NCBI GenBank assembly: GCA_012523075.1
Contig: JAAYJF010000061.1
Coordinates: 1-59,193 of the forward strand
Direction of reading: 5' to 3'
Origin: Clostridiales bacterium
GTDB taxonomy: Bacteria > Bacillota > Clostridia > Ch29
Length of the DNA stretch: 59,193 nt
The notes beneath the pieces are model-generated. The model was not told where the DNA came from and did not search any database. It worked only from the letters and a program-made list of their open reading frames with translations. Position 1 is the first letter of the stretch, and every line of letters begins with the position of its first letter. The translations under genes were made by a program, and so were the position numbers. Shown one piece after another: positions 1-59,193 of the stretch.

Positions 1-204
1 CTTTGGGCAGGAAAACATATCCGTTGCCACCTCGTTGCCAGACAGGCTCCTAAGAGTAAGGGGCGTTATAAACTCCTCCGCCCGCTTAGTCATCACAACC
101 TTTACCTGGGCACCCTTTTTCCTCAGCCGGCTTACCAGGTCGGCACTTTTATAGGCGGCAATACCGCCGCTTATACCCACCACTATTCTTGTGCCATTAA
201 GCAA
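1..204 (-). CDS. coaBC: Phosphopantothenoylcysteine decarboxylase / phosphopantothenate-cysteine ligase, N-terminal part (truncated by window edge)
   Basis: Reverse-complement translation [63 protein letters not shown] is the CoaB/CoaC flavoprotein N-terminus; probable TTG start at 204. Confidence 0.85.
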
Positions 205-218
205 ATCCTTACCCCCCG

Positions 219-425
219 TTACTTTATGCCGTCCTTAGTGTGCACGTATCCGATCTTTCCTTCCTCTATTTCCTTGATGGCCGCAGATACGCTCTTTGTA
301 GCGTCATGCTCATCGCTGCTTAGCTTCTGCTGGTTAAGCTGCCTGGCCCTTTTGGCCGCCAGCGCAACCAGAGTGTACCTGCTGTCGACTTTTTCTAACA
401 GTTTATTTATTGCTGGATACAGCAT
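219..425 (-). CDS. rpoZ: DNA-directed RNA polymerase subunit omega
   Basis: [30 protein letters not shown] is typical omega; AAGGAGGT ribosome-binding site supports the internal ATG at 425 rather than 449. Confidence 0.9.
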
Positions 426-438
426 TTCCCTTACCTCC

Positions 439-1044
439 TTACTGACCAATGAGTTTCATTTTGAACCTGTCCACCCTGCATTTTTCGGCGGTAATTATTG
501 AACGCAGCTTCTCAACGGCCGTATCAACCCGGTCGTTTATTATGAAATAATTATATCTTGATACGTAGTTGATCTCTTTGTAAGCTGATTCAAACCGGCG
601 GAGTATTTCTTTTTCGTCCTCGGTACCCCGCTTGGTTATCCTTGCCTTTAGCTCCTCCATGGAGGGGGGCAGTATAAACACGAAAACCCCCTCTTTATAC
701 TTTTCCTTGACCTGAAGGGCACCCTGTATGTCTATCTCCAGCAGCACGTCCCTGCCCTGATGCAAGTTCTCCTCCACATACCTTCTCGGAGTACCGTAGT
801 AATTGCCGTAGACTTCCGCGTATTCAATAAACCCGTCCTTGCTTATCATATCCAGGAATTCTTCCCGGGATATAAAAAAATAATTCTTACCGTGAACTTC
901 TCCGTCCCTAGGCAGTCGTGTTGTGTTGGATATTGATACAACTATATCTTTCTTTGTTTCCAGCAGCCCTTTGCAAATGGTTCCTTTGCCCGCCCCGGAG
1001 GGGCCGGATACTACTACAAGCAGGCCTCTTCCTTCCATACTCAT
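439..1044 (-). CDS. gmk: Guanylate kinase
   Basis: P-loop [13 protein letters not shown] and guanylate kinase motifs over 201 aa. Confidence 0.97.
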
Positions 1045-1307
1045 TCACTGCCCACCGTACTGTCCGAGGTATCCTTTGTGGACAGCCTGTGTGCAACGGT
1101 CTCCGGCTGAACTGCCGAAAGAATAATATGATCGCTGTCGGTAATTATTACGGCCCTGGTCCGCCTGCCATAGGTAGCGTCAATCAGCATGCCACGCTCC
1201 CTCGCGTCCTGGATTATTCTCTTTATTGGCGCCGATTCCGGGCTTACTATTGCTATAAGCCTGTTTGCCGAAACCATATTCCCAAACCCTATATTTATAA
1301 GCTTCAT
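1041..1307 (-). CDS. remA: RemA/DUF370 family regulatory protein
   Basis: [58 protein letters not shown]; start may be the GTG at 1313 or TTG at 1319. Confidence 0.93.
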
Positions 1308-1325
1308 GTCCACTGCCAAACCTCC

Positions 1326-2219
1326 CTATTCAATATTTTGGATTTGCTCCCTAACCTTTTCAAGCTGGGACTTTATCTCGATGACCGCCTTGGAAATATG
1401 TAAATCATTAGCCTTGGAACCTATCGTGTTTACCTCCCGGTGCATCTCCTGCACCAGAAAATCAAGCTTCCTTCCTATAGTACCTCCACCGTCTAGTATA
1501 TCATGCATCTGTGAAGCGTGACTCCTTAACCGGACCAGTTCTTCATCGATATTGCTCCTGTCCGCGAATATCAATACCTCCTGGTAAACCCTATCACTGT
1601 CAAGGTCTATCCCGTCGGCAAGGACTTCCAGTCTCTTCTCCAGCCTGTCCCGGTATTCCTCTACTATAAATGCTGCCCTTTTTTCTATTTCCGATACTTC
1701 TTTGTCTATGGTTTCCAGCTTTTTTAGTATGTCCTGCTTTAGGTTTTGGCCCTCCTGCCTGCGCATGTCTACAAGTATATCCACAGCCTGCTCCAGGGCG
1801 CAAGAAAACTTCTGCCACAGCTTTTCTTCGTCTGATTCCTCCTGTTTTGCCATTACAACATCCGGAAAGGTAGCAATTAGCGAAAAGGGTATGTCACCCT
1901 TATGGCCCAGGTCTTCCTTCAGTTCCTTCAAGGCATTGTAATAGGTCCGCGCCAGCTGGCTGTTCACCTTGACATCCTGCTCCTTTAGCTCCCAGCTGTC
2001 GTAGGAGACATACACGTCCACCCTGCCCCTGGATACCCGAGACTGCACATATCGCCTTATCCTGTCCTCCAAAAAGGATAGGTTTTTGGGCATTCTTATT
2101 GAAAAATCGCTATACCTATGGTTTACCGAACGGACTTCCACCGATATGGACGTGTTCCCTGTGCTAAACTCTCCTCTGCCAAATCCGGTCATACTGTTTA
2201 CCATTTTTGTTTTGTCCAT
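1326..2219 (-). CDS. YicC/YloC family endoribonuclease
   Basis: VNSMTGFGRGEF N-terminus and C-terminal EINTIGSKAND-like motif (HREVNTIGSKANDLHIS). Confidence 0.94.
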   Translation of the reverse strand: MDKTKMVNSMTGFGRGEFSTGNTSISVEVRSVNHRYSDFSIRMPKNLSFLEDRIRRYVQSRVSRGRVDVYVSYDSWELKEQDVKVNSQLARTYYNALKELKEDLGHKGDIPFSLIATFPDVVMAKQEESDEEKLWQKFSCALEQAVDILVDMRRQEGQNLKQDILKKLETIDKEVSEIEKRAAFIVEEYRDRLEKRLEVLADGIDLDSDRVYQEVLIFADRSNIDEELVRLRSHASQMHDILDGGGTIGRKLDFLVQEMHREVNTIGSKANDLHISKAVIEIKSQLEKVREQIQNIE

Positions 2220-2608
2220 CCTTCCCCTGTTCCTGCATTGCTTACACCCTTACCCCCTTAATTTAACACATTTTTCTAACTTTGCAAAGGATAAATTTCC
2301 CCTGAAAGCCTTCCGGGCAAGACGTCCGGAGCGGGACCCTACATAAGCACCCCACCGCCTGGCCCCCAGCTTATAAAAAGCTCCCCAAGTTGCAGCTTAG
2401 CCCTTACCCTTTACCATGTTTTTTCAAAGGTTGATAACACAGCTGCGGCGGCGCAGCAGCCGGTACCGCGGTCAAGGGCGCTACCCTATTATACACTATA
2501 ATATTATACTGCAAAACTGTCGCTGAAAACAGGGATAGCAAAGGGCTACGGTTTTATTTTGCTCCGTCAAATGCTATACTAGATTTAAAAACAACTGCAG
2601 GTGATAAA

Positions 2609-4363
2609 ATGGCTTTAGACGGATACACCATGAGATGCCTTGCCATAGAACTTAGAAAGAGCCTGATAAACGGGCGTATAGAGAAGATATACCAGCCCCG
2701 GAGGGACACCCTTTTGTTCCACCTACGCACCGGCAATGGCCGTGAAAGGCTGCTTATATCGGCCAGCCCTTCAAACCCCAGAATACACCTCACCGGTGAG
2801 GGCGCTGCCGGACAGCAGCACCCCCCGATGTTCTGTATGCTTTTGAGAAAGGTCCTGCAGGGGGGCACAATAGTCTCGATAGAACAGCACGGGATGGACC
2901 GGGTGCTGGAGTTTACCATAAGGGCTACCGACCAGCTGGGTGAGCGGGGGCTAAAGAGACTTGTATGCGAGATAATGGGCCGGCACAGCAATATCATTCT
3001 GCTGGAGCAAGGCGGTAACATAATTGATTCAGTAAAAAGGGTCACCGACCAGATGAGTTCCTACAGGCACATTTTCCCCGGCATGGAATACAAGCCCCCG
3101 CCGTCCCAGGCAAAGCTGGATATTTCGGGCGCAGACATCGGTGCCCTGGAACGCACCCTTTCATTGCATTTAGGAACCTTGGCCCATAAGGCGGTATCCG
3201 GTGCCCTGGAAGGGATGGGTAAAATAATGGCCCGGGAATTATGCATAAGGGCCGGCACAGACCCGGATAGGCTACTGGAGGAATCTTCAGTACTGTCCCT
3301 TGTTAATGCTGCCCTCGGCCTTTCGAGCATCCTTGAAAAGGGAGACTTTTATCCCGTTATATATTACAAGGATAGGGAGGCTTTTGAATTTTCCCCGATA
3401 CTGCTTACCCATCTAAGCCTTCCCTACAGAAAGCAGCCCAGTATAAACACCATGCTGGATAGCTTTTTCCGTGAAAGGACCGAAACTGAGACCGTTAACC
3501 ATCAGAAAGACAACCTCCTGAGGGTGGTAAACGACCTCACCGAAAAAAACCGGAAAAAACTTGGTAACCGGCTACAGGAGGAAAGGGCCGCTAGCGACAA
3601 ACACCACTACAGGCTCTACGGCGAACTTATTACCGCAAACCTGTACCGCCTGAAGGAGAAAACCGGCCTTGCGGTGTTGGAGGACTATACCAAGCCGTGT
3701 TCACCTGTTGTTAAGATAGAACTGGACCCGGACCTCACCCCGCTACAAAACGCCAATAGGTTTTTTGAAGAGTACAGCCACGCAAAAAGGACGCTGGCCA
3801 ATTTGAAGAAACTAATCCGCCAGGCCAAGGAGGAAATTGACTACCTGGAGGGCCTTTCATACAGCATAGAAAGCTGTACAAGTATTGATGAACTGCAGGA
3901 AATAAGGCTTGAATTGGAACGGGGTGGATATGTAAAGCCCGCAAAGGCCGTCACCAAACAAGGCAGACAAAAAGAGGCACCCACTTCAAGGCCCCTGGCC
4001 TTTAGGTCCCAGGACGGCTTTGCCATATACGTGGGACGCAACAACCGGCAGAACGATTACCTGGTCCAAAGGTATGCCAGGAAGGACGACCTGTGGCTGC
4101 ACACAAAGGACATACCCGGCTCCCATGTGCTAATTAGGAGCGAGGGCAAGGAAATCCCCGGCACAACGCTGTACCAGGCGGCGCTGCTGGCCGCATACAA
4201 CAGCAAAGCCCGCCAGTCGGGCAGTGTGCCCGTTGACTATACTCTGGTAAAATACGTATCCAAGCCCACCGGGGCAAAGCCAGGTTTTGTGATATACAAA
4301 AGCCAGAAAACGGTGTTTGTGACTCCGGACAAGGATGAAATAGACCGGATAGAAATGCTCTAG
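2609..4363 (+). CDS. rqcH: Rqc2/RqcH-type ribosome quality control protein (NFACT family)
   Basis: MALDGYTMRCLAIELRKSLINGRIEKIYQP N-terminus and C-terminal NFACT-R motif DLWLHTKDIPGSHVLIR. Confidence 0.94.
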   Translation: MALDGYTMRCLAIELRKSLINGRIEKIYQPRRDTLLFHLRTGNGRERLLISASPSNPRIHLTGEGAAGQQHPPMFCMLLRKVLQGGTIVSIEQHGMDRVLEFTIRATDQLGERGLKRLVCEIMGRHSNIILLEQGGNIIDSVKRVTDQMSSYRHIFPGMEYKPPPSQAKLDISGADIGALERTLSLHLGTLAHKAVSGALEGMGKIMARELCIRAGTDPDRLLEESSVLSLVNAALGLSSILEKGDFYPVIYYKDREAFEFSPILLTHLSLPYRKQPSINTMLDSFFRERTETETVNHQKDNLLRVVNDLTEKNRKKLGNRLQEERAASDKHHYRLYGELITANLYRLKEKTGLAVLEDYTKPCSPVVKIELDPDLTPLQNANRFFEEYSHAKRTLANLKKLIRQAKEEIDYLEGLSYSIESCTSIDELQEIRLELERGGYVKPAKAVTKQGRQKEAPTSRPLAFRSQDGFAIYVGRNNRQNDYLVQRYARKDDLWLHTKDIPGSHVLIRSEGKEIPGTTLYQAALLAAYNSKARQSGSVPVDYTLVKYVSKPTGAKPGFVIYKSQKTVFVTPDKDEIDRIEML

Positions 4364-4381
4364 AGCTAGCCTTTGTCCGGT

Positions 4382-5281
4382 CTACAGACTGTCAATTACC
4401 CTTTGGAAATGCCCGGGCAGCGGTGCCCGGAACTCGACATATTCGCCCTTTTCCGGGTGAATAAAGCCCAGCACCGCGGCGTGCAGCATAAGGCTTTCCA
4501 CTTCCAGGTCCCCCGGCCTGCCGTATTTGGGGTCCCCCACAACGGGACGGCCTATATAGTGCATGTGCACCCTTATCTGGTGGGTCCTGCCTGTCTCCAG
4601 CCTTGCCTCGACAAGGGTATATCCCCGGAACCTATTTATCACCTTGAAATGGGTTACGGCGGATCGAGAATTCCTAGCCACCACCGCCATCCTTTTCCGG
4701 TCTACGGGATGCCGGCCTATGGGAGCTTCTATGGTACCCCCGTCCTCCTCAATCTCTCCCTTAACAAGGGCTATATACTTTCTGGTAATACTGTGGTCCT
4801 TAAGCTGCCGTGCAAGGTGCCGGTGGACCCTTTCGTTCTTTGCCACCACCAAAAGCCCGGTGGTATCCTTGTCTATCCTATGCACTATCCCCGGCCGCAG
4901 TTTATCGTTAAACTGTGATAGGCTGTCACAGTGGTGAAGTAGCGCGTTTACCAGCGTACCGGTCCTGTGGCCGGGGGCTGGATGCACCACCATACCGGCG
5001 GGTTTGTTTATTACAATAAGAGAATGGTCTTCATATACAACGTCCAGCGGAATAGCGGCGGCTTCCACCGTAGGCCTTTGGAGCCTAGGGATTACAGCCT
5101 TTATTCTGTCACCCTTTTTTACCCTGTAGTTGCTTTTTGCCGGCCTGTCGTTGACGTTTACAAGGTCCCTCTCTATTAGCTTTTGAACGGAGGAACGGGA
5201 ATGGCCGGGCATATTATCCGCAAGAAAGCTGTCCAGCCTGCCGCCGTCCTCCCTTTGAACCACCATTTCAAATTTTTCCAT
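4382..5281 (-). CDS. RluA/RluD family 23S rRNA pseudouridine synthase
   Basis: S4 domain followed by HRIDKDTTGLLVVAKN and ARLETGRTHQIRVHM motifs. Confidence 0.95.
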   Translation of the reverse strand: MEKFEMVVQREDGGRLDSFLADNMPGHSRSSVQKLIERDLVNVNDRPAKSNYRVKKGDRIKAVIPRLQRPTVEAAAIPLDVVYEDHSLIVINKPAGMVVHPAPGHRTGTLVNALLHHCDSLSQFNDKLRPGIVHRIDKDTTGLLVVAKNERVHRHLARQLKDHSITRKYIALVKGEIEEDGGTIEAPIGRHPVDRKRMAVVARNSRSAVTHFKVINRFRGYTLVEARLETGRTHQIRVHMHYIGRPVVGDPKYGRPGDLEVESLMLHAAVLGFIHPEKGEYVEFRAPLPGHFQRVIDSL

Positions 5282-5721
5282 TATTTTATTCCCTCACCCT
5301 TTACAACCACCAAATATCCAAGCAACACAGCTCCTACCACCACACAACTGTCCGCCACATTGAACACTGGCCATACCCTGAAGTCCAGAAAGTCCACCAC
5401 GTAGCCCAGCCATAACCTGTCTATCAGATTGCCTATGGCACCGCCCAGTATAAGTGCCAGAGAAATCCGCATATATCGGCTTGCGTCTTTCATGCTCCAG
5501 ATAAGGTAGACCAGTACAATAGATACCAGTATAACGGCGGGTATAAAAAACCAATTTTTGCCCTGGAGCATCCCGAAGGCCGCTCCGGTGTTTTCCACGT
5601 AGGTAAGATGGAATACCCCATTAATCACCGGTACCGTTCCAAGCGGCACCAGGTACTGCAGGCATAAAAACTTGGTAACCCTGTCCGCAACTAGAACCGC
5701 AATAACAACAATCCACGTCAT
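5281..5721 (-). CDS. lspA: Lipoprotein signal peptidase II
   Basis: Four hydrophobic segments; ENTGAAFGML and GGAIGNLIDRL..GYVVDFLDF motifs. Confidence 0.95.
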   Translation of the reverse strand: MTWIVVIAVLVADRVTKFLCLQYLVPLGTVPVINGVFHLTYVENTGAAFGMLQGKNWFFIPAVILVSIVLVYLIWSMKDASRYMRISLALILGGAIGNLIDRLWLGYVVDFLDFRVWPVFNVADSCVVVGAVLLGYLVVVKGEGIK

Positions 5722-5793
5722 AAAATACCCCCTGAAGGTTTACTCGGTAATACTAAGATTTTATCACAAACCCAGGCGGCTTAAAATAGATTA

Positions 5794-6441
5794 TTATTCT
5801 TCTTCATAGTCATCCGGAAGCTGTTTTTTATAGTAGCGGTTGCTCAGCGCATCAATATCCTCCACCAGCCCTGCTGGTATTTCATCCCAAAGGCCCCCAT
5901 CGTCCCCGGTCTGGTCGCTGGGGTCGTCCTCCCTTCGGTTGTACCGCGCCACCGCCTGCCAGCTGTCCTCTCCGTCGAATATTACCCGCTGGTCCCTGGC
6001 GCTTCTTTCCCTGTTGTAGGGATAGTTCAGCGTCTCTTCCTCCACCGGCCTTCCCTCCATAACCCTTTCCCTGGAAAGCCTTGTGTCGTGGGAGCAGTTT
6101 AGGCACAGGTCAGCCTCCGGCTGCGTCTCCAACCGGCCGAGGGCAATCTCGCTGTCGCAAAGCCTGCACCTGCCGTACTCTCCCCTCTCAATGCGTTCCA
6201 GTGCCTGTTCTATCTGGTTAATCCTATGCAGTTCCTGTTTTCTTAGCGCCATGTTTTTCTCCATTTCATAGGTCTCACTGCCTATGTCCGCGGGGTGGTT
6301 ATCGTAAACCGATAGTTCGCTCAAATATTCCGGTTGTGCATCGGGAAAATTGTTGTTTTCAATCTTGTCCAAGGTCCTTTGCGCCTCTTCCCTCTTTTGT
6401 ACAAGCCTTTGCTTCAAGTTTTCAAGTGTCGCCGAATTCAT
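5794..6441 (-). CDS. TraR/DksA family zinc-finger protein (YteA-like)
   Basis: ERIERGEYGRCRLCDSEIALGRLETQPEADLCLNCS DksA zinc finger. Confidence 0.88.
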   Translation of the reverse strand: MNSATLENLKQRLVQKREEAQRTLDKIENNNFPDAQPEYLSELSVYDNHPADIGSETYEMEKNMALRKQELHRINQIEQALERIERGEYGRCRLCDSEIALGRLETQPEADLCLNCSHDTRLSRERVMEGRPVEEETLNYPYNRERSARDQRVIFDGEDSWQAVARYNRREDDPSDQTGDDGGLWDEIPAGLVEDIDALSNRYYKKQLPDDYEEE

Positions 6442-6458
6442 GGCTAGCCTCCTTTGAT

Positions 6459-6749
6459 TTACATGCTTCGATTAACAAGCTTTATAAGCTCCGCGATAAA
6501 ATCTCCGATAAGGGGCAGGTTTAATACCACAAGCCTTCTTAAAACCAGTATGACCAAGGCCCCAAGAATCGAAAAACCAACGGCCAGGCCAAGACCCCTG
6601 GCAAGCCCCGCGGCAAAGTTCAATGCCAGCAGTCTCCTGGGATCCTCCATCAGATTTACGTATTCCATTATTTTCGACTTTTCAAGGCTTATAGACAGCT
6701 GTTGTATTTTATTGCCAAGCTTTTTTATTTCTTTGCTTTGGTTCTCCAT
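6459..6749 (-). CDS. DUF5665-type small membrane protein
   Basis: LARGLGLAVGFSILGALVILVLRRLVVLNLPLIGDFIAELIKLV hydrophobic region resembling DUF5665. Confidence 0.6.
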   Translation of the reverse strand: MENQSKEIKKLGNKIQQLSISLEKSKIMEYVNLMEDPRRLLALNFAAGLARGLGLAVGFSILGALVILVLRRLVVLNLPLIGDFIAELIKLVNRSM

Positions 6750-6888
6750 ACCCCATCCCCCTGTGAATTAATTTTCCCATACCCGTCCAAACTGATACGC
6801 AAACAAAAAAAAGAAAGCGCTATGCGACGCCTTATCAATATGCACAAACCAGGGGGACTGTCCCCCTGGTTTGCCCCTGGTTTACTGG

Positions 6889-9681
6889 TTACTCAATATT
6901 CTCTGCACATCTTTCACAAATGCCGGGATGGTCGTCAACACTTCCAACGGTGGTGCTGTAGTTCCAGCACCTCTCGCATTTGTGCCCCTCTGCCTGAGAA
7001 ACCGCAACGCTTAAGTTCTTAAGGTCCTCTCCTTCAACGGCGCTTGGTCCCGCTTTACTTCCCGGCGGGTTAACCCTCACCTGGGAAACTATGAACAGGA
7101 AGGGAAGTTCCTCTTCAAGGGGTTTCAGGAAGTCGTACAGATCGCTGTCTACGTACAACTCAACCCTTGCATCCAGCGAATGGCCAATAACCTTTTCCGC
7201 CCTGGCCTTTTCAAGGGCCCTTCCCACCTCGTACCTTACGTCCAGTATCCTCTGGTACTTGGCCTCCAGCTCATCGCTTATAAGCTCCGGGGCTGCCTGC
7301 GGGAAGTCCATCAGCTGGACGCTTACTTCCCTTAAGGAGGGGTCTCCGGGCATATACTGCCATATCTCCTCCGCCGTGAAGGACAGAACTGGCGCGATGA
7401 GCAGTTCAAGGTTTGACAGCAGCCGGTACATAACCGTCTGGGCAGCCCTTCTTTCCACCGAATCCGCCCTGTAGGTATACAGCCTATCCTTTATAACGTC
7501 AAGGTAGAAGTTGCTCATATCCACCACGCAGAAGTGATGTATCGCGTAAAACAATATATGCAGCTCATAGTCCCTGTAGGCCTTTACTACCTTCTCAAGC
7601 AACCTTTCTCCCTTGTGCAGCGCCCATTTGTCCAAGTCAAGGAGTTGGTCGTATCCCACAACGTCCTTTTGAGGGTCAAAGTCGTACAGGTTGCCCAGCA
7701 TAAACCGGGCGGTATTCCTTATCTTCCTGTATATCTCGGACAACTGTTTTAGTATCTGGGGCGATATCCTGACATCGGTCTTGTAGTCGGCTGAAGCAAC
7801 CCAAAGTCTCAATATATCCGCCCCGTATTCTTCTATTACCTCCTGGGGATCAATGCCGTTACCAAGGGACTTAGACATTTTGCGGCCCTCTCCGTCCACC
7901 ACAAAGCCGTGGGTGAGCACTTCCTCGTAGGGAGCCCTGCCCCTGGTAGCAACTGCGGTAAGCAATGAGGATTGGAACCATCCTCTATGCTGGTCGCTGC
8001 CCTCCAGGTACATTGTTGACGGCCACTCATGCTCTGGCCAGGTATTCAATACCGCGGCGTGACTGGAACCGGAATCAAACCACACGTCCATTATATCCGT
8101 TTCTTTTCTGAAGCTGTCCCCGCCGCAGCCTTCGCATTTAACGCCCTCGGGCAGTATCTCCTCGGCGGTCTTAGAAAACCACGCGTCGGACCCTTCCTTT
8201 GCAAACAGCTCCTTCACCGCGTTTATCGTATCATCATTTATAATGTGGCGGCCGCACTTATTGCAGTAGAATATTGGAATGGGTACTCCCCAAACCCTCT
8301 GCCTGGATATGCACCAATCCGCCCTGTCCCTTACCATATTTTTTATGCGCTCCTCGCCCCAGGAGGGAATCCATTTTACGTCTTCTATGGCTTCTATCGA
8401 CTCTTCCCTGAAGCCTTCCACCGAGGCAAACCACTGCTCCGTTGCCCTAAAAATTACCGGCCCCTTGCAGCGCCAGCAGTGGGGATAGGAGTGCGTCATG
8501 GTTGAGTTGGCGTACATATCTCCCGATTCAATCAAATCGTTTACTATTACATCGTTTGCTTTCTTATAATACATTCCCTCGTACTTGCCTGCCTCTTTGG
8601 TAAAATGCCCTTTGTCGTCCACCGGATTTAGCACAGGCAGATTGTACTGCATCCCGATCACAAAGTCTTCCTCACCGTGGCCCGGTGCGGTATGGACGCA
8701 ACCGGTACCCTGTTCCAGCGTTACATGGTCGCCCAGTATTATAACCGAATCCCTGTCCACAAAGGGGTGTTTGCATTTTACGCCTTCAAGCTGCAGACCC
8801 GTAAATTCTGCAAGTACCTTGTATCCGTCATAACCGCCCAGTTCCATTACTTCGTCGGCCTTATCCTTTGCCACCACATAGTAGGAGGACCCCATCTCAA
8901 TAAGGACGTATTTCAACTCCGCGTTTAGCGCGATGGCAAGGTTTGCGGGCAGCGTCCAGGGGGTTGTGGTCCATATCATCACATACACCCTGTCAAGGCT
9001 ACCGGTGTAATCGGTAAACAGTCCCTTGTCGTCTCTCACCGGAAAGTTTACGTAAATGGAATGAGTCTTGTGGTCGCTGTATTCAATCTCCGCCTCCGCC
9101 AGGGCCGTCTCACAATCGGGGCACCAGTAAACCGGTTTTAGTCCCTTGTATATATAGCCTTTTTTGGCCATCTCTCCGAAGACTTCTATCTGTTTTGCTT
9201 CGAACTGCGGATTTAACGTAAGATAGGGATTTTCCCAGTCGCCTCTCACGCCCAGCCTTTTGAACTGTTCTCTCTGCTTATCAATATATTTAAGCGCGAA
9301 CTCCTTACACAGCTGTCTAAATTCCACGATGGATTTTTCGTGCCTGTTTATCCCCATAACCTTTATGGCCTGGGTCTCTATGGGCAGTCCGTGGGTGTCC
9401 CAGCCGGGAACATAGAGGCTTAGATAACCGTCCATGGATTTGCTTTTTACAATAATATCCTTCAGTATCTTGTTGAGGGTATGCCCCAGATGTATATCTC
9501 CGTTGGCATAGGGCGGTCCGTCGTGCAGTATGAACTTTTTGTTGCCCATGTGCTTTTCAAGGTTCTTTCTGTATAAGTCTTCTTTTTCCCAAAATTCGCA
9601 AATCTCCGGCTCCTTGGCGGGGAGATTTGCCCTCATGGGAAATTTCGTTTTTGGCAGGTTCAATGTTTTACCATAATCCAT
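6889..9681 (-). CDS. ileS: Isoleucyl-tRNA synthetase
   Basis: HDGPPYANGDIHLGHTLNK, KMSKSLGN, C-terminal CERCWNY zinc motif. Confidence 0.98.
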   Translation of the reverse strand: MDYGKTLNLPKTKFPMRANLPAKEPEICEFWEKEDLYRKNLEKHMGNKKFILHDGPPYANGDIHLGHTLNKILKDIIVKSKSMDGYLSLYVPGWDTHGLPIETQAIKVMGINRHEKSIVEFRQLCKEFALKYIDKQREQFKRLGVRGDWENPYLTLNPQFEAKQIEVFGEMAKKGYIYKGLKPVYWCPDCETALAEAEIEYSDHKTHSIYVNFPVRDDKGLFTDYTGSLDRVYVMIWTTTPWTLPANLAIALNAELKYVLIEMGSSYYVVAKDKADEVMELGGYDGYKVLAEFTGLQLEGVKCKHPFVDRDSVIILGDHVTLEQGTGCVHTAPGHGEEDFVIGMQYNLPVLNPVDDKGHFTKEAGKYEGMYYKKANDVIVNDLIESGDMYANSTMTHSYPHCWRCKGPVIFRATEQWFASVEGFREESIEAIEDVKWIPSWGEERIKNMVRDRADWCISRQRVWGVPIPIFYCNKCGRHIINDDTINAVKELFAKEGSDAWFSKTAEEILPEGVKCEGCGGDSFRKETDIMDVWFDSGSSHAAVLNTWPEHEWPSTMYLEGSDQHRGWFQSSLLTAVATRGRAPYEEVLTHGFVVDGEGRKMSKSLGNGIDPQEVIEEYGADILRLWVASADYKTDVRISPQILKQLSEIYRKIRNTARFMLGNLYDFDPQKDVVGYDQLLDLDKWALHKGERLLEKVVKAYRDYELHILFYAIHHFCVVDMSNFYLDVIKDRLYTYRADSVERRAAQTVMYRLLSNLELLIAPVLSFTAEEIWQYMPGDPSLREVSVQLMDFPQAAPELISDELEAKYQRILDVRYEVGRALEKARAEKVIGHSLDARVELYVDSDLYDFLKPLEEELPFLFIVSQVRVNPPGSKAGPSAVEGEDLKNLSVAVSQAEGHKCERCWNYSTTVGSVDDHPGICERCAENIE

Positions 9682-9721
9682 TTGTTACCACTCCAGTCGT
9701 TTTTTATAATAAGCGCTCCTT

Positions 9722-9975
9722 TGATGTATAAAAAAAGTCCCTTCGCTTGGAAAGGGACGAGGACTACCCGCGGTACCACCCTGATTGGCTGCAATACCCA
9801 CTTAAAATGTACTGTAACGGGTAACCCCGGCTCGGCTTACTTTATTTTTTCAGCCTGCTGCTCCTGAGGGATTTTCACCGCCACACGCTACCGCATCGCA
9901 CCGTACCTGCAGCTCTCTGTTAACAGTTAACGGCTACTCTTCTCAATCATCGCACTAAAACTTGCAATTGTTTTA
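9722..9975 (-). promoter_or_regulatory. T-box leader upstream of ileS
   Basis: Minus strand carries the T-box core AGGGTGGTACCGCGGG, then terminator GTCCCTTTCCAAGCGAAGGGACTTTTTTT; candidate Ile specifier ATC in GAAAATCCCTC of stem I. Confidence 0.92.
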
Positions 9976-9979
9976 TAGA

Positions 9980-10008
9980 ATTATAATATAAACCGAAGTA
10001 TTAGTCAA
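9980..10008 (-). promoter_or_regulatory. Sigma-A type promoter for the T-box/ileS transcript
   Basis: Minus strand TTGACT - 17 nt - TATAAT just past the divIVA stop codon. Confidence 0.8.
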
Positions 10009-10013
10009 CAAAA

Positions 10014-10469
10014 CTATTCCTCTATCTGGTCGCAAATAGTTACAACCGTTTCCAGCTGGGCCTCCAGCAGGGTTTTAAACCTGGTCCGGAATATGTACAT
10101 CTGCCTTTTGGCTTCCTGGTACTGCTGCTCTATATCAGTAATCTTCTCATTAGCCCTCTCTATTATTCTACGCGCTTCCTCCTCAGCCTTCTTAATAATA
10201 ATTTCACTTTTTTGATGGGCGTTCCTGGTAGCCTCCTCCGCAGTGGTCTGAGCAAGCACCAGGGCATTCTGGAGGGAAGTTTCCATCTCAGTAAAGTGTT
10301 TCAGCTTGTCCTCCAGTATCTGTATCCTGTCCTTAAGGTTTGCGTTTTCCCTGTAAAGGGCCTCATAGTCCTCGGTAAGCCTGTCCAGAAACTCATCAAC
10401 TTCGTTTTCATCGAACCCTCTTATCTTTTTACTAAATTGCTTATTCTGAATCTCAAGGGGAGTAATCAT
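10014..10469 (-). CDS. divIVA: DivIVA domain cell-division protein
   Basis: MITPLEIQNKQFSKKIRGFDENEVDEFLDRLTEDYE plus coiled coil. Confidence 0.95.
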   Translation of the reverse strand: MITPLEIQNKQFSKKIRGFDENEVDEFLDRLTEDYEALYRENANLKDRIQILEDKLKHFTEMETSLQNALVLAQTTAEEATRNAHQKSEIIIKKAEEEARRIIERANEKITDIEQQYQEAKRQMYIFRTRFKTLLEAQLETVVTICDQIEE

Positions 10470-10473
10470 GTTT

Positions 10474-10776
10474 TCACCTCCAGGGATTTGTAAGCAGATT
10501 AACTAAATAGTAAGCCATCGGCTGCGCCAGAAACCTAATAAAAAGTAGTGCCAATACCGGCGAAAAGTCTATCATGCCTCCCCCGAAGGCACTCCTTTCC
10601 ATAAGCCTTCTAAAGGGCGACAGTATAGGCTCGGTAATACCGTATATTGCCCTGGTTATTGGGCTTCCAACCCCCGGGCTAATCCAAGAGAGTATTATCC
10701 TTATAATTATCAACAGTTCGACTACGTTGAAGAAGTATCCCAGGGATACTCTCAGTACCCAGTTCAACTGACCCAT
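10474..10776 (-). CDS. YggT family membrane protein
   Basis: IIRIILSWISPG...ITEPILSPFRRLM...IDFSPVLALLFIRFL. Confidence 0.92.
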   Translation of the reverse strand: MGQLNWVLRVSLGYFFNVVELLIIIRIILSWISPGVGSPITRAIYGITEPILSPFRRLMERSAFGGGMIDFSPVLALLFIRFLAQPMAYYLVNLLTNPWR

Positions 10777-10818
10777 TATTGACCTCCTTTTGTACTGCCA
10801 AGCGGCACCTCATCATGC

Positions 10819-11241
10819 CTATTTTTGCCACTTGAAAATCATTTTGTCCTTAAGCTCATCCTTTAAGTGCTCCGATATTTCCACATTGCTGGGGGCTGCT
10901 ATAAATATACCCCCAGATACTTTGTGCAGATTGCCGTCCAGACCATACACCGCACCGCTTAAAAAATCGAGAATACGCTGTGCCACCTCGTTTTCCAGTT
11001 TTTCAAGATTTACTATAACTGGCTTCCTGTTTTTTAAATTATCGCATATTTCCTCCGTCTGGTCAAAGGTAACCGGCTGATAAATCACCATTTTCACCTG
11101 GGATGCGGTACGTATGTCCAGAACCTTTCCTTTTTTCCTGGGAACTGGGTATGTATCCTCAATCTCCGGAGTGCTTTCCTCCGGTTCCGGGTCGACCAGC
11201 CCCAAAAAGCGCAGTATCTTATTCCACAAGCCGTTTTCCAT
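10819..11241 (-). CDS. sepF: Cell division protein SepF
   Basis: KPVIVNLEKLENEVAQRILDFLSGAVYGLDGNLHKVSGGIFIAAP. Confidence 0.95.
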   Translation of the reverse strand: MENGLWNKILRFLGLVDPEPEESTPEIEDTYPVPRKKGKVLDIRTASQVKMVIYQPVTFDQTEEICDNLKNRKPVIVNLEKLENEVAQRILDFLSGAVYGLDGNLHKVSGGIFIAAPSNVEISEHLKDELKDKMIFKWQK

Positions 11242-11259
11242 TTTAATCCCTCCCTGCTA

Positions 11260-11949
11260 CTACCCTCTTGCGCCAAATATTCCCGTTCCAACCCTAACAA
11301 TATTCGCACCTTCCTCGATGGCAACCTCATAATCCCCCGTCATTCCCATAGACAGGTAGTCCATATCCACTCCCTCGGATTTACCGGCTTTGATGGCCTC
11401 AAAAAGTTCCTTGAGCCTGGCAAAAACCGGCCTTACCTCTTCGGGGTTATTGGTAAAGGGCGCTATCGTCATAAGGCCCCTTATATGAATGTTTTTCAAG
11501 CCCTCCGCCTGCTGCAGAAAATCGCGGACCGTGACCGGTTCCATACCGAATTTGCTTTCCTCCCCCGAAACGTTTATCTGAAGCAGAACGTTCGCCCTCT
11601 TTCTTATTTTCTCGGCTCTTTTGTTTATCTCCCGTGCCAGGGCTATGGTATCCACCGAGTGTATCAAAGAAACCTTGTCAATTATGTATTTCACTTTATT
11701 CCTCTGAAGGTGCCCTATCATATGCCATTCCAGAGTGCAGTCCTTAAGGTCCTCGTACTTGCTTATTATTTCCTGTACCCTATTCTCCCCGATGGAAGTT
11801 ACCCCCAGGTCTGCGGCTTCCCTAATATTTTCAGAGCCCACCGTCTTGGTAACCGCCACCAGCTTTATATCCTCCCTTTTCCTGCCGGAGGCAGCGGCGG
11901 CCTCCCCTATTCGTTTGTTAACCAGTTCCAGGTTATCTCTTATGCCCAT
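11260..11949 (-). CDS. YggS family pyridoxal phosphate homeostasis protein
   Basis: LVAVTKTVGSENIREAADLGVTSIGENRVQEII, WHMIGHLQRNKVKYI, LSMGMTGDYEVAIEEGANIVRVGTGIFG. Confidence 0.95.
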   Translation of the reverse strand: MGIRDNLELVNKRIGEAAAASGRKREDIKLVAVTKTVGSENIREAADLGVTSIGENRVQEIISKYEDLKDCTLEWHMIGHLQRNKVKYIIDKVSLIHSVDTIALAREINKRAEKIRKRANVLLQINVSGEESKFGMEPVTVRDFLQQAEGLKNIHIRGLMTIAPFTNNPEEVRPVFARLKELFEAIKAGKSEGVDMDYLSMGMTGDYEVAIEEGANIVRVGTGIFGARG

Positions 11950-11952
11950 TTT

Positions 11953-13149
11953 CTAATCCTCCCGGTCCTTGTTTAATACTACCTTGTCGTACATCTTCAG
12001 CTCAGGTCCGGTATCCGCCCTTTCCACCACGGCGTTGGTACCGTCATGTCCCTTTACTATTACTTTCTTTTCTATGGTTTTATCGGCGTCCAGCACTTCC
12101 ACAACATGCTCGCCTTGCTTTTCGTAAACGGCGGAGAGGGGGACCACAAGCCCGCTGTATTTTCCCTTAATCACCGTCAGTTCCATGTGCCTTTTTTCGT
12201 ACAATCCGTGGAAGAAATCCTTAGCTTCAAACGCCGCTGTAAGCTCTCCTTCCAGCCTGTATATATCATTTACCCTAGCCCTTATACTATTCATTTCCTC
12301 GCCCGGAATGTCCAGCGTAACCACAGACCCCTGCTTCAGGTCACCAGCGAAGTCTTCGCTCAAATTACAGACAAAGTACCATGCATGGTTGTCTACAATC
12401 TTCAATGTCGGAACGCCCGCCTCAAGTTCCTTTGTAAAATCTACTCTTTCCACCTTTTGGGGAACCACACTAGAAGGTATTATCTCTTTTAGATTTTTTG
12501 GACTCAGCGCTTCCTCATAACCGTCCAAGGAATAAACCGGCACCCCGGAAAAGGGTGCGAATTCGGCCTTTATGCCTCCCTCTATCATTCCGTCCAGTTC
12601 CTCCTTCTGCCTTATTAGCTCCTCCCTCTCGGACTGGGTGGCATTTGCCGCAAGGCTGTAGTTCATTTCCCTGGCCAGCCTCTCCTTCTCGTAATAGACC
12701 ATAGCAAGGTTTCCCTCATCTATCAAATAGGCGATATTGGACAGGCCCTCACTGACAACCTTATCCGGCACAGCCGGCAGTGCAGAATTATCCTCCAGCG
12801 ACTGTAGCACCTGCAGCTTGTCATTTATTTCTTTATATTTATCGGTTAAGTCTGTATCTATATTATCCCTTTTTATCTCCAGCAGCTTTGAGTTGATAGG
12901 AACGCGTACGTTTTCCCTGGCGGCATAGGTAACCCTTCCTGAAATTGGTGCCTTAACCACCATTTCGTGCCTTACAATAACTCCGGCGACTTTTTGAGCA
13001 ATCATAACATCACCATGCCCAACCAGGGCCGTATCCGGCGCCCTATCGCCCAACCCTATCGCAGCCCTTACCAGCACAATAGTAAAAACCGCAAGCATTG
13101 CAAACCTTATGTATCCTTTCCTTTTTTTGGGTCTGGTCGCGTTTATCAT
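11953..13149 (-). CDS. HlyD-like membrane-fusion domain protein of the sepF/yggS neighbourhood
   Basis: N-terminal TM, biotinyl-lipoyl-like HEMVVKAPISGRVTYAARENVRV, C-terminal LVVPLSAVYEKQGEHVVEVLD. Confidence 0.75.
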   Translation of the reverse strand: MINATRPKKRKGYIRFAMLAVFTIVLVRAAIGLGDRAPDTALVGHGDVMIAQKVAGVIVRHEMVVKAPISGRVTYAARENVRVPINSKLLEIKRDNIDTDLTDKYKEINDKLQVLQSLEDNSALPAVPDKVVSEGLSNIAYLIDEGNLAMVYYEKERLAREMNYSLAANATQSEREELIRQKEELDGMIEGGIKAEFAPFSGVPVYSLDGYEEALSPKNLKEIIPSSVVPQKVERVDFTKELEAGVPTLKIVDNHAWYFVCNLSEDFAGDLKQGSVVTLDIPGEEMNSIRARVNDIYRLEGELTAAFEAKDFFHGLYEKRHMELTVIKGKYSGLVVPLSAVYEKQGEHVVEVLDADKTIEKKVIVKGHDGTNAVVERADTGPELKMYDKVVLNKDRED

Positions 13150-13262
13150 GATGGCACCTTCCGTTACAATATCATTATATAATTCTTCATCCTTCGCTAT
13201 TCTCCTTCCGTCAAATCCCTTTTATAATACTTCCCTGCCCGTATTACTTAGAATATACCAAT

Positions 13263-13292
13263 AAAAAAGGTACGCCCGAAGGTGTACCCTTT
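13263..13292 (-). terminator. Rho-independent terminator
   Basis: Minus strand AAAGGGTACACCTTCGGGCGTACCTTTTTT downstream of the 77-aa ORF. Confidence 0.85.
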
Positions 13293-13326
13293 CTTCAACC
13301 ATAAATCTATTATTCGTAGCAATAAT

Positions 13327-13560
13327 TCAGTCCCTGCAGTTTTTTTCCATTTCCAGCAACAGTTTATAACTTTCCACAAGCTGTACAGCCATCATGACCT
13401 TCTCTCCGCTAAATTTTTCTATAAGGTCATTGAAATCCTCGCTCTCCCTGTAATATACCTCCCGGAGCAGAGGATTTTTCTCAATTTTGTCTTCGATTCC
13501 GCTTAATACTTCCTTGACCTTCATTGCGGGTAGTTTCTCTTGTTTTGTATTTTCTACCAA
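13327..13560 (-). CDS. Hypothetical protein, 77 aa
   Basis: ORF with its own downstream terminator; no family recognised. Confidence 0.55.
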   Translation of the reverse strand: MVENTKQEKLPAMKVKEVLSGIEDKIEKNPLLREVYYRESEDFNDLIEKFSGEKVMMAVQLVESYKLLLEMEKNCRD

Positions 13561-13708
13561 GTTGAATACCCCCTCGCAATTTTTAGTAGTCTCTTTTAAT
13601 TATATATTATTTGTACGAATCCTTCTATATTTTTCCACAAAATTAATACAATTTACGATATAAAAAGACGCCTGTTGACGGTATTCAACGTATACAGTGC
13701 CATAATTT

Positions 13709-13745
13709 AAAAAACCGCCCAATCCCGAAGGATAAGCGGTTTTTG
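13709..13745 (-). terminator. Terminator downstream of tRNA-Pro
   Basis: Minus strand AAAACCGCTTATCCTTCGGGATTGGGCGGTTTTTT. Confidence 0.85.
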
Positions 13746-13746
13746 C

Positions 13747-13823
<77 letters not shown>

Positions 13824-13914
13824 TTGTTTTACGACGTATACTAATATAACATATTTAACTGTCCAATTCAACTGGTTTTTTGTGTTTTCGCCGGATAAAC
13901 GGCGGTATAAATAT

Positions 13915-14047
13915 TTTAAAGAATATAGGAGTAAGAAAGGAATACATAAATGACGTCAAAACCGGCAGGTTCCCCACCGCCGACCACGTGTATCACATCA
14001 AGGACAGCATAGAAGACTTCGAGAAGCTCTTTGCAGAATTTGAATAA
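13915..14047 (+). pseudogene. panB: Remnant of the 3' end of a panB-like gene (3-methyl-2-oxobutanoate hydroxymethyltransferase)
   Basis: Plus-strand frame ...LKNIGVRKEYINDVKTGRFPTADHVYHIKDSIEDFEKLFAEFE-stop resembles the PanB C-terminus (Y..DVK.G.FP...H); no PanB core upstream; followed by a terminator. Confidence 0.5.
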
Positions 14048-14053
14048 TAAGTA

Positions 14054-14081
14054 AGGGGTTCTCCTGTAAGAGAGCCCCTTT
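14054..14081 (+). terminator. Terminator after the panB-like remnant
   Basis: AAGGGGTTCTCCTGTAAGAGAGCCCCTTTT. Confidence 0.8.
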
Positions 14082-14269
14082 TAAATACATGCACCGCATA
14101 TTAATGCTAAATACAAAACGACACAGCAAGGCACCCGATACTCGACCTACCCATAGTTCCCGGATCCAAAGCAATACCCTGATGCCTACCAACCACCAAC
14201 TATGACCCAAAAGCCTTACTCTAACTCTAGTACCTAGCGTCTGTAATCTGTCATCTGTCGCTTAAAAGG

Positions 14270-14500
14270 GCAAAGCCCTAAGAATCTGCCTCTGTCAATC
14301 TAAACGTAGTGAAGAATCCGGCTTTGCCGTTCTGAACGTAGTGAAGAATCTTTTGCAATCAGACACAAGATCCTTCGTTTCACTCAGGATGACAGGCGTT
14401 ATGCAAGGTCCTTCGTTTCACTCAGGATGACAGGCGTTATGCAAGGTCCTTCGCTGCGCTCAGGATGACACGGCTATCGCTTAGTGTGACAACCACTTCG
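14270..14500. repeat. Array of GAAGAATC / CCTTCG..CTCAGGATGAC repeats, including a 38-nt tandem unit
   Basis: Left part repeats CTGAACGTAGTGAAGAATC; right part repeats its inverse GGTCCTTCGTTTCACTCAGGATGACAGGCGTTATGCAA in tandem (14369-14470). Confidence 0.85.
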
Positions 14501-14552
14501 CTAGGGATAACACACCGGAAGATATAAAAAGTTTTGAATGCGCTATATATGG

Positions 14553-16031
14553 TTACAGAATAATACAGATCAGCCCTCCGCTTCCTTCGTTGACTATCCT
14601 TTGCAGCGTAAGCTGCAGCTTTCCCTGGGCATCCTCCGGCATCTTGAGAAGTTTGTTCTGCAGTTGCTCCCGCACCAGGTCGTACAGGGATTTACCGAAT
14701 ATATTAGATTCCCAGAGCTTAGACGGGTTGTTTTCAAACTCCGATATCAGGTAGTTAAGTAACTCCTCGCTCTGTTTCTCGGTGCCCACCAGCGGAGACA
14801 CTTCGGTCTGAATATCCGCCCTTATCATGTGAATGGAAGGAGCACTTGCCTTCAGTTTGACCCCGAACCGGCTGCCCTGTTTGAATATCTCCGGCTCCTC
14901 CAATATCAGTTCGTCCAGTTTCGGGGATACGAGCCCATAGCCTGTTTCCCATACATCCGTCAGGGCAGAGGCTACCCTGTCATACTGCTTCTTGGCCCCT
15001 GACAGCTCCTCCACCAGCCCCAGAAGCTGGTGCTCGCCCTCCAGTGAATACCCAGTAATCTCTCCTATCACCCTGTAGAACAGCCCTGCCTCCGTTTTTA
15101 TGCTTATGCGGGCGATACCTTCGCCTAAGTTTATACTGTCAAGTACCGCCGTTTCGACGAACTGGTACGCACTGAAGGATGCCGGAATATCCTCGGTGTC
15201 TTTAAGCTTTTTCACCCCATCGGTGCTTTCCCTGACCGCCTTTATTATATCCTGCCTCAGCCAGTGCTCAAGGTCTAAGCCGTCCACCCAGCGGGGCAGG
15301 TCTATATGTATTTCGGTGACCGGGAATTCAAACAGTATTCTTTCCAGTATATAATGGACATCGTCCATGGACATGTTCATGCAGTCCACTACGCATACCG
15401 GCACTTCGTATTTAGCTTCCAATGCTTCCGCCATGTTTCTGGTCTCCTCAGCCCTGGGCCGGGTACTGTTAAGAATCATCACAAAGGGCTTGTCGAGGCT
15501 TTTAAGCTCTCTTACAACCCTTTCTTCCGCCTGTATATAGTTATGCCTGGGTATGTCGGTTATAGACCCGTCGGTGGTAACAAGAAGGCCTATGGTTGAA
15601 TGGTCATTTATTACCTTCCGTGTGCCCAGTTCCGCCGCTTCCTCAAAGGGTATCTTATTCTCAAACCACGGTGTGGATACCATCCTGGGCATTTCATCCT
15701 CCAGATGCCCCATAGCCCCCTTGACCATATACCCAACGCAATCCACCAGCCTCACCCGGAACTTGGCATTATCCTTCAACACTATCTCAACAGCTTCATT
15801 GGGCACGAACTTGGGCTCGGTGGTTGAAATGGTACGCCCCGCGCCGCTCTGCGGCAGTTCATCCTTAGCTCTTTCCCTTATGTAGGGATTGTCTATATTA
15901 GGCAACACCAGTAAATCCATAAATCTTTTGATGAAGGTAGACTTTCCCGTTCGCACAGGACCTACTATTCCAATATAAATATCTCCCTGGGTGCGCTCGG
16001 CTATGTCCTTATATATATTGAATTCTCCCAT
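14553..16031 (-). CDS. spoIVA: Stage IV sporulation protein A
   Basis: MGEFNIYKDIAERTQGDIYIGIVGPVRTGKSTFIKRFMDLLVLPNI; true start at 16031 rather than 16226. Confidence 0.97.
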   Translation of the reverse strand: MGEFNIYKDIAERTQGDIYIGIVGPVRTGKSTFIKRFMDLLVLPNIDNPYIRERAKDELPQSGAGRTISTTEPKFVPNEAVEIVLKDNAKFRVRLVDCVGYMVKGAMGHLEDEMPRMVSTPWFENKIPFEEAAELGTRKVINDHSTIGLLVTTDGSITDIPRHNYIQAEERVVRELKSLDKPFVMILNSTRPRAEETRNMAEALEAKYEVPVCVVDCMNMSMDDVHYILERILFEFPVTEIHIDLPRWVDGLDLEHWLRQDIIKAVRESTDGVKKLKDTEDIPASFSAYQFVETAVLDSINLGEGIARISIKTEAGLFYRVIGEITGYSLEGEHQLLGLVEELSGAKKQYDRVASALTDVWETGYGLVSPKLDELILEEPEIFKQGSRFGVKLKASAPSIHMIRADIQTEVSPLVGTEKQSEELLNYLISEFENNPSKLWESNIFGKSLYDLVREQLQNKLLKMPEDAQGKLQLTLQRIVNEGSGGLICIIL

Positions 16032-16162
16032 CCTCTTATCCCCCCTTTTACTAAATTGAACATGCTTTAACATTATATATATATGAGGGGAAAACCGTAT
16101 TATTACTAAAAAATCGGCCCTGCCCCTCCTGTAAAAGGAATTGGGACACACTGCATCAAGAA

Positions 16163-16190
16163 AGCCCCGGGACTTCTCCCGGGACTTCAC
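16163..16190 (-). terminator. Hairpin terminator between gpsA and spoIVA
   Basis: Minus strand AAGTCCCGGGAGAAGTCCCGGGGCTTTCTT. Confidence 0.65.
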
Positions 16191-16290
16191 CCCAACGCCT
16201 ACAAGCTGTGATCTGTGACCTATCACCCGCAGACACTACCCTAACGCCTACCAACTACGAACTGGCACCTGTGACCGGTGATCTGTTTTT

Positions 16291-17307
16291 CTACCATCCT
16301 TCCACTATCTCTTCTGTTTCGTGCGTTCTGGTCCTTAGCATAAGATTTTCCACCGACTTTTTAACATCGGCCCCTTCGAACAAAACCCTGTAAATCTCCC
16401 TTGTTATGGGCATATCTATACCGTGCAGCACTGAAAGCTCGTAGGCCGCCTGGGTGGCCTTAACACCCTCCACCACCATCCGGGTACCCCCCAGCACTTC
16501 ATCCAGGGGCTTACCCTGGCCTATCTGTATTCCCGCCCTTCTGTTCCTGCTGTGCATGCTGGTGCAGGTGACAATCAAATCCCCTATGCCGGAAAGCCCT
16601 GCAAAGGTGGAGGCCTTTGCCCCCATCTTTACCCCGAGCCTTGCTATCTCCACTATACCCCTCGTCATAAGGGCAGCCTTTGTGTTGTCCCCGTATCCCA
16701 AGCCGTCCGATATACCGGCCCCTAAGGCAATAACGTTCTTTAGGGCACCGCCCATTTCCACCCCTATTATATCGGGGTTTGTGTAAACCCTAAAAGCCGG
16801 GGCCATAAACAGGTCCTGAACGTACTCTGCCATTTCCCGATCCGGACAGGCCGCAGCCACCGTCGTCGGCATACCCCTGCCCACCTCTTCCGCATGGCTG
16901 GGTCCGGACACTGCCGCTACCCTGTTATTGGGCAACCGTTCCTTTATTACCTCTGACAGGCGCTTAAGGGTACCTGGGTCCAACCCCTTGGCAACGTTTA
17001 CCAGCCTCTGGTCCGGCCTTATGGAAGGTGCCAAAGACTTTATAACACTACTCAAAACATGGGAGGGCACTGCGAAAATAATTGTATCGCAGCCATGAAT
17101 GCTTTCCTCCATGTCCCCCACTGGATTTATGTTTTCACCAAGTTTAACCCCAGGCAGATACATTACATTTTCCCGGGTCTCCTTTACAGTTTCAAGCAAG
17201 TCCTCCTCCCGAATCCATAGATTTAATCCTATTCCTTTGCCATCCAGTACCGTAGCAAGGGCGGTGCCCCAGCTTCCGGCTCCCACCACAGCAATTTTTG
17301 CACTCAT
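16291..17307 (-). CDS. gpsA: Glycerol-3-phosphate dehydrogenase [NAD(P)+]
   Basis: IAVVGAGSWGTALATVL, GVEMGGALKNVIALGAGISDGLGYGDNTKAALMTRG. Confidence 0.97.
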   Translation of the reverse strand: MSAKIAVVGAGSWGTALATVLDGKGIGLNLWIREEDLLETVKETRENVMYLPGVKLGENINPVGDMEESIHGCDTIIFAVPSHVLSSVIKSLAPSIRPDQRLVNVAKGLDPGTLKRLSEVIKERLPNNRVAAVSGPSHAEEVGRGMPTTVAAACPDREMAEYVQDLFMAPAFRVYTNPDIIGVEMGGALKNVIALGAGISDGLGYGDNTKAALMTRGIVEIARLGVKMGAKASTFAGLSGIGDLIVTCTSMHSRNRRAGIQIGQGKPLDEVLGGTRMVVEGVKATQAAYELSVLHGIDMPITREIYRVLFEGADVKKSVENLMLRTRTHETEEIVEGW

Positions 17308-17311
17308 ATCT

Positions 17312-17920
17312 TTAGTCCCCCTTTTTTGGTGTTAGTTTTATGCTAACCTTTGATTCCTGTCCGCCAAGCAGCCTTTTTATGTTATCCTTGTGCCTTACAA
17401 GGGCAAAGGCGCTTATCACAACCGAAAATACTATCATCTCCTGTGACAGCCCAAAAGCAATCACCAATACCGGGTAGCACAGCGCGCACACCACCGAAGC
17501 CAGCGATACGTACCTGGTGGTCAGTATTATAATTATGCCGGCGATAAGGAGTATCATCGCCACCCGTATATCAAGGCTTAAAAGAACGCCCAGCGAAGTC
17601 GCTATTCCTTTGCCGCCTTTAAAATTCAGTACAAAGGGCCAGTTGTGGCCGCACACCACCACAATACCGGCAATAATAGCGCCGACATCTCCGCCTCCCA
17701 GATGTCTTCCAACTACTACCGCGACTACTCCCTTTAATAGGTCAATTGCAAGGGCAAGAACGGCGGGTTTGCTGCCTAATACCCTGTTAACATTAGTTGC
17801 ACCGGCGTTTCTGCTGCCGTGTTCCCTTATGTCAATACCCCCAACCACCTTACCTATTATGTACGCTCCGTTTATGTTGCCAAGCAGGTATCCCGCAAGG
17901 GACGAGATTACTAAACCCAT
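17312..17920 (-). CDS. plsY: Glycerol-3-phosphate acyltransferase PlsY
   Basis: LGNINGAYI, HGSRNAGATNVNRVLG, NFKGGKGIATSLG. Confidence 0.96.
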   Translation of the reverse strand: MGLVISSLAGYLLGNINGAYIIGKVVGGIDIREHGSRNAGATNVNRVLGSKPAVLALAIDLLKGVVAVVVGRHLGGGDVGAIIAGIVVVCGHNWPFVLNFKGGKGIATSLGVLLSLDIRVAMILLIAGIIIILTTRYVSLASVVCALCYPVLVIAFGLSQEMIVFSVVISAFALVRHKDNIKRLLGGQESKVSIKLTPKKGD

Positions 17921-17923
17921 TGG

Positions 17924-19252
17924 CTATACTCCTCCTTTATTCTCCCTTTCCCTTACCACAATCCTAACAGGCGTCCCTTCAAAGCCGAAGGCTTCCCTGA
18001 GCTGGTTTTCTATATAACGGAGATAGGAAAAATGCATAAGCTCTCTGTTGTTAACAAACAGCGCAAAGGAGGGAGGCTTTACCCCGAACTGGGTACCATA
18101 GAAAATCTTAAGCCTCTTACCCTTGTCGGAGGGGGGCTGGTTTATAAGCGTGGCTTCGCCTATTACGTCGTTCAGCACCCCGGTGGTAACTCTCAACGCA
18201 GCATTTGCGGCTACCTTGTCCACAAGATCTAGTATCCGGCCCACCCTCTGTCCGGTCTTTGCCGACACAAAAACTATTGGTGCATAATCTATAAAGGCAA
18301 GCTTTGTCCTAATGCTTCGCTTATATTCTTCGGTTGTCCCGGTCTGTTTCTCATAAAGGTCCCACTTGTTTACCACCACTATACAGGCCTTGCCCTCCTT
18401 ATGAATATGGCCGGCAATTTTGGTGTCCTGATCGGTAGGCCCCTGGCAGGCGTCTATTACAAGTATGCTCACATCGCTCCTTGTTACCGCAGTCAGCGCT
18501 CTTATTACGCTGTACTTTTCTATCGCATCTTCTATACGGCTCTTTCTTCTTATGCCGGCGGTGTCTATAAATATGTACTCCCTGCCTTCAGCCGTCAAGG
18601 GGGTGTCTATTGCGTCCCTCGTGGTTCCGGGCACGTCGCTTACTATAACCCTGTCTTCCCCCAAGATTCTGTTAAGCAGTGACGATTTGCCCACATTGGG
18701 TTTACCCAGTATCGCAACCCTGGTGATGTCAGCATCCTCCTCCTCGCCCCTTCGCGCGGGAAACCTTGCCACCACCTCGTCCAGCAAATCGCCAAGCCCC
18801 AGCTGCTGTCCTGCGGATATGGGTATGGGGCTTCCCAGGCCCAGGTTGTAGAACTCGTAAATATCCTTTTCTCTTTTTTCCGAATCCACCTTGTTGCATA
18901 CAAGCAACACCGGTTTATTGGTTTTCCTCAGCATGTCCGCCACCTCATGGTCGGTGGAGGTCATTCCCTCCCTTGCATCCACCATAAACAGTATAACATC
19001 CGCCGTATCAATGGCTATCGCAGACTGCTCCCTCATTTGTTCAAGGATTGGGTCCTTTGTTGAAAACTCTATGCCCCCGGTATCTATCAGCGTGAATTTA
19101 TGGTCCAACCATTCCACGTCGGCATATATCCTGTCCCTTGTTACACCGGGAGTATCCTCGACGATGGATATTCTTTTTCCAGCTATTTTATTGAAGAAGG
19201 TTGACTTTCCAACGTTGGGCCTTCCTACAATCGCTACTATAGGTTTGGTCAT
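17924..19252 (-). CDS. der: Ribosome biogenesis GTPase Der
   Basis: Two tandem GTPase domains (GRPNVGKSTFFN, GKPNVGKSSLLN) and C-terminal KH-like region. Confidence 0.97.
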   Translation of the reverse strand: MTKPIVAIVGRPNVGKSTFFNKIAGKRISIVEDTPGVTRDRIYADVEWLDHKFTLIDTGGIEFSTKDPILEQMREQSAIAIDTADVILFMVDAREGMTSTDHEVADMLRKTNKPVLLVCNKVDSEKREKDIYEFYNLGLGSPIPISAGQQLGLGDLLDEVVARFPARRGEEEDADITRVAILGKPNVGKSSLLNRILGEDRVIVSDVPGTTRDAIDTPLTAEGREYIFIDTAGIRRKSRIEDAIEKYSVIRALTAVTRSDVSILVIDACQGPTDQDTKIAGHIHKEGKACIVVVNKWDLYEKQTGTTEEYKRSIRTKLAFIDYAPIVFVSAKTGQRVGRILDLVDKVAANAALRVTTGVLNDVIGEATLINQPPSDKGKRLKIFYGTQFGVKPPSFALFVNNRELMHFSYLRYIENQLREAFGFEGTPVRIVVRERENKGGV

Positions 19253-20586
19253 TTCAAATCCTCCCGGATTATTTTTTGCAAAAAATCCCCGCCGTCCACC
19301 GGGCAGACTTCCACCTCTACGCCGAGACTCTCCCGGACCGTCGTTACCGTTACATCATCAAGGAAAACCTCTTCTCCGGATTTCAGCATGTTTTCGGGTA
19401 CTAGCAGCCTGTCGCCCAGTTCCTTTCCCCTAAGCTGCCTTATCAGGTCGCCGCCGGTAACAAGTCCCGACACATCGATGGTGTCCCCAAAGAATTCGTT
19501 TACTACCGGATGTACATGCACCTTTATGTCACGCGCAGCCTCCTTGATTCTCCTTACCAGTACTCTTACAAAGTTCCCTGCCGCCACACCGGTTGCCATA
19601 GAAACGCTGCCGGGCCTTTGCCTTTCCCAGGCCGTCTTTTCAAATTGGCGGTCAAACTGTTGCTGGAACAGGGCCATCATACCTATTCCGTTTTCCAGCT
19701 GCGGAAAGTCCTGGTAGGCTTCCGCCTCCGGTACCGGCAGCCCTGCCTTAAGGTATAATTCGTCGGCCGCGTACACAACCCTGCTTTCATACTCCTTTTG
19801 AAATGTTTTTTGCCATTTCTCTACAGTACCCACCACCCGGACGGCATCCTCGCCGCCAAAGGGCCTTATAGGGTAAAGCCCTTTCCTGTGTTTGGTAATG
19901 CCCACCGGCACCACTCCTATACTCCTTATACCCTGTCCCATATTATATAAATCCTTTAGCGTCCTTTCGAGGTTTTCCCCATCATTTATCCCGGGGCAAA
20001 GCACTATCTGGCAGTTAATCACCAGTCCCTTCTCAAGAAAGGTACGCATTGCCCCAAGAGCCTCGCCGGCCTTCGGGTTACCGAGCATGCTGGCCCTTAG
20101 CCCCGGGTGGGTGGTGTGTACCGATACATTGAGCGGGCTTATCCTATATTTTATTATCCTTTCAATATCCGCTTTCTCAAGGTTTGTAAGGGATATGTAG
20201 TTGCCCTGCAAAAAAGAGAGCCTGGAATCGTCGTCCTTGAAGTATAGGCTTTTTCTCATCCCCTTTGGCAGCTGGTCAATAAAGCAGAAAATACACTTGT
20301 TTGTGCAGCTTTTGCCCCGGTCCATAAGCCCCGTTTCAAACTCCAGCCCCAGGTCCTCATGGGGTTCCTTTTGTATCTCCAGCAGCCACTCCTCGCCGGA
20401 GGCCTTTCGTATCAACACCTCTATGTAGTCATCGTTTATTAAAAATCTGTATTCCAAAACGTCCTCCACCGGACTGCCGTTTATCTTAAGCAGCACATCC
20501 CCGGGTTGGACGTCCAGCTCCTCCGCAATGCTTCCTTTTTCAACCACCTTAATAGGGTGAACCCTAGGCATAATTATTACCTCCAT
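19249..20586 (-). CDS. DUF512 family radical-SAM-like/PDZ protein
   Basis: N-terminal PDZ (IAEELDVQPGDVLLKINGSPVEDVLEYRF), SCTNKCIFCFIDQLPKGMRKSLYFKDDDSRLSFLQGNYISLTN. Confidence 0.9.
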   Translation of the reverse strand: MEVIIMPRVHPIKVVEKGSIAEELDVQPGDVLLKINGSPVEDVLEYRFLINDDYIEVLIRKASGEEWLLEIQKEPHEDLGLEFETGLMDRGKSCTNKCIFCFIDQLPKGMRKSLYFKDDDSRLSFLQGNYISLTNLEKADIERIIKYRISPLNVSVHTTHPGLRASMLGNPKAGEALGAMRTFLEKGLVINCQIVLCPGINDGENLERTLKDLYNMGQGIRSIGVVPVGITKHRKGLYPIRPFGGEDAVRVVGTVEKWQKTFQKEYESRVVYAADELYLKAGLPVPEAEAYQDFPQLENGIGMMALFQQQFDRQFEKTAWERQRPGSVSMATGVAAGNFVRVLVRRIKEAARDIKVHVHPVVNEFFGDTIDVSGLVTGGDLIRQLRGKELGDRLLVPENMLKSGEEVFLDDVTVTTVRESLGVEVEVCPVDGGDFLQKIIREDLK

Positions 20587-20669
20587 CTAGTACCAGCTAC
20601 TAATATTATATCATAATATACTTGGGGGATATATACAACTATTATCCCATCTTTTCGCAATAAAGCAAA

Positions 20670-20703
20670 GGGATTCCGCATTCTTTCAGAAACACGAAAT
20701 CCC
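20670..20703 (-). terminator. Terminator downstream of the YIEGIA group
   Basis: Minus strand GGGATTTCGTGTTTCTGAAAGAATGCGGAATCCC followed by TTTGC. Confidence 0.65.
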
Positions 20704-20716
20704 CTGGCCGTTAGTG

Positions 20717-20911
20717 TTAATGTTTCACAATTATCAGGCAGCCGTTCTCCAGGTCATGCACCATTCCCGAGGTAACCTTTGAGAGCAAAAGCGCCACCCG
20801 TTCCCTTTGCTCCTCGTCCTCGGCGTAGAACACTGGTGCGGAGGAGTGAATAACCCTTTCCCTGTCGGTTGTTACTATGGCAAGGATTGCTTCCCTAATA
20901 GCAGTATCCAT
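20717..20911 (-). CDS. Small partner protein of YIEGIA (capping complex subunit-like)
   Basis: 64-aa ORF immediately downstream of the YIEGIA gene; position and composition match the family recalled for this neighbourhood. Confidence 0.6.
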   Translation of the reverse strand: MDTAIREAILAIVTTDRERVIHSSAPVFYAEDEEQRERVALLLSKVTSGMVHDLENGCLIIVKH

Positions 20912-20920
20912 AGGTCACCT

Positions 20921-21814
20921 CTAATCCGCCGCTTTCCTGCCGGCAGGAGAATCCAGCGGTTTTCTTTTGGAGCTCTCCAACACTGGAGTCCTTTTTACCG
21001 CTTCAATAAGGCATTCTATATCTGGCTCCATAGAAAAAATCGCCATAACTATATCTCCGCTCTCGGTATTCCTTCCGGAACTGGGCATAAACTCCGGCTC
21101 GTCTACATCCTTTCTTACGCCCAGCTGTGTCGCTGCGTTGTGGACTAGCGCCTGTCTTTGTCCAACGTTACCCAGTGTAACTCGGGCATTATCATCCCGT
21201 GGAATTATTTTGACCGCTATAGCCCGGGTGAGGTACATTTCCCTTGCCTTTGCAAGGCCCACGTTCATAAGCTCCACCCCGTCCACCATAAGAAGAGGCC
21301 CTTCAAATTCAATCTTCGCCGCAACAACCTCCGCCATGTCCCCTATCTTCTCACCCTTTAAGGAATAAACAACGCCTAAAAAAACGGCTACCCCCGCAAG
21401 AACCCCTGCAGCAATGCTGTCAGACAAATAGACAACAAGGCTCGTCGACAGGGCGGTAACCATCGCAATATAGTTTCTTGCTTCAAAGGTCTTGGCAATA
21501 TCCTCAATATAGTCAGAACCACGCGGTACAAGCTCTGTTTTATCAACGCTTTCCAGGCTGTCCCGCTCCATACCCCTAATCTCCCTAAACTGCTGGGCCG
21601 CCAGGGCAAGGAAGGTGACTGCCGTATATTCCTTTTCCGCCAGGGCAGGCACTGCGATTGCCCCAAGAGCAGCGGCAATAATCCCCAGCACCAGGTGTGT
21701 TACATAGCCCCTTGGGAAGCTGGGATACTGCCTGTAGTCGGCTCTAAGAAGCAAAAGCCTGCCTGCGCTTCCTATAACCAATCCGGATACCAGCACCCGG
21801 CCGTAATCCGCCAT
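20921..21814 (-). CDS. YIEGIA family membrane protein
   Basis: Multi-TM protein at the usual neighbourhood (der/DUF512, spoIIP-like) with partner ORF downstream. Confidence 0.7.
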   Translation of the reverse strand: MADYGRVLVSGLVIGSAGRLLLLRADYRQYPSFPRGYVTHLVLGIIAAALGAIAVPALAEKEYTAVTFLALAAQQFREIRGMERDSLESVDKTELVPRGSDYIEDIAKTFEARNYIAMVTALSTSLVVYLSDSIAAGVLAGVAVFLGVVYSLKGEKIGDMAEVVAAKIEFEGPLLMVDGVELMNVGLAKAREMYLTRAIAVKIIPRDDNARVTLGNVGQRQALVHNAATQLGVRKDVDEPEFMPSSGRNTESGDIVMAIFSMEPDIECLIEAVKRTPVLESSKRKPLDSPAGRKAAD

Positions 21815-21817
21815 GGT

Positions 21818-22933
21818 TTACTTGTCGCCGTCCCTTTTATTTCTCCGCGCCAGGAAGCTGCCAAACTCCTTCCTTGCAAAGCCCTTTGCCTTGGAGAAAA
21901 ACTCCCTGCCCCCGGTGCTGAGGAACAGAAAGGCCAGTCCTCCTAAACCGGCGATTGCCACAAGCCAGGCTATCCCTGAGCCGGAACCTTCGCTGCTCTC
22001 CTGGGCTCCTTGAACCCCTCCGCCCTTTTCGGTAGCACCGCCGTACAGAGCCTTTGTTACTATTTCAGCAAAAATCCCGGCACTGTTCTCCGCCCTTTCC
22101 CTGGTGTGCTCATGGGTCCCGAATTCGAACAGCAGGGCCCGCGGAGCAAGGTCCTGGTTATAGTTACCCCTAGCGTAGAAAAAATCCTTTATAAAGCCGG
22201 GATGGGTATCATCGGCAATCGCTTTAATCTTACGGGCCAGTTCCTCGTTTGCCTTAAGGTTTTGGTTCCTCCTACCCAGAACAATCCTTATTTTTGCCAC
22301 GGGAGTCTCGTTTATTGTGTCAATATAGTGCTCCTTGGGTATGGCATCCCTGTGAATATCAAATATTGCATCCGGCCCTTCCTGCAAAAGCTTCATGGCC
22401 GTCCTCCTGGAGCGGACGTAGGAATTTGCATCGTGGGGCTCGTGGGAGGTAGTATTTACTGTGGTCTTCACCCCATATTTCTCAAAGCCCTTCTTGAAGG
22501 CCTCTCCAACTTCTACTATACCGCCGCGACCCGGTTTGCTATGGGTGCCGTCGGTAGGTACATAGGATTCCGCGTTGTGGCTGAAATACAGGGCTATCCG
22601 TTTTTCCTTTTCAGCTACCTGCATGGTCTCGGTTACAAATATCTCGTCTATCTCGGGCATTTTCACGTCTTCCACAAAGCGAGCAAAGGCCTTTTTATTG
22701 TCCCGGTCCACCTCCACAACCTCATACAACTTGTCATCAGTGCTGTGGTATTTGTCTCCCACATCCACCTCCCACGAAGTGGCAAAAACCTCGTCCTCGG
22801 TATCCTCCTCGTACACGACGTAATATCCCCTGCTGCTGTGCTCAAACCCACCGGTATCGGCATAGGCAACCACTCCGGCCAGCAGCGACACCGCTATGAG
22901 AATGAAAATAGAGATTGTCATTTTATTCTTCAT
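21818..22933 (-). CDS. SpoIIP-family peptidoglycan amidase
   Basis: IALYFSHNAESYVPTDGTHSKPGRGGIVEVGEAF...DAIFDIHRDAI...LLFEFGTHEHTRERAENSA; N-terminal signal anchor at the MKNKM start and C-terminal TM. Confidence 0.85.
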   Translation of the reverse strand: MKNKMTISIFILIAVSLLAGVVAYADTGGFEHSSRGYYVVYEEDTEDEVFATSWEVDVGDKYHSTDDKLYEVVEVDRDNKKAFARFVEDVKMPEIDEIFVTETMQVAEKEKRIALYFSHNAESYVPTDGTHSKPGRGGIVEVGEAFKKGFEKYGVKTTVNTTSHEPHDANSYVRSRRTAMKLLQEGPDAIFDIHRDAIPKEHYIDTINETPVAKIRIVLGRRNQNLKANEELARKIKAIADDTHPGFIKDFFYARGNYNQDLAPRALLFEFGTHEHTRERAENSAGIFAEIVTKALYGGATEKGGGVQGAQESSEGSGSGIAWLVAIAGLGGLAFLFLSTGGREFFSKAKGFARKEFGSFLARRNKRDGDK

Positions 22934-23618
22934 CCGTATCCCCGCCGTTCCTTTGCATATTGTCTTTGCTTTCCACAAATTCGCCTTTGTCAAAGGCCAT
23001 ATCCTTTTTCTCGGTGCCCCCCTGTATCTTTTCCCTTGTCTCTCCCACAATCTCTGCCAGCACCACCGCGAACACGCCGGCAATTACGGTGGCATCAAAG
23101 GCACCTGCGCCGCCAAAAACAGTTCTTCCAGGGCTTCCGGTATAACCGTTCACCACCGCTTGCACCAGGTCACTTAATACTATAGCCATAATGCCTGCAA
23201 TAAAGGCCGCCCTTCTTGACCTGCCCAACAGATAAGCAATGCCTCCCCCAATAATTGCGTACAGGTAATAGTAGTTCATAAACTGGTTCTCCTCCGGCCC
23301 TGCGGGCAGAAACTTGCTCAGGCCGTAAACAGCCGCCCCTGCCGCAATGGAAGCAACAACAGCCCGGGTTCTTTCCTTGGTAGTACCGGCCTTAATGAAA
23401 AGGTACACAGCCAGGGCCACCGGGATAATAGCTCCCCCTACGTTAATTGCGACATTCCTTGTTATGCCTATATCGGGTATAAATGTGCCCACCAGCATTG
23501 CTGCAATAACCGCAAGGGCACCTCCGTCAGTAAGTCTTAACCTATCCAGCACCCTGTGGGCAACTCCTAAAAGTACGAGCACCGACACAAGCACAAGTAT
23601 CACTAATCCAACCGGCAT
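22923..23618 (-). CDS. DUF1614 family membrane protein
   Basis: LTDGGALAVIAAMLVGTFIPDI...VFGGAGAFDATVIAGVFAVVLAEIV. Confidence 0.85.
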   Translation of the reverse strand: MPVGLVILVLVSVLVLLGVAHRVLDRLRLTDGGALAVIAAMLVGTFIPDIGITRNVAINVGGAIIPVALAVYLFIKAGTTKERTRAVVASIAAGAAVYGLSKFLPAGPEENQFMNYYYLYAIIGGGIAYLLGRSRRAAFIAGIMAIVLSDLVQAVVNGYTGSPGRTVFGGAGAFDATVIAGVFAVVLAEIVGETREKIQGGTEKKDMAFDKGEFVESKDNMQRNGGDTDEE

Positions 23619-23724
23619 TTCCTCACCCCATTCTTTAGTATTTCAGTACTAGATTTCCCTCCGTCGAAAAAATCTATTCATTTAGCAGCGTATTGGGCTT
23701 TGCTCAGGCCTTGCATTTTGACAT

Positions 23725-23747
23725 AAAAAAAAGGAGACTTAGTCTCC
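23725..23747 (-). terminator. Terminator downstream of pgeF
   Basis: Minus strand GGAGACTAAGTCTCCTTTTTTTT. Confidence 0.9.
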
Positions 23748-23840
23748 GTTCAAACCTAACAAAAGTCCTATTAATCAATATGATAGCATGATAGGGCTTC
23801 ATGAAACGCTGGCGCAGGCTAATCGGGAACATACCGCATT

Positions 23841-24665
23841 TTATATCTCACTTCCTATTAACTGCATCAAGGCAGCGAGACTGCCGGCATCCTTTCCTTC
23901 CCGTCTGTACGAATAAAACAGCTCCGAGTTGCATCGGGTACACAGCCTGCTATCGGTGATGTTTTGCTCCTTCACACCGGCCTTTCGCAGCAGCGCTTTG
24001 TTTGTGCTTTGCAAGTCGAGAAGGTATTTGTCCTTCCCAAGGGATACCGTAACGTCCCTCCAGTCCCCCAGGTTCTCCTGCAGCCTTGATATAACCGGCC
24101 CGTCCACCTCATAGCAGTCCCTGCAAATGGATGGTCCAATCCCCACCAGAATATCCTCTGGTTTAGAGGCGAAGGCATCCTTCATTCCCACCACCGTTTC
24201 CCTGGCAATACCGGCAACGGTACCCTTCCACCCGGCATGGGACAAACCGATGGCCTGCCTTTGCGGGTCTAAAAAGAAAAGAGGTACGCAGTCAGCGTAA
24301 AAGGTGATAAGGGTGAGCCCCCTTTTATTGGTTATTAGTCCGTCGGTGTTTTTGATATCGGAGTCCCGCCATATACCTTTGCCTGCATCCCCTGCAGTAA
24401 CCTGTCTTATACTCGTGCCATGCACCTGATGGGACAGAACCAGGCTTTTCCTGTCCAGGCCCAACACGCTGCACAGCTTTTCAAAATTGGCCACTACGCT
24501 CTCCCTTGTATCCGGCCTTGAAAAGCCTAGGTTCAACCCCTTTACCCGTCCGCTGCTCATTCCCCCGACCTTTGTGGTGAAACAATGCTTTACAAGCCCT
24601 GTTTGGTCAAAGGAGGGTACAGTAAAATAAATAAGGCCGTCCCGATCATGTCTTTTAAAGGTCAT
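23841..24665 (-). CDS. pgeF: YfiH/PgeF family peptidoglycan editing factor (laccase-domain)
   Basis: [55 protein letters not shown]. Confidence 0.95.
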
Positions 24666-25143
24666 TTGTCTCCTCCGCAGATGCCTGACTTTCCTTGTCC
24701 AGCAGTTTACTGAGCTCCTCCATAAAGGTGTTTATATCCTTGAACTGGCGGTACACCGAAGCGAACCTTACGTAGGCCACCTCGTCCAACGCTTTAAGCT
24801 TTTCCATTATTATTTCGCCTATTGTTTTGCTGGTTATTTCCTTATCTGTCATATTATATAGATCTTTTTCAACTTCGTCCGCCAAATCATTTATTCTGTT
24901 CACCGATATGGGCCTTTTTTCAGTGGCCTTTATTATCCCATTCAGTACCTTTTCCCTGTTAAAGCTTTCCCTCCTGCCGTCCTTTTTAACCACCATAAGG
25001 GGAAGACGGTCAAGTTTCTCGTAGGTGGTAAATCGCCGGCAGCACTGGCTGCATTCCCTTCTGCGTCGGATGGTAAACCCCTCGTCGGCGGGCCTGGAAT
25101 CAACCACTTTTGATTCCAGGTTGCCGCAAAATGGACATTTCAT
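24655..25143 (-). CDS. nrdR: Transcriptional repressor NrdR
   Basis: [44 protein letters not shown]. Confidence 0.97.
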
Positions 25144-25220
25144 ACTCTCAATCCCCCTGACATGCTTGGCTTAACCTATGTATGAATTATATTATATTAG
25201 CTCAATATTTTCCAGGGGGG

Positions 25221-25490
25221 TTACTCTCTTTCCATCTCTATGGTCTCTTTAAACTCAACCAGTATCACATCTATACCGATATTCATAATATCCTTCCAGG
25301 GTATCGCCAGGTCGTTTTCCCTATTAAAAAAGCCAAAAAATTTACCCGGCCCCGGGATAATGATTGCCTCCACCTTTCCTTCCTCAAGATTTACCTCTAT
25401 ATCCGAGATAGGCCCCAGATTCCTTCCCTCTTTAAACGTAATAACTTCCTTTTCTGCCAGGTCGGATGTTCTTATCATAAAGCGCACCAC
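25221..25490 (-). CDS. YlmC/YmxH family sporulation protein (PRC-barrel)
   Basis: SDLAEKEVITFKEGRNLGPISDIEVNLEEGKVEAIIIPG; adjacent to sigG. Confidence 0.9.
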   Translation of the reverse strand: MVRFMIRTSDLAEKEVITFKEGRNLGPISDIEVNLEEGKVEAIIIPGPGKFFGFFNRENDLAIPWKDIMNIGIDVILVEFKETIEMERE

Positions 25491-25529
25491 CTTATTATAT
25501 ATAACGTGATAATAATATTACATTACTTC

Positions 25530-25750
25530 ACTTGTCATTCTGAAGGCGAAGCCTGAAGAATCCGGTTTTGCCGCTTAAGAACGCAGTGAAGAATCCAACG
25601 TCGTCGTTCTGAGGGCGAAGCCCGAAGAATCCGGCTTTGCGTTCTGAACGTAGTGAAGAATCTTCTAGGAGACAGACATAAGGTCCTTCGCTGCGCAAGG
25701 TCCTTCGCTACGCTCAGGATGACAAAGAGTTCGCTCAGGATGACACGCCA
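25530..25750. repeat. Second GAAGAATC/CCTTCG repeat array
   Basis: GTCATTCTGAAGGCGAAGCCTGAAGAATCC ... GGTCCTTCGCTACGCTCAGGATGAC inverted arrangement, shared with 14270-14500. Confidence 0.85.
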
Positions 25751-25841
25751 GAAGATGTAAAGCTTTAACACTTTATATATATGTTGGACAAGGGGTGTTT
25801 ATGCAAATAAAAAAATCCGTGATACTTAAATCACAGATTTT

Positions 25842-26648
25842 TCACATATGCTTTTTCATATGGTTTAGGGCCGATTTCTCCAACCGTGACACCTGGGCCT
25901 GGGAAATTCCAATCTCCTCTGCCACCTCCATCTGGGTTCTACCTTCAAAAAACCGCAGGTTTAGTATCAGTTTCTCCCTGTCGTTCAGCTTTCTCATTGC
26001 CTCCCTTAAGGCTATCCCCTCCAGCCACACCTCATCGGAGTTCTTTTCATCCTTCACCTGGTCCATTACAAATATTGCGTCCCCGCTGTCGTGATATATC
26101 GGTTCAAACAGAGAAACCGGGTCCTGTATCGCATCCAGTGCGAACACCACCTCTTCCCTGGGCATATCCAGCTCCTTGGATATCTCGGATATGGTGGGCT
26201 CCTTTGAATGCTTGTTTATAAGCTGGTCCCGTACCTGAAGCGCTCTGTAGGCGATATCCCGCAGTGACCTGCTCACCCTTATGGAATTGTTGTCCCTTAA
26301 ATATCTTCTGATTTCACCTATTATCATTGGAACTGCGTAGGTCGAAAACTTAACGTTCTGGCTTAGGTCAAAGTTGTCTATTGCTTTAATTAGGCCGACG
26401 CACCCTACTTGAAAAAGGTCATCAAGGTACTCCCCCCTGTTGTTGAATCTCTGTATAACGCTTAATACCAGCCGGAGGTTGCCCCTTATGAACTTCTCCC
26501 GGGCGCTCTTGTCGCCGTTGTGCATTTTTGCAAAAAGCGCCCTCATCTCTTCGTTGGTAAGCACAGGAAGCTTGGACGTATTTACGCCGCATATTTCTAC
26601 TTTGTTTATGTGCATTGCATCAACCTTCTTTCGCTCATCAACTGACAT
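25842..26648 (-). CDS. sigG: RNA polymerase sporulation sigma factor SigG
   Basis: HINKVEICGVNTSKLPVLTNEEM N-terminus typical of sigma-G; sigma-70 regions 2-4. Confidence 0.96.
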   Translation of the reverse strand: MSVDERKKVDAMHINKVEICGVNTSKLPVLTNEEMRALFAKMHNGDKSAREKFIRGNLRLVLSVIQRFNNRGEYLDDLFQVGCVGLIKAIDNFDLSQNVKFSTYAVPMIIGEIRRYLRDNNSIRVSRSLRDIAYRALQVRDQLINKHSKEPTISEISKELDMPREEVVFALDAIQDPVSLFEPIYHDSGDAIFVMDQVKDEKNSDEVWLEGIALREAMRKLNDREKLILNLRFFEGRTQMEVAEEIGISQAQVSRLEKSALNHMKKHM

Positions 26649-26680
26649 CTCTGATTATTCCACCCACCGGATTCTTTTAT

Positions 26681-26722
26681 ACATGAAAAAACCGCCACGT
26701 AGCTGGCAGTTTTTTCATGTAT
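26681..26722 (-). terminator. Terminator between sigE and sigG
   Basis: CATGAAAAAACTGCCAGCTACGTGGCGGTTTTTTCATG on the minus strand, near symmetric. Confidence 0.85.
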
Positions 26723-26743
26723 AAACGGCTTTTAAAGGTCATG

Positions 26744-27478
26744 TCATACCATTCTGCTAATTTCCTTTTTTAGCCTTTTTATTATCCTTTTTTCTAGCCT
26801 TGATATATAGGACTGGGATATGCCCAAAAGGTCGGCCACCTCTTTCTGGGTCCTCTCCTCCCCCCCGTCCAGACCGAACCGAAGCCTCATTATCCTTTTC
26901 TCCCGTTCGCTCAGTTTTCCCATTGCAAGCCCTAACAGTTCCCTGTCCACTTCCCTCTCCAGGCATTTAAAAATAATATCATTTTCGGTTCCCAGTATAT
27001 CCGAGAGCAGCAGTTCATTGCCGTCCCAGTCTATGTTAAGCGGTTCATCGAAGGATATCTCCGCTTTCAGTTTGCTGTTTCTTCTAATATACATAAGTAT
27101 CTCATTCTCTATGCACCTTGACGCATAGGTAGCCAGTTTTATCTGTTTATCCGGGTCAAAGGTGTTGACAGCTTTTATGAGCCCGATGGTCCCTATTGAA
27201 ATCAGGTCCTCAACGCATATGCCGGTATTCTCGAACTTTCTGGCTATGTATACAACCAGTCGGAGGTTGCGTTCTATTAGTACAGTCTGTACAGATTTTT
27301 CGCCTTCCTTAAGCCTTGCAACGAGGTAATTCTCCTCATCGGCGCTCAGCGGAGGCGGCAGCGCTTCACTGCCCCCAATGTAGAATATCCGCGCCGGATG
27401 GAAAATCCGCATATAATACAAGAGCTTCATCAGGTAAATTTGTACAATCAATCTGCATCGGCGCAGCATTACACCCAC
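26744..27478 (-). CDS. sigE: RNA polymerase sporulation sigma factor SigE (pro form)
   Basis: [14 protein letters not shown] pro-sequence junction; sigma-70 motifs. Confidence 0.97.
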
Positions 27479-27489
27479 ATTCTTCCCCC

Positions 27490-28371
27490 CTACTTTATCA
27501 ACTCCGGATTAAGCAAAGCTGCATATTCTCCGTTTTCCGACAAAGGCTTTGAATAGATTGCTATTATCACTTTGTCCAGACACCGGCTTCCAATGATTAC
27601 CCCGTCCGCCTTAAAGCCCAGCAGCATCCCCTTTTCTTTACCAAGGGAGCTAAAGGGGATAAGCCGGAGCCTGGATACCCAGTTCGCTTGCTTGAAACCT
27701 TCGTATATATTTTCCAGGTCGTCCTCAAGGTTCTGTTCAAATATTTCCCTTATGCCCTCATGAAGCAGTTCCTTAACCGCCGAGTACTGTACCACAATTA
27801 CTGGATAATTGGTGATGGGGTCAAAAAGCTCATTCCCGGTATCCAAAAGTCCTACTGCCTCCACCCATTTGTCCCCGACGTTTATCGCAAAACTGCGGTA
27901 GAGGGACCTCTTCTCCAGGTAACCGTAAAGCGGTACCAAACACAGCCTTATAATAATTATGGTGACCAGTCCTGCCCCCGCCAGTACCGACAGCGGTATA
28001 CCCTTAATCAGGAAAACACCGCCTTCGGTAACGGTGCCGGTATTGGTGAAATAAAAAAGCCCGAAAACTGCTCCGCCGAGGATAAAGGAAATCAGATAGA
28101 ACACCGACAGCTGCTTTAAAAACTCCCGGAACCGGATGGGGGTAAAAGCAATTACTATAATGAGCAGCGATAAAAGCACCTTCATTACGGTAGTGTAAAG
28201 GAAATTATATCCGGGGAAAAAAATCAGCAGCGCATACAATGCACCTACAACCGAAGCTGCAAGCATTTTGATTCTGCCGGCATGCACCTTAAGGGTTATT
28301 GATGTCAGCCAAAGGATAAGATAGTTCATAACTATGTTTTCCAGAAGTAGTATGTCTGCATAAATATCCAT
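27490..28371 (-). CDS. spoIIGA: Pro-sigma-E processing peptidase SpoIIGA
   Basis: [18 protein letters not shown]-terminal TM set and aspartyl motif [12 protein letters not shown], upstream of sigE. Confidence 0.95.
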
Positions 28372-28460
28372 ATGGACCCCCGGCCAACCTTTATTCCGGT
28401 CAGGCTAATCTCATATTACAATTATTATTCACCTGCCTTAATCGGTATGATTATTATAAC

Positions 28461-28988
28461 TCATGCCGGTTTAAAATTTTGTCGTTTGCTGAGCAGCTCT
28501 CTTCGATAACATTCTCTTAAACCTTCCATAATTCCCTGGATTATATATCCTTTTTTATTCTCATCGGTAAGAATGGACCTGTCTGCAGCATTGGTCCTAT
28601 AGCCGCAGACAACAAGTATATCCCAGGCCGTGTCCTCTGCCCTAATGCCTCTGTTCATAAAGTGGGTGCTTTCGCAAATGCCGTCGATAATGTGTTTGGC
28701 CAGCCTTTCATTTGCGAAACTTTTTGTGTTGTAGAGCGCCTCCACTCCCCGGGTGTTTAGGTTATCGCTTACCCCCTCCTCCAGCATAATACGTATTTCG
28801 GCTCCCCCTTTGCCTTCCGAAAATTCACATTCCATCCCCATTGGGTTTAAGTGCAGCCATGCCAGATATCGGGCAAACCCTTCCAAATTCCCTATCCAGA
28901 ACCCCGGACGAGCCTCTATCCGTACCCTCACAATAACACCACCCGAAAGAATTTTTTTTAGGCCCCTGTTTAAAGGCCATATTATCAT
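28461..28988 (-). CDS. Amidase_3-like protein reduced to the C-terminal half of the fold, lacking recognisable zinc ligands
   Basis: RGVEALYNTKSFANERLAKHIIDGICESTHFMNRGIRAEDTAWDILVVCGYRTNAADRSILTDENKKGYIIQGIMEGLRECY matches amidase_3 second-half layout; HGG/SLHAN motifs absent. Confidence 0.6.
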   Translation of the reverse strand: MIIWPLNRGLKKILSGGVIVRVRIEARPGFWIGNLEGFARYLAWLHLNPMGMECEFSEGKGGAEIRIMLEEGVSDNLNTRGVEALYNTKSFANERLAKHIIDGICESTHFMNRGIRAEDTAWDILVVCGYRTNAADRSILTDENKKGYIIQGIMEGLRECYRRELLSKRQNFKPA

Positions 28989-29001
28989 TCTATTCGGTAA
29001 A

Positions 29002-29044
29002 ATAAAAAAAGGAACTGAAATCCAAGCAAGAACTTCAGTCCCTT
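29002..29044 (-). terminator. Terminator downstream of ftsZ
   Basis: Minus strand AAGGGACTGAAGTTCTTGCTTGGATTTCAGTTCCTTTTTTT. Confidence 0.85.
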
Positions 29045-29124
29045 AAAATCACCAACTGTTACCCGCAAATCCTACCCTGACGCCTACCAACTACCAGCTA
29101 CCAACTACGAACTGGCATCTGCTT

Positions 29125-30204
29125 CTACTTCACACTCTTATTCTTCCGCAAAAAGGTAGGTATATCCAGGTCTATTCCTTCATAGTCGCCGAAAAGACTG
29201 TCCTTATCCTTCTTTTTGTCATCCCTTTCCCTTAACGGCTTTTGGGGCTTGTCACCGCTAAAGCCGGTAGCTATTACGGTTATCCGTATCTCATCCTTAA
29301 GGTTTTCGTCTATTACTGCTCCGAATATGATGTTTGCCTCGGGGTCCGCAGACTGCGACACAAGCTCGGCTGCTTCGTTCACTTCAAACAGGCCAAGGTT
29401 GGGCCCACCGGTGATATTCAGCAATACCCCCTTGGCTCCCTCAATAGAGGTCTCCAACAGCGGGCTATGAATCGCTAGCTTTGCGGCTTCGGTGGCTCTG
29501 TTTTCGCCGTTGGAGTAGCCAATTCCCATATGAGCCATTCCGGTGTTAAGCATAATTGTCTTAACATCTGCAAAGTCCAGGTTAACAAGACCCGGCACCG
29601 CGATAAGGTCTGAAATGCCCTGCACCCCCTGCCTCAGTACATCGTCGGCGGTGGCAAAGGCTTCTATTATTGAGGTCTTTTTCTCGGATATCTGCAGCAA
29701 CCTGTCGTTGGGTATAATGACCAGGGTATCCACTTTGTCCTTAAGCTCTTTGGTACCCTCCTCCGCATGCAACGCTCTCTTCCGGCCCTCAAAGGTAAAA
29801 GGTTTGGTCACAACTCCAACCGTCAGTATTCCAAGCTGTTTGGCGATATCCGCTATCACCGGAGCGGCTCCCGTTCCCGTACCGCCTCCCATACCGGCCG
29901 TTATGAATACCATGTCAGAACCCTGTATTACATTATGGATGATTTCTCTGCTTTCTTCGGCAGCCTTCAACCCGATTTCGGGATTTGCCCCTGCACCCAG
30001 GCCCTTGGTGAGCTTTTCACCAATCTGAATCTTCTGGGAGGCATTCGACAATAAGAGGGCCTGCCTGTCGGTGTTAATTGCTACAAACTCTACTCCTTTC
30101 AGCCCTGCTTCGATCATTCTGTTAACAGCGTTACTGCCCCCGCCGCCAACACCAATTACTTTGATTACCGCAAACTGATTGCTTTCCATATCAAATTCCA
30201 GCAT
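29125..30204 (-). CDS. ftsZ: Cell division protein FtsZ
   Basis: [27 protein letters not shown] tubulin signature. Confidence 0.99.
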
Positions 30205-30269
30205 AGCTGTTACCCCCTTTTTTACTCGGTACCCCTTACAGTCCCTTCATCCGGCGAGATACTCCGTGT

Positions 30270-31520
30270 TTAGAAGTATTCGTCCAGGAAGTCCTTTATC
30301 CTGTTTAGTGTACCGCCCTTTTGTAGTTGTCTGTTCTTGGGTTTGCCAAACAATGCAGCCTTTTTTGATACTCCCTTCAATTCGCCGGGGTAATAGTGCT
30401 TTCTTCCTGCCAGGTATTTCACTATACCAACCCCCGACGAGTATACCGGAGAACTTACTCCTATGTATTCAGGGATACCTATCCTGACAGGTAGCCCCGT
30501 TACTTCCTGTGCCACCTCTTTGCACCCTTTGAGAAAACTCACCCCGCCGCCGGTTATCACCACGCCGGAGGACAGTGCATTCTTTATTCCGCTTTTAACA
30601 AGCTCCCGGTTCACCAGGAAGAATATCTCATAAACCCTTGCCTCAATTATTTCGCAGAATTCCTCAACGCTCACTTCACGCTGGTCGCCGTCGGCGATCC
30701 CCTTGACAGGTACAGTTTCCTGCTGCGCATACCCCGGTTTGACAATCCCGTACTGTTTTTTTAAGTTCTCTGCCTCGCCGTAACTGATGCGGAGGCCCAC
30801 CGCCAGGTCGTTTGTAATGCTGTCGCCACCAACGGGAATAAAGCCGGAGCTTTTCAGCATGCCGTTCTCAAAGACCGAATATTCTGTCTTCCCCGCCCCC
30901 ACATCAATAATCAGCACTCCAAGTTCCTTTTCATCCTTTGTAAGCAGCACCTCTCCAAGGGCAAGGGGTTCTGCCACCACCCCTTCTATGTTAAGACCGG
31001 CCCGTTGCACACTCCTTATAAGATTCTGGAGTGTAGTACTGCTACAAGTCACTATACCGGCATCCATCTCCAGCCTGGTTCCGAACATGCCTACCGGGTC
31101 CCGAATCTCGTCATAACCGTCAACAATAAACTGCAATGGTATAACGTCCACTATCTCCTTCTCCGGGGGCAGAGCAAATATCCTTGCTGCCTGCATAACC
31201 CTCCGCACGTCCTCACCGGTTATTTCCCGGTCCTCCCTGGTTACCGCTATCACACCCCTGTTCTCGTACAGATTCACGTGGCCGCCGGATATGTTTATGA
31301 ATACCGAATCCACTTCCATATTGGTCATATTACAAAGCTGTTCCACCGCCTGTTCGACGGCCATGGTAGTACTCTCTATATCAACCACAACACCCTTTTT
31401 GACTCCGTTGTTGGGGCTAATTCCAACACCCAGTATCTGAATACCGCTGGAACCTAACTTTGCTAAGACTGCGCTTACCTTAGACGTTCCGATATCCAAG
31501 CCGGCAATAATATTATCCAT
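30270..31520 (-). CDS. ftsA: Cell division protein FtsA
   Basis: IIAGLDIGTSKVSAVLA, actin-like ATPase motifs, upstream of ftsZ. Confidence 0.97.
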   Translation of the reverse strand: MDNIIAGLDIGTSKVSAVLAKLGSSGIQILGVGISPNNGVKKGVVVDIESTTMAVEQAVEQLCNMTNMEVDSVFINISGGHVNLYENRGVIAVTREDREITGEDVRRVMQAARIFALPPEKEIVDVIPLQFIVDGYDEIRDPVGMFGTRLEMDAGIVTCSSTTLQNLIRSVQRAGLNIEGVVAEPLALGEVLLTKDEKELGVLIIDVGAGKTEYSVFENGMLKSSGFIPVGGDSITNDLAVGLRISYGEAENLKKQYGIVKPGYAQQETVPVKGIADGDQREVSVEEFCEIIEARVYEIFFLVNRELVKSGIKNALSSGVVITGGGVSFLKGCKEVAQEVTGLPVRIGIPEYIGVSSPVYSSGVGIVKYLAGRKHYYPGELKGVSKKAALFGKPKNRQLQKGGTLNRIKDFLDEYF

Positions 31521-31617
31521 ACATCTTCTGCCCCCTTTAGGCCCATCCGCTTGTCAAATAGCACAGTTCAATAATAAATTTCAACGCGGCTGTACCTTTT
31601 CCTTTATTTTTATCAAA

Positions 31618-31974
31618 TTATTTTGTTGATTCCCTGCGTATGTTGAACAGGTGACGCCTTATAACCGCAAAGTTCTGGAATAGTCTTGTGCCGAACACAA
31701 CAACCGCAGCAAGGTATATGGGCACACCCAGCCTGTCTCCCATATAAGCAAGCGAAGCCGCCAGTATTGCGTTGCCGAAGAAACCGGTTATAAATATGTC
31801 GCTTTCAAAACTGTTTTCCAAGGATGCCCTTATGCCCCCGAACACCGAGTCCAAGGCCGCCAGTATTGCTACCGAAAGATATGCGGAATATACCACCGGT
31901 ACGTTAAACGGAAAAAATAAACCCAAAAGTATTCCTAAAGCAAGCCCTATAAGTGGTAGTATCAATTCATTCAC
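31618..31974 (-). CDS. Small basic protein, DUF1290 family
   Basis: LPLIGLALGILLGLFFPFNVP..YSAYLSVAILAALDSVFGGIRA. Confidence 0.92.
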   Translation of the reverse strand: MNELILPLIGLALGILLGLFFPFNVPVVYSAYLSVAILAALDSVFGGIRASLENSFESDIFITGFFGNAILAASLAYMGDRLGVPIYLAAVVVFGTRLFQNFAVIRRHLFNIRRESTK

Positions 31975-32692
31975 CCTCTTTTTGTGTTTTCACGTATTTA
32001 AAACTGGTTCTGCCGGTATATGCTGGAACAACCAGCTCCTCCTTTTGTTCCACGCTTACCTGAAGCCCGTAATATTCCAGCAGGTCAAGATATCCGCTCT
32101 CGCGGCCGCTCATATACCCGTAAAGGGTATTGGGCTCCCCAATGGCCGTTATTGTATAGGGGGGTGCATATCTCACCGAATTGATGTTTATTGTAGGTCC
32201 CCCGCATCGTATCTCTGTATTGAACATTATCCTCTGGCCGTTTATTGCTATCGCCTCGGCCCCGGCGGCCTTCAGCTCGGAAACAACCGTTAGAATGTCC
32301 TCGTCATGGACCAGTAATAGATTTGGGTCGTTGTTCGATGTCATCTCCCAGCTACTATCGTCAAGTACGATTTCTATACCCGGCCCGGTAACCGCCGTCA
32401 GCCCAGCCAGCATCTTTACTTGCTCAAGCTGCTGCTGTAGTATCTCATTCAAGTCCCCCTGCTGGTTCACTGCCTTTTCGTATTCCCGCAGCCTGCTCCT
32501 TAAATCGCCGTATTGATGCTGCAGGCCTTCTATTTCGGCCCTGGTATTGTGCAGTTCGTTTTCGAGTTGCGGTACCGTCTCTGGTGTAACTATCCCTACC
32601 CCTTCCCGGGATGCGGTAAACTGAACGGTAAATGTCAGCCCCAATAACAGTGCTCCCAAAAACATTACACCACTTTTGTACAGCCTATCCAT
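31967..32692 (-). CDS. DUF881 family protein
   Basis: LAGLTAVTGPGIEIVLDDS...VSELKAAGAEAIAINGQRI. Confidence 0.93.
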   Translation of the reverse strand: MDRLYKSGVMFLGALLLGLTFTVQFTASREGVGIVTPETVPQLENELHNTRAEIEGLQHQYGDLRSRLREYEKAVNQQGDLNEILQQQLEQVKMLAGLTAVTGPGIEIVLDDSSWEMTSNNDPNLLLVHDEDILTVVSELKAAGAEAIAINGQRIMFNTEIRCGGPTININSVRYAPPYTITAIGEPNTLYGYMSGRESGYLDLLEYYGLQVSVEQKEELVVPAYTGRTSFKYVKTQKEGE

Positions 32693-32703
32693 CCGCCTTC
32701 CCC

Positions 32704-33432
32704 CTACTTGTTTACCGGTTCCGCATACTTAAACTCAAGCACTTTACTGTATCTGGGTACAAATACGTCCTGTTCCTTCTTTATGCTTACCGCAATACCG
32801 TAGTACTCAAGCTCCTCAATGATACCACCCTTTAGCTTTAAAGCAGCCTCAAGAGTCTGGGGATCGCCAATGGCCTTGAATACAAAGGGAGGGGCAAACC
32901 TCTGATAGTTAATGTTTATATGGGAACCCGCAAGCCTTATCTCGGTTGTGGCTATAACCCTTTGCTCGTTTATCGATACCGCCTCCGCCCCGGCAGCGTT
33001 CAGCTCGTTAAGCACCTTCAGCAGCTTGTCATAGTGTATATAGAACACATTAAAATCCTGTTCGGGCTGGGCCTCGACCAGCGTAACCACCACCCCCGGA
33101 CCCCCGACATCGGTAAGGCCAGCCAGAAGACGTGCCCTTTCCAGGTCCTGCCTCATGCCTTCTGCTATCACACTCACCTCGGCGGCGGATTCCTCGTACT
33201 GCAGTATCCTGCTTTCGTATTCCTTAACCCTCTGCTGCAGCGAATCCCTTTGTTCCTTTGCATCCTTTAATTCGCTCGCTAGTTCCTGGGCTCTTTGTAC
33301 AGACAGTATACCTCCGTAGTATTGCACGTTTCGAAACTGCAGCGTCAGCATAAGACCCAACACCAGACACACAAGACCTATTGAAAGCTGTGCCTTAATT
33401 GTTTTCACATTCCTTCCTCCCAATCCTACCAA
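32704..33432 (-). CDS. DUF881 family protein (tandem paralog)
   Basis: LAGLTDVGGPGVVVTLVEA...LNELNAAGAEAVSINEQRV. Confidence 0.93.
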   Translation of the reverse strand: MVGLGGRNVKTIKAQLSIGLVCLVLGLMLTLQFRNVQYYGGILSVQRAQELASELKDAKEQRDSLQQRVKEYESRILQYEESAAEVSVIAEGMRQDLERARLLAGLTDVGGPGVVVTLVEAQPEQDFNVFYIHYDKLLKVLNELNAAGAEAVSINEQRVIATTEIRLAGSHININYQRFAPPFVFKAIGDPQTLEAALKLKGGIIEELEYYGIAVSIKKEQDVFVPRYSKVLEFKYAEPVNK

Positions 33433-34163
33433 GGCCTGAAAAAGGCCCTTTCCCCGCAGGTGACGTCTATTTCCCCGCCCACCTCCTGGGAGTAAAGCTT
33501 CTCCAGTATGGTATTGCTGTAACTTAGCTTATAGTCTAATTCCTCAATATCCCCTATCCTTATTATAAACCTATCAGCCAAAGCTATAACAATATCTTCC
33601 GGGTCCTCTACGTCAACCTTTATAGGAGCGTATTGAAGAATATTTTTGCCGATACATTTCGAAATATATATAATTTTATCAAATATTTGGTTATTATCAA
33701 TATTAAGTATTTCCTTTGCCTGAAAATTCTCTACCTTTATACCGCTAAATACCGGCAATCCCTCAATGGGGACCTCGGCGGTCGCACTTATAACCCTTCT
33801 CTCGTTGTCCACCAGGAGGAAACTCCCCATATAGGGTATGTATCCTATAAGGTCCCTTTCCTTCACGGTGATTTTTATGCCATTTGGCAACTGTCTTTCC
33901 ACATCGGCCCTAAGTATATAGGGATGGCCTTCAAGCCACTTAACCGTGTTTTTTAAGTCTATCCTGAATATATTCATTCCAGGGTTGATGCCGGCGTACT
34001 CAACAATTTCCTTTTCGTCCACAAAGCTGTTCCCCTGTACAGTGATATCGGATATGCAAAAAAAGCTTGTCCGTACAAAGGCCAGCAGTCCGACTGTGAC
34101 AGCCAAAATGAGAAGCAGCAAAACCGGGCCTAACCTATATCTATTCTCTTTACCCCTTCCCAT
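33426..34163 (-). CDS. ftsQ: Cell division protein FtsQ/DivIB
   Basis: FFCISDITVQGNSFVDEKEIVEYAGINPGMNIF POTRA domain; internal ATG at 34163 removes the overlap with murA. Confidence 0.9.
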   Translation of the reverse strand: MGRGKENRYRLGPVLLLLILAVTVGLLAFVRTSFFCISDITVQGNSFVDEKEIVEYAGINPGMNIFRIDLKNTVKWLEGHPYILRADVERQLPNGIKITVKERDLIGYIPYMGSFLLVDNERRVISATAEVPIEGLPVFSGIKVENFQAKEILNIDNNQIFDKIIYISKCIGKNILQYAPIKVDVEDPEDIVIALADRFIIRIGDIEELDYKLSYSNTILEKLYSQEVGGEIDVTCGERAFFRPW

Positions 34164-34176
34164 TTTACCCATCTCC

Positions 34177-35424
34177 CTATACCATGGTAATTTCTGCACC
34201 CAGGCTTTTCAGTTTCTCTCCCAGGTTCTCATAACCCCTGTCAATATGTTCTATGCCTTCCACTTCGGTGACCCCTTCCGCTGCCAGGCCTGCCAACACC
34301 AGTGCCGCTCCTCCCCTTAAATCCTTTGCCGTAACCAGTGCACCGCTTAGCCTGGGAACGCCTCTTACTACGGCTATCCTCCCGTCAACCTTGATATCCG
34401 CCCCAAGCTTTATCAGCTCGTCTATATGCCTGTACCTGTTCTCAAATATGGTCTCAACAAATATACTGGTACCTGCGGCAAAGCACATGGCTGCCATCAT
34501 CTGCGGCTGTGCATCGGTAGGAAAACCGGGGTAAGGCAGCGTTCTTATAAGGTCTATAGCCTTAAGCCTCTTCGGAGCGATAACCCTCATTTCGCTGCAG
34601 TTGGTCTTTATTATGCAGCCGCTTTCCTTGAGTTTGTCTGTTATCGGGTGCAGGTGCTCCACTATGGCATTCTCCAACGTAATATCTCCACCCGTTACGG
34701 CGGCAGCAGCCATATAGGTCCCGGCCGCTATACGGTCTGTCATAACTGTGTACCTGCAATCGTGAAGCTTTCTCACGCCCTCTATCCTTATCATATGGTT
34801 ACCGGCGCCGAAAACCTTGGCTCCCATTGCATTGAGGAACCCCTGCAAATCCACTATCTCCGGTTCCTTGGCGGCGTTTCTTATCACTGTTTCACCCTTT
34901 GCAAGAACGGCGGCCAGCATAATGTTTTCGGTAGCCCCGACGCTGGGATAATCAAGTTGTATCTCGGTCCCTTTTAAGTCTTCTCCTTCGCATATTATCT
35001 GCCCGTGCATTTCCACGCTGGCGCCCAACTGGCGTAGCCCCTTCAGGTGCAAATCAATGGGCCGGACCCCTATTGCGCAGCCTCCCGGGTAGCTGGTTAT
35101 AACCTTTCCGGTCCTGCCCAGCAAAGACCCCAGCAAAACTATTGAAGACCTCATTCTTTTTACCAGTACCGTGGGTATTCTGTTTGAAGTAATATTCGAG
35201 GAATCTACCACAACGGTTTTATCCCGGTATTGCACACGGCACCCCAGATTCTTTAGTATTTCCAGCATTGTAACCACATCGTTTAGCGCAGGTACGTCTT
35301 CTATGACGCTGACGCCTTTATTGAGTATGGTAGCTGCCAGTATAGGGAGTACCGCATTCTTTGCGCCTTCCACCTTAATATTGCCGGTAAGGCGATTTCC
35401 CCCTGTTATCCTGTATAACGACAT
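34177..35424 (-). CDS. murA: UDP-N-acetylglucosamine 1-carboxyvinyltransferase
   Basis: RITGGNRLTGNIKVEGAKNAVLPILAATIL; LPYPGFPTDAQPQ; start at MSLYRITGG (35424). Confidence 0.97.
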   Translation of the reverse strand: MSLYRITGGNRLTGNIKVEGAKNAVLPILAATILNKGVSVIEDVPALNDVVTMLEILKNLGCRVQYRDKTVVVDSSNITSNRIPTVLVKRMRSSIVLLGSLLGRTGKVITSYPGGCAIGVRPIDLHLKGLRQLGASVEMHGQIICEGEDLKGTEIQLDYPSVGATENIMLAAVLAKGETVIRNAAKEPEIVDLQGFLNAMGAKVFGAGNHMIRIEGVRKLHDCRYTVMTDRIAAGTYMAAAAVTGGDITLENAIVEHLHPITDKLKESGCIIKTNCSEMRVIAPKRLKAIDLIRTLPYPGFPTDAQPQMMAAMCFAAGTSIFVETIFENRYRHIDELIKLGADIKVDGRIAVVRGVPRLSGALVTAKDLRGGAALVLAGLAAEGVTEVEGIEHIDRGYENLGEKLKSLGAEITMV

Positions 35425-35513
35425 TCGTTGTTCCACCTCCGGGATTTCTGCCTCAAAACCATCGGAAAAAAGCAGTATTATATAATCCATACTATGCGAA
35501 ATCCCGAAGAGTG

Positions 35514-36626
35514 TTACCTGTTAACCATCTTTACTATAATATCACATATTCTTTCAGCTGCGTCGGTTTTTCCCATTTCCTTGCCAGCCCTTCTCATAAC
35601 CAAAAGTCCTTCTTTGTCCCTTATAAGGCCGGAAACTTTTTCATATAATACATCCCCATCCAAACGGTTTTCCGGCAGCACCACCGCAGCACCTCTTTTT
35701 TCCAGCGCCCGGGCGTTGTATTCCTGATGGTTTCCCGCCACGTATGACTTGGGTACCAGTACCGCCGGAAGCCCTATCGCCGTTATTTCGGCTATGGTTA
35801 TCGCCCCGGCGCTTGTTATCACCAGGTCCGCCGCCGAAAGGGCTTGGGGCATACGATGTATATATGGTACAATCTTTATATTCTTTTTGCCTTCCGTACT
35901 TATTCCCTTTTCCCGAAGGCCCTCCATGAAGGCCCTGTAGTGGTATTCGCCGGTGGCGTGCAACAACTGGAAACCATCCCCACCGCTCATGCGGCCAATA
36001 AAACCTGTCATAGCCCGATTAAGGCTGGCCGAGCCCTTGCTGCCTCCAAAACATAGTACCATGGGCAGCTCGGGCGAAAACCCAAACTCCTTTACCGCCG
36101 CCACTCTGCTACCCCCCATTATCTCCTGCCTTATGGGGTTACCGGTGACAAAAACCCGGTCCTTTTTTCTGAAATACTGCACCGCCTCTTCAAAGCTAAC
36201 CGCTATGGCACCGGCAAAACGCCCCAGTATCCTGTTGGTTGCACCGGGCAAAACATTCTGCTCGTGTATAAGGATGGGTATACCTTTAAGGTGAGCGGCC
36301 ATAAGCACCGGTCCCGCCACATAACCGCCGGTGCCCACCACAATATCCGGCCGGTACCGTCGGACAAGCCTTTCGGCATCATAAAGCCCTTTAAAAAGCT
36401 CTACGGCGGACCTTAGGGTATCAATGGAGAGCCTACGCTGAAATCCCTTCACCCTTATGGCCTCAAACCGGTATCCGTGCTTTGGAACCAGGCTGCTTTC
36501 CAGCCCGTTGTTGGTGCCTATGTACAAAATCTGTGTCCCCTTATATTTCCTTTTCAACGCATCGGCGATGGACAGCGCCGGGTATATGTGCCCACCGGTC
36601 CCGCCCCCGCTTATTATCACCTTCAT
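35514..36626 (-). CDS. murG: UDP-N-acetylglucosamine transferase MurG
   Basis: ISGGGTGGHIYPALSIADALK; HEQNVLPGATNRIL. Confidence 0.97.
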   Translation of the reverse strand: MKVIISGGGTGGHIYPALSIADALKRKYKGTQILYIGTNNGLESSLVPKHGYRFEAIRVKGFQRRLSIDTLRSAVELFKGLYDAERLVRRYRPDIVVGTGGYVAGPVLMAAHLKGIPILIHEQNVLPGATNRILGRFAGAIAVSFEEAVQYFRKKDRVFVTGNPIRQEIMGGSRVAAVKEFGFSPELPMVLCFGGSKGSASLNRAMTGFIGRMSGGDGFQLLHATGEYHYRAFMEGLREKGISTEGKKNIKIVPYIHRMPQALSAADLVITSAGAITIAEITAIGLPAVLVPKSYVAGNHQEYNARALEKRGAAVVLPENRLDGDVLYEKVSGLIRDKEGLLVMRRAGKEMGKTDAAERICDIIVKMVNR

Positions 36627-36630
36627 CCAA

Positions 36631-37740
36631 TCAGCTCCAGTTTAAGCTTGTTTTCCTTGATATATTCAGCAGTATACCCACCGCTGAGAGGGTAAAAAAC
36701 AGGGACGACCCGCCGGCACTTATAAACGGGAGCGGTATACCTGTAACCGGCATTGAAGATGTAACCACCGCTATGTTCATTATTACCTGAATGGCTATCA
36801 TGGCTACTACCCCTGCCGCCAGTATGCTGCTGAAGAAATCCGGAGCGTGGATGGCAATCCTTATGCCCCTCCAAATTAGAAGCATAAATAGGAATACTAC
36901 TGTAGCCGCACCGATAAAACCCAGTTCTTCGCCAATTATGGAGAATATAAAATCGTTCTGCGGTAGCGGTATGTAGAAAAATTTCTGTCTGCTCCGTCCT
37001 AAGCCCAGCCCGAACAATCCTCCGGAGCCCAGGGCATACAATGACTGGATTGCCTGGTATCCGCTATCCCTTGGGTCCTGGAAGGGGTCAAGGAATGAAG
37101 TCCACCTATCCATCCGATAGGGTTCGGATATTATCATTATTACAAGGGCTACAAATGCCGGAAGGGCAAGCCCCACCAAATGCCCGATATTCGCGCCCGC
37201 AAGAAATATCATAACTATAACTATCGCCGCTATGCTTACTCCGGTGCTGAAATCAGGCTGGAGCATAATAAGGCCGAATACCACCCCTGCCACCAGCAAG
37301 AAGGGAACCACTCCCTTTATAAAGCTCCTTACATCGTCCTTCTTCCTGTTAAGGGCACTGGCGGTGTATACAATTACGGCCAGCTTTGCAAACTCGGAGG
37401 GCTGTATCGTAATCCCTCCAATGGCTATCCAACGGGTTGCCCCGTTTAGAGTAATACCAAGCCCTGGTATGAATACCAGAAGCAGTGACAATAATCCCGC
37501 TATCAGTATATATTTCGACAGTCTGTCGTAGTTTTCATAGTTAAATTTTGACAGTACAAACATAGCTGTAAATCCCAATATGGCCCACATCATCTGTTTC
37601 TTGAGATAATAATAGCTGTCCCCGTGGGCATAATAGGCACTGGCGGAACTGGAACTAAAGACCATGATAATACCTATTATAACCAGAAGTATTGTTACAA
37701 ACAGTAGCGTAAAATCCACGGCATTATCCTTCTCCATCAA
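36631..37740 (-). CDS. ftsW: FtsW/SpoVE SEDS-family peptidoglycan polymerase
   Basis: GATRWIAIGGITIQPSEFAKLA; PQNDFIFSIIGEELGFIG; TGIPLPFISAGGSS. Confidence 0.95.
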   Translation of the reverse strand: MMEKDNAVDFTLLFVTILLVIIGIIMVFSSSSASAYYAHGDSYYYLKKQMMWAILGFTAMFVLSKFNYENYDRLSKYILIAGLLSLLLVFIPGLGITLNGATRWIAIGGITIQPSEFAKLAVIVYTASALNRKKDDVRSFIKGVVPFLLVAGVVFGLIMLQPDFSTGVSIAAIVIVMIFLAGANIGHLVGLALPAFVALVIMIISEPYRMDRWTSFLDPFQDPRDSGYQAIQSLYALGSGGLFGLGLGRSRQKFFYIPLPQNDFIFSIIGEELGFIGAATVVFLFMLLIWRGIRIAIHAPDFFSSILAAGVVAMIAIQVIMNIAVVTSSMPVTGIPLPFISAGGSSLFFTLSAVGILLNISRKTSLNWS

Positions 37741-39101
37741 ACAAACCTCCTCAACAAACCCACTGCCTTTTTAAACTCGTCTCCCCGCTCTTCGAAATTT
37801 TTATACATATCCCAACTTGCGCAGGCCGGGGATAGTAGAACCGTGTCCCCTTCCTCCGCCATAAGTGCCGCCTTTTCTACCGCCTCCTGCATATTTTCCG
37901 CTTTATATATATTATTCAGGTTTATCCTCTGGCATGAGCATTTGAGCTTCTCGGCCGTTGCCCCCAAAAGTACCACGCCCTTCACCTTGCCCTCAAAGCC
38001 CTTAACAAACCCGTCCAAATCACCGCCCTTGTCATATCCGCCCGCTATTAGCACCACTGGCCTATCCACCGCCTTTAATGCCTTGGAGGACGCATCGGGG
38101 TTTGTGCCCTTCGAATCGTTAATAAATTTTACCCCTTTTACAGTGTCCACGTATTCCAAGCGGTGCTCCACGCCCTGGAAGCTTTTAAGGGCTTTCCCTA
38201 TTATATGTATCGGCACATCCATACACCACGCCAAAGCTGCGGCAGCAAGGGCGTTCTCTAGGTTATGGTCCCCCGGTATCCTCAATTCCTCTGCACGGCA
38301 TACCCGCTCAAGGGTCTTGCCTTTCTTAAGCGCCAGGTACCCGTCCTCCACAAAGGCTCCTTCATCCATTATTCTATGCCGACTGAAGTATAAAACCTTT
38401 GCCCTACACTTTTTTGCTAGGGAAGCGGTGACCTGCTCATCGGCGTTTAACACCGCAAAGTCCTCCGGTCCCTGATTCTTAAGTATTCTCGCCTTTATAT
38501 CCGAATAGTTGTCAAAGGTTCCGTGCCTGTCAAGGTGGTCTGGAGTAATGTTTAGTACCGCAGCTGCCGCAGGCCTGAAGTCCCTTGTACCCTCCAGCTG
38601 GAAACTGCTTATTTCCGCCACCAACACATCCCCGGGATGTGAATTAACCGCCGCAGGTATTACAGGCGTACCTATATTGCCCACCACAAAGGCGTCTCTG
38701 CCGGATAGGTGAAATATCGCCCCCGCCAGGGCGGTGGTGGTAGTCTTACCGTTGGTGCCGGTTATCGCCACAATGGGTGTGCTTGTAAGCCGGTAGGCCA
38801 GCTCCACTTCGCTTATTACCTCCCTGCCGCTTTCTAGTATCCTTTGCACCATTGGTATATCCATTGGAATGCCGGGGCTTATTACCGCAAGGTCGGGCCA
38901 GCAAGCAAGCTCCACCGGATGGCCGCCTAGTATGTACTTAATATTCATACCCTCAAGTACTGCAATGGCCTCCTTGAGGTCCTTTACGCCTTTCCGGTCG
39001 TTTGCAATTATCTGCGCTCCAAGGCCGTGCAGCGTCTTTGCCGTTTCCAGGCCGCTTACCGCCAGCCCGATGACCAAAACCTTCTTACCCCTTACTTCCA
39101 C
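37737..39101 (-). CDS. murD: UDP-N-acetylmuramoylalanine-D-glutamate ligase
   Basis: AITGTNGKTTTTALAG; EISSFQLEGT; NDSKGTNPDAS. Confidence 0.97.
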   Translation of the reverse strand: MEVRGKKVLVIGLAVSGLETAKTLHGLGAQIIANDRKGVKDLKEAIAVLEGMNIKYILGGHPVELACWPDLAVISPGIPMDIPMVQRILESGREVISEVELAYRLTSTPIVAITGTNGKTTTTALAGAIFHLSGRDAFVVGNIGTPVIPAAVNSHPGDVLVAEISSFQLEGTRDFRPAAAAVLNITPDHLDRHGTFDNYSDIKARILKNQGPEDFAVLNADEQVTASLAKKCRAKVLYFSRHRIMDEGAFVEDGYLALKKGKTLERVCRAEELRIPGDHNLENALAAAALAWCMDVPIHIIGKALKSFQGVEHRLEYVDTVKGVKFINDSKGTNPDASSKALKAVDRPVVLIAGGYDKGGDLDGFVKGFEGKVKGVVLLGATAEKLKCSCQRINLNNIYKAENMQEAVEKAALMAEEGDTVLLSPACASWDMYKNFEERGDEFKKAVGLLRRFV

Positions 39102-39116
39102 AGCACCATCCCTCTC

Positions 39117-40100
39117 CTATCTGATAGCCAGTGCACCCACCAATACAAGGACTATGGTGATTATCCAGAACACCACAACAACCTTGGTCTCCTCCCAGCC
39201 CTTAACCTCGTAATGGTGATGCAACGGGGCCATTAAAAAAACCCTTCTCCCGGTAAGCCTGTAGCTTACAACCTGTATTATTATTGAAAGGGTCTCCAGA
39301 ACGTATATGCCGCCTATAATAGGAAGAATCAACGGCAGTTTTAGAAGCACAACAACCGCGGCAACCGCCCCGCCCAGGGCCATGGACCCGGTATCACCCA
39401 TAAAAATCTGGGCCGGGTGCGAGTTGTACCTTAAAAAACCCAGCGTGGAACCGGTAACGGCGGCGGATATTATCGCGATTTCCTTCTGCCCCGCCGTCAT
39501 GGCCACAAGGCTTAGGAAAGCCATCACAATCATTGTGACACCGGCGGCCAGGCCGTCCAAACCGTCGGTAAAATTTACACTGTTTACCGTGCCCACAAAT
39601 ATAATTATTGCAGTAAAGGGTATATACCATATACCCATATCCCAAAACTTTGAGGTAAAGGGTACCAAAACGGCGGACCCTACATTGGGTGACCTGTATG
39701 CGTAAAAAGCAAGAATAACTCCCAAAAGTATCTGGGCAATAATCTTATGGGTTGCCCTAAGGCCGAGGGAGCGCCTCATTACCACCTTAATAAAGTCGTC
39801 AACAAGGCCAACAAACCCAAAGCCCAGGATACTTGCCAGTATAAAAAGCATTTCCTTTTCCCACTGTGCGGTTATAAGTACTGAGAAAAAAACAGCTATA
39901 ACTATAATAATACCACCCATGGTTGGAGTGCCGGATTTCTTGAAATGGGTTTTGGGACCGTCGCCCCGTATGCTCTGGCCCATTTTAAGTTTTTCCAGGA
40001 TGGGGATTACTATAGGCCCTATAATTATTACTATCAGAAATGCTATTATTATCGGGAAAATTATCTGCTGATGCTCCTGCATCCGTTTAGCTCCTCTCAA
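39117..40100 (-). CDS. mraY: Phospho-MurNAc-pentapeptide transferase
   Basis: GTPTMGGIIIVIAV; GFVGLVDDFIKV; NFTDGLDGLAAG; MAPLHHHYEVKGWEE. Confidence 0.98.
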   Translation of the reverse strand: MRGAKRMQEHQQIIFPIIIAFLIVIIIGPIVIPILEKLKMGQSIRGDGPKTHFKKSGTPTMGGIIIVIAVFFSVLITAQWEKEMLFILASILGFGFVGLVDDFIKVVMRRSLGLRATHKIIAQILLGVILAFYAYRSPNVGSAVLVPFTSKFWDMGIWYIPFTAIIIFVGTVNSVNFTDGLDGLAAGVTMIVMAFLSLVAMTAGQKEIAIISAAVTGSTLGFLRYNSHPAQIFMGDTGSMALGGAVAAVVVLLKLPLILPIIGGIYVLETLSIIIQVVSYRLTGRRVFLMAPLHHHYEVKGWEETKVVVVFWIITIVLVLVGALAIR

Positions 40101-41466
40101 GTATTCTGTCGGCCAACTCCTCCATCCGCATTCCCCGCGAACCCTTGACCAGTATCACGTCACCTTTTTGTATCAAACCATCCAGCAATTTTGCCGCCTG
40201 CCCTTTGTCATCAAAATAATAAACCGACCGGGGGTCCATTCCCCTTTCTTTTGCTTCCATTGCAATAAAGCGGCTTTCATTTCCCACCGCTACCAATATA
40301 TCCAGCCCGGTGCCGGCGGCAAGCTCCCCCACCATACGGTGACCTTCTTCAGAAAAGGCCCCCATCTCTAGCATATCCGACAGCACGGCTATCTTTCTTT
40401 TCCCCGGCATATCGCTTAATACCTCCAGCGCGGATTTCATAGAATCGGGGCTGGCATTATAGGCATCATTTACTACGCTGACACCTCCGGTGGTACTGTG
40501 TATTGTAAGGCGCATCTTTTCCCCTTCAAGGTTCCCCAGCGCCCCTATTATTTCCTCAAACCCCATGCCCAAAAGCCTTGCCACGGCGACAGCAGCCAGG
40601 GAATTATACACGTTGTGCCTTCCCGGCAGCGGCAGTTTTACGTCAAAGCGGCCTCCCTCCGCCACCAGCGTATAGGTCATTCCCTCTTCGCCCTTTGACA
40701 GCACGTTTTCTGCCTTATAATCCCCTTCCTTAATACCAAAGCACACCACCGGCATATCCAGACCCCTGACCTCCGACCTAAGAAACAGTGCGTCGGCGTT
40801 TATTACTGCCGCAGGGTCCCTGTCCATTTCCTGGAATACCTCCATCTTTGCCTTAAGGATCCCCTCTTGGCTGCCCAACCTTTCTATGTGAGACATTCCG
40901 ATGTTGGTTATCACGGATACCTTGGGTCTTACTATCCTCACCAGGTTTTCAATCTCGCCGTATCCGCTCATTCCCATTTCGATAACACCAAACCGGTGGC
41001 TGTCGTTAAGTTCCATTATGGTGGCGGGAAGACCAATCTGATTGTTGTAGTTTCCGGGGGTCTTCAGTACATTGTATTTAGTTTCAAGAATAGTGGCTAT
41101 CATGTTTTTTGTGGTGGTTTTACCGGTGCTACCTGTAACCGCCACAAAAACCGCTTCAAACCTGCCCCTGTACCATCGGGCAAGAGAATGAAGGGCCTCC
41201 AGCGTATCCCTAACCCTAATAACCGAAACGTCACTGTAGTCGTAGTACTCTTCATTGTCAACCAGCATTACCCTTGCGCCCTTCTCCGCCGCCTGCTCCA
41301 AAAAGTCATGCCCGTCAAACCGTTCCCCCCTAAGGGGTATAAAAAGGCTCCCCTTCTCCAGGGTTCTGGTATCCAGGGATATTTTACAGACCTCGCCATC
41401 TTCCGGTCCGCATACTATTCTACCCTTCACTGCTGCGGTAATATCCGAAATCTTTAGCTTAATCAT
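40087..41466 (-). CDS. murF: UDP-MurNAc-tripeptide-D-alanyl-D-alanine ligase
   Basis: VTGSTGKTTTKNMI; NDAYNASPDSMKSALEVL; VLVKGSRGMRME. Confidence 0.97.
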   Translation of the reverse strand: MIKLKISDITAAVKGRIVCGPEDGEVCKISLDTRTLEKGSLFIPLRGERFDGHDFLEQAAEKGARVMLVDNEEYYDYSDVSVIRVRDTLEALHSLARWYRGRFEAVFVAVTGSTGKTTTKNMIATILETKYNVLKTPGNYNNQIGLPATIMELNDSHRFGVIEMGMSGYGEIENLVRIVRPKVSVITNIGMSHIERLGSQEGILKAKMEVFQEMDRDPAAVINADALFLRSEVRGLDMPVVCFGIKEGDYKAENVLSKGEEGMTYTLVAEGGRFDVKLPLPGRHNVYNSLAAVAVARLLGMGFEEIIGALGNLEGEKMRLTIHSTTGGVSVVNDAYNASPDSMKSALEVLSDMPGKRKIAVLSDMLEMGAFSEEGHRMVGELAAGTGLDILVAVGNESRFIAMEAKERGMDPRSVYYFDDKGQAAKLLDGLIQKGDVILVKGSRGMRMEELADRILERS

Positions 41467-42934
41467 TATCCATCCTCTCCAGAATACCGGCTACTATTTT
41501 CCTTTCGTCAAATTCTATCCTATGGTCCGCGAACTCTTGGTATATCTCATGTCCCTTGCCGGCCAGAACCACAATATCGTCCTCTTCTGCCATCCTTAAG
41601 GCGTATTCGATGGCATCCCGCCTGTCTACAATGCATATGTAGCTGCACCCTGTCTTCTCCACCCCGGGCAGTATCTCGTCTATTATCTGGTGGGGTTCTT
41701 CCTTTCTGGGATTATCCGACGTGACTATTACAAAATCGGATAACCTTCCCGCTATTTCGCCCATCATAGGCCGTTTTTCCCTGTCCCGGTTCCCGCCGCA
41801 CCCGAATGTTGTTATCACCCGGCCCCTGGCGTAGCCCCTTATTGTAGAAAGTATGTTCTCCAGGCCGTCGGGGGTGTGCGCATAATCAATTATTACGCTA
41901 AAACCCCTGCCTGTGTCTATGGCCTCCGACCTGCCCGGTACGCCCTCCACTTTTTTCAACCCTTCTTGTACATGCTTTGGGTCTATGCCATCGGAGAGCA
42001 GCGTGGCGGCAGCAGCAAGGCTGTTGTATACACTTATCATTCCAGGTATCCTGACCTCAATGGGTATACTGTTTTCCTTCCACACCAGATTGTACCTCAC
42101 TCCTGCAGAATCTACATGTATATCGCGGGCACAAAAATCTGCGCTATTTTTCACGCCATAGGTGAGGGTCCCGGTGGGAAGGTTCTTAACCCTTTCCACT
42201 ATTATACCCCCTGAAGGGTCGTCGGCGTTTATTATATTAAACCGGTCGGTGGATTTGAAAAGCTTTAACTTGGCCTCCAGGTAGTTTTTCATATTACCGT
42301 GGAAGTCCAGATGGTCCCTGGTCAGGTTTGTAAATATCCCATAATCAAAGTCCACGTAACCCACCCTGTCCAAATCCAAGGAATGGGATGATACCTCCAT
42401 CACCGCGTACTGGGTCCCGCCCTCCACCATCTCGGCGAATAGCCGGTGAAGGTCCAGGGATTCCGGTGTGGTCCTTAGAGCGGGAATTTCCCTGTCCCCA
42501 ATCCTTATGGCGATGGTGCCCATAAGCCCCACGCTGTGACCTGCGTTTTCCAGTATGGATTTGATCAGATAGGTGGTGGTGGTTTTGCCGTTGGTTCCGG
42601 TTACACCAATAATCCTGAGCTTCTCAGAAGGAAAACCGTAAAATACATGTCCCACCGCAGCCATTGCTTTGCGGGAATCCTTTACCCTAATCACCGTAAC
42701 CTTTTTGCTGTCAACCGGGACCTCTCTCTGAACGATAAGCACCCTGGCTCCGTTTTCCACCGCCTGCTTAGCAAAGTCGTGCCCATCCCAGTTAAAACCT
42801 TCAACACAGACAAACAGATGGCCCGGCTCCACTTTCCGGGAATCGTAGCTCACTCCGGTAACCGTTACCTCCGGGTCCCCCTCTATATCAAGTATTTCAA
42901 TGAAATTCCATAAATCCGAGATATGCATAGCCAT
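41459..42934 (-). CDS. murE: UDP-MurNAc-dipeptide ligase (diaminopimelate type)
   Basis: GVTGTNGKTTTTYLIKSI; VIIDYAHTPDGLENIL; TSDNPRKEEP (DNPR meso-DAP signature). Confidence 0.97.
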   Translation of the reverse strand: MAMHISDLWNFIEILDIEGDPEVTVTGVSYDSRKVEPGHLFVCVEGFNWDGHDFAKQAVENGARVLIVQREVPVDSKKVTVIRVKDSRKAMAAVGHVFYGFPSEKLRIIGVTGTNGKTTTTYLIKSILENAGHSVGLMGTIAIRIGDREIPALRTTPESLDLHRLFAEMVEGGTQYAVMEVSSHSLDLDRVGYVDFDYGIFTNLTRDHLDFHGNMKNYLEAKLKLFKSTDRFNIINADDPSGGIIVERVKNLPTGTLTYGVKNSADFCARDIHVDSAGVRYNLVWKENSIPIEVRIPGMISVYNSLAAAATLLSDGIDPKHVQEGLKKVEGVPGRSEAIDTGRGFSVIIDYAHTPDGLENILSTIRGYARGRVITTFGCGGNRDREKRPMMGEIAGRLSDFVIVTSDNPRKEEPHQIIDEILPGVEKTGCSYICIVDRRDAIEYALRMAEEDDIVVLAGKGHEIYQEFADHRIEFDERKIVAGILERMDND

Positions 42935-42975
42935 TACCTCTATTCTTCTGTTTAATTATAACCCGGTAAAGGGAT

Positions 42976-45150
42976 TTACTGCGAACCTTCCGGTTCCTCG
43001 AAAACTACCCTGACTACCGTATCAAAGTCCACCACTTCCCCGGGAAGGGGGTCCTGACTCACAGCTATCCCGGTACCGGTTATCTGCACCTTAAGGCCTT
43101 CAGCCCTTAGCAGGCCGGTGGCACCGTTAACCGTTTTGCCTATTACGTTGGGCACTATGGCCTCCCGGTGCTGACGGCTGTAGGACTCAAGATACAGCAG
43201 TACTATGGATTTCTCCGTCACCATTATATCAGGTTTGGGAGTCTGGTCAACTATACGGTTGGCATCCCCCTCTATCACGCTACCCACCACCTGATACTGG
43301 AGATTGCTGCTGCTAAGAGCCTTTATTGCCTCCTGTAGCGGTATGCCTTCAACGTCCGGCACCGTCACCTTTTCCTGTATCAGCCTTTCCGCTTCCTCCT
43401 CGGTGTATCTTGGCTGTACCTTCAAGTATCTTAACGTGTCGCTTAGGATATTACCCACTACCGGTGCTGCTATCTGGCCTCCGTAGTAATTTGCCGGGTC
43501 CGGCTCGTCTATGACCACCAACACCACCACCCTTGGGTCGTCAGCGGGGGCAATCCCCAAAAAAGATGCAACGTACTTGCCCTGGACGTACCTGCCGTCA
43601 ACCACCTTCTGGGCGGTTCCGGTTTTGCCCGCCACCCTGAAACCGGGGATGTAGGCATTGGAGCCGGTACCCTCCGATACCACCGTCTCCAGTATCTGCA
43701 TGGTGGTCCTTGCGGTCTGGGGTGAAATAACCTGTCTCCTCAGCTTGGACCCAAATTCATGTATCGTATTGCCCTCCTGGTCCTTAAGGGCAAGGGCGAT
43801 TCTGGGTTCCATAAGCATTCCCTCGTTAGCTATTGCCGAGGCTGCGGTTATAAGCTGGATTGGGGTAACAGCCACCCCCTGCCCGAAGCCCATATTAGCC
43901 AGCTCCACCGGCCCCGCTATAGAAGGATTCATTACAAGGCCGTAGGCCTCTCCGGGAAGGTCCACACCGGTAGGCTCCCCAAAACCGAAGGCCTCAATAT
44001 ATTCTAGGAATTTCTCTTTACCCAGCCGCCCAGCAATCTCAATGAAAACCGGGTTACAGGAATTCTGGACGGCTTCCACGAAGGTCTGATGCCCGTGGGG
44101 GTTATAGCTCCTCCAGCATTTTAAGGTTCTTCCTCCCACCGCAATGGAGCCCTTGCAATAAAAAGTGCTGTCCGGCCTGACCACCCCTTCCTCCAGCCCT
44201 GCGGCGGTAGTGATTACCTTGAAGGTGGACCCGGGCTCGTATATATCCGATACAGCATAATTCCTCCACATTTTGAGCCTTTCGTCCCTCAGTTCTTCCG
44301 CCGAAAGGCCCTCCCATAGTTCCCGCTCCTGCTCATTTACGGGATCAAAGGGCGTATTGGGATCGTAATCTGGTTTTACCGCTAGAGCAAGTATGTCCCC
44401 GGTCTTTGGATCCATCACAATGGCGGTACCCTTTTTGGCTTTGTTGTTTATAACAGCCTCCTCGATGGCCTTCTCCGCAAAGTGCTGAACAACCTCGTCT
44501 ATTGTCAGCACAAGGTGATACCCGTCCTGCGGCGAATACTGCGTACCGAAGCCGAAGGGTATACGGCGGCCTGCGGCATCTGTTTCAGCTATGTTCCTGC
44601 CGGGCAGACCATAAAGGTACCTGTCGAAAAGCGCTTCCACGCCGTCCAGGCCCTGGTTGTCGGTACCGGTAAAACCGAGGATATGGGAGGCAAAATTCCT
44701 GTTGGGATAATACCTTTTGCTGTCATCTACCGAATAAATGCCCTCAATATCCCTTATCCTGTCCACGTCCTCCTTTTCAACCTTCTTTTTTAGAAGTACC
44801 GTATCAACATTCCTTGTAAGTCTGTCCAGAACGTCCTCCCTGTCCATATCCAGAGCCTCGGCAATCCTGTAGGATACCTCTTTGGCATCCTTTATCTCAA
44901 TGGGCCTTGCGTACAACGTTTCTATGCTGGCGCTTATAGCTAGTTTTTTTCCATTTCTGTCGTATATTATACCCCTTTTGGAAGGAATAGGGATATCCCT
45001 CGTCCACTGGTCCACAGCCATATCCCTGTACACATCACCGCGTATTATCTGTATCCATACCAGCCTCAGTATTAACGCAAAAAACAGAAAAAAAACCGCA
45101 AAGAGGCAGAATATCAACCTTTTCTTTAGCCTTATACCCGGTGCCGTCAA
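42976..45150 (-). CDS. Penicillin-binding protein, SpoVD/PBP2B type with two C-terminal PASTA domains
   Basis: YEPGSTFKVIT (SxxK), KTGTAQK, two PASTA segments VTVPDVEGIPLQEAI and AIVPNVIGKTVNGA. Confidence 0.94.
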   Translation of the reverse strand: MTAPGIRLKKRLIFCLFAVFFLFFALILRLVWIQIIRGDVYRDMAVDQWTRDIPIPSKRGIIYDRNGKKLAISASIETLYARPIEIKDAKEVSYRIAEALDMDREDVLDRLTRNVDTVLLKKKVEKEDVDRIRDIEGIYSVDDSKRYYPNRNFASHILGFTGTDNQGLDGVEALFDRYLYGLPGRNIAETDAAGRRIPFGFGTQYSPQDGYHLVLTIDEVVQHFAEKAIEEAVINNKAKKGTAIVMDPKTGDILALAVKPDYDPNTPFDPVNEQERELWEGLSAEELRDERLKMWRNYAVSDIYEPGSTFKVITTAAGLEEGVVRPDSTFYCKGSIAVGGRTLKCWRSYNPHGHQTFVEAVQNSCNPVFIEIAGRLGKEKFLEYIEAFGFGEPTGVDLPGEAYGLVMNPSIAGPVELANMGFGQGVAVTPIQLITAASAIANEGMLMEPRIALALKDQEGNTIHEFGSKLRRQVISPQTARTTMQILETVVSEGTGSNAYIPGFRVAGKTGTAQKVVDGRYVQGKYVASFLGIAPADDPRVVVLVVIDEPDPANYYGGQIAAPVVGNILSDTLRYLKVQPRYTEEEAERLIQEKVTVPDVEGIPLQEAIKALSSSNLQYQVVGSVIEGDANRIVDQTPKPDIMVTEKSIVLLYLESYSRQHREAIVPNVIGKTVNGATGLLRAEGLKVQITGTGIAVSQDPLPGEVVDFDTVVRVVFEEPEGSQ

Positions 45151-45174
45151 TCTCCTTCCCCCTTAACACTCCAT

Positions 45175-45663
45175 TTATTTCATATCAAAAACCCTGCCCA
45201 CCATACCTGCAAGTAGCGCAAACCAACCATCCCCCGAAAGGCCGGACTTAATTTTAGTATCCTCCGTCTCTGCAAGCAAAGGGCCTTCACCGGTGCTCTC
45301 TACGGCAACGTATACAATATCCCTGCTCTCAGGATAAATCATCCCCAGTTGATGAAGGGCATGGTCCTCCAGCCAGTTTATATCCATCACCTCGGCATGC
45401 TGCAGCTGAAGCCTCTCGTTTACCTTGCGCAGTTCTCCCAGTTCCTTTTCCAGCATTCTAATGCTGTAGTTATACTCGGATATGACAACAAAACGTGAAA
45501 TGACAAGAATTCCAACGGCTAAAGCAACGCAAACCCTTGTCAGCGCTTTTCTTTTTATTACTTTAACATTTTTCCTTCGTATGGGCTTTTTAGGCCCGGT
45601 ATTCGGTTTTTGCTGTATTTCGGGTATCGTTTGGTAGTACTGCTGCTGCCTGGCTACTATCAT
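45175..45663 (-). CDS. FtsL-like cell division protein
   Basis: Single TM plus coiled coil between rsmH and the PBP gene. Confidence 0.75.
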   Translation of the reverse strand: MIVARQQQYYQTIPEIQQKPNTGPKKPIRRKNVKVIKRKALTRVCVALAVGILVISRFVVISEYNYSIRMLEKELGELRKVNERLQLQHAEVMDINWLEDHALHQLGMIYPESRDIVYVAVESTGEGPLLAETEDTKIKSGLSGDGWFALLAGMVGRVFDMK

Positions 45664-45694
45664 TTTTATTCACCCCTTGCTGCAATTAGAACTT

Positions 45695-46630
45695 TCACAG
45701 TTTCTCTGCAACCCTAAGCCCTGCACTCCGGGACCTCGGGTTTTGCACTATCTCCTTTTCTGTCGGAACAATAGGTTTACGGGTAATGGTCCTCACCATC
45801 GGCTCTTTACCACAGACACATACCGGTGCTCTCGGGGGGCATGTACACGGGTTCTCCAGCTGCCTGAATGTTTGCTTTACCTTTCTGTCCTCAAGGGAGT
45901 GGAAGGTTATAACGCAAATCCTTCCTCCCTCTTTAAGCAGCCCTATTCCGTCCCTTATCGCTCTTTCCAGGATGCCCAGCTCGTCGTTAACTTCTATTCT
46001 CAGCGCCTGGAAGGTCCTCTTTGCCGGGTGCGGCCCTTTTCTTCTTGCGCCGGCAGGTATGGCAGCCTTTATTACCTCCACCAGCTTACCGGTGGTTTCT
46101 ATAGGTGCTCTTTTTCTCTCCTGCACAATAAAAGTGGCTATCCTCTTTGCCCAGCGTTCTTCTCCGTAACCGGCGATTATCGAAGCCAGTCTTTCCTCAT
46201 CGTACCCATTCACCACTTCCAGGGCGTTTAATTCCTGTCCCCTATCCATCCTCATATCAAGGGGGGCGTCCTGCATATAGCTAAACCCCCTCTCCCCCTC
46301 ATCCAACTGATGGGAGGAAACCCCCAAATCCATAACTATCCCGTCCACCGCTTTTTCACCGCAGCTCCTTACCAGGGCGGCAATGTCCCTGAAGTTTCCA
46401 TGCATCAGAGCCGTCCTGTCCAAATAGGCCTCCAGCCTTTTCCCAGCCGCCCTAACGGCGTTTTGGTCCCTGTCAATCCCAATAAGTCTGCCTCCACTGC
46501 CCAGCCTCTTTACAATCTCCAGTGAATGCCCACCCCCTCCAAGGGTGGCGTCCACATAGATGCCATTAGGTCTTACCCTTAGGTATTCAACGGTCTCGTC
46601 CAGCAGTACCGTCCTATGTTCAAACCCCAT
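45695..46630 (-). CDS. rsmH: 16S rRNA m4C1402 methyltransferase
   Basis: [38 protein letters not shown]. Confidence 0.97.
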
Positions 46631-46672
46631 CCTACTTCATCTCCGGTCTGACTTGATTTTGCGGCTATATTA

Positions 46673-47104
46673 TCATATTCCAAGCTGTTCCATTCTTTCC
46701 GCAATCTTGTCGTGCTCCATTATTGTATCGCCATTGTATCTGTTCCATTCCTCCACGCTCCATATTTCAACCCTGGTGGACACACCGATAACAACCGCAT
46801 CCTTATCTATACCCGAATACTCCCTTAAGTTTACCGGAAGAAGTATTCGCCCCTGCTTGTCCAGTTCACATTCGGTGGCCCCGGAAAAGAAAAATCTTAC
46901 AAAGGCCCTAGCGTCCCGGGATGTGAGCGGTAGGGTTTTAAGCTTATCCTCAAAGTTGTGCCACTCCGAAAGGGGGTAAACAAAAAGACAGTTATCAAGG
47001 CCCTTGGTCAGTACAAACTTTTCACCAAGTCCCTCCCTGAATTTTGATGGTATTATAAGCCTGCCTTTGTTATCCAGCGAGTGTTGAAATTCGCCTATAA
47101 ACAC
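46673..47104 (-). CDS. mraZ: Transcriptional regulator MraZ
   Basis: [24 protein letters not shown]; second DxxGR motif [14 protein letters not shown] start at 47104. Confidence 0.96.
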
Positions 47105-47130
47105 AGCGCCACCCCATTTAGGGACCGTCT

Positions 47131-47155
47131 CCCACTTAGTCCCACATTTAACCAC
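47131..47155 (-). promoter_or_regulatory. Candidate MraZ-binding direct repeats
   Basis: Minus strand GTGGTTAAATGTGGGACTAAGTGGG: three GTGG units with exact 10-nt period directly upstream of mraZ. Confidence 0.75.
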
Positions 47156-47280
47156 TTTTACACTACTTCTACTTATATTTTAAAATTCCTGCCTCTTCCA
47201 AAAATTTTTTCAAAAAATAAAAAAATGCCGGCCATTATACCGGTGCCAGACCGGAGATAAATCCGACAACTTGTAACATA

Positions 47281-47340
47281 AGGCTTCATGAAACGCTAGC
47301 GTATGCAGCATTTTCGCATAAGCGGGAATTCATGAAGCCT
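47281..47340. repeat. 60-bp palindromic element
   Basis: Ends AGGCTTCATGAA...TTCATGAAGCCT are exact inverse; internal palindrome ACGCTAGCGT; degenerate copy near 23794. Confidence 0.8.
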
Positions 47341-47372
47341 ATGAACATTTACCAACTATCAACAGGTCCTAA

Positions 47373-48119
47373 TTATTCCGAAGTAGTATTAATATCTTTC
47401 TTTTTGCTCCTAAAATACATGTAAGCCGTCCCAACCACCACCGCTGCTGCGCTCACAAGTTGGGCAGCCCTTATACTCCCCAGCATAAGGCTGTCGGTCC
47501 TTAGGCCCTCCACGAAAAACCTTCCAACCGAATAAAGTATTAAATAAAGTAGAAATACGTTGCCCTCGGTTTTCTTCCTCTTGCGGTACCACAAAAGCAC
47601 AGCAAACACCGAAAAATTCCAAAGGGACTCGTACAAAAAGGTTGGATGTACCTTGACGCCGTCCACCAGTATACCCCAGGGCAGGTCTGTGGGCGTACCG
47701 TGGGCCTCCTGATTAACGAAATTACCCCACCGGCCGATTGCCTGTCCCAGAATAAGCCCCGGCGAAGCAATATCCGCCAGCGACCAGAAGCTTATCTTTT
47801 TGACCCTTGTATATATAACACCCGTGATGACCGCGGCTATAAGGGTTCCGTGTATTGCCAGGCCCCCTCCCCTTATATTGAGTATCTGCAACGGGTCCTT
47901 CGAATAATAGTCCCAGTTGAAAATCACGTAATAGAGCCTTGCCCCGATAACCCCAGCGGGTATGGCGAATATCACCAAATCAAGTATTATGTTCTCGTCC
48001 ATCCCAACCCTTTTGGATTCCCTAAGGGCATATAGAAGGCCGCACATAATACCGGCGGCCAATATTATCCCATACCACCTCACAGAAATTCCAAAGACCT
48101 CAAAGGCTACAGGATTCAT
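47373..48119 (-). CDS. lgt: Prolipoprotein diacylglyceryl transferase
   Basis: IPAGVIGARLYYVIFNW; IGRWGNFVNQEAHG; HPTFLYESLWN. Confidence 0.97.
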   Translation of the reverse strand: MNPVAFEVFGISVRWYGIILAAGIMCGLLYALRESKRVGMDENIILDLVIFAIPAGVIGARLYYVIFNWDYYSKDPLQILNIRGGGLAIHGTLIAAVITGVIYTRVKKISFWSLADIASPGLILGQAIGRWGNFVNQEAHGTPTDLPWGILVDGVKVHPTFLYESLWNFSVFAVLLWYRKRKKTEGNVFLLYLILYSVGRFFVEGLRTDSLMLGSIRAAQLVSAAAVVVGTAYMYFRSKKKDINTTSE

Positions 48120-48135
48120 GCTACCCCTCTTTTCT

Positions 48136-49437
48136 CTATTGTGGTGACACTACCGACAGGGATGAAGCCCAGGGTTTTATATGTTCCTCAAATCTTCTCT
48201 TTACCGCTTCCAAATCAGTTTGTTCGAGGACCTCAATGAAATCCAGGAAGTTTGCACCCTTGAAATGATAGGCGATGAAATTAGCGGCTATGTATTCCAA
48301 CCTGTCAAAGTTCCTTAGGTACCTGCCCAGTAGTTTGTTCCTTGCCAGGCGGAAGTCCTCTTCCCGCAGGTCCTCTGTCTTCATTTCCGCCATGGCCTTC
48401 TCTATAATACTATACAGTTTGTCGGGGTCGGGGGATTCCCCTCCCAACATGGAATAACTATAGTCCACTTCGGCCACAAAGTCAAAACCAAAGCTGTCAT
48501 CAATAAGGCCTTCGCTGTACAGCCTCTGGTACAAAGCAGAACTCTTGCCAAACAGCATTTCCAGCAGGACCGACGTGACGGTATCTTTGCTCAGAAGTTC
48601 CTTACCGCCAAAGCCTACCTTGGAATCCTTTACCCCTATATTGAAAATGGGCTGGGATACAGCCAGTACCTGTTCTATTCTTTCCGCGTGTATTCCGTCC
48701 GGCTCCTTGGGATAGTACCTTTTTATGTCCTCCTCCCTCTCGCTTAAGTTTCCCTTAATATTATTCACAACCAACTCCAGAGTATCGTTTATATCAATGT
48801 TACCCACCACAAACAACACCATATTGTCCGGATGATAAAAGTTGCTGTAGCACTTATACAAAACTTCCTTGTCGATTCCGGATATGCTTTCCACAGTCCC
48901 CGCAATGTCCACCCTAACCGGGTGCCTGTGATACAGACCTTGTAGCATATTAAAAAAGCTTTTCCATTCGCCGTTGTCATCATACATCCTGATCTCCTGC
49001 GAAATAATACCCTTTTCCTTTTCTACGTTTTCATCTGTAAAATGAGGACTCTGGACAAAATCCAGCAGTACCTCCAGGCATTGGTAAAAGTTTGTGGTGG
49101 AGGAGAAAAGATAGGCGGTGCTTGTAAAATTGGTATAGGCATTGGCGGAGGCGCCCAACCGCGAAAACCGGTCGAACACGTTCCCCTCCTCCTCCTCGAA
49201 CAGCTTGTGTTCAAGGAAATGGGCCACCCCTGCGGGGACCTCGGTTATACCGTCCTCGCCTGGGACGGAAAACCTCATATCCACCGATCCAAAGTTTGTG
49301 GCGAATATGGCGTATTGTTTTGAATACTCCTTCTTGGGAAGTATGAAAACCTCAAGCCCGCTGTCCAGTTTCGAATAATACAGCTTCTCCCTAACCCTAT
49401 CCATATTAATTTCCTTAACGGGTGCCATCATCTGCAT
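48136..49437 (-). CDS. M16 family peptidase with active-site HxxEH (YfmH-like)
   Basis: VPAGVAHFLEHKLFEEEEGNVFDRFSRLGASANAYT. Confidence 0.92.
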   Translation of the reverse strand: MQMMAPVKEINMDRVREKLYYSKLDSGLEVFILPKKEYSKQYAIFATNFGSVDMRFSVPGEDGITEVPAGVAHFLEHKLFEEEEGNVFDRFSRLGASANAYTNFTSTAYLFSSTTNFYQCLEVLLDFVQSPHFTDENVEKEKGIISQEIRMYDDNGEWKSFFNMLQGLYHRHPVRVDIAGTVESISGIDKEVLYKCYSNFYHPDNMVLFVVGNIDINDTLELVVNNIKGNLSEREEDIKRYYPKEPDGIHAERIEQVLAVSQPIFNIGVKDSKVGFGGKELLSKDTVTSVLLEMLFGKSSALYQRLYSEGLIDDSFGFDFVAEVDYSYSMLGGESPDPDKLYSIIEKAMAEMKTEDLREEDFRLARNKLLGRYLRNFDRLEYIAANFIAYHFKGANFLDFIEVLEQTDLEAVKRRFEEHIKPWASSLSVVSPQ

Positions 49438-50723
49438 TCCCCCTCTCCGTCTTTCCTGTTATCGGTCAGAAAATACGTAACAGCGTGCTCTATTCCGTCC
49501 GCTACCGCCGCCACGTCTTCCCTAGTTACATCGCTTATCCTTTCCACCAGCACCTTCGGGGTCATTGTATGGCCGGATACAATTCTGTTTATCAGGAAGT
49601 CGGCAGTGTGCAGCTGGCTGTCCTGCATCGAATAAATATCATTTATAAGGGCCTTTTTCGCCGCCGTGAGCTCGGTGTCGCTTATGCTGCCCTTTTTCAT
49701 CTGCCCTAGTTGCTCATTTATTATTCCCACCGCTTTTCGGTAGTTAGCTATCTCTATACCGGCCCCAATAACCATAAGCCCTTTAAACTTTTCAAGCCGG
49801 GCAAAGGAATAGTACGCAAGGCTGGCTTTTTCCCTGACGTTGTTGAACAGCTTTGAGTGGGCCCCTCCCCCCAGAATGCTTGTATAAACAAGCATGGGTG
49901 CATATTGCTCATGGGTATAACCCACACCGGTAGTAAAGCCCATTGTCAGTTTTCCCTGGTTGACATTCATACGCTCCACCACTTCCGTTGGAGCACTATG
50001 CTGCGACGAAGAAAGTGCCTGACCCGGATACTTTATCTCCCGTCTTTCAAAGGCTGGGGGGTTGTCCAGAAAGTCATTAATATCTGCAATATCCACATCC
50101 CCTACCACAAATATATCCATAGGAGCCTCGGCCAGAACAGTCCTGTAATATTCCGCCAATCCCTCGGGTGTTATGCCCTGCAGTTCTTCGCTGTCCCCGT
50201 ACCGGTATCTGCCAAAGGGTTGCCCCTTTGCCGTTTCCTCATAACACCGGTCTATGGAGTACTGTATCTTATCGTTAATTCTGGCGTTTATAAGTTTACC
50301 GAGGTTGTCCCTCTCCTGTACGAAGTATTCCCTGCGGAAACCTCCCTCTTCAATGAGAGGCCTTTCTACCAGCCCTGTCAGAAAACTCAGTATTTCGGAT
50401 ACAACACCTTCCCCCTTGATTGTATACTTGTCGCTTATTACGCTACTGCCAAGATATATAAGCTGCATATCCCCTTTTTTTAACACGTCCACGTTAAGAG
50501 AGGCCCCGTATCGCTGGCCTAAAAATTTTTCTATGGCTTTGGTATCCTTCAGGTCCTCATTCCCCCGCTTTAATATTTGAGGCAGCAGTGCGTTACCGGT
50601 GGTGTTTTCATCAAAAGACCTGTACATTACAAGGCTGGCCGAAACAGTCTTAAACTTCGGCTCCCTTATAAGGTATAAATTAATGCCATCTCCCAGCTTC
50701 TGCTGGTAGTATACCCCTTCCAT
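49428..50723 (-). CDS. M16 family peptidase-like protein lacking HxxEH (YfmF-like)
   Basis: M16 layout (GFTTGVGYTHEQYAPMLVYTSILGGGAHSKLFNNVREKASLAYY) with no HxxEH in the N-terminal domain. Confidence 0.9.
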   Translation of the reverse strand: MEGVYYQQKLGDGINLYLIREPKFKTVSASLVMYRSFDENTTGNALLPQILKRGNEDLKDTKAIEKFLGQRYGASLNVDVLKKGDMQLIYLGSSVISDKYTIKGEGVVSEILSFLTGLVERPLIEEGGFRREYFVQERDNLGKLINARINDKIQYSIDRCYEETAKGQPFGRYRYGDSEELQGITPEGLAEYYRTVLAEAPMDIFVVGDVDIADINDFLDNPPAFERREIKYPGQALSSSQHSAPTEVVERMNVNQGKLTMGFTTGVGYTHEQYAPMLVYTSILGGGAHSKLFNNVREKASLAYYSFARLEKFKGLMVIGAGIEIANYRKAVGIINEQLGQMKKGSISDTELTAAKKALINDIYSMQDSQLHTADFLINRIVSGHTMTPKVLVERISDVTREDVAAVADGIEHAVTYFLTDNRKDGEGECR

Positions 50724-50744
50724 CCATTGCCCTCCTTAGTCTGT

Positions 50745-50865
50745 GATGTGAGAGGTGTGAGGTGCGAAGCGGGTTTAAATGTTGCTCTTGAGTACTGTTT
50801 AAACTCCCACATCCCATTTCCCACATCCCACTTCCCACATCCCACTTCCCATATTACTGTCCCCG
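50745..50865. repeat. Low-complexity tandem repeat CCCACATCCCACTT
   Basis: CTCCCACATCCCATTTCCCACATCCCACTTCCCACATCCCACTTCCCATA, with partly inverse TGTGATGTGAGAGGTGTGAGGTG on the left. Confidence 0.75.
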
Positions 50866-50957
50866 ATTGATTAAATCTCTGAGTTCTTATCTATAATATT
50901 ATTAAGAGATTACTTAATATTTATCCACGCAACTGGAAAATCCTCCTTAACTATAAA

Positions 50958-50981
50958 TAAAAGCGGGAAGATACCCGCTTT
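50958..50981 (-). terminator. Terminator at the end of the chelatase-like gene
   Basis: Minus strand AAAGCGGGTATCTTCCCGCTTTTATTT. Confidence 0.8.
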
Positions 50982-52185
50982 AAAGAACATCAACCGTATC
51001 CAGCCTCTCCATAAGCGCCTTTACAAGAAGGTCACTGTCCCCCCAGGGACCTATAATCACCGTATCTACATTCTCCGGAATATCTATTTTATCCAGAAGC
51101 CGGGGTAGAAGCCATTCGGTATCTAACCCTGGGTTCTCGAAGCCCGCCGCTACTATAACCAGTTTGCTTATTCCGGAATCCAGCAGATATTCCACCGCAT
51201 CTCCTATACCCGGCTGCCTATGCCTTAAGTAGGCAATCCTTATTTTTCTGCTCTCGTACCCATTCTTCATGATGCTTTCCTTTATTTTATCATAGAACAC
51301 CTGCTCACGGTTAACGGCCTGGGGATACTCATGCCGAACCCTTTTGCCGGTCCCCCTGGCCACCAGTACCACGCCCACCTGCTCCGGGCTTATCTCCTGG
51401 GTTTTTTCCAGAATGCCCTGCTCATAATAGGATACAAGCGCGTCATGATTCCATAGGGGAAAGGTAAAAAGTACCTCGGCGTCCATTCCACTGTTTTCTA
51501 TTACCTTGAGGATTTTTTTATCCACCACTTCCTTATAGGGTTGCTCCACCAGCAAGTTGTTTAAAACAACTATTTTGTTGTATCCGTCCTTTAAAATATC
51601 CTCCACCGTCGTTTCAATAAAGGGAGGCCCAAACAGGTTGGCACTGTACAGCCCGAAGTCTTCCCCAAGGGCCTCGCTCAGCTTGTTGTACAAATTCTCA
51701 CCGGTTCGTATGCATACGTTCCCGTCCATTCTTTTGATGTTCCTCTTCAATTGAAGAGCCTTAACCGGCATGTTCCACCACCTTACACCTCCAGCCCCGG
51801 CCTCTCTTTTTATATCCAGTCGGTACAAAGCGTTTTTGTAATGGTATTCGGTGATTTCCCCGGGGGAAAGGAGCAATATGGCCATTTCCTGTTTTCTGTC
51901 CGATGGGCTTATCTCCTCAATATCAATCCTGCCCGGGAAGGCGCTGACAAACACGCAGTAAAGAAGATACCCCAAAATCGCTGCCCCGGCGAAAATAAGC
52001 ACCACCCTCGTTTTTTTTCTGTGTTTTATAGTCAAAAGCACAAAAATAAAAAAGCATATACATAAAAGGGCAATTGTTATTATATGCCATATGCCGTGAA
52101 GCATCATAGCCGCTGCGACAATAATGCCGGTTAAGAATCCAATAAGTATCAGCGACAGGTATTCAAAACGCAACCAGATTTTCAC
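50980..52185 (-). CDS. Membrane-anchored ferrochelatase/CbiX-like protein
   Basis: Three N-terminal TM helices, then MAILLLSPGEITEYH...LFGPPFIETTVEDILKDGYNKIVVLNNLL and C-terminal LVIVAAGFENPGLDTEWLLPRL, a class II chelatase layout. Confidence 0.5.
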   Translation of the reverse strand: MKIWLRFEYLSLILIGFLTGIIVAAAMMLHGIWHIITIALLCICFFIFVLLTIKHRKKTRVVLIFAGAAILGYLLYCVFVSAFPGRIDIEEISPSDRKQEMAILLLSPGEITEYHYKNALYRLDIKREAGAGGVRWWNMPVKALQLKRNIKRMDGNVCIRTGENLYNKLSEALGEDFGLYSANLFGPPFIETTVEDILKDGYNKIVVLNNLLVEQPYKEVVDKKILKVIENSGMDAEVLFTFPLWNHDALVSYYEQGILEKTQEISPEQVGVVLVARGTGKRVRHEYPQAVNREQVFYDKIKESIMKNGYESRKIRIAYLRHRQPGIGDAVEYLLDSGISKLVIVAAGFENPGLDTEWLLPRLLDKIDIPENVDTVIIGPWGDSDLLVKALMERLDTVDVL

Positions 52186-52246
52186 AAAACTCCCTCCTTC
52201 CTACTAATCTTTATGCATGCGCGTCCCGATAAATAACAAAAAAATA

Positions 52247-52271
52247 AAGGCCCAGGATAAACCCGGACCTT
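52247..52271 (-). terminator. Terminator downstream of pduL
   Basis: Minus strand AAGGTCCGGGTTTATCCTGGGCCTTTATTTTTTTG. Confidence 0.8.
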
Positions 52272-52304
52272 AGAAATTATTATTTCTTTTATTTAGCGAA
52301 AAAA

Positions 52305-52883
52305 TTAGTCGGTAATCACTTCCACCATGGCCCCATTGCCAATACCAGCCGCATTCCCTTCCTCTATGTCTATGTGCATATCCAATGCAAAAGTGGGGGA
52401 CACCCTGATTAGTACATTTTCAAATACCAGACCCCTCATGCCTTCCACCCTAACCTTGACCCTCTGGAAGTCCTCAACACCAAAGGCCTTTGCATCATCA
52501 GGATGCATATGAATGTGTCTTGCCGCCACTATAACGCCGTATTCCAGGTCAACCTCCCCCTTTGGTCCGACAAGCTTAACGCCGGGAGTGCCTTCGATAT
52601 CTCCGGAATCCCTCACCGGAACCTTCAGTCCCAATTTATAGGCGTCCGACACCGATATTTCAATTTGTGTCTCCTTCCTTACGGGACCTAAAATCCTCAC
52701 ACCCTTAAGCGTTCCTTTTGGCCCAACTATGTCCACCTTTTCTTCACAAGCGTATTGCCCAGGCTGGGACAGGACCTTGAATTCGGTCAGTTCATGGCCA
52801 GCGCCAAAAAGCTTGTCAAGATGTTCCTGCGTTACGTGCAAATGCCTATTGGACAGTCCAACGGGTACTTTTTTGCCGCTCAT
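52305..52883 (-). CDS. pduL: Phosphate propanoyltransferase, PduL family
   Basis: VPVGLSNRHLHVTQEHLDKLFG; GVIVAARHIHMHPDDAKAFGV; SPTFALDMHIDIEEGNAAG. Confidence 0.95.
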   Translation of the reverse strand: MSGKKVPVGLSNRHLHVTQEHLDKLFGAGHELTEFKVLSQPGQYACEEKVDIVGPKGTLKGVRILGPVRKETQIEISVSDAYKLGLKVPVRDSGDIEGTPGVKLVGPKGEVDLEYGVIVAARHIHMHPDDAKAFGVEDFQRVKVRVEGMRGLVFENVLIRVSPTFALDMHIDIEEGNAAGIGNGAMVEVITD

Positions 52884-53037
52884 GTAAACTCCTCCTTACT
52901 CCTTCGTTATTATTGGTTAACAATCCTTATAGCTGCGGATTGAACTATACACTTTATTTTACCAGATTGCCCGATGCATTGCCAACTACCTTGTCCCTAT
53001 ATATTTATTATCCACCTAAGCAAAGTAAATCCTGTAT

Positions 53038-53069
53038 TTAAAAAACAGGGGCCAAAACGTCCCTGTTTA
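53038..53069 (-). terminator. Terminator of the UGA-containing DUF1858 gene
   Basis: Minus strand TTAAACAGGGACGTTTTGGCCCCTGTTTTTT. Confidence 0.8.
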
Positions 53070-53258
53070 AGAATACATCTTATTTAATTCTTCCACTATT
53101 ACATCGGCTTCTACGCCATAGGTTTGAGCTGCCCGCTCAATGCTCTTGTACAGAGCCCCGCCTCACCCAAAACATCGAATTCCGTACTTGTCAAATACTT
53201 CCTCGGCGTCGGGATGCTGTTTTAGTATATCCTTAATCTTGCTTTCTTTGCTATACAA
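53067..53258 (-). CDS. DUF1858-type redox protein, candidate selenoprotein with in-frame UGA (CxxU); not in the supplied ORF track
   Basis: GGAGGTG RBS, TTG start; MYSKESKIKDILKQHPDAEEVFDKYGIRCFG(UGA)GGALYKSIERAAQTYGVEADVIVEELNKMYS; UGA at 53163-53165 in the place of the second Cys of CxxC. Confidence 0.75.
53124..53140 (-). promoter_or_regulatory. Candidate bacterial SECIS stem-loop
   Basis: Minus strand TTGAGC-GGGCA-GCTCAA: perfect 6-bp stem, loop starts with G, 28 nt between UGA and loop. Confidence 0.6.
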
Positions 53259-53341
53259 ATATAACACCTCCAGATAATCCTGCTCCTATTATTATACTAC
53301 GGATTATTCGCTATGGATATACTTACTGCCGTTTTTCGGTC

Positions 53342-53938
53342 CTAACGACAGTAAAAGTCGTGGTTACCTATGGTTGTCACATAGTTTAGTTCCTCCTTGA
53401 ACCATTTGGTCGCCCTGCTGCCGGCAAGGCTCTCATATATAAAGAATTGTGCATTACCAACAGTTTGTCCATTTTCGCCGATAGGTCTTACACCCTTAAG
53501 GGCTTCCCTGGCAGCCCTATATGACTGCTCTGAGGGTTCCTTACTATCCCATCCGCCATCGGTTATCGGCTGGAACTGACCTTTTTGGAATATTACCCCC
53601 TTTATGGTATTTGGGAATCTTTCGCTCATGGCCCTGTTTAATACAACAGCACCCACTGCTACCTTGCCATCATAGGGCTCATAACGGGCCTCGCATTCAA
53701 TTATTTTAGCCAGCAGATAGAGGTCCTCTGCATTTGTACCGATATTCCCCCTGCTTACCGTGGTTTTGGGGGCTGCTACGGCAGGCATCATTCGCTGTTC
53801 CTGCAAAAGGGCTACCGCCGGCGCATCCAGGTAGGCATCCTCTACCGTTTCAGTACACTCCTTACCCCCTGTGAACAGTATCGTAATATTAAGCAAAACC
53901 ACAGCCCATAATACTGTTCTTCGTATTTCTATCATCAC
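53342..53938 (-). CDS. SleB/CwlJ-type cell wall hydrolase with N-terminal signal
   Basis: LLAKIIECEARYEPYDGKVAVGAVVLNRAMSERFPNTIKGVIFQKGQFQP. Confidence 0.93.
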   Translation of the reverse strand: MMIEIRRTVLWAVVLLNITILFTGGKECTETVEDAYLDAPAVALLQEQRMMPAVAAPKTTVSRGNIGTNAEDLYLLAKIIECEARYEPYDGKVAVGAVVLNRAMSERFPNTIKGVIFQKGQFQPITDGGWDSKEPSEQSYRAAREALKGVRPIGENGQTVGNAQFFIYESLAGSRATKWFKEELNYVTTIGNHDFYCR

Positions 53939-54059
53939 TTCTTCCCCCTAATACTGGTAGCTTTATCCAACACAAGTTAGAACTATACCAGATTTTAGTA
54001 TTAATTGCAACCTCTTATCTTTATATCCACTTTTCATAAGAAATATAACCATAAAAAAA

Positions 54060-54083
54060 GACCGCCCTGTCGCGGTCAAAAAA
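54060..54083 (-). terminator. Terminator downstream of punA
   Basis: GACCGCGACAGGGCGGTC followed by TTTTTTT on the minus strand. Confidence 0.85.
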
Positions 54084-54157
54084 ATGGGGAAATTCCGTAT
54101 TAGTTTTGATATTTTAGTTCCCCTAAATATCACACATTTAACACTTTACATCTCCTA

Positions 54158-54310
54158 GTATGTCATCCCCAGCAAAGCGAAGGATCTTCAGGTTGTTGAA
54201 ACATAAGATTCTTCACTGCGTTCTTAAGCGGCAAAGCCGGATCCTTCGGACTTCGTCCTCTTAAATGACAAAGTCAGCTCCTTTGGGCTTCGCTTCTTCG
54301 TAATGTCAGG
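54158..54310. repeat. Third, more degenerate GAAGAATC/CCTTCG repeat array
   Basis: GATTCTTCACTGCGTTCTTAAGCGGCAAAGCCGGATCCTTCGG is the inverse of a segment in the 25530 array. Confidence 0.75.
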
Positions 54311-54328
54311 TAAAGGAATGTGATACTA

Positions 54329-55141
54329 TTAATGCATTATATATAGTATCTCCTTTAGCAGCCTTATAAACTTCTCCTGTGCCTTTTTACCCACTTCCAG
54401 TACTTCCCGGTGGTTGGGCGCATGGTCCAGCACGCCAGCTGCCATGTTGGTTATGCAGGAGATGCCCAGCACCTTCATGCCACAGTGGACCGCAGTGATA
54501 ACCTCCGGCACCGTGGACATGCCCACCGCGTCTCCTCCTATGGTACCAAGCATCCTTATCTCTGCAGGGGTTTCGTAGCTGGGGCCGGTGACACCGCAAT
54601 AAACTCCCTGCCTTAATTCAATCTCTAGCTCTTTGGCACAGGCTACAGCAGTTTTTATCAAATCCCTGTCATAGGCATTTGTCATGCCGGGGAATCGCTC
54701 GCCCATCTCGTCCACGTTTGCTCCTATAAGCGGGTTATACCCCATAAGATTAATGTGGTCGGTTATTATCATCAGGTCACCGGGTTTAAAGCCCCTGTTT
54801 ATACCCCCGGCAGCGTTGGTGACAATCAACCGTTCCACTCCCAGTAGCCTCATAACCCGTACCGGGAATACCACCTGCTCCATTGGATAGCCTTCGTAAT
54901 AATGGAACCTCCCCTGCATTGCAATAACCCTCTGTCCCATCAGTTCCCCTGCCACCAGACGTCCTGCATGACCCTCCACCGTCGACATCGGGAACCCCGG
55001 GATTTCCGAATAATCAATCACCTTTTTGCCTTCTATGTACTCTGCCATCTGCCCCAGCCCCGAGCCCAATATCAAGCCAACGGCGGGCCGGGTATCAAGC
55101 CTTTCCTCTATGAACTCCGCTGCCTTCCTATATTTCTCCAT
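54329..55141 (-). CDS. punA: Purine-nucleoside phosphorylase
   Basis: VGLILGSGLGQMAEYIEG; GRFHYYEGYPMEQVVFPVRVM; MSTVPEVITAVHCGMKVLGISCITNMAAG. Confidence 0.96.
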   Translation of the reverse strand: MEKYRKAAEFIEERLDTRPAVGLILGSGLGQMAEYIEGKKVIDYSEIPGFPMSTVEGHAGRLVAGELMGQRVIAMQGRFHYYEGYPMEQVVFPVRVMRLLGVERLIVTNAAGGINRGFKPGDLMIITDHINLMGYNPLIGANVDEMGERFPGMTNAYDRDLIKTAVACAKELEIELRQGVYCGVTGPSYETPAEIRMLGTIGGDAVGMSTVPEVITAVHCGMKVLGISCITNMAAGVLDHAPNHREVLEVGKKAQEKFIRLLKEILYIMH

Positions 55142-55225
55142 TCTATTCCGCCCCTCCCGATTGATATTCCACATTTAGTATACCATTATTGTGAAAAAAA
55201 AGAAAAACCTGCACTATTGTGCAGG

Positions 55226-56374
55226 CTATATCCCAAGCCATGGCCTAGGGTTTACTACCTCTCCGTTTTTTCTTACTTCAAAGTGCAGGTGCGGCCCGGT
55301 GGATACGCCGGTACTTCCTGCCAGGGCTATGGTGGTCCCCGCGGTAACTACTGTCCCCACCTTCACATTCAGGCTGGAGTTATGTGCATAAAGGGTTGTT
55401 ATACCCCCACCGTGGTCTATTATTACCGTCTTCCCGTACCCTCCGTAGGTATTGGCATATATTACCTTGCCGGCACCGGCCGCTACTATCTTTTTACCCC
55501 AGGGAACCCTTATATCTATGCCGGCGTGGTATTTTCTTGTTTTATATATGGGGTGCACGCGCCATCCATAGTCCGAAGTAATATAGTTATATCCGGGTGC
55601 AGGCCATACAAATTTCCCGCCTATAAACTCTCCTTTTTGAGCCAGGCTTAGAATGGTCTGCGTAATCTGCTTAGAGGTCCTCTCCAGTTCCGCCAGCATC
55701 TTATCCAGTTCCTTCTCCTCGTTTCTGACTTTGGCAAGAGCGTTATTCCTGCTGGCGGTGACGGTCTTTATCTCGTCTCTCTTATTACGAAGGTCGTTTC
55801 GCAGCGACAGCATCCTTACTTCCTTTTCCTTAACCTCGTCTTCCTTTGCCTGTACCAAATCCCGGTATTCCTTCAGTTCTTCAAGTATTGAAATATCATA
55901 GGCTGCCACCTTGCGCACCAGATAAAAACGCGAAACGAAATCCGAGAAGTTCTCTGCATTTAGCAGCACTTCCAGGTAGCCATAGCCGCTGTTTTTGTAC
56001 ATAGCCCTAAGCCGTTGTTTATATAGGTCGTCCCTCTTTTCCAGCTCCTTCTGGGCCTCTTCCAGCTCTTTGGTAACCCTTTCCAGTTCTTTTCTGGTAG
56101 CTTCAATGTCCCTTTCCACCTGGCCCAGCTGGTTTTCCGCCTCATTTAACTGGTTGTTGAGCCGTTCCAGTTCTTTTATAAGGTTATTTTTCTGCTGCTG
56201 GACTTCCTTAAGCTGGCTTTCTCTTCTCTGCTGTTCCTGTTGAACCTGCTCGAGTTTTTTTTGTTCCTCGGCAAGGTTTGCATAAGCCGCGGTGCTATGT
56301 AACAAAACTATGGATACTGCGATTATTAGAGACATTAACCTGGATTTCCTCACGCCAAGCCCCCCTGATAACAC
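55226..56374 (-). CDS. Murein hydrolase activator-like M23 peptidase with coiled coil
   Basis: Long coiled coil, then HAGIDIRVPWGKKIVAAGAGKVIYANTYGGYGKTVIIDHGGGITTLYAHNS...GPHLHFEVRKNG. Confidence 0.94.
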   Translation of the reverse strand: MLSGGLGVRKSRLMSLIIAVSIVLLHSTAAYANLAEEQKKLEQVQQEQQRRESQLKEVQQQKNNLIKELERLNNQLNEAENQLGQVERDIEATRKELERVTKELEEAQKELEKRDDLYKQRLRAMYKNSGYGYLEVLLNAENFSDFVSRFYLVRKVAAYDISILEELKEYRDLVQAKEDEVKEKEVRMLSLRNDLRNKRDEIKTVTASRNNALAKVRNEEKELDKMLAELERTSKQITQTILSLAQKGEFIGGKFVWPAPGYNYITSDYGWRVHPIYKTRKYHAGIDIRVPWGKKIVAAGAGKVIYANTYGGYGKTVIIDHGGGITTLYAHNSSLNVKVGTVVTAGTTIALAGSTGVSTGPHLHFEVRKNGEVVNPRPWLGI

Positions 56375-56470
56375 TATTCTGTGTCTATTTTATAACAAAA
56401 GGGGCTGTTTTGTCATACAATTTGTTGAAAATTTAATATAATTGTAATATTTCGTTATTTTTACATGCAA

Positions 56471-56899
56471 TTATATATCCCACAGCGCAAGCCCAGTGGT
56501 CTTATCGAATTCCCTTTCCAAGTTCTCCCCCTCAAGTTCCTCTATAATGAATTCCGCAGCAAATACAATGGTCCCCTCCATAAGGTGGCCCCCAAAGCTC
56601 TGGCCCTTTTCATCACTCAGCGTTATATGGGCGTGGATAAAGGGTTGTCCGTCCTTCAACGAAACGTTTCCTACAAGGCTTAACACCTCCATAGGTTTTT
56701 CGAATACAAAGTTTTCATACTTTTGGGCCTCGCAGTCATAGAAACCTGCCACCGCCCTCTGTACCGCACCAATCATCTGCAACCTGCCTAGTTTTATCCC
56801 CTTTTCTTTAACAAAGTCAGTCAGGGAATTAAGCAGGTCAGACCCGTGGGGAATCCTGCCCACAAATGTCCTTTTTCGAGTGTACTCCTTTGCTGCCAT
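56471..56899 (-). CDS. PPC-domain (DUF296) protein
   Basis: MIGAVQRAVAGFYD...MEVLSLVGNVSLKDGQPFIHAHITLSDEKGQSFGGHLMEGT. Confidence 0.92.
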   Translation of the reverse strand: MAAKEYTRKRTFVGRIPHGSDLLNSLTDFVKEKGIKLGRLQMIGAVQRAVAGFYDCEAQKYENFVFEKPMEVLSLVGNVSLKDGQPFIHAHITLSDEKGQSFGGHLMEGTIVFAAEFIIEELEGENLEREFDKTTGLALWDI

Positions 56900-57585
56900 T
56901 ACGATTCCTCCTTTTTGGTTTTTTGTCTGTACTCCTCCATTATTCTAACACCGCTGCTGGTGCCTATCCGTCTTGCCCCCGCCTTTACCATTTCCAAAAG
57001 GGTTTCAAGGTCCCTTATTCCTCCCGAGGCCTTGACACCAACACCGGGACCCACAGTATCCCTAAGCAGCCTTACATCATCGGTACTTGCTCCTGCACTG
57101 CCAAAGCCGGTGGAGGTCTTGACAAAGTCCGCGCCGCAGTCCCTTACTATTTTGCACAGCCTAACCTTCTCCTCATGGTCAAGAAAGCAGGTCTCTATTA
57201 TTGCCTTGACTATATTATCCCCCGCAACCTTCCTTATCTCCCTTATTTCCTGCTCCACTATCCTGTAATCTCCACCCTTTACCGCCCCAATGTTGACCAC
57301 CATATCCAGCTCCCCGGCTCCCAGCTTCAGGGCAGTGCTGGCCTGGTAAGCTTTGGTACCTGGGTTGTCCGCTCCCAGCGGGAAACCTATTACCGTGCAA
57401 ACCTTTACCTTTTCTCCCCTTAAGTAATCCGCCGCCGTTTTTACCCAAAAAGGGTTAACACAGACCGAATAAAAACCCTCCACCACGGCTTGATTGCACA
57501 GCCTTTCAATGCTCCTTCCATCTGCATCAGCCTTAAGCAGGGTATGGTCAATCAGCTTTGCAATGCTCTCCGGCTTTGTAATCAC
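56899..57585 (-). CDS. deoC: Deoxyribose-phosphate aldolase
   Basis: LIDHTLLKADA; VCTVIGFPLGA; FVKTSTGFGSAGASTDDV; GVKASGGIRDL. Confidence 0.97.
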   Translation of the reverse strand: MITKPESIAKLIDHTLLKADADGRSIERLCNQAVVEGFYSVCVNPFWVKTAADYLRGEKVKVCTVIGFPLGADNPGTKAYQASTALKLGAGELDMVVNIGAVKGGDYRIVEQEIREIRKVAGDNIVKAIIETCFLDHEEKVRLCKIVRDCGADFVKTSTGFGSAGASTDDVRLLRDTVGPGVGVKASGGIRDLETLLEMVKAGARRIGTSSGVRIMEEYRQKTKKEES

Positions 57586-57657
57586 ATCGTCCTGTCTCCC
57601 TTCTCCCTTGGTTCTTTAAGTTAATTAAAACTATACTGTTAGCTAACGCTCTCCCCA

Positions 57658-59181
57658 TCACTTTTTTCTAAAATACCTGTTTATCATGTCCTGGGTAATA
57701 ATGCTTCCCGTCATGGGCGGAGAAGTGCCCTCCCTTTGGGAGCCTATAAGCTTTCCCTTAAGGTTTGCAACTTCCGAATCCAATCTGTCCAGCCTTTCTA
57801 TTATATCCTCCTCCATCCTCTGCCTTAGCGCGTTAAGGTCCACTTTTAGCCTTTCCAGTTGGTCCTTTCCTACGGCGCAGTAACCTTCCCCTTCGCCTTC
57901 CCGAAGGGGGCTGCCCTGCTTTTTATCGTCGTCGTAAGGGGGCCCATCCAGTACTTTTTCGGCCTGGGAATACCCATCGTTTTGATAGGCCATTGCGCCA
58001 TAGCCTGACTGGTCTGTCTCGTGGGCCTTTGTCATGGCTGCGTTGCCCCCGGTTCCTTCCTGACCGCCGCCAAAATATTTGTCCCTGTCCTCCACCGGGC
58101 TTTTTTCATAGTGCATTTCCCCGCTTGTTTCAAAAGACCCATTATCCTGGTGCGGGTCAGCATTTCTTTCCTCCGGCTCCCCCGGGGAAACCTCCGCCAT
58201 CCTTATTCTTTCAACCGACCTGTGGAGAAAGGGAATATGTATCTCCGGTGGTACAGTGGCTATTACCCTCTTTGCATCTATAAGCAGAGAGTGGGTGCTG
58301 GCAAAACCGTATACCTCCAGCTGTTTACCCTGGGCATGGTGATAATACTTAACCCTCCCCCAGCTACCCCCTCCGTCGTAGGAGGTCCTGTAGCCCAGGC
58401 TACCCCCTTCAGTCCATGCTATGTACAGCGTGTTCCTCCTATTAATAAGAACCGGGCCTTCATCCACGTGCCTACCTTCAATTATTTCCTGCGGGGATAC
58501 GTCAGCCTTATCCCTTGCCTTCCTGATGAAGTATACTCCGGCGCCGTTTCTAATCATTATGCTGCCTTCCCGACATTCCAAATATAGTGCGTTTTCCCAT
58601 GCACTGCTGTCCCTGGCTACAGACATCGTCCAATTAGCACCGTCAAAGTCCCACAACGAAAGGTTTTTACCCTCCACCGCAGCTATGCACAGCCTGTTGT
58701 CCCTGCCCATATCACAGTCATAGCATATTCTTCCTTCCTTACCGGGCACATCAAACACCCTATAGCCCCTCCACTCGCCGCCGGTCCACTGGTGGTGGAA
58801 AAGGGCACAGCCTCCCCCCTTCTCGGAATACACGTAGAAAAGGTGAAGCCCGACAGCATCCTTCATTACCTTCAGGCCGTATATGCTTATCGTTTTTCCG
58901 GCAAAGCTGTATAGGGTTTGTTTTGTCCAACCCCTTGAATCGTGGCAAATATAGACCACTCTCTGTCCTGCGGTTAACGCCACTATGTGGATGTTATCGC
59001 GCTCATCCACCATTATATCATATTCGGTGACGGTTTCATCGGTCAACGGTTGTCCTGGCGCAGATTCACCCCTGCCCCGCTTCACGACATAGCCCGTCTT
59101 GCCAGAGACCATAGGATAAAACAGCCACACATTTCTTTTACTGTCAATAACCAGCTTTTTTTCAAATGAAGTATCCTCCAT
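57658..59181 (-). CDS. Putative beta-propeller (Asp-box) protein with acidic linker and C-terminal coiled coil
   Basis: Asp-box TSYDGGGSWGRV; repeated W/DxxN blades; low-complexity linker then LERLKVDLNALRQRMEEDIIERLDRLDSEVANLKGKL. Confidence 0.6.
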   Translation of the reverse strand: MEDTSFEKKLVIDSKRNVWLFYPMVSGKTGYVVKRGRGESAPGQPLTDETVTEYDIMVDERDNIHIVALTAGQRVVYICHDSRGWTKQTLYSFAGKTISIYGLKVMKDAVGLHLFYVYSEKGGGCALFHHQWTGGEWRGYRVFDVPGKEGRICYDCDMGRDNRLCIAAVEGKNLSLWDFDGANWTMSVARDSSAWENALYLECREGSIMIRNGAGVYFIRKARDKADVSPQEIIEGRHVDEGPVLINRRNTLYIAWTEGGSLGYRTSYDGGGSWGRVKYYHHAQGKQLEVYGFASTHSLLIDAKRVIATVPPEIHIPFLHRSVERIRMAEVSPGEPEERNADPHQDNGSFETSGEMHYEKSPVEDRDKYFGGGQEGTGGNAAMTKAHETDQSGYGAMAYQNDGYSQAEKVLDGPPYDDDKKQGSPLREGEGEGYCAVGKDQLERLKVDLNALRQRMEEDIIERLDRLDSEVANLKGKLIGSQREGTSPPMTGSIITQDMINRYFRKK

Positions 59182-59193
59182 AATACCACCCCC

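Follow-up and report, generated by a model that had tools for sequence, protein, structure and literature searches.

Selenoproteins of the DUF1858 family with a CxxU motif have been described in predicted form. Table 1 of Zhang et al. 2022 (PMC9312934) lists a "DUF1858 domain-containing protein, pfam08984, CxxU, WP_012065717.1" among predicted selenoproteins, and a DUF1858 CxxU selenoprotein is also listed in a 2026 review (PMC13188914). Here we analyzed a 59,193-nt stretch of DNA from a Clostridiales bacterium (assembly GCA_012523075.1, contig JAAYJF010000061.1), hereafter the window, whose minus strand carries a gene of the same kind. With high confidence, we interpret this locus as a functional gene for a 63-residue DUF1858/TIGR03980 selenoprotein with selenocysteine (Sec) at codon 32, whose insertion would be directed by a SECIS element and whose product would serve as a small redox or sulfur carrier. 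The features of the locus are as follows.

53067..53258, minus strand: whole gene of the predicted selenoprotein, TTG to TAA, 63 codons, DUF1858/TIGR03980 domain; frame conserved in relatives.
53163..53165, minus strand: in-frame UGA, predicted to be read as selenocysteine, residue 32 (C29-F-G-U32); TGA conserved.
53265..53271, minus strand: ribosome-binding site GGAGGTG, 6 nt 5' of the TTG, seen directly in the sequence.
53124..53140, minus strand: SECIS-like hairpin within the coding region, UUGAGC-GGGCA-GCUCAA, from fold, covariation and bacterial SECIS (bSECIS) constraints.
53038..53068, minus strand: probable intrinsic terminator (hairpin plus U-run) overlapping the stop codon, from RNA folding.

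Elsewhere, the window contains a T-box leader (129 bits; 9750-9959, minus strand) 5' of an isoleucyl-tRNA-synthetase-like gene, and a tRNA-Pro (GGG) at 13747-13823 on the minus strand.

The gene opens at a TTG codon (53258-53256) and runs through 31 codons, the TGA (53165-53163) and 31 further codons to a TAA (53069-53067). Sequence inspection and folding recovered exactly the layout given in the preliminary description, i.e., a minus-strand GGAGGTG, a TTG start, a 63-codon frame with a single UGA, a TAA and a terminator. The terminator-like hairpin with its U-run folds with a minimum free energy (MFE) of -11.3 kcal/mol (z -2.6); a pattern scan for terminators does not list it because its loop is long. 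Automatic annotation splits the gene into two pieces at the internal stop. Standard gene callers do not see the gene, so the selenoprotein has probably been missed in many clostridial genomes.

With the UGA entered as Cys, the 63 read-through residues match PF08984 (E 1.5e-10; 41.4 bits versus a cut-off of 32.2) and TIGR03980 (E 8.6e-16; 57.7 bits versus a cut-off of 44.95) in profile searches, and both matches cover almost the full domain and run through the UGA. The proposal that the two halves form one continuous DUF1858 domain therefore holds above the curated cut-offs of both families. In an alignment of 28 sequences, 14 of them Cys-type homologues, the UGA column is occupied by Cys in 14 of 14, which puts the UGA at the second Cys of CxxC and gives CxxU (C29-F-G-U32), as had been predicted. 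One of the Cys forms is a paralogue encoded in the host genome itself (C57:28162-28341), and the relatives of the window gene have UGA in this column. The AlphaFold2 model (pLDDT 93) shows a small helical domain with the four-helix fold of DUF1858/TIGR03980 and a TM-score of 0.89 to PDB 2k53. The two halves left broken by annotation are one gene, and its UGA most likely codes for selenocysteine.

The read-through protein was searched against 118 related genomes, in which G000 denotes the window genome and G001-G005 five others of its family. All five (92-58% identity) share this frame, interrupted by one TGA at the equivalent codon, and keep the GGAGGTG, usually together with the TTG start. 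Because the frame with one TGA at the same codon is shared by G001-G005, the in-frame UGA is not a chance occurrence. A single TGA at this codon is also present in G058, G084, G111 and G072. Scanning for a DNA pattern that includes the UGA yielded 46 matches, 44 in genome stretches and 2 in viral stretches. Alignment to the family split the 44 cleanly into 31 true loci (scores of at least 141) and 13 chance matches (48-70). The true loci, several of which come from genomes also counted among the 118, lie in Lutispora, Anaerosolibacter, Thermotalea, Maledivibacter, Petromonas and other clostridial genomes. Both viral-contig matches are chance by alignment score, bringing the chance matches to 15 of 46, and a phage link was rejected. 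Among the matches inspected, which included only part of those below about 37 bits, none was a Cys version of the CFGU-GGAL signature.

Conservation extends to both sides of the UGA. Between G000 and G001, dN and dS are 0.05 and 1.03 for the half after the UGA, and 0.04 and 1.00 for the half before it. Judged from these sequence comparisons, purifying selection acts on the half after the UGA; this half is not a dead one, because its dN and dS are like those of the first. These data bear directly on the possibility of a pseudogene or a sequencing error, i.e., that a Cys codon was mutated to, or misread as, TGA. Such an origin is at odds with the recurrence of this TGA in five family members assembled independently and in distant clostridia, with purifying selection on a second half that shows no decay in the host, and with an intact SECIS-like hairpin. 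It is very unlikely and largely refuted by conservation; the point in its favor, an incomplete set of Sec genes in the host assembly that could reflect a recent loss of Sec decoding, is considered below.

The bSECIS model, as quoted in PMC13188914, specifies a loop of 3-9 nt with a G in its first two positions, a stem of 4-16 bp, a spacing of 16-37 nt and an MFE of at most -7.5 kcal/mol. The hairpin of the window gene has a 6 bp stem, a 5-nt G-rich loop (GGGCA) starting with G, a spacing of 28 nt from the UGA to the apical loop and an MFE of -7.8 kcal/mol, in agreement with all four constraints, and it also covaries. In the first hairpin type (25 sequences), 91.3% of cells are paired versus 26-48% for a slid helix, 13 double changes are seen versus a shuffled mean of 5.6 (pair 27-41, for example, occurs as A-U, U-A and C-G), and pairing in the pair columns exceeds that in each of 2000 synonymous recodings of the set. 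The hairpin of a second group (Anaerosolibacter, Thermotalea, Maledivibacter, Petromonas, G072 and one more) sits closer to the UGA by about 5 bases and has a GG loop; it is 95.2% paired, and double changes occur there too. To control for constraint from coding, 1000 synonymous recodings served as the comparison for each sequence. The Sec forms are more stable than their recodings (mean z -1.39, n=14, 14/14 negative), whereas the Cys forms are not (mean z -0.04, n=22; Sec versus Cys, Mann-Whitney p 1.5e-5), the p values of the covariation and recoding analyses being indicative, as the sequences are related and less independent than p suggests.

The Sec machinery named in the preliminary description as a check on the gene is present in part: selA and selB are there and intact, whereas the draft assembly lacks selD and tRNA-Sec. 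The host selA (C97:5262-6632) and selB (C97:6668-8560) are adjacent, both open and both over cut-off (602.8 bits for selA). With dN/dS values of ~0.15 and ~0.13, respectively, neither is decaying, which again speaks against a pseudogene or sequencing error. Profile, tRNA and DNA searches of the host draft assembly found neither selD nor tRNA-Sec. A tRNA-Sec family match over cut-off at C153:7111 (47.5 bits) was rejected, being a tRNA-Ser with anticodon TGA by ARAGORN; the best SelD match, at C54:39610 (94 bits, below the cut-off of 125), was rejected as selD, and so was a PurM match. All five of G001-G005 have selD and tRNA-Sec; their SelD itself contains a UGA, and the tRNA-Sec has the anticodon TCA.

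The missing genes could mean that the host lineage lost Sec decoding very recently, in which case the gene would yield only a truncated 31-residue peptide in the host while being a selenoprotein gene in its relatives. In G002, selD lies between two genes that adjoin in the host genome, with no sequence gap at the host site, and tRNA-Sec is absent after the larA-like gene; both observations fit a loss. So does the result of the DNA search, in which neither the tRNA-Sec of G001 and G002 nor the selD-yedF-yedE stretch of G001 had a match in the host, where only the downstream flank of the tRNA-Sec was matched. However, G001 also lacks selD at the G002 site yet has two copies elsewhere, selA and selB show no decay, and the matched flank itself points the other way: the sequence 3' of tRNA-Sec in G001 is found on host contig C106 and ends at its last base (4455 of 4455). 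Because the flank stops exactly at the contig end, the host tRNA-Sec probably lies off the end of C106, in an assembly gap. Synteny thus explains part of the gap, so the missing selD and tRNA-Sec are more likely unassembled than lost, and a recent loss of Sec decoding appears unlikely.

The location of selD varies among the relatives. G002 keeps it at the selAB cluster; the two Sec-type copies of G001 (G001:C93:7902-8825 and G001:C51:20222-21142; L055, L057) lie away from that cluster, and one of them adjoins yedF and a YedE-type selenium transporter gene.

Across the genomes searched, the UGA form is present in 11, and 11 of 11 have selA over cut-off, compared with 18/118 overall (hypergeometric 3e-11 by genome, 0.005 by family). 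This distribution also bears on the alternative that a variant tRNA or an altered genetic code inserts another amino acid (Cys or Trp) at the UGA instead of Sec. Reassignment of UGA does occur in some bacteria. In the host, however, TGA serves as a stop elsewhere, e.g., selA ends at a TGA shortly before the stop of a longer frame, no UCA anticodon occurs among the tRNAs seen in host loci, and UGA forms are found only in genomes with selA, which makes this reading hardly credible. The UGA very probably encodes selenocysteine, its actual insertion being deduced from sequence. Formate dehydrogenase, considered as a second host selenoprotein, was uninformative, with fragments only, mostly at contig ends (formate-dehydrogenase-alpha-like pieces at G000:C179:13669-14691, C119:17948-18178 and C2:4-207).

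In the mechanism that we propose, the hairpin centred ~30 nt 3' of the UGA, within the coding sequence, would direct SelB and tRNA-Sec to recode codon 32 as selenocysteine. The product would be a single small helical domain with C-F-G-U where Cys homologues have CxxC, and its Cys-Sec pair may cycle between a selenylsulfide (or sulfur adduct) and the thiol/selenol form. Conservation of Sec at the motif's second position argues for redox or sulfur-transfer chemistry at precisely that residue. An NAD(P)H flavoprotein disulfide reductase may act as the reductant of such a small redox or sulfur carrier, and the host, too, would have such a partner.

DUF1858 proteins are common, with a putative redox function. 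The gene neighborhoods in relatives offer named, testable partners. In Lutispora relatives, the gene lies directly 3' of a thioredoxin-reductase-like flavoprotein gene and 5' of a SCIFF peptide maturase gene and pduL. The order thioredoxin-reductase-like flavoprotein gene, selenoprotein gene and SCIFF ranthipeptide maturase gene is seen at L087, L088 and L089 and at the Lutispora loci L099, L118 and L134. In Anaerosolibacter, Thermotalea, Petromonas and G072, the gene lies directly 5' of genes for a CoA-disulfide-reductase-rhodanese and a DsrE2-like sulfur carrier. In the host's own family, the gene has as neighbors a SleB-like hydrolase gene, aroC or a macrodomain gene, and pduL. These give no clear indication of the chemistry, and no flavoprotein or redox partner gene adjoins the window copy. 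Because two different NAD(P)H disulfide reductases adjoin the same small CxxU protein, these neighbors suggest that it is a reducible selenol/thiol carrier. A more specific proposal, which we put forward tentatively and hold to be possible rather than probable, is that the CFGU-GGAL-Y/F subfamily is a Sec-restricted DUF1858 branch and a dedicated selenol carrier of flavoprotein disulfide reductases, its partners being the thioredoxin-reductase-like enzyme in Lutispora relatives, and the CoA-disulfide-reductase-rhodanese and DsrE2 in Anaerosolibacter, Thermotalea and Petromonas. If true, this carrier would constitute a small selenoredoxin system distinct from thioredoxin.

Sec forms also occur in other DUF1858 subfamilies, both of the canonical CLGU-P and CVGU-P type (G111:C2 and G025:C160) and of the GCGU (GCGU-GG) type (G058:C31 and G111:C23). 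Because Sec forms are spread over several subfamilies, the sequences suggest several separate Cys-Sec exchanges at one residue in the DUF1858 family. Sec forms of these subfamilies (CLGU-P, CVGU-P and GCGU-GG) in selA-positive clostridia were recorded at L081:2026-2205, L084:2032-2202 (minus strand), L082:2022-2201 and L083:2039-2215.

Among known proteins close to the window protein are the Cys-type DUF1858/TIGR03980 proteins, described as hybrid-cluster-protein-associated redox disulfide domains (PDB 2k53 and 2k5e). The fold is alike (TM-scores of 0.89 and 0.81, respectively), and length and motif position are equal; however, the Cys-type proteins have Cys instead of Sec, with the signature CxGC-P-S/G-A-x-x-E-S, whereas the subfamily of the window gene reads CFGU-G-G-A-L-Y-K-S. 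A related small domain is the ScdA_N/DUF542 N-terminal domain of the iron-sulfur repair proteins YtfE/ScdA (PF04405 match, 8.8e-9), with TM-scores of 0.60-0.70 between YtfE structures and the model. The match is confined to ScdA_N/DUF542, and the hemerythrin-like di-iron domain of YtfE/ScdA is absent from the window protein. The DUF1858 CxxU entry in PMC9312934 is bacterial and has the same Pfam domain and the same CxxU with Sec in place of the second Cys, so that the window gene, going by the listed description, shares both domain and motif with WP_012065717.1. With such entries on published lists, DUF1858 CxxU selenoproteins are already known, and the window gene is a well-supported added case, to which the present analysis contributes the host lineage, the SECIS evidence, several Cys/Sec pairs within the DUF1858 family and, from flavoprotein neighbors, a hint of a small selenol redox carrier.
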